Shown in pieces: positions 1 to 36,297 of a stretch of 36,297 bases of DNA; within the stretch, counting starts at the first letter, position 1, and every line of letters begins with the position of its first letter. The notes beneath the pieces are model-generated. The model was not told where the DNA came from. It did no database searches and was given only the letters and a program-made list of their open reading frames with translations. A program made the translations under genes and the position numbers. Source of the stretch: Clostridia bacterium (GTDB taxonomy: Bacteria; Bacillota; Clostridia; Christensenellales; Aristaeellaceae); the NCBI GenBank assembly GCA_017547805.1, contig JAFYOR010000097.1, forward strand, positions 1 through 36,297, read 5' to 3'.

Positions 1-131
1 CGGCTCCTCTTCGGTTCCTGGATGCTGCGGGCTGCGCCCGTTGGGGACGAGGGGGACGATTGGGGTTTCACCCCAAACCCTGACAAGGGATTTTATCCCT
101 TGACCCCGCATCGCTTCGCGGCGGTTTGAAG
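1..131 (+). repeat. Family A repeat, copy A1 (truncated by window edge)
   Basis: This is the 3' part of the interspersed multi-hairpin element. It lacks the first arm of the GAACCGAA/TTCGGTTC hairpin because the window starts inside it. It holds the short hairpins GGGC-TGC-GCCC, TTGGGG-TTTCA-CCCCAA and CAAGGGAT-TTT-ATCCCTTG, then the tail CATCGCTTCGCGGCGG. It is nearly identical to 161-291, giving a direct tandem repeat with a 160-bp period. No coding potential is seen here. Confidence 0.9.
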
Positions 132-139
132 CAGGTTTA

Positions 140-292
140 CAGAACCGAAATTGTCGCCTGCGGCTCCTCTTCGGTTCCCGGATGCTGCGGGCTGCGCCCG
201 TTGGGGACGAGGGGGACGATTGGGGTTTCACCCCAAACCCTGACAAGGGATTTTATCCCTTGACCCCGCATCGCTTCGCTGCGGTTTTAAGA
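140..292 (+). repeat. Family A repeat, copy A2, upstream of hslU
   Basis: This is a complete copy: the terminal hairpin GAACCGAA...TTCGGTTC encloses a GCC-TGC-GGC inner stem, followed by the GGGC/GCCC, TTGGGG/CCCCAA and CAAGGGAT/ATCCCTTG hairpins and the CATCGCTTCGC tail. It ends about 15 bp before the hslU start, so the hslU ribosome binding site lies directly against its 3' edge. A copy in the opposite orientation (A3) follows the hslU stop. Confidence 0.92.
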
Positions 293-306
293 GAGGTTGA
301 AGAGTT

Positions 307-1662
<1,356 letters not shown>

Positions 1663-1713
1663 AATAGGATAGAAGCAAATTGATGCTGGTCTTAAGTAGG
1701 GGAATGCTGATTT

Positions 1714-1948
1714 AAACCGCGCGAAGCGAAGAAGGGAGTCTGAGGGATGAAATCCCTCAGGTGGGTTTGGGACCGAAGCCTGCCGCCGCCGGTGGCGGAA
1801 GCAGGCAGGCGGAGCGTCGGAAATCGCAAGGAGCAGCAGAATGCTGCGACTATGCGAGTTTCCCGGATCGACAGCCCAACGGATCCTAATCGAGTCAAGA
1901 AAGGTTAGAACCGAACAGGAGCCGAAGGCGACGCTTTCGGTTCTGAGT
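1714..1948 (-). repeat. Family A repeat, copy A3 (inverted, with internal insertion)
   Basis: Read on the - strand this copy starts with the GAACCGAA/TTCGGTTC hairpin (about 1911-1947) and ends with the CTTCGCTTCGCGCGG tail at 1714. Compared with copy A9 at 34641-34765, the element is interrupted by about 100 bp (roughly 1771-1873) between its GGGTTTGGG and CAGCCCAACG parts. The extra sequence has hairpins of its own, such as GCAGCAGAATGCTGC. With A2 it brackets hslU. Confidence 0.85.
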
Positions 1949-2017
1949 TTATTCAAAGTTTCATTTCTGATTCAAAGCTTTGCGTACCCCAATTTGAGAT
2001 GAGTAGAAGATGATGAT

Positions 2018-2040
2018 AGGCTGCTTCGGCAGCCTTTTTC
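2018..2040 (+). terminator. Intrinsic terminator in front of the GT14 gene
   Basis: A perfect 7-bp stem AGGCTGC/GCAGCCT closed by a TTCG loop is followed by a five-T run. It ends only about 17 bp before the next start codon and immediately before its SD, so it either ends hslU read-through or acts as an attenuator within the leader of the following gene. Confidence 0.8.
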
Positions 2041-2056
2041 TATAGGAGGATTCAGG

Positions 2057-2905
2057 ATGCAGGCGATGATCATCACGGCATACAAGGATTTTGCCGCGCT
2101 TGAGCGCGTCGTTGGCGCGCTGTCCCGCCGTGCGCTGTGCTTTGTACACGTGGATAAAAAGAGCGCCATCACCGAGCAGCAGGTTGCGCAGCTTGACGCG
2201 ATGGAGAACGTCCACGCGATCTGCCGCTATGCCGTCAACTGGGGCAGCGTCTATCATCTGCACGCGCTCCTTGATCTTTGCCGCATGGCGCTTGAAGATG
2301 AGCGCGTGTCGCACCTGCATCTGATTTCCGCGCAGGACTTTCCCGTGATTTCCGCGGATGAATTCGAGCGTTTCTTTGCGGGCGACGACCGGATTCACAT
2401 GCAGTACCTTCACACGGCGGATTACCCCGAGCTTCGCCATCGCTATGAGCATTTCCACTTTATGCACTGGCTCAACTACCGCGACATGAGCGAATCGGCG
2501 CAGAACTGGGTCGGGCGCATTGACCGCTGGCAGGACAAGCTGCATATCCGCCGCGGCGTAAAGGTGCCGGGAAAGGGACTGGTCTGGCTGTCGCTGCCGC
2601 GCGCGGCGGCGGAACACGCGGTCAACGCGCCGGAAAACAGAACGCTGCTCAGGCGGCTCAGATACACCTATATCCCGGAAGAGTTCTATTTCCAGAACGC
2701 CTTTGAGGGCACGCCGTTTATGGAGAAGATCACGGGAAACGAGCTGCGCTTTTCTCTTTGGGATGATCCGGCGCGCGGTCTGCCCGCGCTGCTTGAGGAA
2801 AGCGACCTTGCGCGCGTGGAGGCGTCGGGGTGTGTGTTTGCCAGAAAGATCGATGCGGAAACGCCGCTGTATGCGCTGCTTGAAAGGCGATGGCTGGGCG
2901 AGTAA
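2057..2905 (+). CDS. GT14 family glycosyltransferase (core-2/I-branching enzyme-like)
   Basis: The 282-aa product resembles bacterial members of the core-2/I-branching beta-1,6-N-acetylglucosaminyltransferase family (GT14, PF02485). It starts directly with a Rossmann-like strand (AMIITAYKD), has the family's early FVHVDKKS and VNWGSVYH segments (about residues 29-75), then LISAQDFPV around 95-103 and a C-terminal YIPEEFYFQNAF motif near 210. It has no signal peptide or membrane segment, so it probably acts in the cytoplasm on a sugar donor, perhaps for capsule, teichoic acid or glycoprotein decoration; donor and acceptor cannot be read from sequence. The start ATG follows AGGAGG at 2045-2050. 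It is a single gene between a terminator and the next promoter, with no other envelope-sugar gene nearby. Confidence 0.85.
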   Translation: MQAMIITAYKDFAALERVVGALSRRALCFVHVDKKSAITEQQVAQLDAMENVHAICRYAVNWGSVYHLHALLDLCRMALEDERVSHLHLISAQDFPVISADEFERFFAGDDRIHMQYLHTADYPELRHRYEHFHFMHWLNYRDMSESAQNWVGRIDRWQDKLHIRRGVKVPGKGLVWLSLPRAAAEHAVNAPENRTLLRRLRYTYIPEEFYFQNAFEGTPFMEKITGNELRFSLWDDPARGLPALLEESDLARVEASGCVFARKIDAETPLYALLERRWLGE

Positions 2906-2918
2906 GCGCCAAAAAGAA

Positions 2919-2947
2919 TTGACAACAGAACCAAACCACGCTATAAT
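2919..2947 (+). promoter_or_regulatory. Sigma-A promoter of the valS T-box transcript
   Basis: The -35 is TTGACA (2919-2924) and the -10 is TATAAT (2942-2947), with a 17-bp spacer. Both hexamers are perfect consensus. Transcription should start near 2954 at the beginning of the T-box leader. Confidence 0.92.
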
Positions 2948-2951
2948 GCTA

Positions 2952-3213
2952 TCAAATATGCTCCTGTGACGAAGAGGAGTACGCGCGCAATCGCCATCAG
3001 AGAGGGCCGGTCCACAGGCTGCAAGGCCGCCCGGGAAGGATGCGCCGCGGAAGGTCGCTTCTGAGGAGACGGGTGAACGGGAGTTTTCCCCTCAGCCTGC
3101 CCGGGTGCGCCCGATACAGCGCCAAGAGGCGTTCCGTCTTTTCGGGACGCGAATGAAGGTGGTACCACGCAAGCGCTCTTGCGTCCTTTGGGACGGGAGC
3201 GCTTGTTTTATTT
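2952..3213 (+). promoter_or_regulatory. T-box leader (tRNA-Val sensing)
   Basis: The leader shows canonical T-box landmarks in order: GACGAAGAGGAGTA of the Stem I base and specifier loop, an AGAGAGGG segment and GGCTGCAAGG apical portion of Stem I, the specifier region GAAGGTCGCTTCTGAG with codon GTC at 3054-3056, and the T-box sequence AAGGTGGTACCACGC at 3156-3170. The latter can pair with the uncharged tRNA acceptor end. It is followed by the competing terminator hairpin (about 3170-3204, CAAGCGCTC/GAGCGCTTG arms) and TTTTATTTA. A GUC (Val) specifier agrees with the downstream valS, so low charging of tRNA-Val should allow read-through. Confidence 0.93.
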
Positions 3214-3249
3214 ATGGGATTTCGGCTTCATGCCGCAGGAGGTGAACGC

Positions 3250-3417
3250 ATGAACCTCAATGAGCAGATGCTGCCCGGGCTGTTTCTGCTTCTTGCGGGC
3301 GCGGTTCTGGGCTTCGGCGCGGAAAAGCTGTGCAGAAAGAAACAGAATGTGCCGCAGATGAAGCTGCTGGGCTTGTTCCTTTGCATTGCCGGCGCGGTGC
3401 TGGTGTTTATCGTGTAA
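3250..3417 (+). CDS. Small hydrophobic membrane protein between T-box and valS
   Basis: A 55-aa ORF begins at ATG 3250, seven bases after GGAGGTG (3238-3244). The product has two hydrophobic stretches, about residues 8-24 and 39-55, separated by a basic, polar linker with KLCRKKQ, so a small two-pass membrane protein is likely. It lies directly after the T-box terminator and before valS, so its expression should depend on tRNA-Val charging. I do not recognise a family. Small TM proteins of this kind are often unannotated; the good SD and lack of competing frames support it as real. Confidence 0.65.
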   Translation: MNLNEQMLPGLFLLLAGAVLGFGAEKLCRKKQNVPQMKLLGLFLCIAGAVLVFIV

Positions 3418-3455
3418 GGGATACAGGAAAACGGACTGTTTGTGATCCAAAGACC

Positions 3456-3481
3456 TGTAGGGGCGGGGCTTGCTCCGCCCG
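3456..3481 (+). repeat. Family C short hairpin repeat
   Basis: TGTAGGGGCGGGGC followed by TTGCTCCGCCCG forms a GC-rich stem without a T-run. Related copies lie at 6806, 9906 and 16863. It lies between the small membrane-protein gene and family A copy A4. Confidence 0.8.
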
Positions 3482-3513
3482 TGAGACGACAAACAGCGGA
3501 TAATCGGGGTTTA

Positions 3514-3661
3514 CAGAACCGAAATTGTCGCCTGCGGCTCCTCTTCGGTTCCCGTGGATGCGGGCTGCGCCCGTTGGGATGGGGGGACGTTGGGCTGCCG
3601 CCCAAACCTGCCTGAGGGATTCTCCCTCAGACTCCCTTTATCGCTTCGCGGCGGTTATAAG
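3514..3661 (+). repeat. Family A repeat, copy A4, upstream of valS
   Basis: The copy holds GAACCGAA...TTCGGTTC at its 5' end, then hairpins GGGC-TGC-GCCC, TTGGGC-TGCC-GCCCAA and CTGAGGGA-TTC-TCCCTCAG, and the tail ATCGCTTCGCGGCGG. It ends about 43 bp before the valS start. Compared with A2, the stem sequences differ on both arms but pairing is kept. Confidence 0.92.
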
Positions 3662-3703
3662 AATGTTTGTTTATACAACTCTTTTTCTCTGAGAAAGGAT
3701 TTT

Positions 3704-6418
3704 ATGATTATGGAAATGGAAAAGGTTTACAATCCCCAAGCCATTGAAGATGGCCTCTATAAGGAGTGGGAAGAATCCGGCGCGTTCGTGGCGCATCGCG
3801 TGGAAGGCAAGAAGCCCTTCACCATCGTCATGCCCCCGCCCAACATCACCGGCCAGCTGCACATGGGTCATGCGATGGACTGCACCCAGCAGGATGCGCT
3901 CATCCGTTATCATCGCATGAAGGGCGACCCGACCCTCTGGCTGCCGGGCACCGACCACGCCGCCATCGCCACCGAGGTCAAGATCGTGGAAGCGATGGCC
4001 AAGGAAGGCCTGACCAAGGAAAGCCTTGGCCGTGAAAAGTTCCTTGAGCGCGCGTGGCAGTGGAAAAAGGATTACGGCGGACGCATTGTCCACCAGCAGC
4101 GCCGCATGGGCGTCTCCTGTGACTGGAGCCGCGAGCGCTTCACCATGGACGAGGGCTGCTCCAAGGCCGTGCGCGAGATCTTCTGCCATCTCTACGAGAA
4201 GGGCCTGATCTACCGCGGCAACCGTCTGGTCAACTGGTGCCCGATGTGCCAGAGCGCGATTTCCGACGCCGAGGTCGAGCACAAGGAGATGGACGGCAAC
4301 TTCTGGCACCTGCTCTACCCGGTCAAGGAAACCGGCGAATACCTGGAGCTGGCGACCACCCGTCCGGAGACGATGCTGGGCGATACCGCCGTGGCCATCA
4401 ACCCGGAGGATCCGCGTTACAAGCATCTGCACGGCTGCCACGTCATCCTGCCGCTCATCAATAAGGAAATCCCGATCGTCTGCGACGAGCATGCGGACAT
4501 GGAGAAGGGCACCGGCGTGGTGAAGATCACCCCGGCGCACGATCCCAACGACTACGAAGTCGGCCAGCGCCACGACCTGCCGCTGGTTCGTGTCTTCACC
4601 TACGACGGCCACATGACAGGCAGCGCCGATAAGGCGGCGGCGGACGAGCTGATCGCCTCTGGCAAGGGCAGCAAGAACGAGCCGGAAGTGCTTGACTGCG
4701 GCAAGTACGCCGGCATGACCACCGAGGATGCCCGCAAGGCGATCGTCGCGGACATGACGGAGCTGGGCCTGCTCAAGGAAGTCGAGCCGCTCAAGCACGA
4801 GGTCGGCGTGTGCTACCGCCACGGCAAGACCGCCATCGAGCCGATGGTGAGCAAGCAGTGGTTCGTCGACATGAAGCCCGTGACCATTCCGGCCATCGAG
4901 GCCGTCACCTCCGGCAAGACGCAGTTTGTTCCGGAGCGCTTCACCAAGAACTACATGAACTGGATGGAGAACATCCGCGACTGGTGCATCTCCCGCCAGC
5001 TCTGGTGGGGCCATCGTATCCCGGTGTGGTACTGCGATGACTGCGGCGAGATGATGGTTCTGCGCGAGGATCCGTGCCAGTGCGCCAAGTGCGCCAGCAA
5101 GAACATCCGTCAGGACGAGGATGTGCTGGATACGTGGTTCTCTTCCGCGCTCTGGCCGTTCTCCACGCTCGGCTGGCCGGACAACACCGAGGATCTCAAG
5201 TACTTCTACCCGACCAGCGTGCTGGTGACGGGCTATGACATCATCACCTTCTGGGTTTCCCGCATGATTACCACGGGCGTGGAGGAGATGGGCGAGACTC
5301 CGTTCCATACCGTCCTCATCCACGGCCTCGTGCGCGACGCGCTGGGTCGCAAGATGAGCAAGTCTCTGGGCAACGGCGTGGATCCGCTGGAGATCATCGA
5401 CCAGTACGGCGCGGACGCGCTGCGCTTCAGCCTGTCCATGGGCGTCTCCCCGGGCAACGACATGCGCTTCTCCAGCGACAAGGTGGAGTCCGCGCGCAAC
5501 TTTGCCAACAAGATCTGGAACGCGAGCCGCTTCGTGCTCATGAACCTTGGCGAGACTGCCGAGGACATGGAAGGCAAGGAATTCTCCGCCGCCGACAAGT
5601 GGATCCTTGCGCGCCTGAACGACACCATCCGCGAGATCACCGAGCACTTTGAGGAGTACGATCTGGGTCTGGCGGCGCAGAAGATTTACGACTTCGCGTG
5701 GAGCGAGCTGTGCGACTGGTACATCGAGCTGGCGAAGGTCACCATGAACGGCGAAGACGAGCAGGCCCGCAAGGCGACCTGCGCGGTGCTGCGCCACGTG
5801 CTGATTTCCGTGCTCAAGCTGCTGCATCCGTTCATGCCGTTCCTCACCGACGCGGTGTATCGCTATGTGCCGGGCACCGAGGGCACGATCATGCTCTCTG
5901 ACTGGCCGCAGGCGAATACTGCGTATGACTTTGCCGAGGCTGCGCGCGAAATGACCGGCGTGATGGACGTCATCCGTGCGGTGCGCAACCTGCGCGCGGA
6001 GATGAACGTTGCCGTCGGCAAGCGCGCCAAGCTCATCGTCCGCCCGAAGAGCGGCTGGGAGCATGCGATGGCCGGCGCGGAGGACTATCTCAAGCGCATG
6101 GCATGGGTGAGCGAGATGACGCTCCTCGCTGCGGGCGAAGACGCGCAGGGCAAGATGGTTTCCGCCGTTTCCGAGGCGGCCGAGCTGTTCATTCCGCTGG
6201 GCGATCTGGTCGATCTTGACAAGGAGATTGCCCGCCTGACGAAGGAGAAGGAGAGCGTGGAGCGCGATATCCAGCGTGCCGAGGGCAAGCTGAATAATCA
6301 GGGCTTCATCGCCAAGGCGCCGGCTGCGCTCGTTGAGCAGGAGAAGGCGAAGCTGGAGGTCAATAAGGATAAGCTCGCCAAGCTCACCGCCCGTATCGAG
6401 GACCTCAAGAACATGTAA
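3704..6418 (+). CDS. valS: Valyl-tRNA synthetase
   Basis: ValS charges tRNA-Val with valine in the cytoplasm and edits mischarged threonine. The product of about 904 aa is normal for the family. The class I signatures are present: HMGH at residues 53-56 in PPPNITGQLHMGHAMD, and KMSKS at about 550-554. The CP1 editing region follows TTRPETMLGDTAV, and the protein ends with the typical ValS coiled-coil arm (LVDLDKEIARLTKEKES to the end). ATG 3704 follows AAAGGA at 3694-3699; ATG 3710 is an equally possible start with a longer spacing, and an in-frame extension to 3554 would run through the repeat and is unlikely. The gene lies downstream of a Val-specific T-box. It is flanked by facing family A copies (A4 and A5). 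Confidence 0.98.
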   Translation: MIMEMEKVYNPQAIEDGLYKEWEESGAFVAHRVEGKKPFTIVMPPPNITGQLHMGHAMDCTQQDALIRYHRMKGDPTLWLPGTDHAAIATEVKIVEAMAKEGLTKESLGREKFLERAWQWKKDYGGRIVHQQRRMGVSCDWSRERFTMDEGCSKAVREIFCHLYEKGLIYRGNRLVNWCPMCQSAISDAEVEHKEMDGNFWHLLYPVKETGEYLELATTRPETMLGDTAVAINPEDPRYKHLHGCHVILPLINKEIPIVCDEHADMEKGTGVVKITPAHDPNDYEVGQRHDLPLVRVFTYDGHMTGSADKAAADELIASGKGSKNEPEVLDCGKYAGMTTEDARKAIVADMTELGLLKEVEPLKHEVGVCYRHGKTAIEPMVSKQWFVDMKPVTIPAIEAVTSGKTQFVPERFTKNYMNWMENIRDWCISRQLWWGHRIPVWYCDDCGEMMVLREDPCQCAKCASKNIRQDEDVLDTWFSSALWPFSTLGWPDNTEDLKYFYPTSVLVTGYDIITFWVSRMITTGVEEMGETPFHTVLIHGLVRDALGRKMSKSLGNGVDPLEIIDQYGADALRFSLSMGVSPGNDMRFSSDKVESARNFANKIWNASRFVLMNLGETAEDMEGKEFSAADKWILARLNDTIREITEHFEEYDLGLAAQKIYDFAWSELCDWYIELAKVTMNGEDEQARKATCAVLRHVLISVLKLLHPFMPFLTDAVYRYVPGTEGTIMLSDWPQANTAYDFAEAAREMTGVMDVIRAVRNLRAEMNVAVGKRAKLIVRPKSGWEHAMAGAEDYLKRMAWVSEMTLLAAGEDAQGKMVSAVSEAAELFIPLGDLVDLDKEIARLTKEKESVERDIQRAEGKLNNQGFIAKAPAALVEQEKAKLEVNKDKLAKLTARIEDLKNM

Positions 6419-6423
6419 TCCGG

Positions 6424-6577
6424 CTTTAAACCGCCGCGAAGCGTCATGGGGTCAAGGGGCGAAGTCCCTTGTCGGGGCTTGGGGTGAAACCCCAAACGTC
6501 CCCCATCGTCCTCAACGGGCGCGGCCTGAACACATCGCAAACCGAACAGCCGGCGCAGTCGGCGCTTTCGGTTCTGA
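6424..6577 (-). repeat. Family A repeat, copy A5 (inverted), after valS
   Basis: Reverse-oriented copy starting six bases after the valS stop. On the - strand it begins with CAGAACCGAAAGCGCCGAC and an inner GCCGAC-TGC-GCCGGC-like stem, and includes TTGGGG-TTTCA-CCCCAA and the AAGGGGC..CCTT hairpins. It pairs with A4 around valS. The H1 hairpin near 6518-6530 is degenerate. Confidence 0.9.
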
Positions 6578-6618
6578 AAGAGCGGCGGTAAACCCTCGCT
6601 TATACAGGCAAAACATCA

Positions 6619-6650
6619 GGTGGACGGAGATTTTCTCCGTCCACCTTTTC
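6619..6650 (+). terminator. Intrinsic terminator after valS
   Basis: GGTGGACGGAG/CTCCGTCCACC forms an 11-bp perfect stem around a short ATTTT loop, followed by TTTTC. It lies beyond repeat A5, about 200 bp after the valS stop, and probably ends the T-box/valS transcript. Confidence 0.85.
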
Positions 6651-6729
6651 AAATGCCGTCTTTTGCTGTAAAATGGTATCAGAGATGCTTTGCACTTCTG
6701 ACTGAAACAGAGGAATAGCGAGAAACCAA

Positions 6730-6779
6730 GCCCGCCCCTTTGGGGAAGGTGGCATGCCGAAGGCATGACGGATGAGGTT
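6730..6779 (+). repeat. Family B repeat, copy B1
   Basis: This 50-bp copy has a degenerated first arm (GCCCGCCCCTTTGGGG), then AAGGTGGCATGCCGAAGGCATG and ACGGATGAGG. It contains two adjacent hairpins, the CCCC-TTT-GGGG stem and CATGCC-GAA-GGCATG. It lies in the valS-folC intergenic region with family C and A copies. Confidence 0.88.
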
Positions 6780-6805
6780 CCCTCGCATCGCTTCACGACA
6801 GAATT

Positions 6806-6832
6806 TGTAGGGGAGGGGCTCTGCTCCTCCCG
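6806..6832 (+). repeat. Family C short hairpin repeat
   Basis: TGTAGGGGAGGGGC followed by TCTGCTCCTCCCG; the stem GGGAGGGGC/GCTCCTCCC includes one G-T pair. The same element recurs almost identically at 16863. Confidence 0.82.
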
Positions 6833-6871
6833 CGCCGCGAACAGAAGAACGGCGGCTTAAAGCAGATGAAT

Positions 6872-7029
6872 CAGAACCGAAAGCGCCGCCTTTGGCGGCT
6901 GTTCGGTTCACGCATACAGCGGGCTTCGCCCGATGGGGAGGACGGGAGGACGATAAGGGCTGCCGCCCTTATGATCCTGCCAAGGGGCTGAGCCCCTTGA
7001 CCTCGCATCGCTTCGCGGCGGCTTAAAGA
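6872..7029 (+). repeat. Family A repeat, copy A6, upstream of folC
   Basis: Complete copy with the clearest structure: GAACCGAA/TTCGGTTC encloses GCCGCC-TTT-GGCGGC; next come CGGGC-TTC-GCCCG, ATAAGGGC-TGCC-GCCCTTAT and CAAGGGGC-TGA-GCCCCTTG, then CATCGCTTCGCGGCGG. It ends about 38 bp before the folC start. The region 6419-7067 contains only repeats A5, B1, C and A6 and the valS terminator; no gene was found. Confidence 0.93.
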
Positions 7030-7067
7030 ATGTTTTCTCAAAGAACGGAGTATCCGGAGGTGTCTTC

Positions 7068-8357
7068 ATGACGGAACAACAGGCCATCGCTAAAATCCAC
7101 AGCGTATACCCTTCCGGAAAAAAGGAAGGCCTGACCAACATGCGCGCGCTGCTTGCGCGCATCGGCAATCCGCAGGAACGCCTTCGCATGGTTCATGTCG
7201 CCGGCACAAACGGCAAGGGCTCCTGCTGCGCGATGCTTGAACGCATGCTGCGCGAGGCCGGTTACAGGACGGGCCTGTATTCTTCGCCCTATATCGAGCG
7301 CTACAACGAGCGCATCCGCCTGAACTTTGTCCCGATCGAGGGTGACAAGCTCGCTTCGCTCGTGGAGTGCATCTGGCCGCATGTGGAAGCTTGTCAGGAA
7401 GAAGGCTATCACATCACCGAGTTTGAACTGGGCACCGCGCTGGCGTTCATGGCGTTCGCGCAGGAGCAGGTCGACATTGCGATCATTGAGGTCGGCCTTG
7501 GCGGCAGGCTCGATCCCACGAACATCATCACCCCGCTGGTTTCCGTCATCACCGAGGTCGGCATGGATCACATGGGTTTCCTTGGCAGCACAATCGGAGA
7601 GATTGCGCTGGAAAAGGCGGGAATCATGAAGCGCGGCGTGCCCGTCGCGCTGGGGCCGCAGAAAAAGGACGCGCTTGCCGTGCTCATGGCGGCGGCAAAG
7701 GGAGCGGGCGTGACCGTGATCGATCCTGACGCGCAGAACGTGAAGGAAACCGACCGCAGCGTCACGTTTGATGTGAAGGTTGGCGGGGAAACGATCAAGG
7801 GCCTGACCGTCTCCCTCCCGGGTAAGCACCAGAGCGAAAACGCCTGTGCCGCGCTTGGCGCCGTCTGTGCGCTGCGCAAAAAGGGGTATCAGATTCCATT
7901 GGAAGCCATTCGCCGCGCGATGGCGGATGTCAGCTGGCCCGGGCGGCTGGAGCGCTTCGGGCGCGTGATTCTTGACGGCGCGCACAATGATCCCGGCGTG
8001 CGCGCGCTGTGCCTGTATGCGGACAAGTGGCTGGATAAGAGGAATACTGTGCTGCTTTCGGGCATGATGGCCGATAAGGAGACGGAAAAGATGACGCAGC
8101 GCCTTGCTTCCCGCGCACGCTGCTGCGTAACGACGACGCCGTCCGTGCCGCGCGCGATGCCGGCGGCGGAACTGGCGCAGGCGTTTGGCAAGCAGGGACT
8201 CAAGACCTATGCCGTGGACGAGCCGGAAAAGGCGCTGCAAAAGGCGCGCGAGCTCGCCGGGCCGGAGGGAACCGTGCTCTGCGCCGGATCGCTGTATCTG
8301 ATCGGCGAGCTGCGCACATTACTCAGAAGTGAAAAGGAGTTTGCCCATGTCGTTTGA
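7068..8357 (+). CDS. folC: Folylpolyglutamate synthase / dihydrofolate synthase
   Basis: FolC adds glutamate to folates and, when bifunctional, to dihydropteroate, in the cytoplasm. The 429-aa product has the Mur-ligase-type fold signatures: the ATP-binding P-loop GTNGKGS at residues 46-52, the SSPYIERYNERIR folate loop just after, EVGLGGRLDPTN around 140-151, and a C-terminal ligase segment with WPGRLERF and LDGAHNDPG. ATG 7068 follows GGAGGTG with good spacing. The last 11 bases overlap the rsmH start, with the rsmH SD inside folC, so the two should be translationally coupled. Whether it has the dihydrofolate synthase activity cannot be decided from sequence; no other folate gene is nearby. 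Confidence 0.96.
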   Translation: MTEQQAIAKIHSVYPSGKKEGLTNMRALLARIGNPQERLRMVHVAGTNGKGSCCAMLERMLREAGYRTGLYSSPYIERYNERIRLNFVPIEGDKLASLVECIWPHVEACQEEGYHITEFELGTALAFMAFAQEQVDIAIIEVGLGGRLDPTNIITPLVSVITEVGMDHMGFLGSTIGEIALEKAGIMKRGVPVALGPQKKDALAVLMAAAKGAGVTVIDPDAQNVKETDRSVTFDVKVGGETIKGLTVSLPGKHQSENACAALGAVCALRKKGYQIPLEAIRRAMADVSWPGRLERFGRVILDGAHNDPGVRALCLYADKWLDKRNTVLLSGMMADKETEKMTQRLASRARCCVTTTPSVPRAMPAAELAQAFGKQGLKTYAVDEPEKALQKARELAGPEGTVLCAGSLYLIGELRTLLRSEKEFAHVV

Positions 8358-9339
8358 GGAAAAGAAGGAACAGGTGCTTGCGCAGCAGACTGCGCAGGAG
8401 GGCGACAGCTTTAAGCACCTGAGCGTCATGCTCAAGGAAACCGTCGACATGCTCGGTGTGCGCGAAGGCGGCATCTATGTCGACGGCACGCTTGGCGGCG
8501 GCGGACACAGCGCGGAGATTCTGCGCCGGCTCGGCGGCACGGGCCATCTTTACGGCATCGACCGCGACAACGACGCGCTTGCTGCCGCGACGGCGCGCCT
8601 TGGCGGCGCGGGCAATTTCACCGCCGTCAAGGGCAACTTCCACGATGTGAAGGCGCTGCTTGCCCAGCGCGGAATCGAGCGCATCGACGGTATGATGATC
8701 GATCTTGGCGTAAGCTCCTATCAGCTGGACACCGCCGAGCGCGGATTTTCCTACCATGCCGACGCGCCGCTGGACATGCGTATGGATCAGGATCAGGCGC
8801 TGACCGCGGCGGACATCGTGAACACCTGGAGCAAGGCGGAGATCACGCAGATTCTGCGCGACTACGCGGAGGAAAAATGGGCGGCGCGCATTGCGGACAT
8901 CATCCTTGAGCACCGCGCGAAAAAGCCGCTTGAAACGACGGCGGATCTGGTTGCCTGCGTCGACGCGGCGATTCCCAAGAAGATCCGCATGCAGGACAGC
9001 GGACACAGCGCGCGCCGCACGTTCCAGGCGCTGCGCATTGCGGTCAACGATGAGCTTGCGCCGCTTCGTCAGGCGATTGAGGACATGGCGGACATGCTCG
9101 CTCCGGGCGGACAGCTTGCCATCATCACCTTCCATTCCTTGGAGGACCGCATCGTCAAGCAGACGCTGCGCACCCTTGCCAACCCCTGCACCTGCCCGCC
9201 GAGGATTCCTGTGTGCATCTGCGGTAAAAAGCCGGTGGTCAAGGTCCTTGGCGGCGGCGGCGTCAAGCCGAGCAAAGAGGAAATCGAAATCAATCCGCGT
9301 TCCCGCAGCGCGATGCTGCGTGGCTGCGTGAAATTATAA
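8347..9339 (+). CDS. rsmH: 16S rRNA (cytosine(1402)-N(4))-methyltransferase RsmH
   Basis: RsmH (MraW) puts the N4-methyl group on C1402 of 16S rRNA, in the P site. The 330-aa product has the SAM-binding GTLGGGGHS at residues 47-55, the IDLGVSS segment, the FHSLEDRIVK motif and a C-terminal Cys-rich loop (CTCPPRIPVCIC) common in Firmicutes homologues. It carries about 20 residues before the conserved HLSVML start. ATG 8347 is chosen because AAAAGGAG ends ten bases before it; the in-frame ATG 8329 has no SD. The gene is not in its usual dcw division cluster (mraZ, ftsL and pbp genes are absent) but overlaps folC by 11 bp. The C1402 2'-O-methylase gene rsmI follows 0.8 kb downstream. Confidence 0.97.
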   Translation: MSFEEKKEQVLAQQTAQEGDSFKHLSVMLKETVDMLGVREGGIYVDGTLGGGGHSAEILRRLGGTGHLYGIDRDNDALAAATARLGGAGNFTAVKGNFHDVKALLAQRGIERIDGMMIDLGVSSYQLDTAERGFSYHADAPLDMRMDQDQALTAADIVNTWSKAEITQILRDYAEEKWAARIADIILEHRAKKPLETTADLVACVDAAIPKKIRMQDSGHSARRTFQALRIAVNDELAPLRQAIEDMADMLAPGGQLAIITFHSLEDRIVKQTLRTLANPCTCPPRIPVCICGKKPVVKVLGGGGVKPSKEEIEINPRSRSAMLRGCVKL

Positions 9340-9389
9340 GCCTTCCCCTTTGGGGAAGGTGGCATGCCGAAGGCATGACGGATGAGGTC
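9340..9389 (+). repeat. Family B repeat, copy B2, abutting the rsmH stop
   Basis: The 50-bp element GCCTTCCCC-TTT-GGGGAAGG, then TGGCATGCC-GAA-GGCATG, then ACGGATGAGGTC begins on the very base after the rsmH TAA. It has two hairpins and no T-run. It ends about 20 bp before the SD of the next gene. Confidence 0.93.
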
Positions 9390-9419
9390 CCGCCCGCAGG
9401 CGAACGTTTAGGAGGAACT

Positions 9420-9878
9420 ATGCGCAGAAGAGACAGGGAGATTACCGACAAAGCGAAAATAGCGGGTATTCTCATGCGCGCGCAGGCGATGAGCCTTGCC
9501 TTTGCCGGAGAGCCGTATGTGATCCCGATGAACTACGGATTTACCTTTGACGGAGAGGAATTCAGGCTCTATATCCACGGCGCAAGCGAAGGCAAGAAGG
9601 ACGATCGGATGCTTACCGATCCGCGCGTGGCGTTCTGCGTCTACACCGACAACCGTGTTTACCGCGATATGGACGAGGAATACACTTCCTCCTTTGACAG
9701 CGTGTGCGGCGAGGGCGTCGTGACGATGCTGCGCGGAGAAGACAAGGTGCGCGCGCTTTCCGCCATCATGGCGCACTACGCGCCGGGTCGGGAGTTTGTC
9801 TTTGACGCGCGGACGCTTGTAAACACGATGGCGGCGGAGATCACCGTGACGAAGATCACCGGCAAGCATCACGATTGA
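9420..9878 (+). CDS. Pyridoxamine 5'-phosphate oxidase-like flavin-binding protein (NimA-like)
   Basis: The 152-aa product looks like the split-barrel flavoproteins of the PNPOx-like/NimA group: an N-terminal helix of the MRRRDREITD type, then LAFAGEPYVIPMNYGFTF around residues 36-53, LYIHGASEGKK near 59-69 and a central CVYTDN strand. Such proteins bind FMN or F420-like cofactors; substrates are usually unknown, and some homologues reduce nitroimidazoles. ATG 9420 follows AGGAGG at 9411-9416; the in-frame extension to 9375 starts inside repeat B2 and is rejected. A nitroreductase-family gene is 1.2 kb downstream, but no functional link is evident. Confidence 0.88.
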   Translation: MRRRDREITDKAKIAGILMRAQAMSLAFAGEPYVIPMNYGFTFDGEEFRLYIHGASEGKKDDRMLTDPRVAFCVYTDNRVYRDMDEEYTSSFDSVCGEGVVTMLRGEDKVRALSAIMAHYAPGREFVFDARTLVNTMAAEITVTKITGKHHD

Positions 9879-9905
9879 GAAGAATTTACTGCTTCGTGCG
9901 CAGTC

Positions 9906-9933
9906 TGTAGGGGAGGGGCTTCTTAACCTCCCG
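9906..9933 (+). repeat. Family C short hairpin repeat (decayed)
   Basis: TGTAGGGGAGGGGCTTCTTA followed by ACCTCCCG keeps the repeat's left arm and a partial right arm (GGGAGG/CCTCCC) with a changed loop. It lies between the flavoprotein gene and copy A7. Confidence 0.7.
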
Positions 9934-9966
9934 CTGGGTTTTGCGAGGCGGTTTTACGCATGTTTA

Positions 9967-10117
9967 CAGAACCGAAATTGTCGCCTGCGGCTCCTCTTCG
10001 GTTCCCGGGGATGGCGGGCTTTGCCCGTTGAGGGGACGATAGGGGCTGCCGCCCCTAAGACCCCGCCTGAGGGACAATGGCCCTCAGACTCCCTTCATCG
10101 CTTCGCGGCGGTGAAAA
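9967..10117 (+). repeat. Family A repeat, copy A7, upstream of rsmI
   Basis: Complete copy with GAACCGAA/TTCGGTTC, CGGGC-TTT-GCCCG, TAGGGGC-TGCC-GCCCCTA, CTGAGGG-ACAATGG-CCCTCAG and the ATCGCTTCGCGGCGG tail. It ends about 30 bp before the rsmI start and shows arm changes relative to A4 and A6 that keep the stems paired. Confidence 0.92.
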
Positions 10118-10147
10118 GAATGATTGTTCATTACAGGAGGAGATTTC

Positions 10148-11047
10148 ATGCCCCGCCTTTACGTCGTCGCCACGCCCATCGGCAACCTTGGCGACATGAG
10201 CCCGCGCGCCATCGAGACGCTCAAATCCGTCGACCTCATCGCGGCGGAAGATACGCGCGTCACCCGCGGATTGCTCAATCATTTTGGAATTGACACGCCC
10301 TGCGTTTCCAACCATCAGCACAACGAAGAGCACCGCGCCGCATCCCTGCCCGAGCGCATGCTCGCGGAGGATCTTTCTGTCGCCGTCGTCACCGATGCGG
10401 GTACGCCCTGCATCAGCGACCCGGGCAGCGTCCTCGCGCGTGAAGCCGCCGCCGCTGGCATCGAGGTGATCGCCGTTCCCGGCCCGACCGCCATGGCCAG
10501 CGCGCTGAGCGTCAGCGGGTTTGATGTGCGCGAATTTGCCTTTTATGGCTTCCTTCCGCGCGGCAAGAAGGAGCTGCGTGAAAAGCTCCTCGCCATGCAC
10601 GCCTCCGGCGTGCCGGTGGGCGTCGTGCACGAATCGCCGCATCGCGTCATCGAGCTTGTGCGCGTGATCAGCGAAACGCTGCCGGGCTGCCGTATTTCTG
10701 CCTCCTGTGATCTGACCAAGCTCTACGAAAAGACCATCCGCGGCGCGGCAGAGGACGTGCTGGCCATGCTGGAGAGCAACGAGAAGGCGGAGAAGGGCGA
10801 ATACTGCCTTGTGCTTGACATGAGCGCTGTCAGCCTGCCCGCGAAGGAGGAGGCGTCCAGCGCCAGCCTTGAGGCGCAGCTCTTTGAGGAAATGCTCTGC
10901 GGCGCGGATATCCGTCAGGCGGCGGAGCTGCTGCTGGAGCGCGGGCACAAGCGAAACGACGTTTACCGCGCGAAGACGGTTGTGCAGCGTTATTTTGACG
11001 ACATGATCGACAGCCTGATTGAGGAGGTTGAAGGCGATGACGAATAA
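10148..11047 (+). CDS. rsmI: 16S rRNA (cytidine(1402)-2'-O)-methyltransferase RsmI
   Basis: RsmI methylates the 2'-OH of C1402 in 16S rRNA, the same nucleotide modified by RsmH. The 299-aa product begins with the family signature LYVVATPIGNLGD, has AAEDTRVTRGLLNHF around residues 36-50, the SAM-binding region TDAGTPCISDPG near 82-93, VPGPTA and the FYGFLPRGKKELRE segment. It is a tetrapyrrole-methylase fold protein of usual length plus a C-terminal helical tail. ATG 10148 follows GGAGGAG; upstream in-frame sequence lies between repeat A7 and the SD. The stop overlaps the start of the nitroreductase gene by 11 bp. Confidence 0.97.
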   Translation: MPRLYVVATPIGNLGDMSPRAIETLKSVDLIAAEDTRVTRGLLNHFGIDTPCVSNHQHNEEHRAASLPERMLAEDLSVAVVTDAGTPCISDPGSVLAREAAAAGIEVIAVPGPTAMASALSVSGFDVREFAFYGFLPRGKKELREKLLAMHASGVPVGVVHESPHRVIELVRVISETLPGCRISASCDLTKLYEKTIRGAAEDVLAMLESNEKAEKGEYCLVLDMSAVSLPAKEEASSASLEAQLFEEMLCGADIRQAAELLLERGHKRNDVYRAKTVVQRYFDDMIDSLIEEVEGDDE

Positions 11048-11801
11048 GGCGATGGAAAACCCCGTCATCCGTCAACTGCTTGAGCGCAAGTCCATGCGCG
11101 TCTACGAGCAGGAGCCGATGCCGGAAGACGACGTGCGCGCGATCCTCGCCGCCGCCGTGCAGGCGCCGACCGCGGGCAATATGACGCTCTGGACGGCGAT
11201 CCGCGTGACGGACGAAACGAAAAAGCAGCAGCTTGCCGTTTCCTGCGACAATCAGCCGTTCATCGCCACCGCGCCTCTTGTGCTGGTTTTCTGCGCGGAT
11301 TACAAGCGATGGTTTGACGTGTTCAAAACCGTCGATCTGGGCGAAGCGCTGCGTCAGCCCGGCGCAGGCGACTTCCTGCTGGCGATGGAGGATGCGGTGA
11401 TCGCCGCGCACGCCGCTGTAACCGCCGCGGACGCGCTGGGTTACGGTTCGTGCTACATCGGCGATATCCTTGAAAACTGCGACACGCAGCGCGAAATCCT
11501 TGGTCTGCCCGAATATGTCAAGCCCGTATGCATGGCGGTCTTCGGCAAGCCGACAGCGCAGCAGCTGGAGAGAAAGAAGCCGGTGCGCTTTGAGATTGAC
11601 GATGTGGTGCATGAAAACACGTACCGCGACGCCGGCGCGCAGGGCATGCGGGACATGCTCATGCGCCGTCAGGGCATGGCAGGCGAGGAATTTGAGCGCT
11701 GGCTGCTGGCGTTCACCAAGCGCAAGTGGAACAGCGAATTCAGCGAAGAGATGACGCGATCCGCCGCACAGATGATTGATGAGTGGAATGAAGGAAAGTG
11801 A
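11037..11801 (+). CDS. Nitroreductase family protein
   Basis: The 254-aa product belongs to the FMN-dependent nitroreductase family, most like the NfsA/FRP branch: N-terminal ERKSMRVYEQEPM (residues 16-28, the flavin phosphate-binding RxSxRxY-type motif), AVQAPTAGNMTLW near 41-53, and GYGSCYIGDI around 137-146. It probably transfers electrons from NAD(P)H to quinones, flavins or nitroaromatics; the real substrate is unknown. ATG 11037 lies nine bases after GAGGAGG, which is inside rsmI, so translation is coupled. An inverted family B copy starts 5 bp after its stop. Confidence 0.92.
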   Translation: MTNKAMENPVIRQLLERKSMRVYEQEPMPEDDVRAILAAAVQAPTAGNMTLWTAIRVTDETKKQQLAVSCDNQPFIATAPLVLVFCADYKRWFDVFKTVDLGEALRQPGAGDFLLAMEDAVIAAHAAVTAADALGYGSCYIGDILENCDTQREILGLPEYVKPVCMAVFGKPTAQQLERKKPVRFEIDDVVHENTYRDAGAQGMRDMLMRRQGMAGEEFERWLLAFTKRKWNSEFSEEMTRSAAQMIDEWNEGK

Positions 11802-11806
11802 CGCAA

Positions 11807-11856
11807 GACCTCATCCGTCATGCCTGCGGCATGCCACCTTCCCCAAAGGGGAAGGC
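11807..11856 (-). repeat. Family B repeat, copy B3 (inverted), left of DUF559 gene
   Basis: On the + strand it reads GACCTCATCCGTCATGCCTG then CGGCATGCCACC then TTCCCC-AAA-GGGGAAGGC, the reverse complement of copy B2 with a changed loop. It is 50 bp long and faces copy B4 at 12248-12297; the 391 bp between them hold only the DUF559 gene and its SD. Confidence 0.93.
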
Positions 11857-11884
11857 TTGTTTTGAATGAAGGGATTGAGGCGTC

Positions 11885-12247
11885 ATGGAGAAGATTTACT
11901 ATAATCGATCCCTGAAACAGCGGGCACAGGAGCTGCGGCGGGAAGCGACAATTCATGAAAAGCGCTTGTGGTATGAATTTCTGAAAAAGCATCCCCGGCA
12001 GTTCAGACGGCAAAAACAATTTGGACGATATATTGTGGATTTTTATTGCAGTAGTGCAAAGCTGATTATTGAATTGGATGGAAAACAGCACAATGAGCCA
12101 GAAGCTGTTGTGCATGATCGGGCGAGAACAGCTTATCTTGAAAGTTTGGGATATTATGTTCATAGAATCCCAAATGATATGATTGAGAAGGATTTAGAAG
12201 CAGTCTGTTGCTATATTGATAAGATTATTGAAGAAAGAAGTAAATAA
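11885..12247 (+). CDS. DUF559 (Vsr/restriction-endonuclease-like) protein in an inverted-repeat cassette
   Basis: The 120-aa product matches the DUF559 family, a PD-(D/E)XK-like fold related to Vsr endonucleases: TIHEKRLWYEFLKK (about residues 22-35), FRRQKQFGRYIVDFYC (40-55) and KLIIELDGKQH (59-69), with the acidic D52 and E63 and the D65/Q68/H69 region as likely catalytic residues, then a C-terminal YVHRIPNDMI. ATG 11885 follows GAGG at 11877-11880. The gene is clearly AT-richer than its neighbours and its codon use differs, consistent with transfer. It lies between inverted family B repeats, one starting on the base after its TAA. A DNA nicking or cleaving role is plausible from the family, but function is unproven. 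Confidence 0.9.
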   Translation: MEKIYYNRSLKQRAQELRREATIHEKRLWYEFLKKHPRQFRRQKQFGRYIVDFYCSSAKLIIELDGKQHNEPEAVVHDRARTAYLESLGYYVHRIPNDMIEKDLEAVCCYIDKIIEERSK

Positions 12248-12297
12248 GCCTTCCCCTTTGGGGAAGGTGGCTCGCCGCAGGCGAGACGGATGAGGTC
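12248..12297 (+). repeat. Family B repeat, copy B4, abutting the DUF559 stop
   Basis: GCCTTCCCC-TTT-GGGGAAGG is followed by TGGCTCGCC-GCA-GGCGAGACGG and ATGAGGTC. The second hairpin is CTCGCC/GGCGAG instead of CATGCC/GGCATG, a paired change on both arms. It begins immediately after the TAA. Confidence 0.93.
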
Positions 12298-12300
12298 CAC

Positions 12301-12337
12301 ACGCAGACTCCGGTCTGCGTTTTTTTTTTTTTTTTTT
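12301..12337 (+). terminator. Intrinsic terminator with an 18-T tract
   Basis: ACGCAGAC-TCCG-GTCTGCGT is a perfect stem, followed by 18 consecutive T (12320-12337). It ends the DUF559 transcript or the longer one from the rsmI region, and insulates the XRE promoter. Confidence 0.92.
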
Positions 12338-12345
12338 CAAAAGAA

Positions 12346-12409
12346 TGTAAAGTACCCTTGACATCACCTTTTCTCTGTGCTATTCTATAGATGTAAAGCA
12401 AGCTTGACT
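12346..12409 (+). promoter_or_regulatory. XRE promoter with two 18-bp operator-like sites
   Basis: The promoter is TTGACA (12358-12363), 17-bp spacer, TATTCT (12381-12386). Two copies of TGTAAAG-N4-CTTGAC(A/T), at 12346 and 12392, are imperfect dyads (7-4-7) and lie exactly 46 bp apart, one over the -35 and one over the transcription start. The same pattern with the same spacing occurs before the XRE gene at 35254. Autoregulation by the XRE protein is the natural inference. Confidence 0.75.
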
Positions 12410-12428
12410 TTTGTTTTGAGGTGAACCC

Positions 12429-12632
12429 ATGAAAAACAGGCTGGAAGAACTGCGCAAAGCACGGGACATGCGTCAGGAGGATCTGGCGCAGGCGCTGGGC
12501 GTCTCACGCCAGACGGTGATCTCCCTTGAAAAGGGGAAGTATAATCCGTCGCTGTCTCTGGCGTTTAAGCTCTCGCGCGTATTTGCGCTGCCGATTGAGG
12601 AAATTTTCGACGATTCGGATGAATGCGCATAA
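12429..12632 (+). CDS. Small XRE-family (Cro/CI) helix-turn-helix regulator
   Basis: The 67-aa protein is almost entirely one HTH_3 domain: RLEELRKARDMRQEDLAQAL (helices 1-2), GVSRQTVISLEKGKYNPSL with the recognition helix at about residues 29-36, and IEEIFDD at the end. ATG 12429 follows GAGGTG. Proteins of this size without a ligand domain usually repress their own promoter and a partner gene. A membrane protein follows 12 bp downstream. It is closely similar to the XRE protein at 35254-35469, including the recognition helix. Confidence 0.93.
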   Translation: MKNRLEELRKARDMRQEDLAQALGVSRQTVISLEKGKYNPSLSLAFKLSRVFALPIEEIFDDSDECA

Positions 12633-12644
12633 GGAGGATTTGAT

Positions 12645-13079
12645 ATGAAGTGCAAATTGACGGAAAAGAAGAACATGACGATCATGCTGATCGTCGGCCT
12701 CGTGATGATCGTCGTGGGCTTGGTGGCAGCGCTTTTGCTGCCGGAGGAAGCGCACGCGCTGACGAAGGCGGCGGGTGTGATCAACGGCATGGGCTTTGCC
12801 CTTGCGGTGATGAGCGGCGCGGTGCTCCTGCGCAGAAAGCGTCTGGGCGAGGCGCGCGCCAATGACAGCGAGCTGGCGATGAGCGACGAACGCGGCGTCA
12901 TGATCGCCTACAAGGCGCAGAGCGTGACGGCGATTGTTGCCATCATCGGCATCGTCGTCATCCTGCTCACGGCGCTGTTCCGGGGCGATACGCTGTATAT
13001 GATCATGGGCACGGTGATGTGCTTTGTGATTGCCGCAGTCAAGTTCGGCGCATTGCAAATCTTCAACAAGATGATGTAA
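12645..13079 (+). CDS. XRE-linked integral membrane protein (DUF2178-like)
   Basis: The 144-aa product has four hydrophobic segments, around residues 11-29, 42-61, 90-110 and 116-138, with a soluble loop around 62-90 containing LRRKRLGEARANDSELAMSDER. The overall pattern (two TMs, a conserved D-E-R-rich loop, two TMs) resembles small DUF2178-type membrane proteins found next to XRE regulators in Firmicutes; the assignment is tentative and the function unknown. ATG 12645 follows AAGGAGG. The gene forms a two-gene operon with the upstream XRE gene and ends at a terminator. The unlinked pair at 35254-35899 has the same layout. Confidence 0.82.
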   Translation: MKCKLTEKKNMTIMLIVGLVMIVVGLVAALLLPEEAHALTKAAGVINGMGFALAVMSGAVLLRRKRLGEARANDSELAMSDERGVMIAYKAQSVTAIVAIIGIVVILLTALFRGDTLYMIMGTVMCFVIAAVKFGALQIFNKMM

Positions 13080-13094
13080 GCGGAAATTCATCGG

Positions 13095-13133
13095 GCGCTC
13101 TCCCTTGTATGGGAGGGCGCTTTTTTGTATAAT
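13095..13133 (+). terminator. Terminator overlapped by the next promoter
   Basis: GCGCTCTCCC/GGGAGGGCGC with loop TTGTAT and T6 (13121-13126) terminates the XRE operon. TATAAT (13128-13133), 17 bp after the loop sequence TTGTAT (13105-13110), may form the promoter of the following hydrolase gene, so the hairpin loop would double as a -35. Confidence 0.7.
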
Positions 13134-13171
13134 GGGAGCAGCATGAAATCCTTGCTGAGGGAGGAATGAAC

Positions 13172-14131
13172 ATGATCAATCTCATCCGGGAGGAAGAGTA
13201 TCCTCTTGTCATGCGCGATATTGTAGAGCCGGTGCTTTCCGAAATCCGCGAGGACGTGTATATCGACGTCAAGGGCGGCAAGTATCACGCCGAGGTCTAT
13301 GAAAACGAGAACGCCGAGCGCGCGATCGTCATCGTGCACGGCTATACCGAGTCGGCGGAAAAGTTCCGCGAGATGACGTGGTATCTGCTGGACGCGGGCT
13401 TCTCGGTCTTCGCCATTGACCACCGCGGACATGCGCAGTCGCTTCGTCAGGTGGCGGACACCTCGATCACCCATGTGGACCGGTTTGATGATTATGTGGA
13501 CGATCTTGATGCGTTCATCGAGCAGATCGTCCTCCCGCGCACAAAGGGGCTGCCGCTTTGCATCCTCGGCCACTCCATGGGCGGCGCGGTGACGGCGCTG
13601 GAAATCATGCGCCATCCGGACCGCTTTGCGCGCGCGGTGCTCAATGCGCCGATGATCGCTGCGGTCAGCGAGCCGTTTCCCCGGCGGGGCGCGGCCATGA
13701 TGGGCGCGCTCATGTGCCTGCTTGGCAAGGCGAAGGAGCGCGCGTTTGTCGGCAAGCCGTTTGACCCCGAGCGGGAAAAGTTTGAAACCTCCCACATGAC
13801 CAGCCGTGCGCGCTTTGACTACTACCAGCAAAAGCGCAATGCAAGAAAAGAACTGCAGAACTGCTCCCCGTCGTACAGCTGGGTGCGCGAGGGCATGAGC
13901 GTGACCGACCGGCTGCTGAAAACGAAGAACACGGACAGGATCAAGACGCCCGTGCTGCTTTGTCAGGCGGCGCGGGACAGCATCGTCTGCCTGCCGCAGC
14001 AGAATCAGTTCGTCGAGCAGGTTGCGGGCGCGCAGCTCGTCTCCTTTGACGCCAAGCATGAGATCTACTCGAGCGAGGACAGCGTGCTCAAGGAATACTA
14101 CAATACAGTCATCGGTTTCCTGAAGGGATAA
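13172..14131 (+). CDS. Alpha/beta hydrolase (lysophospholipase / monoacylglycerol lipase-like)
   Basis: The 319-aa product is a serine hydrolase of the Hydrolase_4/PldB type: the oxyanion strand AIVIVHGYTES near residues 51-61, IDHRGHAQS around 87-95, the nucleophile elbow GHSMGG (about 132-137), an Asp in LLCQAARDSIV and the catalytic His in FDAKHEIYSS near the end. It has no signal peptide, so it is cytosolic and probably hydrolyses lysophospholipids or monoacylglycerols. ATG 13172 is preferred because the ATG at 13166 overlaps the GGGAGGA SD. It starts a run of four co-oriented genes (to 16776) with gaps under 20 bp or overlaps. Confidence 0.93.
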   Translation: MINLIREEEYPLVMRDIVEPVLSEIREDVYIDVKGGKYHAEVYENENAERAIVIVHGYTESAEKFREMTWYLLDAGFSVFAIDHRGHAQSLRQVADTSITHVDRFDDYVDDLDAFIEQIVLPRTKGLPLCILGHSMGGAVTALEIMRHPDRFARAVLNAPMIAAVSEPFPRRGAAMMGALMCLLGKAKERAFVGKPFDPEREKFETSHMTSRARFDYYQQKRNARKELQNCSPSYSWVREGMSVTDRLLKTKNTDRIKTPVLLCQAARDSIVCLPQQNQFVEQVAGAQLVSFDAKHEIYSSEDSVLKEYYNTVIGFLKG

Positions 14132-14146
14132 ACAAGGAGGCTTATC

Positions 14147-15229
14147 ATGGAAAAGATCCGTTATGCCATCGTCGGCACGGGCTGGCGCGCGCTGTTTTTT
14201 GTCCGCGCGGCGAAGAATCTCCCGGAGCTCTTTGAGGTGACCGGCGTTTTGACGCGCACAAAGGAGCGCGCGCAGGCGTTTGAAAAAGAATACGGCGTCA
14301 GGACGTTCACCGACATGGACGAGATGCTGAAAACGCAGCCGGAGTTCGTCGTCTCCTGCGTGACCAAGGCGGCGATCGAGCGGACGACGCTTGCGCTGAT
14401 TGAACGCGGCGTGAACGTGCTGAGTGAAACGCCGATTGCAACCGACGAAGAGGGCCTTGTGCGCGTTTATGAGGCGGTGAAGCGCAAGGGCGTCGTGCTT
14501 CAGCTGGCGGAGCAGTATTTCCTCTATCCCAATCATGCGGCGCGCGCTGCGCTGGTGAAAAAGGGCGTGCTGGGCGAAGTGTCCAGCTGCTATCTGTCGC
14601 TGATTCACGATTATCATGCGCTGAGCATGATGCGCGTGTATCTCGGCGCGGACGACAGGCAGGCAACCTTCCGCGCGGTAAGCGACCGGCGCGATATCGT
14701 CGTCACCGGCGACCGCAGCGGTGTGCGGACGGACGGGGAAATCGGCTATGAGGAGCGCGTGTTTGCGCACATCGCCTATGGCGATGGAAAGCTGGGGCTT
14801 TACGACTTCTCCGGCACGCAGTACCACAGCGAAATCCGCTCCAATCACCTGCGCATCATCGGCGAGCGCGGCGAGATCTTTGACGACGAGGTGCGCTGGG
14901 TGCCGGAGGACAACCGCCCGATGAAGGCGAAGTTGGAGTATCGCCGGGACGTTAAGACGGGCACGATCCGCGCGATTGATTTTGATGGCGAGCGGATCTA
15001 TGAAAACCCCTTCCGCTGCGACGTCGCGATGAGCGAAGACGATATCGCCGTGAGCTGCGTCATCCGCGGCATGGGAAAAGCCGTGCGCGAAGGAAAGCTC
15101 TTTTACCCGCTTAACGAATGCTTCCGGGACGGATATTACTCCTACCTCCTGCATGAGGCGACGCGCACGGGCGAAACGATGCGCGCCAAAGCAATGCCGT
15201 GGGATGCGCAGGAAGAAACTACTATATAA
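14147..15229 (+). CDS. Gfo/Idh/MocA family oxidoreductase
   Basis: The 360-aa product has an N-terminal Rossmann domain starting RYAIVGTGWRALFF (GxGxxG-like GTGWRA), then VTGVLTRTKERAQAF, and VSCVTKAAIERTTLALIERG; in the MocA family the segment after this usually carries EKP, but here it reads SETPIAT (residues 98-104). The C-terminal domain has LIHDYHALSMMRVYLG around 146-161, with His residues in the catalytic position. It is probably an NAD(P)-dependent sugar or inositol dehydrogenase; the substrate is unknown. The start follows AAGGAGG, and the gene sits between the hydrolase and an EamA transporter, which might move the same metabolite. Confidence 0.9.
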   Translation: MEKIRYAIVGTGWRALFFVRAAKNLPELFEVTGVLTRTKERAQAFEKEYGVRTFTDMDEMLKTQPEFVVSCVTKAAIERTTLALIERGVNVLSETPIATDEEGLVRVYEAVKRKGVVLQLAEQYFLYPNHAARAALVKKGVLGEVSSCYLSLIHDYHALSMMRVYLGADDRQATFRAVSDRRDIVVTGDRSGVRTDGEIGYEERVFAHIAYGDGKLGLYDFSGTQYHSEIRSNHLRIIGERGEIFDDEVRWVPEDNRPMKAKLEYRRDVKTGTIRAIDFDGERIYENPFRCDVAMSEDDIAVSCVIRGMGKAVREGKLFYPLNECFRDGYYSYLLHEATRTGETMRAKAMPWDAQEETTI

Positions 15230-15247
15230 ATAAAGGATGAACTGATC

Positions 15248-16186
15248 ATGCAGAAGAAAATGCCGTTTTTTGCACGGCCGCTGGTTGCCGTGCTCTGCGC
15301 AATCGGCTGCAATATGCTCTGGGGCAGCGCGATCCCCTTTATCAACCTCGGCTATCGCCTGTTTGACATTCCCTCCGGCGCGGTGACGACGCAGATCCTC
15401 TTTGCCGGCTGCCGCTTTTTCCTTGCGGGCCTGCTGACGATTCTCTTTGCCAGCGTGCAGAAGAAGGCACTTGTCGTGCCCAAGCGGCAGAACGTGGATA
15501 AGGTGGTCAAGCTTGCAGCTACGCAGACGGCGCTTCAGTATTTTTTCTTTTACATCGGCGTGGCGAATACCGAGAGCGTCAAGGGCGCGATCATTCAGGG
15601 ACTCAATGCTTTTGTCGCGATTCTGATTGCCTGCTACATCTTCCGGACGGAAAAGATGAACCTGCTCAAGTGGATCGGCGGCGTGGTCGGCGTGGCCGGC
15701 GTGGTGGTGGTGAACCTCAAGGGCGGTGCGATCGATACGTCCGTGCGCCTGACAGGCGAAGGTTTTCTGCTGATTTCCATGCTGGCAGGCGCGTGCTCTT
15801 CCGGTTTGATCAAACGCTATGCGCAGCTGGATGATCCGGTGGCGCTGAGCGGCTGGCAGTTCATGCTCGGCGGCGCGGTGATGGCGGTTGGCGCGTTCCT
15901 GATGGGCGGCAGGCTGCATCCGCAGCACATCGGCGCGGTGGGCGTGCTTTTGTATCTGGCGATGCTCTCCGCTGTGGCGTATACGGTCTGGTCGCTGCTG
16001 CTCAAGGTCAACCCGGTGTCGCGCATCGCGGTATTCATGTTCCTGCAGCCGGTGTTCGGCGTGCTGCTCTCCCTGATCCTCTACGGCAGCAGCGACGTGC
16101 CGCTGGCGCGCTATGCGCTTGCGCTCGCGCTGGTGTCCCTGAGCATTGTGATCGTCGGAAAGGGACAGCAGGCGGAAAAGAAATGA
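15248..16186 (+). CDS. EamA/DMT-family transporter
   Basis: The 312-aa protein has ten predicted membrane helices in two five-helix EamA repeats (the first from about residues 8-155, the second 160-305). The N-terminal segment IGCNMLWGSAIPFI and the closing LALVSLSIVIVGK are typical of the drug/metabolite transporter superfamily. It is in the cytoplasmic membrane and probably an exporter or importer of small metabolites; nothing in the sequence names the substrate. ATG 15248 is preceded by AAAGGATG with rather long spacing. The stop overlaps the next start in an ATGA arrangement, so the acetyltransferase is coupled to it. Confidence 0.92.
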   Translation: MQKKMPFFARPLVAVLCAIGCNMLWGSAIPFINLGYRLFDIPSGAVTTQILFAGCRFFLAGLLTILFASVQKKALVVPKRQNVDKVVKLAATQTALQYFFFYIGVANTESVKGAIIQGLNAFVAILIACYIFRTEKMNLLKWIGGVVGVAGVVVVNLKGGAIDTSVRLTGEGFLLISMLAGACSSGLIKRYAQLDDPVALSGWQFMLGGAVMAVGAFLMGGRLHPQHIGAVGVLLYLAMLSAVAYTVWSLLLKVNPVSRIAVFMFLQPVFGVLLSLILYGSSDVPLARYALALALVSLSIVIVGKGQQAEKK

Positions 16187-16776
16187 AAATAGTGGAAATT
16201 GCTGCGGCTAAGGGCTGTGATGCAAAGGCAGTCCTGAGCATTTACGCGCCGTATATCCTGACGACGCCGGTGACGTTTGAAACGGAGGTCCCCACGGAAG
16301 CGCAGTTTGCGCAGCGGATTGAGGCGATTTCCGGCGAGTTTCCGTATCTGCTGCTGTTTGTGGACAGCGAGCTTGCCGGTTATGCCTATGCGCACAGGCA
16401 GGCGGAGCGCGCGGCCTTTGGCTGGAATGCGGAGCTGTCGGTGTACCTGCGCATGGATATGCGGGGCAAGGGGCTGGGGCGTCCGCTGTATGAGCTGCTG
16501 ATGGATCTGCTTAAGATGCAGGGCTATGTCAACGTATACGGCGTGATCACGGGCAGCAACGAGCAAAGCATCGTGATGCACGAAAAGATGGGCTTTGAGC
16601 GGATCGGAAAGCACGAAAAGACGGGCTATAAGTTTGGGCAATGGCACGATACCGTCTGGATGCACAAGCGCATCGGCGGGGACGGCGCACCCGGGGAGAT
16701 CGTGCGGTTTGACGCGCTTAACAGACGGGCGGTTGCGGCGCGGATTGAGGCAACCTGCCGGCAGCTTTTGGAATAA
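16183..16776 (+). CDS. GNAT N-acetyltransferase (phosphinothricin-acetyltransferase-like)
   Basis: The 197-aa protein is a GNAT-fold acetyltransferase of the Pat/Bar (YncA/MnaT) group: IYAPYILTTPVTFETEVP (residues 21-38), YAYAHRQAERAAFGWNAELSVYL around 66-88, the acetyl-CoA loop RGKGLGRPLYELL at about 93-105, and NEQSIVMHEKMGF near 127-139 before the substrate-closing W(H)DTVWM. Such enzymes acetylate amino-acid-like amines such as methionine sulfone or phosphinothricin. Its start overlaps the transporter stop (ATGA). A C-terminal extension of about 30 residues follows the domain. Confidence 0.92.
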   Translation: MKIVEIAAAKGCDAKAVLSIYAPYILTTPVTFETEVPTEAQFAQRIEAISGEFPYLLLFVDSELAGYAYAHRQAERAAFGWNAELSVYLRMDMRGKGLGRPLYELLMDLLKMQGYVNVYGVITGSNEQSIVMHEKMGFERIGKHEKTGYKFGQWHDTVWMHKRIGGDGAPGEIVRFDALNRRAVAARIEATCRQLLE

Positions 16777-16862
16777 AGGTGAACAAACGATTTTACGTTG
16801 TTCTCTGCAATCGGGCGGAGTTGAACCCCAGCCTTGCAGAATCGCGGAGCGCTGCGTTTCCC

Positions 16863-16889
16863 TGTAGAGGAGGGGCTCTGCTCCTCCCG
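16863..16889 (+). repeat. Family C short hairpin repeat
   Basis: TGTAGAGGAGGGGC followed by TCTGCTCCTCCCG, nearly identical to the copy at 6806. It lies in the spacer between the acetyltransferase and the ylxM promoter; no T-run follows. Confidence 0.8.
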
Positions 16890-16967
16890 ATAGCGGAATC
16901 GCATGAAAGATCGTGCGTTCCTGCTTGCGTGAAAAACAAGCATTCAGAAGAAAAATAAACATTTCTT

Positions 16968-17033
16968 TGTCAAGCAAAAACACTTGACAGCCGGTGCGCT
17001 TTCGCGTATAATAAGCAGGCTGTCAAGTGTTTT
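16968..17033 (+). promoter_or_regulatory. ylxM-ffh operon promoter within a perfect inverted repeat
   Basis: The promoter is TTGACA (16984-16989), 17-bp spacer, TATAAT (17007-17012). AAAACACTTGACAGCC (16977-16992) and GGCTGTCAAGTGTTTT (17018-17033) are exact 16-bp reverse complements flanking the spacer/-10, with centres 41 bp apart (about four helical turns). A further TGTCAAG half-site is at 16968-16974. This looks like an operator pair, one arm over the -35 and one over the transcription start. Confidence 0.8.
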
Positions 17034-17053
17034 CACTTTACGGAGGCGCGAAG

Positions 17054-17392
17054 ATGGAGAATCGGATTGAAACCGGCTGGCTGTTTGATTTCTACGGCCC
17101 GCTGCTGACCAGCCGCCAGCAGACGCTGCTTGCGCTGTATTGCGAGGAGGACTTCTCCCTCTCCGAGATCGCCGCGCGGGAAGGCATTTCCCGGCAGGCG
17201 GCTTACGACGCGGTTCGCCGCGGCGCTGCGCAGCTGGAAAGCTATGAAAAGCAGCTCGGGCTCCTCGCCCGTCATCAGCGGATGACCAAGGGGCTTGAGG
17301 ACAGCCTTGAAGCGCTTCGGGATGCGCCCGGAGAAAAAGCGGAGCAGGCGAGAAGCATTCTTGAAAAACTGCTCATGCAGGAGGAGGAGTAA
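17054..17392 (+). CDS. ylxM: YlxM-family HTH protein of the SRP operon
   Basis: The 112-aa product matches YlxM/p13 proteins encoded before ffh: LLTSRQQTLLALYCEEDFSL (about residues 17-36) followed by the sigma-region-4-like HTH SEIAAREGISRQAAYDAVRR (37-56), then a helical tail. In Firmicutes YlxM is linked to signal recognition particle function; a direct DNA-binding role is suggested by the fold but not established here. ATG 17054 follows CGGAGGCG; the in-frame upstream start at 17027 lies in the inverted repeat. It is one base before ffh. Confidence 0.93.
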   Translation: MENRIETGWLFDFYGPLLTSRQQTLLALYCEEDFSLSEIAAREGISRQAAYDAVRRGAAQLESYEKQLGLLARHQRMTKGLEDSLEALRDAPGEKAEQARSILEKLLMQEEE

Positions 17393-17393
17393 G

Positions 17394-18728
17394 ATGGCCT
17401 TTGAAGGATTGACGCAAAGACTGCAGCAGGCCTTTGGCAAGATGCGCGGAAAGGGCAAGCTGACGGAGGAAGACGTTAAGCTTGTCATGCGCGAGGTCCG
17501 CATGGCGCTGCTTGAGGCGGACGTCAACTATAAGGTCGTCAAGGACTTTGTCAAAAAGGCCACCGAGCGCTGCGTCGGCCTTGAGGTGATGGAAAGCCTC
17601 AATACCCAGCAGCAGGTCATCAAGATCGTCAACGAAGAGCTGACGACCCTGATGGGCGGCACGAACGCAAGGCTCCAGTACAGCTCGTCCCCCGTTACGG
17701 TGTTCATGCTCTGCGGCCTTCAGGGCGCAGGTAAGACGACGATGTCCGCCAAGCTGGCTTCCTGGCTGAAGAAGGACGGCAAGCGTCCGCTGCTCGTCGG
17801 CTGCGATATCTATCGCCCGGCCGCCATCAAGCAGCTGCAGGTCGTGGGCTCTCAGGTCGGCGTTCCGGTCTTTGAGCGCGGCACGCAGGATCCGGTCAGG
17901 ACCGCGCAGGAAGCGGTCGACTTTGCCCGCAGCCACCAGCACGACGTCGTGATTCTGGATACCGCCGGCCGTCTGCACATCGACGAGGCGCTCATGGACG
18001 AGCTGGCCCGCGTGTGCGAGGCGGTGCATCCCACCGAAATCCTGCTGACCATCGACGCGATGACCGGTCAGGACGCGGTGAATGTTGCCAACACCTTCAA
18101 CTCCAAGCTGGAGATCACCGGCTGCATCCTCACCAAGCTGGACGGCGATACCCGCGGCGGCGCGGCGCTCTCCGTGCGCGCGGTGACGGGCAAGCCGATC
18201 AAGTTCGCCGGTACGGGCGAAAAGCTCACCGATATCGAGCCTTTCCATCCCGAACGCATGGCGTCCCGCATCCTTGGCATGGGCGATATGCTGACCTTCA
18301 TTGAGAAGGCGCAGGAAACCATCCAGATCGATGAGGAAGAAGCCGTCGATCTTGCCAAGAAGATGAAGAACGCCGAGTTCACGCTCGAGGACTTCCTCAC
18401 CCAGATGCAGCAGATCAAGAAGATGGGACCGCTGGGCGGCCTGCTCAAGATGCTGCCGGGCATGAGCCAGCTGGGCGATATCGAAATCCCGGAAGACGCG
18501 ATGAAAAAGCCCGAGGCCATCATCCGCTCCATGACCAAAAAGGAGAGGCGCAACCCCTCCATCCTCAACGCCAGCCGCCGCAAGCGCATTGCCGCCGGCT
18601 CCGGCACGACGGTGCAGGACGTCAATCAGCTGATCCGTCAGTTTGAGGACATGAAAAAGCAGATGAAGGTCATGATGAACCAGGCCCGCGGCAAGCGCGG
18701 CCGCTTCCGCTTCCCGATGGGAAGATAA
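17394..18728 (+). CDS. ffh: Signal recognition particle GTPase Ffh
   Basis: Ffh (SRP54) binds signal sequences and 4.5S/6S-type SRP RNA and delivers nascent membrane proteins to FtsY. The 444-aa product has the N domain (residues 1-95), G1 GLQGAGKTT (about 108-116), DTAGRLH (189-195), TKLDGDTRGG (247-256), and the M domain from about 300 with Met-rich QMQQIKKMGPLGGLLKMLPG and the RNA-binding SRRKRIAAGSG. ATG 17394 follows GGAGGAGG, which is the end of ylxM. It is the second gene of the ylxM-ffh-rpsP-khpA-rimM operon. ftsY is not in the window. Confidence 0.98.
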   Translation: MAFEGLTQRLQQAFGKMRGKGKLTEEDVKLVMREVRMALLEADVNYKVVKDFVKKATERCVGLEVMESLNTQQQVIKIVNEELTTLMGGTNARLQYSSSPVTVFMLCGLQGAGKTTMSAKLASWLKKDGKRPLLVGCDIYRPAAIKQLQVVGSQVGVPVFERGTQDPVRTAQEAVDFARSHQHDVVILDTAGRLHIDEALMDELARVCEAVHPTEILLTIDAMTGQDAVNVANTFNSKLEITGCILTKLDGDTRGGAALSVRAVTGKPIKFAGTGEKLTDIEPFHPERMASRILGMGDMLTFIEKAQETIQIDEEEAVDLAKKMKNAEFTLEDFLTQMQQIKKMGPLGGLLKMLPGMSQLGDIEIPEDAMKKPEAIIRSMTKKERRNPSILNASRRKRIAAGSGTTVQDVNQLIRQFEDMKKQMKVMMNQARGKRGRFRFPMGR

Positions 18729-18804
18729 CCACAGGACACGACAATCATTTCGATTGAGGTCATACATTCAATAACTTTTCCAAGAATTTGAGGAGGATAC
18801 TATT

Positions 18805-19047
18805 ATGGTTAAGATTCGTCTGAAGAGAATGGGCATGAAGAAGAAGCCGTTCTATCGTGTTGTCGTTGCTGACGAGCGCGCCTGCCGCGATGGCCGTTTT
18901 GTCGATGAGATCGGCTACTACAACCCGGTTGCCAACCCGGTTGAGCTGAAGATCGACAACGAGAAGGCTCAGCAGTGGATGAAGAACGGCGCTCAGCCGA
19001 CCGATACCGTCCGCGCGCTGCTCAAGAAGACCGGCGCTATCGCCTGA
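18805..19047 (+). CDS. rpsP: 30S ribosomal protein S16
   Basis: The 80-aa product is a typical S16: [24 protein letters not shown] (N-terminal, residues 2-25 in two pieces), [14 protein letters not shown] and a Q-P-T-D-T-V-R C-terminal segment. S16 is a primary binder of the 16S 5' domain. ATG 18805 follows GAGGAGG. It lies 76 bp after ffh and 90 bp before khpA, the standard order in Firmicutes. Confidence 0.98.
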
Positions 19048-19137
19048 TTGATCCTGAACGGACTGCGCAGGAAGTCTGCCTGACGGCGGACGCCTTCGCA
19101 GGATTGGGCGCTGCCCGGAAAGCTGAGGGCTGTAAAA

Positions 19138-19365
19138 ATGGAAGAACTGGTTCGCTACGTTGCTGCGACGCTGGTTGACCATCCCGAGCAGGTGACGGTG
19201 AAGACCGTCGAGGGTCCGGAATCGGTGATCATCGAGCTGAGCGTTGGCGCGGATGATATGGGCAAAGTGATCGGCAAACAGGGCCGCATCGCCAAGTCCA
19301 TCCGTGCTGTGGTCAAGGCAGCGACTGCCCGCAACGAAAAGCCCGTTTTTGTCGAAATTCTGTAA
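19138..19365 (+). CDS. khpA: KH-domain RNA-binding protein KhpA
   Basis: The 75-aa single-KH protein has the GxxG loop GKQG in MGKVIGKQGRIAKSIRAVVK (about residues 41-60), preceded by VIIELSV. KhpA (YlqC) forms a dimer with KhpB and binds many RNAs, affecting cell division and envelope growth in Firmicutes. The start has a modest SD (GAGGG, about ten bases upstream). Position between rpsP and rimM is the conserved one. Confidence 0.96.
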   Translation: MEELVRYVAATLVDHPEQVTVKTVEGPESVIIELSVGADDMGKVIGKQGRIAKSIRAVVKAATARNEKPVFVEIL

Positions 19366-19425
19366 TTTCGGCGGCGTCAACTGGCGTCGGGCACAGGAGA
19401 GAGTCTCCTTGATAAACGCATAACC

Positions 19426-19460
19426 ATGCCGCGCCGGGATTGTGAGGTCCAGCGCGGCAT
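19426..19460 (+). other. Hairpin between khpA and rimM
   Basis: ATGCCGCGC (19426-19434) pairs perfectly with GCGCGGCAT (19452-19460) over a 17-nt loop. No T-run follows, so it is not a standard terminator; it may be a processing or stability element in the operon transcript. A smaller hairpin GGAGA/TCTCC lies at about 19397-19408. Confidence 0.5.
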
Positions 19461-19498
19461 CTGCGTATGCGGATGAATTGTGAAATGAGGGTGAATGC

Positions 19499-20053
19499 AT
19501 GCAGACAAAGGTGATTCAGATCGGGGAGATCGTCAAGCCCCAGGGAATCCGCGGCGAAGTGAAGCTCAAGGCGATGACCAGCGATATGACCCGTTATGCC
19601 CGTCTTGAAAGCGTGCTGCTTCAGCGCGGCAAGGGCGAAATGAAGGAATATAAGGTCATCAAGGGCCGCAGCTATGACGGATTCGCGTTCCTGACGCTTG
19701 AAGGCGTCACCGACCGCAACGCGGCGGAGGCGCTGCGCGGCTACGGCGTATATGTCGACCGTGAGCATGCGATTGAGCTTGATGAAGACGAGAATTTCGT
19801 CGACGATCTGGTCGGGCTGATCGCGGTGGATACGCAGGGAAACGAGATCGGCGAACTGGTGGACGTGCTTACGCCCAACTCCATCTGCGATGTGTATGTG
19901 TTTGACACGCCGCGCGGAGAGATGATGATCCCGGCGCTCAAGCGCGTGGTGATCGAGGTCGACCTTGACGAAGAAAGGATCGTCCTGGATGAAAAGGTGC
20001 TGCCGGAGGTCGCTGTCTGGGAAGATGACGAATCCGGCACGATCCGCGAATAA
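19499..20053 (+). CDS. rimM: Ribosome maturation factor RimM
   Basis: RimM assists assembly of the 30S head and binds S19. The 184-aa product has the N-terminal RimM barrel (VIQIGEIVKPQGIRGEVKLKAMT, residues 5-27 in pieces), FLTLEGVTDRNAAEALRG near 63-80, and the PRC-barrel C-terminal half with DDLVGLIAVD and YVFDTPRGEMMIPAL. ATG 19499 follows GAGGGTG. In most Firmicutes trmD and rplS come next; here they are replaced by a pair of exported unknown proteins. Confidence 0.97.
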   Translation: MQTKVIQIGEIVKPQGIRGEVKLKAMTSDMTRYARLESVLLQRGKGEMKEYKVIKGRSYDGFAFLTLEGVTDRNAAEALRGYGVYVDREHAIELDEDENFVDDLVGLIAVDTQGNEIGELVDVLTPNSICDVYVFDTPRGEMMIPALKRVVIEVDLDEERIVLDEKVLPEVAVWEDDESGTIRE

Positions 20054-20055
20054 AT

Positions 20056-20133
20056 ATGGCGGAACCGGACAAGCCGGAAAGAAAACAGGCGGCTGATCCG
20101 TTCTGTATGTATCCGGATGATACGGAGGATTGA
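20056..20133 (+). CDS. Possible 25-codon ORF between rimM and exported protein gene
   Basis: An ATG three bases after the rimM stop opens a 25-codon ORF that ends with TGA directly against the ATG of the next gene. The product is hydrophilic, rich in D, E, K and P, and begins MAEPDKPERK. There is no clear SD, so it would need re-initiation after rimM. The perfect fit between the two flanking genes is the only support; it may equally be untranslated spacer. Confidence 0.3.
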   Translation: MAEPDKPERKQAADPFCMYPDDTED

Positions 20134-21408
20134 ATGAAAACCATAGCAATGGTGCTGGCGGCGCTGCTGCTGGTGCTGTCGGTTTCTCTGGCAACGGCGC
20201 AGCAGCTGCCGGATATCGACGTCTTTTCGCCCGGCCTTCTCCGCCTGAGCAGCAAGATGGCGGATGACCCGGCTGTGCACATGGAAGCGGAGCTTTCGGC
20301 TGTCGATGCGTTTCATGTGCGCGATCTGTCGGTCTTTTCCGCCATGCTCAAGGGCGCAACGCTGATCTACGACGGCTGCCAAAGCGGCGACGGCGAATAT
20401 GCGGACATGCTGCGCATTGAGCGCGAAGGACAAACGCTGTTCTCCGGCGCGATGGACGGCTCGTCAGTCACCGTCAATGGGGAGCTGTTCTCCTTTTCGC
20501 CGCAGGAGATCACGGGCATGGGCGAAAAGGAAGCTGCGCTGATTGAATTCGTGCAGAATACGGCGATTCTGGAGCGTGCGCCGCTTGAAAAGGTGGAGAG
20601 CTTCCTGCTTTCCCTCGTTCAGGGAGAGGAACTGCTCTTTGGTTACCGCGTTGAAACGCCGTTTGAAAGCGAACGCACGATGTCCGACGACGGCACGCGC
20701 CTGACGCGCATCAGCATCACCGGAAGCATCGCCAAGGAAGGCGAAGCGCCGTGGGTGATCAAGGGGTATCTCCGTCAGCCTGCCGGCCGCGCGCCGAAGG
20801 ATACGTTTGAACTGACGGCTGTTCAGGATGAAAAGAACAGCCTGGAGCTGACGTACTCGAGCCTTCGCAAGAAGGAAATCACCCAGAAGAACCGCGCCGG
20901 AAAAGTCAGCGTCGACACGCATCTGAAGATTGCCGGCAAGCTCGGCGGATACAGCATCAATGAACGGGTGACGAGCTATCTGCGAAACACGTGGACGGCG
21001 GACGGGGAAAACTTGAGCGAGAAGATCTCCGCCAGCCTGACGCTTGAACACCACGACAGCACGCCCGGCAGGGAAATGCAGCGCATGAACAAGGCAGAGG
21101 CGAAGATGCGCCATGACATCCGCCTGACCACGGCGGAAAGCGGCAGCGACGTCATTGACCTGACGGATGCGATCACGCTCAGCCTTGCCATGGATGGCTA
21201 CACCGTGCTGGATGCGGCGGCGCAGACGGCGATGCGCATCGGCGGTGAAGCGGCGCAGATGACGCAGGCGGACGAGGCGCAGCCGGGGCGCACGCTGGCG
21301 GCGGCGCTTGACGACGCGGCAAAGAATGCTGCCCGCGTGCTCTACGGTCAGCTGGACAGCGCGGCGAAGAAGAAGGTCCTTACAGGGCTTGACGAATCAC
21401 TCCAGTAA
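20134..21408 (+). CDS. Exported protein of unknown function
   Basis: The 424-aa product has a Sec signal peptide: K2, hydrophobic core AMVLAALLLVLSVSLA, likely cleavage after ATA at about residue 22, and no lipobox cysteine. The mature part has no motif I can name; it alternates short beta-like segments with charged loops (for example LKIAGKLGGYSINERVTSY), suggesting an extended beta structure, and ends with an Ala-rich helical region. ATG 20134 follows GGAGGATTG. It is followed 30 bp later by another large exported unknown protein, and the two share style and position rather than obvious sequence identity. A role outside the membrane is all that can be inferred. Confidence 0.85.
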   Translation: MKTIAMVLAALLLVLSVSLATAQQLPDIDVFSPGLLRLSSKMADDPAVHMEAELSAVDAFHVRDLSVFSAMLKGATLIYDGCQSGDGEYADMLRIEREGQTLFSGAMDGSSVTVNGELFSFSPQEITGMGEKEAALIEFVQNTAILERAPLEKVESFLLSLVQGEELLFGYRVETPFESERTMSDDGTRLTRISITGSIAKEGEAPWVIKGYLRQPAGRAPKDTFELTAVQDEKNSLELTYSSLRKKEITQKNRAGKVSVDTHLKIAGKLGGYSINERVTSYLRNTWTADGENLSEKISASLTLEHHDSTPGREMQRMNKAEAKMRHDIRLTTAESGSDVIDLTDAITLSLAMDGYTVLDAAAQTAMRIGGEAAQMTQADEAQPGRTLAAALDDAAKNAARVLYGQLDSAAKKKVLTGLDESLQ

Positions 21409-21438
21409 GAGGGACGATATACACAAGGAGGAATAACG

Positions 21439-23112
21439 ATGGGTTTCAGGCGGATTCTGGCGCTGGTCCTCAGCGCAATCATGCTGCTTACCCCCGTGAT
21501 GACGATGGCGGAAGCGCCGGCCTTTTCTGCCGGCGATCTGACGCTGACAACGATCGCTGAAAGCTACAGCGGCGGATACCAGATCAATGTCAGCCTTGGC
21601 TTTGATGTGGATACCAATGCGGTTTCTTCCATGGGCGAGAAAACGAAGGCGGCGGCGGTTCTGCTTGAAAAGGCGAAGGTCGATCTGTCTTTCTATGACG
21701 ACTTTGGCACAGCGCGCATCCGCGGCGCGCTGGCGATGGACGGCGTGGAACTTGTCAATGCGGATATGCTGGTGTTTGAGGATGGCTCTGTGCAGCTGCT
21801 TACCAGCCTGACCGGCAACATGGCCTTCACGCTGCCGGCGGGGGCAGTTTCGCAGGAAGGCCTGATGCGCCTGCTGACGCCGGAATGGACGATGGAAAAC
21901 GCGGGAGAGATGTCGCCCTTCAGGCGTCTGAGCTCCCTGAGCCAGAATATGCTTTCCACCCTGATCAATCTGCTGCTTGGCTGGGTATCCGCCACGCAGA
22001 TGGAGACGGGCGAGCTGTACGTTTTTGACTACGATTCGTATATCGATGCGACGGCGGAGCGCGATGCGGTGGCAACCCGCATGATCGGCAAGATCAGGAG
22101 TTCGGATCTGATCCGGTTTGTCTGGGGCATCGTTGCCCATATCCGCGACCGTGAGCACGAATTCCAGTCTGCGCTTGCCTACAGCATTGCGGAATTCGGC
22201 GTGACCCGCTATCAGGCCCGCCAGCTGACCGACAGCCTCTTCCCTGAAGATGCGATCGATCATGAGCAGCTGGGCGTAACCCCGTCCTCTGAGATCGCGG
22301 ATGACGGCGCGCCGGTCATGTACTGGGACGTGTATTATTTCCTGTGCAAGCTGGAGCAGAACCTGATGAATGCGTGGGGCGAGAATACGATCGACAACAC
22401 CAGCTCGATGATCGTCAGCTATGACGATTACGGCGAGATGGTCGGGCTGGATATCGGGCTCAACCGGGTATCCAGAAATTATCCCTACGAGGGCGATTTC
22501 GTTTATTCCCGCGTGACGGATGAGAACTGGCAGTATCTGCACACCGCGCACGGCGAACTGCAGGTTCAGGATAACAAACGCGTCATCGGCGATCTTGCGC
22601 TGCATAAGGGCGAGGACGTCGGCGGAACGAAGGCGCACTATCTGAACGGTCAGATGGATCTGGTCAACCGGAGCAGCGGCGAGAGCGTGGGCTTTGGCGT
22701 GAATTCCTCGCTGAACTTTGTGCTCAGCGAGAACGGAGAAAGCGAGAGTATCGAGGCGAATGCCGACCTGATGCTCAATATCACGGGCGAGAGCAGCATG
22801 CTGCTGGATACGAATCTGAGCGCTGTTTCTGAGCTGACGGACACGGGCCTTGTGCTTTCCGGCCAGCTGAACGTCGGCGTGATGAATCTGCCGCAGGCGG
22901 CAGTCAATGTGACGGTGACATGCGGCGAATACGACGAGGCGCCGTTTGAAGGCGGTCAGGCAGTGGATCTTTCCGGCGAACTGACGCAGGAGCAGCTTGA
23001 CAAGATCAAGAGCACCGTAAAGAGCAATGCGGCGGCGCTGGGCGTGAAGCTGGCGTTCAAGCCGGCTGTGCTGGGCAATCTGCTCAAGCTTACCGGCGGC
23101 CTGCTTGAGTAA
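21439..23112 (+). CDS. Exported protein of unknown function, second of a pair
   Basis: The 557-aa product starts MGFRRILALVLSAIMLLTP and should be cleaved after about residue 24 (AEA); no lipobox is present. The mature protein has many short amphipathic strands, such as LTLTTIAESYSGGYQINVSL near the N-terminus and a C-terminal half with repeated D/N-rich strands around residues 360-480, consistent with a large beta-sheet fold. I do not recognise a family. ATG 21439 follows AAGGAGG. It ends at a strong terminator, so it closes the transcript that may begin at the ylxM promoter. Confidence 0.85.
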   Translation: MGFRRILALVLSAIMLLTPVMTMAEAPAFSAGDLTLTTIAESYSGGYQINVSLGFDVDTNAVSSMGEKTKAAAVLLEKAKVDLSFYDDFGTARIRGALAMDGVELVNADMLVFEDGSVQLLTSLTGNMAFTLPAGAVSQEGLMRLLTPEWTMENAGEMSPFRRLSSLSQNMLSTLINLLLGWVSATQMETGELYVFDYDSYIDATAERDAVATRMIGKIRSSDLIRFVWGIVAHIRDREHEFQSALAYSIAEFGVTRYQARQLTDSLFPEDAIDHEQLGVTPSSEIADDGAPVMYWDVYYFLCKLEQNLMNAWGENTIDNTSSMIVSYDDYGEMVGLDIGLNRVSRNYPYEGDFVYSRVTDENWQYLHTAHGELQVQDNKRVIGDLALHKGEDVGGTKAHYLNGQMDLVNRSSGESVGFGVNSSLNFVLSENGESESIEANADLMLNITGESSMLLDTNLSAVSELTDTGLVLSGQLNVGVMNLPQAAVNVTVTCGEYDEAPFEGGQAVDLSGELTQEQLDKIKSTVKSNAAALGVKLAFKPAVLGNLLKLTGGLLE

Positions 23113-23132
23113 AATTTCATCAGTCAATACAG

Positions 23133-23163
23133 AAACGGCGGAGGCAAACTCCGCCGTTTTTTC
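23133..23163 (+). terminator. Intrinsic terminator closing the exported-protein genes
   Basis: AAACGGCGGAG/CTCCGCCGTTT forms a perfect 11-bp stem with loop GCAAA, followed by T-rich sequence. It probably ends the ylxM-ffh-rpsP-khpA-rimM-exported-protein transcript. The rest of 23113-23415 contains an AT-rich spacer and the next promoter, and no gene. Confidence 0.93.
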
Positions 23164-23309
23164 GGTATTTTGATAAGTTGTCAGCAAATGAGAAGGAAAA
23201 TGACGCGATACAGAAGCTGGATGAACGAAATTCACGCCTCTATTTGCAAGGATACACGGCAATTTATGCATTTTCAACGATTGCATGAAAGAAAAATGAC
23301 AAAAAACGC

Positions 23310-23338
23310 TTTTCAATTTTCGTTGAGTCTGATATAAT
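23310..23338 (+). promoter_or_regulatory. Promoter of the EF-G-like gene
   Basis: The -10 is TATAAT (23333-23338); 17 bp upstream is TTTTCA (23310-23315), a weak -35. The AT-rich sequence before it (23200-23310) may act as an UP element. Confidence 0.65.
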
Positions 23339-23415
23339 GGATGACAGGTATAGCGGAGTGCGATTTTCCCGCTCAATCAAACATATGCCGCACAGCGGTT
23401 TAAGGAGGCGCAATT

Positions 23416-25494
23416 ATGAAAGAATACATGGTCAAGGACATCCGCAACATCGCGGTATTGGGACACGGTTCTGAAGGCAAGACGACGCTGGTTGAGTCGA
23501 TGCTCTATGCCGCCGGCGTGATCGACCGTCAGGGCCGTGTCGAAGACGGAAATACGGTCAGCGACTGGGATCCGGAAGAGATCAAGCGTCATCATTCCAT
23601 CAGCGCGTCTGTCGCGCCCATCGAGATCCACAACAAGAAGCTCAACTTTATCGACGTCCCCGGCTACTTCGATTTTGCGGGCGAAATGACCGGCCCGCTG
23701 TATGCCGTTGAAGGCGCGCTGCTCGTCATGAGCGCGGTGACCGGCCTTTCTACCGGCTTTGAAAAAGCATGGAACGCGACCGGCAAGCGCGGCCTCGCCC
23801 GTTTTATCGCCGTGACCCAGGTCGATCGTGAACATATCAACTACCGCAAGGTTCTGGATGACCTGCGCGCCACCTACGGCAACTGCATCATCCCGACCGT
23901 TCTGCCCATCGGCGAAGGCGCCGACTTCAAGGGCGTTGTCGATGTCCTCTCCGGCAAGGCCTTCACCGGCGCCGGCAAGGACCGCAAGGAAATCCCGATT
24001 CCCGCTGACATGGAAGCGCTCGTCGAGGAAGCCATCGAGGCCTGCCACGAAGCCGCTGCCTCCACCAGCGAAGATCTGATGGAAAAGTTCTTTGACGAAG
24101 GCCGTCTCTCCGAGGAAGACATGCTGCGCGGTCTGTCCGCCGGCATCTACGAGGGCAGCATCGTTCCGGTCGCGCCGGTTTCCTGCCTCAACGGCATCGG
24201 CGTGCGCCCGCTGCTCTTTGAAATGGCGACCTACATGCCCTCCCCGATGGAGCACACCTATCATGGCATCAACCCGAAGACCAAGACCGTGCATATCCGT
24301 CATGCGGACATGTCCGAAAGCTTCACCGCGCAGGTCTTCAAGACCATCGCCGACCCGTTTGTCGGCAAGCTGTCCATGATCAAGGTCATCTCCGGCGTGC
24401 TCACCAGCGCTACCCCGCTGTACAACGCCAATGTGGATAAGCCCGAGAAGGCTGCCGGCCTCTTCATGCTGCGCGGCAAGAAGCAGATCCCGGTCAGCAT
24501 GCTGTGCGCGGGCGACATCGGCGCGCTCTCCAAGCTGCAGTACACCTCTACCGGCGACAGCCTGTGCGAAATCGGCAAGGTCGTTCAGTACGAGAGCATG
24601 GAATTCCCGGCTCCGCAGATCTCTCTGGCCGTTTACGCCAAGAAGGCGGGCGAGGAAGACAAGGTCTTCTCCGGCCTGTCCCGTCTGTGCGAAGAGCTTC
24701 CGGACGTCGTCGTTGCCAAGGATCCGATGACCACCGAAACCCTCATCAGCGGTCAGGGCGAGCTCCAGCTGGAGATCGTGCGTCAGAAGCTGCTGACCAA
24801 GTTCGGCGCGGACGCCCTCTTCAAGGATCCGAAGATCGCGTATCGTGAGTCCATCCGCAAGACCATCAAGGTTCAGGGCCGCCATAAGAAGCAGTCCGGC
24901 GGTCACGGCCAGTTCGGCGACATTTGGGTCGAGTTCGCTCCGGCTGCCGAGGGCGTGGACTTCGAGTTCATCGACGCGGTTGTCGGCGGCGCCGTTCCGC
25001 GCAACTTCATCCCGTCTGTTGAAAAGGGCCTGCGCGAGAACCTCGTTAAGGGCGTTCTGGCCGGCTTCCCGATGACGGGTCTGTCTGCCAAGCTTTACGA
25101 TGGTTCCTACCATCCGGTTGACTCTTCCGAAATGGCGTTCAAGACCGCTGCGCGTATCGCCTACAAGCAGTGTATCAACGCCTCTCCGGTCCTGCTCGAG
25201 CCGATCATGCACGTTGAAATCACCGTGCCGGACGAGTACATGGGCGATATCATGGGCGACCTGAACAAGCGCCGCGGCCGCATTCTGGGCATGGAGCAGG
25301 TTGATGGCAAGCAGCTGATCATCGGCGAAGTGCCGCAGGCTGAAATGTTCAAGTACGCGACCGATCTGCGCGCCATGACGCAGGCCAAGGGCTCCTTCAA
25401 GCTCAGCTTCGAGCGCTATGAGGAAGTCCCCTCCGTCATCGCTGCCAAGATCATCGAAGCCCACAAGGCCGATCTCGCGGACGACGAGGATTAA
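23416..25494 (+). CDS. EF-G-like translational GTPase (EF-G2 type)
   Basis: The 692-aa protein has all EF-G domains but belongs to the EF-G-like/EF-G2 subgroup rather than the main FusA: it starts IRNIAVLGHGSEGKTTLVE (G1 at residues 16-23), has the subgroup marker VSDWDPEEIKRHHSIS (switch I region), G3 DVPGYFDF at 80-87 with Tyr where FusA has His, and G4 TQVD at 134-137 instead of NKxD. Domains III-V follow, including GRHKKQSGGHGQFGD, and the end shows the usual EF-G fold (PDEYMGDIMGDLNKRRGRI). The acidic tail is ADDED. ATG 23416 follows AAGGAGG. The gene is monocistronic. Function of this subgroup is not well established; a role at the ribosome under special conditions is inference. Confidence 0.93.
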   Translation: MKEYMVKDIRNIAVLGHGSEGKTTLVESMLYAAGVIDRQGRVEDGNTVSDWDPEEIKRHHSISASVAPIEIHNKKLNFIDVPGYFDFAGEMTGPLYAVEGALLVMSAVTGLSTGFEKAWNATGKRGLARFIAVTQVDREHINYRKVLDDLRATYGNCIIPTVLPIGEGADFKGVVDVLSGKAFTGAGKDRKEIPIPADMEALVEEAIEACHEAAASTSEDLMEKFFDEGRLSEEDMLRGLSAGIYEGSIVPVAPVSCLNGIGVRPLLFEMATYMPSPMEHTYHGINPKTKTVHIRHADMSESFTAQVFKTIADPFVGKLSMIKVISGVLTSATPLYNANVDKPEKAAGLFMLRGKKQIPVSMLCAGDIGALSKLQYTSTGDSLCEIGKVVQYESMEFPAPQISLAVYAKKAGEEDKVFSGLSRLCEELPDVVVAKDPMTTETLISGQGELQLEIVRQKLLTKFGADALFKDPKIAYRESIRKTIKVQGRHKKQSGGHGQFGDIWVEFAPAAEGVDFEFIDAVVGGAVPRNFIPSVEKGLRENLVKGVLAGFPMTGLSAKLYDGSYHPVDSSEMAFKTAARIAYKQCINASPVLLEPIMHVEITVPDEYMGDIMGDLNKRRGRILGMEQVDGKQLIIGEVPQAEMFKYATDLRAMTQAKGSFKLSFERYEEVPSVIAAKIIEAHKADLADDED

Positions 25495-25510
25495 TTTCAC
25501 ATCGTTTCCA

Positions 25511-25542
25511 AAGCGCATGCGTAAACGCATGCGCTTTTTTCT
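25511..25542 (+). terminator. Intrinsic terminator after the EF-G-like gene
   Basis: AAGCGCATGCG/CGCATGCGCTT with loop TAAA forms an 11-bp perfect stem, followed by TTTTTTCTC. It lies 17 bp after the stop. Confidence 0.95.
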
Positions 25543-25617
25543 CTATGGGAAATTGCGCAAAAATCATCGGCCGCGTACGCAGAGGAAACAGAGATCACGA
25601 AGTAGTTCGGAAGTGGG

Positions 25618-25640
25618 AGCGCGCACTGCGCGCTTTTTTC
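25618..25640 (+). terminator. Second intrinsic terminator
   Basis: AGCGCGC-ACT-GCGCGCT is followed by a T6 run. It lies about 80 bp after the first one with no gene between; it may be a backup terminator. The sequence from 25543 to 25617 shows no gene. Confidence 0.8.
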
Positions 25641-25691
25641 TGTATTCTGTTCAAAAAGCACACAGAATTTTTATCGTTTTGACATATGCCC

Positions 25692-25720
25692 TTGACATGG
25701 GTCGTTTTCGCCGCTACAAT
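25692..25720 (+). promoter_or_regulatory. Promoter of the rny leader
   Basis: TTGACA (25692-25697), 17-bp spacer, TACAAT (25715-25720). Strong sigma-A match; transcription should start at about 25727, giving a leader of some 340 nt before rny. Confidence 0.9.
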
Positions 25721-25726
25721 AGAATA

Positions 25727-26058
25727 CAGTCAAAGAAAAAGCGAGCGCAGGTTTACCTGCTTGCTTGGGTATACAGCGGTTTTTACCGCTTCAATTCATA
25801 AATTGAACAGGAAATGGGTGGCAGATTCCCTCCCGCGCCAATCCGTAAAGACGGATGGGCGCGCTCTTCGTGTAGTTTTTCGGTTTGAGATCGACTGTTT
25901 GCCGGAACGCGCAGGGGATGTTAGGGAATGATGCGTCGTACCCTGTTTGTTTTGTGTGGTTTTCGTATGCCATCAAGTGAATAACAGCGTCAGCCTTCGC
26001 TCTTTTTGACGACCTGAATGAAGTTGAAATCAATCTTGAAGTATGTCAAAGAAGGAGA
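25727..26058 (+). ncRNA. Long structured leader or small RNA upstream of rny
   Basis: No plausible gene lies in these 330 bp. The first 150 nt fold into consecutive hairpins: GCAGG-TTTA-CCTGC, AGCGGT-TTTT-ACCGCT, TTCAATT-CAT-AATTGAA and a long stem CGCGCC-A-ATCCGT / ACGGAT-G-GGCGCG closed by AAAG. The rest is less structured until the rny SD. No intrinsic terminator is seen between this part and rny, so it is either a 5' UTR of rny with regulatory structure or an independent RNA processed from it. It does not match a class I can name. Confidence 0.5.
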
Positions 26059-26067
26059 GTGAAAGAG

Positions 26068-27663
26068 TTGGCGATTATTTTTTGTGTCCTGTTCTCGCTG
26101 ATCGCGCTGGCCGCAGGCTTTGCGATCGGTTACATCTATCGCAAGAATATCCAGGAAAAGAAGATCGGACGCACCGAGGAGTATGCGCGTAACCTGCTTG
26201 ACGACGCGCAGCGCCGTGCGGAAGAAAAGAAGAAGGAAAGCATCCTTGAGGCGAAGGAAGAAGTTATTCGCCTGAAGAACGAGCTGGACCGTGAAATCCG
26301 TGACCGCCGCGCCGAAGTGCAGCGCAGCGAGCGCCGCGTCGCGCAGCGCGAGGAAACCCTTGACAAGAAGGCAGACAACCTTGACGCCCGTGAGACCACC
26401 CTTGAGCGCAAGCAGAACGAGCTCGACCGCCTGACTCAGGAGGCGCAGGAGTACACCGCCCGCCAGAGGGAAGCGGCTGAAAACGCGGAGCGTTCCGCGA
26501 AGGAACTCGATGAAAAGCGCCGCGCGGAGCTTGAGCGCATCGCGCAGATGACCCAGGATGAAGCGCGCGACATGATCGTGCAGCGCATCCAGAAGGAAGC
26601 CTACCACGACGCCGGCGTGCTTGTTCGTGAAATCGAGCGCACTGCCCGCGACGAGGCTGAGAAGAAGGCGCGCAGCATCGTCGCCATGGCGATTCAGCGC
26701 TGTGCCTCCGATCACGTCGCTGAGACGACTGTCTCCGTCGTGTCCCTGCCCAATGAGGACATGAAGGGCCGCATCATCGGCCGCGAAGGCCGCAACATCC
26801 GCACGCTGGAAACCGCGACGGGCGTTGATCTGATCATCGACGATACGCCGGAAGCGGTCATCGTGTCCGCGTTTGATCCGGTTCGCCGCGAAATTGCGCG
26901 CATCGCGCTTGAAAAGCTGATTGCCGACGGCCGTATCCATCCGGCCCGCATCGAGGAAATGGTTGAGAAGGCCCGCCGCGAGGTGGACAACCAGATCCGC
27001 GAGACCGGCGAACAGGCGATCTTTGAGACCAACATGCACGGCATCCACCACGAGCTGGTCAAGCTCCTGGGCCGCATGCGTTATCGCACGAGCTACGGTC
27101 AGAACGTGCTCAAGCACTCCATCGAGGTGTCTCACCTCGCCGGCCTGATGGCTGCGGAGCTGGGCGCGGATGTGACGCTTGCCAAGCGCGCCGGCCTGCT
27201 GCATGACATCGGCAAGGCAGTTGACCACGAGCTGGAAGGCACGCATGTGGAGCTGGGCGTGGAGATGGCCAAGCGCTACCACGAGTCCCCGGAAGTCATC
27301 CACTGCATCGCTGCGCACCACAACGACATCGAGCCGACCACGATCGAGGCCGTTCTGGTTCAGGCGGCCGATGCGATCTCTGCCGCCCGTCCGGGCGCGC
27401 GCCGCGAGTCCATTGAGAACTACATCCGCCGTCTGGAGAAGCTGGAAGAAATCGCCTGCAGCTTCCAGGGCGTTGAGAAGTCCTTTGCGATTCAGTCCGG
27501 CCGCGAGGTCCGCATCATGGTCAAGCCGGAGGACATCTCCGACGAGGGCACGCTCGTCCTCGCCCGCGAGATTGCCAAGCGCATCGAGAATGAGCTGGAG
27601 TATCCGGGTCAGATCAAGGTCAACGTTATCCGCGAGACCCGCTGCACCGAGTTCGCGAAATAA
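26068..27663 (+). CDS. rny: Ribonuclease Y
   Basis: RNase Y is the membrane-anchored endoribonuclease that starts mRNA decay in many Firmicutes. The product of about 531 aa has an N-terminal membrane helix ([20 protein letters not shown]), a long charged coiled coil to about residue 170, a KH domain around 220-285 with [11 protein letters not shown], and the HD domain with [10 protein letters not shown] at 379-388 holding the metal-binding His-Asp. The start is uncertain: GTG 26059 sits directly on the SD AAGGAGA, so TTG 26068 with a ten-base spacing is preferred. It is alone between a long leader and a strong terminator. Autoregulation through the leader is possible. Confidence 0.97.
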
Positions 27664-27781
27664 TCGGTGGGCAGGCTGTGTCCGCACCCGCATCGCTACG
27701 CGCGATTGAAGACGCTGCGTTCGCGCAGAGGGTGCTCCGCAGCTCACTTTGCGGATGGAATGATCCCTAAGCACAATACAC

Positions 27782-27818
27782 GAAACCGGAGACGAAGGTC
27801 TCCGGTTTCTTTCTTTTT
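27782..27818 (+). terminator. Intrinsic terminator after rny
   Basis: GAAACCGGAGAC/GTCTCCGGTTTC is a perfect 12-bp stem with loop GAAG, followed by TTTCTTTTT. The stretch between the rny stop and this point (27664-27781) shows only imperfect short hairpins. Confidence 0.95.
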
Positions 27819-27849
27819 GGATTGATACTGTTTTTGCTCCAAACCTTTC

Positions 27850-27922
27850 TTAAAACAGCGCGAAGCGAAGAAGGGGTTTGGGGATGAAATCCCCAAACGG
27901 GTTTGGGCGGCAGCCCAATACG
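27850..27922 (-). repeat. Family A repeat, partial copy A8 (inverted)
   Basis: Only the 3' half of the element remains, read on the - strand: GGGCTGCCGCCCAAACCC, the TTTGGGGAT/ATCCCCAAA hairpin and the CTTCGCTTCGCGC tail. The GAACCGAA hairpin end is missing. It lies after the rny terminator. Together with the recQ promoter it accounts for 27664-28044; no gene is seen there. Confidence 0.85.
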
Positions 27923-27985
27923 TTTTTTGTTTTCGGGTACAGTCCGATTCGGTTTGAGATGGGTATTGCACCCGTTGTGTTGAAC

Positions 27986-28015
27986 TTGACGCTATACACG
28001 GATCAACGGTATAAT
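27986..28015 (+). promoter_or_regulatory. Promoter of recQ
   Basis: TTGACG (27986-27991) and TATAAT (28010-28015) with an 18-bp spacer, 29 bp before the recQ start codon. Confidence 0.85.
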
Positions 28016-28044
28016 AAACTGTTATGATTGAAAGGAGGGATGGT

Positions 28045-29883
28045 ATGACGCCGATGGACAAGGCGAAAAAGACGCTCAAGGACGTCTTTGGCTACGACCG
28101 TTTTCGTCCCGGGCAGGAGCGCGTCATTGCCGCGACGCTTACGGGACGCGACGTGATGGCGGTCATGCCCACCGGAGCTGGCAAATCCCTCTGCTATCAG
28201 ATTCCGGCGCTGACGCTTGAAGGGATCACGCTGGTCGTATCGCCGCTGATTTCACTCATGCACGATCAGGTGCACGCCCTGCTGCAGAACGGCGTGCGGG
28301 CGGCATACCTCAATTCCACGCTGACGCCCCGCCAGTTCACGCTGGCGCTTGATAACGCGCGGCGCGGGGTATACAAAATCATTTATGTCGCGCCGGAACG
28401 GCTGCTGACCGGCGCATTTCTCGAATTTGCCTGCAATGCGCAGATTGCGCAGGTGGTCGTTGACGAAGCGCACTGCGTCAGCCAATGGGGACAGGACTTC
28501 AGGCCGGGCTACCTGAGCATCGAGCCGTTCATCCGCCGTCTGCCTGTTCGCCCGCGCGTGAGCGCATTCACCGCGACGGCGACGAAGAATGTCAAGGAAG
28601 ACATCATGCGCCTTCTGCAGCTGCAAAACCCGTATGAGGTGACGACAGGCTTTGACCGGCCGAATCTGTACTTTGAAGTGCGCCGGGAGAAGAACCGCGA
28701 TCAGGCGCTGATGGCGTTCCTGCGCGAGCAGAAGGACAAGAGCGGCATCGTCTACTGCGGCACGCGCAAGGCGGTGGAGGAGATCACGCGCCTGCTCAAT
28801 GAAAACGGCATCGACGCGGTCGGCTATCACGCGGGCATGCCCGATGAGCAGCGACGACAGGCGCAGGAGGACTTTGTTTCCGACAATGCGCCGGTGATCG
28901 TCGCGACGAATGCATTCGGCATGGGCATCGACAAGTCAAACGTGTCTTTTGTCTGCCATTATCAGATGCCCAAGGATCTGGAAAGCTATTATCAGGAGGC
29001 GGGACGCGCGGGGCGCGACGGCGAGGATGCCGTCTGCTGCCTGCTGTACCATCCGCAGGATGTACGGCTGAATACCTTCCTGATCGAGCATTCGCAGGAA
29101 GAAAGCGAGCTGGACGAGCAGACGCAGCAGATCGTCATGGAGCGGGCGAAGGAGCGCCTGAAACAGATGACCTTCTACGCGACGACGACGGGATGCCTGC
29201 GCGCGAAGATCCTTTCCTACTTCGGTGAAGCGCCGAAGGAACCGCACTGTTCAAATTGCTCCGGCTGTCTGGCGGCAGCGGCGGAGCGCGATGTGACCCG
29301 CGAGGCAGGAATGATCGTTGCCTGCGTGCTTGCCATGGGCGGCAGGTACGGAAAGGGTACGCTTATCAAGGTGCTGCTGGGAGAAAAGGACGAGAAAATC
29401 CGCGAGCGGCAGCTTCATAAGCTCTCTTCGTTCGGCTGCCTGAAAAACGAGCGTGAATTCCATTTGCGCACGCTGGTTGACGAGCTGATCATGGACGAGG
29501 TGCTTGAGCTTACGGATGGACAATACCCGCTTGTCAAGCCTGGTCCGCGCGCACGGGAGGCGCTGCTGGGCGACGAGCCGGTGCGCGTTTCCTTCCCGAA
29601 GGAAGAGCAGCAGAAAACGCGCAGGAGCCGCGTGAGGATGAAGCCGGCTGTCGACAAAAAGCTGCTTGCCCGGCTCATCGAGCTGCGCAGGCGCATCGCA
29701 GAAGAGCAGCATGTGCCGCCGTTCATCATCTTTACCAATGCGACGCTGCGCGACATGGCGATTAAGCGCCCGAAGACGCGCAGCGAGATGCTGTGCGTGG
29801 ACGGCGTTGGCGAAAACAAGATGGAACGCTATGGCCTGCGCTTCATGCTGACCATACAGAAATACGAAGTTGAGCGGATGTGA
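28045..29883 (+). CDS. recQ: ATP-dependent DNA helicase RecQ
   Basis: RecQ is a 3'-5' superfamily 2 helicase acting in recombination and repair. The 612-aa product has the Q-motif-like FRPGQE, Walker A PTGAGKS (residues 42-48), DEAH (140-143), the aromatic-rich WGQDFRPGY, SAFTATAT (motif III), and QEAGRAGRDG (motif VI). The zinc module has Cys residues spaced as in C..CSNCSGC around 383-410, followed by the winged-helix RQC and a C-terminal HRDC domain (about 535-612). ATG 28045 follows AAAGGAGGG; ATG 28024 lies before the SD and is rejected. It starts a three-gene run with the Ldh-family and MATE genes. Confidence 0.96.
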   Translation: MTPMDKAKKTLKDVFGYDRFRPGQERVIAATLTGRDVMAVMPTGAGKSLCYQIPALTLEGITLVVSPLISLMHDQVHALLQNGVRAAYLNSTLTPRQFTLALDNARRGVYKIIYVAPERLLTGAFLEFACNAQIAQVVVDEAHCVSQWGQDFRPGYLSIEPFIRRLPVRPRVSAFTATATKNVKEDIMRLLQLQNPYEVTTGFDRPNLYFEVRREKNRDQALMAFLREQKDKSGIVYCGTRKAVEEITRLLNENGIDAVGYHAGMPDEQRRQAQEDFVSDNAPVIVATNAFGMGIDKSNVSFVCHYQMPKDLESYYQEAGRAGRDGEDAVCCLLYHPQDVRLNTFLIEHSQEESELDEQTQQIVMERAKERLKQMTFYATTTGCLRAKILSYFGEAPKEPHCSNCSGCLAAAAERDVTREAGMIVACVLAMGGRYGKGTLIKVLLGEKDEKIRERQLHKLSSFGCLKNEREFHLRTLVDELIMDEVLELTDGQYPLVKPGPRAREALLGDEPVRVSFPKEEQQKTRRSRVRMKPAVDKKLLARLIELRRRIAEEQHVPPFIIFTNATLRDMAIKRPKTRSEMLCVDGVGENKMERYGLRFMLTIQKYEVERM

Positions 29884-29904
29884 CATGCCAAAGGGGGATG
29901 CTGC

Positions 29905-30984
29905 ATGGATATGACCGTATCGTCCGGCGCACTGCGCGCGTTCATGGAACGCGTTTTTGCGGCGGAAGGGTTCTGCGCGCGGGATGCGCAGCGGATCGCC
30001 GACGTGCTGATGCTGGCGGATCTTTTTGGCATCGAGAGCCACGGCGCGCAGCGGATGATGTATTATCATCGCAATATCGCCTCGGGCAGCGTGAATGTGA
30101 AGGCGCAGCCAGAGATTGTGCGCGAGACGCCGGTTTCTGTGATGATCGACGGACACTTTGCGATGGGGCAGCTGTCTGCGTCCTTTGCCATGGAAAAGGC
30201 GATTAAGAAGGCGAAGACGACGGGCGTCGGCCTTGCTGCCGTGCGCAATTCCTCGCACTTTGGCATTGCGGGATACTATACGCTTCTGGCGGAAAGCGAG
30301 GGGTTTGCATCCTTTGCGATGACGAATACCGGGCCGATCATGGTGCCTACGTTTGGCAGGGAAATGATGCTGGGCACCAATCCGCTGGCGTTCTGCATGC
30401 CGGCGGATCCCGTGCCGTTCTGGTTTGACGCCTCCACAACGGTGGTGACGCTTGGCAAGGTAGAGGTGCATGCCAAGCGCGGCAAAGCGATGCCCGAGGG
30501 ATGGACGGTCGGCGAGGACGGAAAGACCTGTACCGACGCGGCGCAGATGAATGCATCGATTCTCTCCGGCGGCAAGGGCGGCATTCTGCCGCTGGGCGGC
30601 GAGGGAGAAACGCTCGGCGGACACAAGGGATATGGGCTTGGCGTGATGGTGGAGGCGCTCACGGGCGTGCTGGCGCAGGGGCTTGTCTGCCCGGAGATGT
30701 CCGGCGCGCACGGCGATCATACCAGCCACTTCTTCATGGCGTTTGACCCGGCGATGTTCGGCGAGGCGGCGGAGATCCGCGCGCGGATGAGCCGCTATCT
30801 TACGATGCTGCGCGAGAGCGAAAAGGCAGAGGGCTGCAGCCGGATCTACACGGCGGGAGAAAAGGCGTTCGCAGCGAAGGCGCTGCGCACAGAGCGTGGA
30901 ATTCCCGTGGAGGAAAACACGCTGCGCGAGATGGACGTGATCGCCGGGGAGCTGGGCATCCCGAAACTTGAACGGCAGGAGTGA
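29905..30984 (+). CDS. Ldh-family malate/L-lactate-type dehydrogenase
   Basis: The 359-aa product belongs to the type-2 malate/L-sulfolactate/ureidoglycolate dehydrogenase (Ldh_2) family, which has its own NAD(P)-binding fold rather than a Rossmann fold. Signatures are LMLADLFGIESHGAQRM (around residues 36-52, with the conserved His), VRNSSHFGIAGYY near 113-125, and GTNPLAFCMP followed by GGHKGYGLGVMVE. It probably reduces a 2-keto acid such as oxaloacetate or a related compound; the substrate is not clear. It starts 21 bp after recQ with a GGGGG-type SD, and the MATE gene follows 6 bp after its stop. Confidence 0.93.
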   Translation: MDMTVSSGALRAFMERVFAAEGFCARDAQRIADVLMLADLFGIESHGAQRMMYYHRNIASGSVNVKAQPEIVRETPVSVMIDGHFAMGQLSASFAMEKAIKKAKTTGVGLAAVRNSSHFGIAGYYTLLAESEGFASFAMTNTGPIMVPTFGREMMLGTNPLAFCMPADPVPFWFDASTTVVTLGKVEVHAKRGKAMPEGWTVGEDGKTCTDAAQMNASILSGGKGGILPLGGEGETLGGHKGYGLGVMVEALTGVLAQGLVCPEMSGAHGDHTSHFFMAFDPAMFGEAAEIRARMSRYLTMLRESEKAEGCSRIYTAGEKAFAAKALRTERGIPVEENTLREMDVIAGELGIPKLERQE

Positions 30985-30990
30985 GGCGGC

Positions 30991-32319
30991 ATGCGGAAAA
31001 TGACGCAGGGGCGTATCGCGCCCCATCTGCTCGCGGTGGCGATTCCGCTGATACTGGGCAATTTCTTTCAGCTGACATACAACGCGGTCGACTCGATCAT
31101 CGTCGGCAAGTTTGCCGGAGAAGGGGCGCTTGCCGCCGTCAGCGCGGCCAATCCGGTGATGACCATCGTCATCCTCGGCGTATCGGGCATCTCGATCGGC
31201 GCATCGGTGCTGATGAGCCGGCTGTTCGGCGCGGGCGAGGAAGAAGCGCTGCGGCGCGAGGTGGCCACGACGCTCCTGTTTGGCTTGGCGGCTTCGCTGG
31301 TCGTGTTTGTGCCCGGGATGATCTTTTCCGGGGAAATTCTGCGTCTGCTGCGCGTGCCGCAGGAGATTCTACCCGAGGCGACTGCATATTTGCGGATCAT
31401 CTTCATTGGGTTCCTGTTCACCTTCCAGTATAATCTCCTTGCGGCGGCGCTTCGCAGCGTGGGCGATTCCAAAACGCCGGTGACGTATCTGGCGGCGTCG
31501 AGCGTATTGAACGGCTGCCTTGACGCGGTGTTTGTCTGGGGGCTGGGTTGGGGCGCAGCCGGCGCGGGCATTGCAACGGTGATCGCCTCTGCGATGAGCG
31601 CTGTGTGCTGCTTTGCGCATATTCAAAGGCGGATTCCGCTGCTGCGGCTTGAAAGAAGGGATCTGTGCATCGACCGGGCGCTGCTGCGGGAAACGCTTGC
31701 GCTGGGCTCGGTGACGGCGCTGCAGCAGGCGTGCCAGCCGGTGGGCAAGGTGCTCATCCAGAGCGTGATCAACGCGCAGGGCGTGGGTATGATTGCGGCG
31801 TTCAATGCGGTCAGCCGCGTGGATGACTTTGCCTGCATTCCCGAGCAGAGCATTTCTTCGGCGATGACGACCTGTATCGCGCAGAACCGCGGCGCGGGGC
31901 AGAAGGCGCGTGTTAAGGAGACGCTCAGGGTCGGCATGGGCATGGAGTTTGCCTACGGTGTGGCGATTCTGCTGGCGACGCTGCTTCTCAAGGCACCGGT
32001 GATGCGCCTGTTTGCCGCGTCGGGCAGCACGCAGATGATCGAAATGGGCGTTTCCTATCTGTCGCTGATGGCGTTTTTCTACATCCTGCCCGGCATGACC
32101 AACGGCATACAGGGGTATTTCCGCGGCATGGGCGAGATGAAGACGACGCTGGTCAACACGGCGATACAGATTTCTGTTCGCGCGGCGATTGTCTATGTCT
32201 TTGTGCCGCGCGTGGGGCTTCGCGGCGCGGCGATTGGCTGCGCGGTGGGCTGGTGCTGCATGCTGGTCAACTGCGCGATCCGGTACCGGAAGGTGCAAGG
32301 AAGATACGAAAGCGAATAA
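30991..32319 (+). CDS. MATE family efflux transporter
   Basis: The 442-aa protein has twelve predicted membrane helices in two MATE lobes. The N-terminal half has AIPLILGNFFQLTYNAVDSIIVGKF (in pieces, residues 12-36) and the central ALQQACQPVGKVLIQSVINAQG marks the start of the second lobe. It belongs to the DinF/NorM-like MATE exporters that use Na+ or H+ gradients to export cationic drugs or metabolites; the substrate is unknown. ATG 30991 is preceded by AGGAGTGAGG within and after the previous stop. It ends the + strand operon and faces the metal-resistance operon. Confidence 0.95.
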   Translation: MRKMTQGRIAPHLLAVAIPLILGNFFQLTYNAVDSIIVGKFAGEGALAAVSAANPVMTIVILGVSGISIGASVLMSRLFGAGEEEALRREVATTLLFGLAASLVVFVPGMIFSGEILRLLRVPQEILPEATAYLRIIFIGFLFTFQYNLLAAALRSVGDSKTPVTYLAASSVLNGCLDAVFVWGLGWGAAGAGIATVIASAMSAVCCFAHIQRRIPLLRLERRDLCIDRALLRETLALGSVTALQQACQPVGKVLIQSVINAQGVGMIAAFNAVSRVDDFACIPEQSISSAMTTCIAQNRGAGQKARVKETLRVGMGMEFAYGVAILLATLLLKAPVMRLFAASGSTQMIEMGVSYLSLMAFFYILPGMTNGIQGYFRGMGEMKTTLVNTAIQISVRAAIVYVFVPRVGLRGAAIGCAVGWCCMLVNCAIRYRKVQGRYESE

Positions 32320-32324
32320 AAGAA

Positions 32325-32353
32325 GGACGATCCGTTTTTACCCGGATCGTCCT
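32325..32353. terminator. Bidirectional terminator between MATE and ArsR genes
   Basis: AGGACGATCCG/CGGATCGTCCT stems with a TTTTTACC loop, flanked by A-rich sequence on the left and TTT on the right. It can serve both converging transcripts. Confidence 0.85.
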
Positions 32354-32360
32354 TTGGCAT

Positions 32361-32726
32361 TTATTCCTCGTTCACGTGCTCAAGCCCCTGCGCGAGGATG
32401 GTCATCACGTGGCTGTCGGCGAGGGAATAGATGATGGTTTTTCCCTCGCGGCGGCTTTTGACGAGTTTGCTGTTTTTGAGGATGCGCAGCTGGTGGGATA
32501 CGGCGGACTGGGTCATGTTAAGCGCCTGCGCCAGATGGCAGACGCAGAACTCCGCTTCCAGCAGCGTGTAGAGGATGCGAACGCGCGTGCTGTCGCCGAA
32601 GACTTTGAACAGCTCGGCCAGATCATACAGGCGTTCCTCTGCGGGCATGTGGCTGCGGATGGCGGCAAGCGCGTGCTCGTGCTCGCCGGTCAGCTCACAT
32701 ACGTCGGTGTTGTCAATCTGGATCAT
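32361..32726 (-). CDS. ArsR/SmtB-family metal-responsive repressor (CadC-like)
   Basis: The 121-aa product is a winged-helix repressor that leaves DNA on binding metal. Cys61 and Cys63 in EFCVCHLAQAL match the alpha-3 metal motif of CadC/ArsR, and Cys10 in the N-terminal arm fits the CadC-type alpha-3N Cd/Pb/Zn site. The alpha-5 ligands D104, H106 and H117 are also arranged as in SmtB/CzrA. So it should sense Cd, Pb or Zn. The HTH is TQSAVSHQLRILKNSKLV (72-89). The start at 32726 follows AGGAGG on the - strand. It is the last gene of the operon and probably binds the operator at 35092-35111. Confidence 0.93.
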   Translation of the reverse strand: MIQIDNTDVCELTGEHEHALAAIRSHMPAEERLYDLAELFKVFGDSTRVRILYTLLEAEFCVCHLAQALNMTQSAVSHQLRILKNSKLVKSRREGKTIIYSLADSHVMTILAQGLEHVNEE

Positions 32727-32739
32727 GGCAGTTCCTCCT

Positions 32740-34602
32740 TTATTTGGGTGCGCGCAGCGCGCGGATGGCATTGAGCACGGCGAGCACCATTACGCCGACG
32801 TCGGCGAAGATGGCGATCCACATGTTTGCAATACCCAGCGCGCCGAGGATGAGACACGCGAACTTCACGCCAAGGGCGAAGACGATGTTCTGATAGACGA
32901 TGGACAGGCACCTGCGCGCGATGCGGATGGACAGCGCGATGCGCCGCGGATCGTCATCCATGAGCACGACATCCGCCGCCTCAATGGCGGCGTCGCTGCC
33001 CAGCGCGCCCATCGCGATGCCAACGTCCGCACGGGAAAGGACGGGCGCGTCGTTGATCCCGTCGCCCACAAACGCGAGAAGCCCCTCGCTGCTCTGCGCG
33101 AGCAGCTGCTCAACGTGCGCGACCTTGTCCTGCGGCAGCAGCTGTGCGTGTACGTCGTCAATGCCAAGCGCGGCAGCAATCTGCGCGGCGGTTTCCTGCG
33201 TGTCGCCGGTCAGCATGACCGTTTTCCTGACGCCGGTGCGGCGCAGCGCGGCGACGGCTTCTCCTGCGGTTTCCTTGAGCCGGTCGGAAATGACGATCAG
33301 ACCGGCGTATGTACCGCCGATCGCGACGTGAACGAGCGTGCCGCCCGCTGCGTTTTCCGGCACGGAAACGCCCAGCTGGGCCATGAGGCTGCTGTTTCCG
33401 CAGGCGACGGCTTTGCCGTCCACCTGCGCGATGACGCCCTTGCCGCTGATCTCCTGCACGCCGGTGACGCGGGAAACGTCGATTTCGCCGCCGCAGGCAG
33501 CCAGAAGGCTGCGGCTGATGGGATGCGTGCTGCGGCATTCGCACAGCGCAGCCGCTTCAAGGAGGGCGTCACGGTCAAGCGCGGCGGGAAAAACATCCGT
33601 CACGGCGAAAACGCCCTGCGTCATCGTGCCGGTTTTGTCAAAGACGACGGTGCGTACCTTGGAAAGGCTTTCCAGGTAACAGCTGCCCTTGACCAGCACC
33701 CCCTCGCGGCTGGCGCAGCCGATGCCGGCAAAGAACGTCAGCGGAATCGATACGACCAGCGCACAGGGACAGGAGATGACCAGGAACGTCAGCGCGCGGA
33801 AAACCCAGTCGCCCGGGCGCGGCGGCTGCCCGGCAAGCAGCAGGAAAAGCGGCGGCAGAACCGCCAGCGCCAGCGCGCTCATGCATACGGCGGGCGTATA
33901 TACCCGGGCAAAGCGGGAGATAAATGCCTCCGGACGGGATTTCAGGCTGCTGGCGTTTTCCACCAGATCAAGGATTTTGCTGACGGTGGATTCGCCAAAG
34001 CTGCGCGTCGTGCGGATGCGAAGCAGACCTGTCGTGCTGATGCAGCCGGAAAGCACCTCGTCGCCTTCCTTCGCTTCGCGCGGGACGCTTTCGCCGGTGA
34101 GCGCGCTGGTATTGAGCGTGCTGCTGCCCGAGAGAATCACGCCGTCCAGCGGGATCTTTTCGCCGGGGCGCACGAGGATGACCGAGCCGATCGGAACGTC
34201 ATCCGGATCGACGGCCTGCGTTTCGCCGTTTTCCATTTCAAGGTTGGCGCAGTCCGGGCGGATGTCCATCAGCGCGGAGATGGAGCGGCGGCTTTTGCCC
34301 ACGGCATAGCTTTGGAACAGCTCGCCGATCTGGTAAAAGAGCATGACGGCAACGCCTTCGACGTATTCGCCCAGCAGGATTGCGCCGACGGTCGCCACCG
34401 CCATGAGGAAGTTTTCGTCAAACGGCTGTCTGTTTTTGATGCCTTTGAGCGCTTTCCTCAGAATGTCGTGACCGACGATCAGATACGGGAGCATGTATGC
34501 CGCAAAGCGCAGGAAGCCGGAGAGGGGCAGGAGCGCCAGCAGAACGAGCAGCGCGGCGGCGGCGAGGATGCGGCAGAGCATCCTTTTTTGCTTTTTGGTC
34601 AT
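32740..34602 (-). CDS. P1B-type heavy-metal ATPase without HMA domain (CadA/ZntA-like)
   Basis: The 620-aa protein is a P1B ATPase exporting soft divalent metal ions across the cytoplasmic membrane. It has TGES (about residues 168-171), the ion-binding CPC in helix 6 at 278-280, the phosphorylation motif DKTGT at 322-326, the P1B marker HP in STHPIS, and GDGINDAP near the C-terminus, with membrane helices at 8-40, 64-90, 235-260, 265-290 and near the end. CPC together with the CadC-like regulator favours Cd/Zn/Pb. There is no N-terminal GMxCxxC domain; that domain is encoded separately upstream (34843-35061). It ends 13 bp before arsR. Confidence 0.96.
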   Translation of the reverse strand: MTKKQKRMLCRILAAAALLVLLALLPLSGFLRFAAYMLPYLIVGHDILRKALKGIKNRQPFDENFLMAVATVGAILLGEYVEGVAVMLFYQIGELFQSYAVGKSRRSISALMDIRPDCANLEMENGETQAVDPDDVPIGSVILVRPGEKIPLDGVILSGSSTLNTSALTGESVPREAKEGDEVLSGCISTTGLLRIRTTRSFGESTVSKILDLVENASSLKSRPEAFISRFARVYTPAVCMSALALAVLPPLFLLLAGQPPRPGDWVFRALTFLVISCPCALVVSIPLTFFAGIGCASREGVLVKGSCYLESLSKVRTVVFDKTGTMTQGVFAVTDVFPAALDRDALLEAAALCECRSTHPISRSLLAACGGEIDVSRVTGVQEISGKGVIAQVDGKAVACGNSSLMAQLGVSVPENAAGGTLVHVAIGGTYAGLIVISDRLKETAGEAVAALRRTGVRKTVMLTGDTQETAAQIAAALGIDDVHAQLLPQDKVAHVEQLLAQSSEGLLAFVGDGINDAPVLSRADVGIAMGALGSDAAIEAADVVLMDDDPRRIALSIRIARRCLSIVYQNIVFALGVKFACLILGALGIANMWIAIFADVGVMVLAVLNAIRALRAPK

Positions 34603-34640
34603 GCGACCTCCTTATGAGATAACAAAAGCGGCGTTGTTTT

Positions 34641-34765
34641 GCGCGAAGCGGAGAAGGGGTTTGGGGATGAAATCCCCAAGCAGGTTTGGGCGGCAGCCCA
34701 ACGTTTCCTTATCATCTAAGAAAAACCAGAACCGAACAGGAGCCGAAGGCGACGCTTTCGGTTCC
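34641..34765 (-). repeat. Family A repeat, copy A9 (on - strand), upstream of the P1B-ATPase gene
   Basis: Read on the - strand it starts with GGAACCGAAAGCGTCGCC and TTCGGTTC, lacks the GGGC/GCCC hairpin, keeps GGGC-TGCC-GCCC and the GGGGAT-TTC-ATCCCC hairpin, and ends with CTTCGCGC. It ends about 40 bp before the ATPase start, so it follows the rule that forward copies precede start codons. It separates the HMA gene from its ATPase. Confidence 0.9.
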
Positions 34766-34842
34766 ATATTTTGCAACAAACGCTTTTGAATTGCAGGATT
34801 ACATGAAGAAATATATGGAATCATTCTGATTAAAAAATAGCA

Positions 34843-35061
34843 TCAGAAATAGATCTCGCAGTCGTCCTCGACAACCTTGCAGGCTTCCTTGACTTTCGCC
34901 ATGACGGCCTTCACATCCGCGCCGTCCTCAAATTCGACGGTCATCTTGAGCAGCATGAAGTTGACGGAAGCGTCCTTGACGCCCGGCGTCTTTTTCGCAG
35001 CGAGCTCCATTTTGTTTGCGCAGTTGGCGCAGTCCACTTCGATCTTGTAGGTCTTCTTCAT
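34843..35061 (-). CDS. HMA-domain metal-binding protein (CopZ-like chaperone)
   Basis: The 72-aa protein is a single HMA (ferredoxin-like) domain with the metal motif CANC (Cys11, Cys14) in VDCANC, followed by KMELAAKKTPGVKDASVNF, as in N-terminal domains of P1B ATPases. It ends with DDCEIYF, adding another possible ligand. Start at 35061 is chosen because AAAGGA lies eleven bases upstream; longer in-frame starts overlap the operator. It is the first gene of the - strand operon and probably hands metal to the ATPase lacking its own HMA domain. Confidence 0.93.
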   Translation of the reverse strand: MKKTYKIEVDCANCANKMELAAKKTPGVKDASVNFMLLKMTVEFEDGADVKAVMAKVKEACKVVEDDCEIYF

Positions 35062-35091
35062 GATGATGACCATCCTTTCTTTGAATTGAAT

Positions 35092-35149
35092 ATATGAATG
35101 ATTGTTCATATGATGATTCTATTATATGCGAAGAGAAGACGGGCGTCAA
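35092..35149 (-). promoter_or_regulatory. Promoter and ArsR-type operator of the metal-resistance operon
   Basis: On the - strand the promoter is TTGACG (35149-35144), 17-bp spacer, TATAAT (35126-35121). Just downstream, ATATGAACAATCATTCATAT (35111-35092) is an imperfect dyad of the type bound by CadC/CzrA-like ArsR proteins. It covers the first transcribed bases, fitting metal-relieved repression by the repressor encoded at 32361. Confidence 0.85.
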
Positions 35150-35167
35150 GAAAAAGTTTTTAAAAAA

Positions 35168-35232
35168 TGTAAAAGAAACTTGTCAAAACACCAAGAGTAT
35201 GGTATGATCTGATTGTAAAGGAAACTTGTCAA
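35168..35232 (+). promoter_or_regulatory. Second XRE promoter with two operator-like sites
   Basis: The promoter is TTGTCA (35180-35185), 17-bp spacer, TATGAT (35203-35208). TGTAAA(A/G)GAAACTTGTCA occurs at 35168 and 35214, again 46 bp apart, with the first copy over the -35 and the second over the transcription start. Geometry is identical to 12346-12409. Confidence 0.8.
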
Positions 35233-35253
35233 AATGAGCAAAGGAGGGAATCT

Positions 35254-35469
35254 ATGAAAAACAGGGTCGAGCAGCTCAGAAAAGAGAAGGGGCTCAATCA
35301 GGATGAGTTTGCCAAGCTCCTGCGCGTGTCCCGGCAGACGATCAGCTCCATTGAGCGGGGAAAGTATAACCCATCGCTGGATCTTGCGTTTGAGATTGCG
35401 GAGTTTTTCGGTAAAACCATCGAGGAGATTTTCCAATATGAAAGGAGAAAGGAATATGAAGGGAAGTAA
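35254..35469 (+). CDS. Small XRE-family regulator, paralogue of the one at 12429
   Basis: The 71-aa protein is a single HTH_3 domain: NRVEQLRKEKGLNQDEFAKL, then RVSRQTISSIERGKYNPSLD with the recognition helix, and IEEIFQYE. It is closely similar to the 67-aa protein at 12429-12632; VSRQT and GKYNPSL are identical. ATG 35254 follows AAAGGAGGG. The 3' end overlaps the following membrane protein gene by 14 bp, which implies coupling. Likely represses its own promoter through the twin sites upstream. Confidence 0.93.
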   Translation: MKNRVEQLRKEKGLNQDEFAKLLRVSRQTISSIERGKYNPSLDLAFEIAEFFGKTIEEIFQYERRKEYEGK

Positions 35470-35899
35470 CCTGATCGCCGGAATCGGAAGCGCAGCCGTC
35501 GGGATCGTTTGTCTGCTGATCGCGCTTTGCACAGAAACAAAGCTGGACGGGATCTTCTGGGGACTCACCGGCGCGGGGATTGCGCTGGGCGTGATGCAGA
35601 TCTTTACGTATTTCCATTGGAATGCGCCGAAGAACCGGGCGCGTTATGAAGCGCTGCTTGATGAGAAGCAGATTGAGATGCATGATGAGCTGAAGATGAA
35701 GGTACGCAATCAGGCGGGACGACAGGCTTATGTGGCGGGTTTGATGATCATTTGCGCATCGATGCTCGTGTTTTCTTTTCTGGGTGCGCTTGGCATCGTG
35801 GAGAATGCGCGGGTGTTCGTGCTGTATCTCTTCGGTCTGATGATCGTGCAGTTTACACTGAGCGTTGTGATTTTTAACCGGCTGATGAAGCAGTATTGA
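35456..35899 (+). CDS. XRE-linked integral membrane protein
   Basis: The 147-aa product has four hydrophobic segments around residues 5-25, 31-50, 91-113 and 119-142 with a charged loop between the second and third (KNRARYEALLDEKQIEMHDEL). The topology matches the membrane protein at 12645-13079, although sequence identity looks low. ATG 35456 follows AAAGGAG inside the XRE gene. Function is unknown; by analogy with XRE/membrane-protein pairs it may sense or react to an envelope signal, which is inference. It ends at a terminator. Confidence 0.85.
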   Translation: MKGSNLIAGIGSAAVGIVCLLIALCTETKLDGIFWGLTGAGIALGVMQIFTYFHWNAPKNRARYEALLDEKQIEMHDELKMKVRNQAGRQAYVAGLMIICASMLVFSFLGALGIVENARVFVLYLFGLMIVQFTLSVVIFNRLMKQY

Positions 35900-35913
35900 T
35901 TGAATGAAATAAA

Positions 35914-35945
35914 AAAGAACGGCGCAAGGAAGCGTCGTTCTTTTG
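35914..35945 (+). terminator. Intrinsic terminator after the second XRE pair
   Basis: AAGAACGGCGC/GCGTCGTTCTT (one G-T pair) with a short AAGGAA loop, followed by TTTTG. It lies about 15 bp after the stop. Confidence 0.9.
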
Positions 35946-36000
35946 TGTCTAACCAGATACAAGGATGCTCATTATGTGTACGCAGAGCAGAAAGAGAGCA

Positions 36001-36297
36001 GAGGGGGACGTTTGGGGAGCTCCACTCCCCAAACCCCAGGGGAGGAGGACCAGGGGGATTTTCGATTCTCCCCCTAGGCCCTCCTCCACCACCCTTACCC
36101 CCTGCAAACGACCAGGGTTGCGACCCTGGACCCAGGGCTGCAATCCTGCTTTGCAGAAAAAGCTGCAAAGATAGGATACGCTGCGTATACGAGCCATGGG
36201 TCCAGGGAGCCCGCAGGTCCCCTGGTCGTGAGAAGGGGTGTATGGGGTGCAGGGGATCTAGAGGGGGAACCTACGAAATGTTCCCCCTCTGGTCTCC
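36001..36297. repeat. Hairpin-rich non-coding segment, possibly a divergent family A relative
   Basis: No gene is seen in 35946-36297. The segment GAGGGGGACG plus GTTTGGGGAG/CTCCCCAAAC (36010-36034) and AGGGGGA/TCCCCCT (36052-36075) resembles the middle of family A (compare GAGGGGGACGATTGGGG in A2). The second stem is enclosed by GGAGGAGG/CCTCCTCC. Further stems are CCAGGGT/ACCCTGG (36112-36129) and AGAGGGGGAAC/GTTCCCCCTCT (36260-36290). The element continues beyond the window. Confidence 0.6.

Follow-up and report, generated by a model that had tools for sequence, protein, structure and literature searches.

Genes for compact DUF559 proteins and a dispersed repeat made of two hairpins form a real unit, in which the type of the repeat tracks the enzyme; of this there is very little doubt. 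One such unit lies in the window, that is, the whole stretch of 36,297 nucleotides of DNA from a Clostridia bacterium analysed here. Because the pairing recurs in many bacteria with matched versions of enzyme and repeat, it points to a family of mobile DNA, which does not seem to have been described before: no report of the pairing was found in the literature on DUF559, REP/RAYT and related elements, as covered by titles and the openings of abstracts, with subscription papers mostly outside. In the REPtrons of REP/RAYT (TnpA-REP) systems, a small nuclease gene is flanked by a dispersed folded repeat and the types of the two are matched, according to the available parts of two reports (PMC8266576, PMC3733652). 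The DUF559 gene is likewise flanked by inverted copies of a dispersed repeat with which its types are paired, but its predicted product is a Vsr-like PD-(D/E)XK enzyme rather than a Y1 HUH protein, and the repeat combines two hairpins with a purine-rich tail and carries no GTAG tag. The original prediction was of a REPtron-like unit with a different nuclease. On balance, we judge it probable that the unit is a mobile cassette of this kind, in which a Vsr-like nuclease replaces the Y1 transposase and drives the spread of both the repeats and the cassette.

Short folded repeats are common in bacterial intergenic space, and some large classes of them have no known enzyme; the accessible part of a 2013 survey says so explicitly of one such class (PMC3733652). 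With a cognate nuclease available for expression and assay, the origin of such repeats would become directly testable. If the proposed reading is true, it would provide both a function for DUF559, which Pfam lists as a family of unknown function, and a way for small elements to spread without a transposase.

The Cassette in the Window

As had been noticed, a DUF559 gene stands alone between two inverted copies of the repeat, here termed B. The gene (11885-12247, plus strand; 120 aa) was recognised from the list of open reading frames and its match to the Pfam DUF559 profile. The left repeat, B3 (11807-11858, minus strand), matches the covariance model R1 with E 6.4e-19 and belongs to the inverted pair I5; the right repeat, B4 (12246-12297, plus strand; R1 match, E 1.6e-19), is inverted with respect to B3 and starts at the stop codon of the gene. 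Ungapped matches extend B3 to 11862 and begin B4 at 12242, and the arms of the pair show 91% complementarity across 56 nt. B3 has a class 1 (GGTGGC) end with hairpin 1 facing the gene, and the orientation of the window cassette is hairpin-inward. The greater AT content noted for the gene was also confirmed, its GC being 39.4% against 58.9% for the window, a value as low as this occurring in 0.03% of 363-bp windows, with a GC3 of 0.37 against 0.78 and 0.85 in two neighbouring genes. A putative ribosome-binding site of the gene can plausibly be read from the sequence, and a minus-strand ORF crossing the cassette (11669-12163) is taken as spurious. Inspection of the flanks of B3 and B4 by eye revealed no convincing target-site duplication.

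To the left of the cassette lies a gene (11019-11801, plus strand) whose putative product, judged by its sequence, is nitroreductase-like, and to the right an HTH regulator gene, named by eye (12429-12632, plus strand). The two genes stand beside each other in 12 relatives, and the promoter-like sequence upstream of the HTH gene is similar in relatives. A terminator-like hairpin with a run of 18 T, recognised by sequence reading, occupies 12303-12337 (plus strand) just beyond B4. The lone B copies noted near 6730 and 9340 are present: one at 9338-9389 (plus strand), at the stop codon of an rsmH-like gene (8329-9339), and a diverged one at 6723-6778 (plus strand), which has an altered hairpin 1 arm, is 93% complementary to B3 and belongs to the inverted pair I3. 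Elsewhere, the window holds a second dispersed hairpin family (AACCGAA...TTCGGTT) in both orientations, with copies at 117-206, 1897-1943, 3491-3580, 6528-6574, 6849-6938, 9944-10033 and 34718-34764, as well as other palindromic families (at 27858, 34641 and 10034, among other places).

Structure and Types of the Repeat

In the 2.67-Mb draft genome of the source organism (83% complete), the B core pattern CTTCCCCN{2,5}GGGGAAGGTG is matched exactly at 41 places and, when read backwards as a control, at none. The repeat consists of a first hairpin whose 5' arm is rich in pyrimidines and whose 3' arm is rich in purines, followed by TG, a second hairpin and a purine-rich tail. The sequence of hairpin 2 varies among copies while its pairing is kept; within one genome (L003-L032 and the window), both arms of hairpin 2 are seen to change together, hairpin 1 and the tail being largely constant. 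Across 46 elements, 92.7% of cells are paired, compared with 72.8% after shuffling and 39-54% with slid partners, a figure that is partly circular, hairpin shape having served to select some of the seed elements. The types are set apart by the first hairpin and the tail, and are designated B (CTTCCCC), C (CTCCCTT), D (CTCCCTC), E (CTCTCCC), F (CTCCCCT) and G (CTCCTTT). In alignment A1, invariant columns fall in the AG.TG and C.GA parts, and no GTAG-type tag is conserved beside the hairpin. A search of Rfam with positions 6000-13000 of the window returned four weak matches, none at gathering score.

The tail and the purine arm of hairpin 1 tend to be related by mirror symmetry (z 14.3, against 4.1 for direct symmetry, over 255 distinct arm-tail pairs from L101-L132 and L163-L241), which is kept as a hint because the elements are related and the excess per distinct arm is modest by eye. 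Such symmetry hints that the element may fold into an intramolecular purine-purine-pyrimidine triplex, a structure that the enzyme would read.

The DUF559 Protein

The window protein matches Pfam DUF559 with E 8.4e-31, and MTES_1575 with 2.3e-8, below the cut-off of that family. Profile comparison matched 3hrl over most of its length (E 2.7e-23), 3r3p (E 0.0015) and PvuRts1I (0.046). The 3r3p entry is a mobile intron protein, which we take to be the EDxHD homing endonuclease I-Bth0305I; DUF559 is thus related to such homing endonucleases by sequence profile, although its genes, unlike theirs, appear to be free-standing between dispersed repeats. Residues D52, E63, D65, G66 and H69, of catalytic type, are invariant over 54 rows, and residues of the VDF and ELDGxQH motifs are conserved. 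These features make the protein a likely PD-(D/E)XK nuclease of the Vsr/EDxHD branch. The PD-(D/E)XK fold is not known to join strands by itself. A cyanobacterial DUF559 gene has been assigned to EDxHD before, in the portion of the source available (PMC9403480). In Caulobacter, a mutant lacking a cytosine methyltransferase reportedly depends for its SOS response on VsrA, a protein with a DUF559 domain; VsrA is proposed to act in very-short-patch (VSP) repair, and this DUF559 protein has thus been linked to mismatch repair (PMC12907096).

Recurrence of the Repeats beside DUF559 Genes

A search with the PF04480 profile in 100 genomes of the same family (set 1) gave matches at 47 places in 36 genomes, of which 33 places in 23 genomes were full-length DUF559 genes (E <1e-20). 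The 14 weaker matches (E 1.5e-9 to 9.8e-4) were excluded; seven of them were inspected (L055-L061), and six have no R1 match, while locus L056 of genome G078 has a DUF559 frame with two stops between two tail-inward repeats and is a decayed cassette. All 33 full-length genes have an R1 element within 300 bp. Within 250 bp, a repeat is found upstream in 29, downstream in 23 and on both sides in 20, or 21 if L051 is included, whose right repeat runs 27 nt into the gene; 11 have a called repeat on a single side, and a further one lacks any. As controls, these regions contain 317 further ORFs of 80 aa or more, of which 36 have a repeat upstream, 37 downstream and 4 on both sides; none of the 71 control ORFs shorter than 500 bp is flanked on both sides. 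The R1 model had been built from elements of the set 1 regions together with the B loci of the source genome, and a second set is therefore the cleaner test. It comprises the best 79 loci of 569 relatives, mostly Clostridia MAGs, two of which (L165, L168) also belong to set 1. Here, repeats occur within 250 bp upstream in 59 of 79, downstream in 54 and on both sides in 41, with at least one repeat at 72 loci and none at 7; the control ORFs have repeats on both sides in 12 of 369 and at least one in 122 of 369.

One of the seven loci without a repeat, L188, is placed in this class by a wrong gene boundary, and five others (L176, L198, L206, L229, L240) have diverged hairpins by eye. L240 comes from a MAG labelled Betaproteobacteria (Emb289P4bin67), where a close relative of the Clostridia genes has similar hairpins downstream, through transfer or misbinning. 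The finding that the original prediction had named as contrary to it, homologues mostly lacking flanking repeats, does not apply to the close subfamily (33/33 and 72/79 with repeats) and does hold for distant DUF559 proteins.

Repeat Type and Protein Relatedness

Only 3 of 30 inner branches of the protein tree are well supported, and a distance-based test was therefore used. Each gene was labelled by up to two nearest repeats, L046 not being typeable. In Mantel comparisons, protein distance is correlated with repeat distance both for the hairpin arm (r 0.36) and for the tail (r 0.59), values that none of 5000 permutations reached in either comparison. Within one genome, paralogues from distant clades have different repeat types: G060 has B, D and F; G086 three B and one C/F; G051 two F and one D; G001 C and D; G013 D and C; and G000 B and D. 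In genomes with several copies, 16 genes were compared with the closest protein from another genome, and the hairpin arms are identical in 10 cases and different in 6. In addition, the 8 genomes with a B-type gene contain more matches to the B pattern (3 to 210) than the 15 genomes with genes of other types (zero in 10; p 4e-4), one or two B copies in each B-type genome following from how the labels were constructed.

Orientation and Ends of the Cassettes

At 55 of the 62 genes flanked on either side by repeats, the nearest pair is inverted; 46 pairs are tail-inward, 9 hairpin-inward, as in the window, and 7 direct. Among 41 tail-inward cassettes in which both ends could be classed, 25 have a class 1 end upstream and a class 2 end downstream and one has the reverse, the remaining 15 having the same class at both ends (22 in 8, 11 in 7). 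At the right end, the repeat overlaps the 3' end of the DUF559 gene at 23 of 79 loci in set 2 and 5 of 33 in set 1, and so encodes the last residues of the nuclease and its stop; in set 2 the overlap is exactly 24 nt at 19 of these 23 loci, and QSLSQ is found at 15 of the 23.

Repeats also form close pairs that hold no gene, and tail-inward doublets of this kind have 1+2 ends in 25 of 35 classed cases. Gene-less neighbours within 200 bp, counted, like these doublets, together with two places common to both sets, are mixed in orientation (tail-inward 45, hairpin-inward 42, direct 40), so that orientation alone is no rule. The source genome has 9 gene-less close pairs, all hairpin-inward like the window cassette. 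Five repeat-rich genomes without a full-length DUF559 gene, inspected out of 20 (G007, G045, G050, G094, G009), contain 33 close pairs among the 150 places listed, of which 25 are tail-inward, 5 hairpin-inward and 3 direct. An origin of the doublets by internal deletion of a cassette was considered and set aside, since five spacers in the source genome are, by eye, unlike pieces of the DUF559 gene. The common ends of the gene-bearing unit and the gene-less doublets recall pairs of IS elements and MITEs; unlike these, the cassette has no transposase of a known family, its ends vary in orientation and no target duplication is seen by eye in the window flanks.

Distribution among Relatives and Genomes

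The site of the cassette, with both neighbouring genes, could be compared in 12 relatives of the same genus. The DUF559 gene is absent from all 12 and R1 repeats from 11, the exception being L074, which has a gene-less pair. At the rsmH stop, where the window has a single B, no R1 match was found at the junction in 28 of 28 genus relatives, in 13 of which the next gene is the same; in one relative (L289) a repeat pair lies about 0.5 kb beyond this junction. The simplest reading is that the cassette and the single B were gained in the source lineage, with loss elsewhere as the alternative.

The pair at L074 bears on the main rival explanation, according to which the nuclease gene behaves as a homing-like gene, entering pre-existing repeats on its own by cutting gene-less pairs and being copied into them through recombination between homologous repeats, with the repeats spreading by other means. 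We consider this unlikely, but it is in line with the profile match to the 3r3p mobile intron protein (E 0.0015), with the syntenic gene-less pair and with the common ends of gene-less doublets and cassettes. It accords poorly with the other 11 of the 12 gene-less syntenic sites, which have no R1 match either, with the lineage specificity of the single repeat and with the covariation of protein and repeat type. Since the single repeat is itself lineage-specific, the repeats would still need a mobiliser under the homing-like reading.

The co-occurrence of gene and repeats, which had been proposed as a check, was confirmed: all 23 genomes with a full-length DUF559 gene contain R1 matches, compared with 29 of the 77 that lack one (p 1.5e-8, a value which, like those given for the B pattern and for Y1 transposases, ignores kinship, as genomes of one genus are not independent). 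At least five matches were found in 21 of 23 and 20 of 77 genomes, respectively, with 59 candidates at most scored per genome in most cases. Abundance of the repeats in genomes without DUF559, which the original prediction regarded as telling against it, is therefore seen in part, namely in these 20 of 77. Some of them are nearly complete (G007 and G094, for example), and G078, with its broken gene, was counted as gene-lacking; repeats without a gene could reflect decay after loss of the gene or gaps in the drafts. A Y1 transposase was rejected as the mobiliser, because the PF01797 profile had no match in the source draft genome, repeats were present in 15 of 33 genomes with Y1 transposases and 37 of 67 without (p 0.40), and no R1 repeat was found at 30 Y1 loci.

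The repeat-bearing genomes that lack full-length DUF559 could also be explained if the protein were a housekeeping nuclease, structure-specific or of very-short-patch repair, that guards the genome against hairpins or mismatches and lies near repeats owing to common accumulation in intergenic DNA. The need for Caulobacter VsrA in the SOS response and its proposed part in VSP repair would suit this explanation (PMC12907096). We find it rather improbable in view of the patchy presence of the gene (full-length in 23 of 100 genomes), the odd composition of the window gene, the asymmetric and partly coding ends of the cassette, and the different repeat types of distant paralogues in one genome.

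A Possible Mechanism of Spread

The REPtron-like mobile cassette thus draws support from recurrence, type tracking, the ends with their occurrence on gene-less doublets, lineage specificity, the anomalous composition of the window gene and the lack of a link to Y1, and is weakened by the 20 of 77 gene-less genomes that are rich in repeats. We infer that its enzyme recognises and cleaves the repeats and that cleavage drives their spread. The compact Vsr-like nuclease would recognise its cognate two-hairpin repeat, either as a folded single strand or as an extruded cruciform, and would cut there, after which the cassette may be copied into new intergenic sites as the break is repaired or recombined. 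Gene-less repeats and repeat pairs copied in the same way would be non-autonomous derivatives. Several observations argue against such a cassette: the variable orientation (hairpin-inward in the window, tail-inward in most, direct in 7 of 62), repeats on one side only (11/33), ends of the same class (15/41), imperfect typing (6/16), repeats near the ends of other genes (122 of 369 control ORFs), no target-site duplication by eye at the window cassette, a fold that is not known to join strands by itself, and the link of a Caulobacter DUF559 protein to mismatch repair (PMC12907096).

Repeats that lie just beyond coding ends, can fold and covary (in seeds partly chosen by shape) would also be expected of transcript-level elements, such as terminators, stabilisers or attenuators, regulating DUF559 and other genes. 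We hold this explanation to be quite improbable, because the two-sided layout is rare in controls (4/317 and 12/369) and regulation predicts neither the tracking of protein by repeat type nor lineage-specific presence. Chance, by which dense repeats (such as the 210 B pattern matches in G086) would come to flank any small intergenic gene, has a negligible probability given that 0 of 71 short ORFs are flanked on both sides, that 30 Y1 loci have no R1 repeat and that repeat type tracks the protein.

Occurrence outside the Family

Beyond the family, 12 of 36 plasmid records with DUF559, chosen for variety, and one of two phage records were read; the places in the plasmid collection belong to Pseudomonadota, Cyanobacteriota and Deinococcota, and the phage place is a gut contig. 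At 9 of these 13 loci, in Pseudomonadota, Deinococcus and the gut phage contig, pyrimidine/purine hairpins that are perfect and measure 8 bp or more occur within 300 bp of DUF559, at a density of 2.44 per kb near the gene compared with 0.22 elsewhere in the loci. By eye, the remaining four (Azospirillum, Pseudanabaena, E. coli, Novosphingobium) resemble these, and the Novosphingobium repeats are scored by R1. Near distant DUF559 genes, such hairpins were found at 1 of 10 loci (0.17 per kb), these being the countable ones of 17, the others consisting of partial matches, very long frames or cut loci; R1 matched nothing at the 17 distant loci (L263-L279) at E 0.1. The distant proteins L263-L270, L273 and L277 form a contrasting group, mostly of frames of about 140-175 aa, without R1. 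Three close-type genes outside the family gave a clear R1 match (L260), a weak one (L261, E 0.005) and none (L262), and hairpins are visible by eye at the latter two.

The Shinella unit has at least 40 pieces in its own record and is present in 282 plasmid records. On a Sphingomonas plasmid, a DUF559 gene (L242, 2977-3372) lies between NAD(P) transhydrogenase genes, with one purine/pyrimidine hairpin that ends some 37 nt upstream of its annotated start and a second that overlaps its 3' end by 24 nt. In the phage contig (L252), unannotated and from human gut, R1 repeats lie immediately upstream of the DUF559 gene, and the contig is a possible vehicle for transfer.

A broader view, which we put forward tentatively and hold to be less probable than not, is that compact DUF559 nucleases are dedicated mobilisers of a very widespread superfamily of pyrimidine/purine hairpins in several phyla, a class that would use host repair and no transposase, would include common repeats without an enzyme, and to which the triplex hint would extend. 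The CGTC-tagged REPs of Di Nocera (2013) are dispersed palindromes that form dimers and are said, in the available part of the report, to lack a dedicated transposase; they are described there as single hairpins of 8-9 bp with a stem starting in AT and a CCA tail, found in five phyla with no Firmicutes (PMC3733652). The DUF559-linked repeats are similarly dispersed and paired as doublets, but differ from the elements of that partial description in having two hairpins. CGTC repeats were rejected as the partner of a Neisseria DUF559 gene, as the one locus read carries other hairpins.

Like the window cassette, E. coli has a DUF559 protein, YcjD (b1289), with a hairpin repeat downstream, starting 163 nt past the stop; unlike it, the repeat is one-sided and is not scored by R1. 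This repeat has matches in 5375 of 5426 genomes, at a median of 17 places, and the copy at ycjD is perhaps old and fixed. Directly upstream of ycjD, a near-perfect palindrome of about 45 bp is also seen (L254, near 7761-7829).
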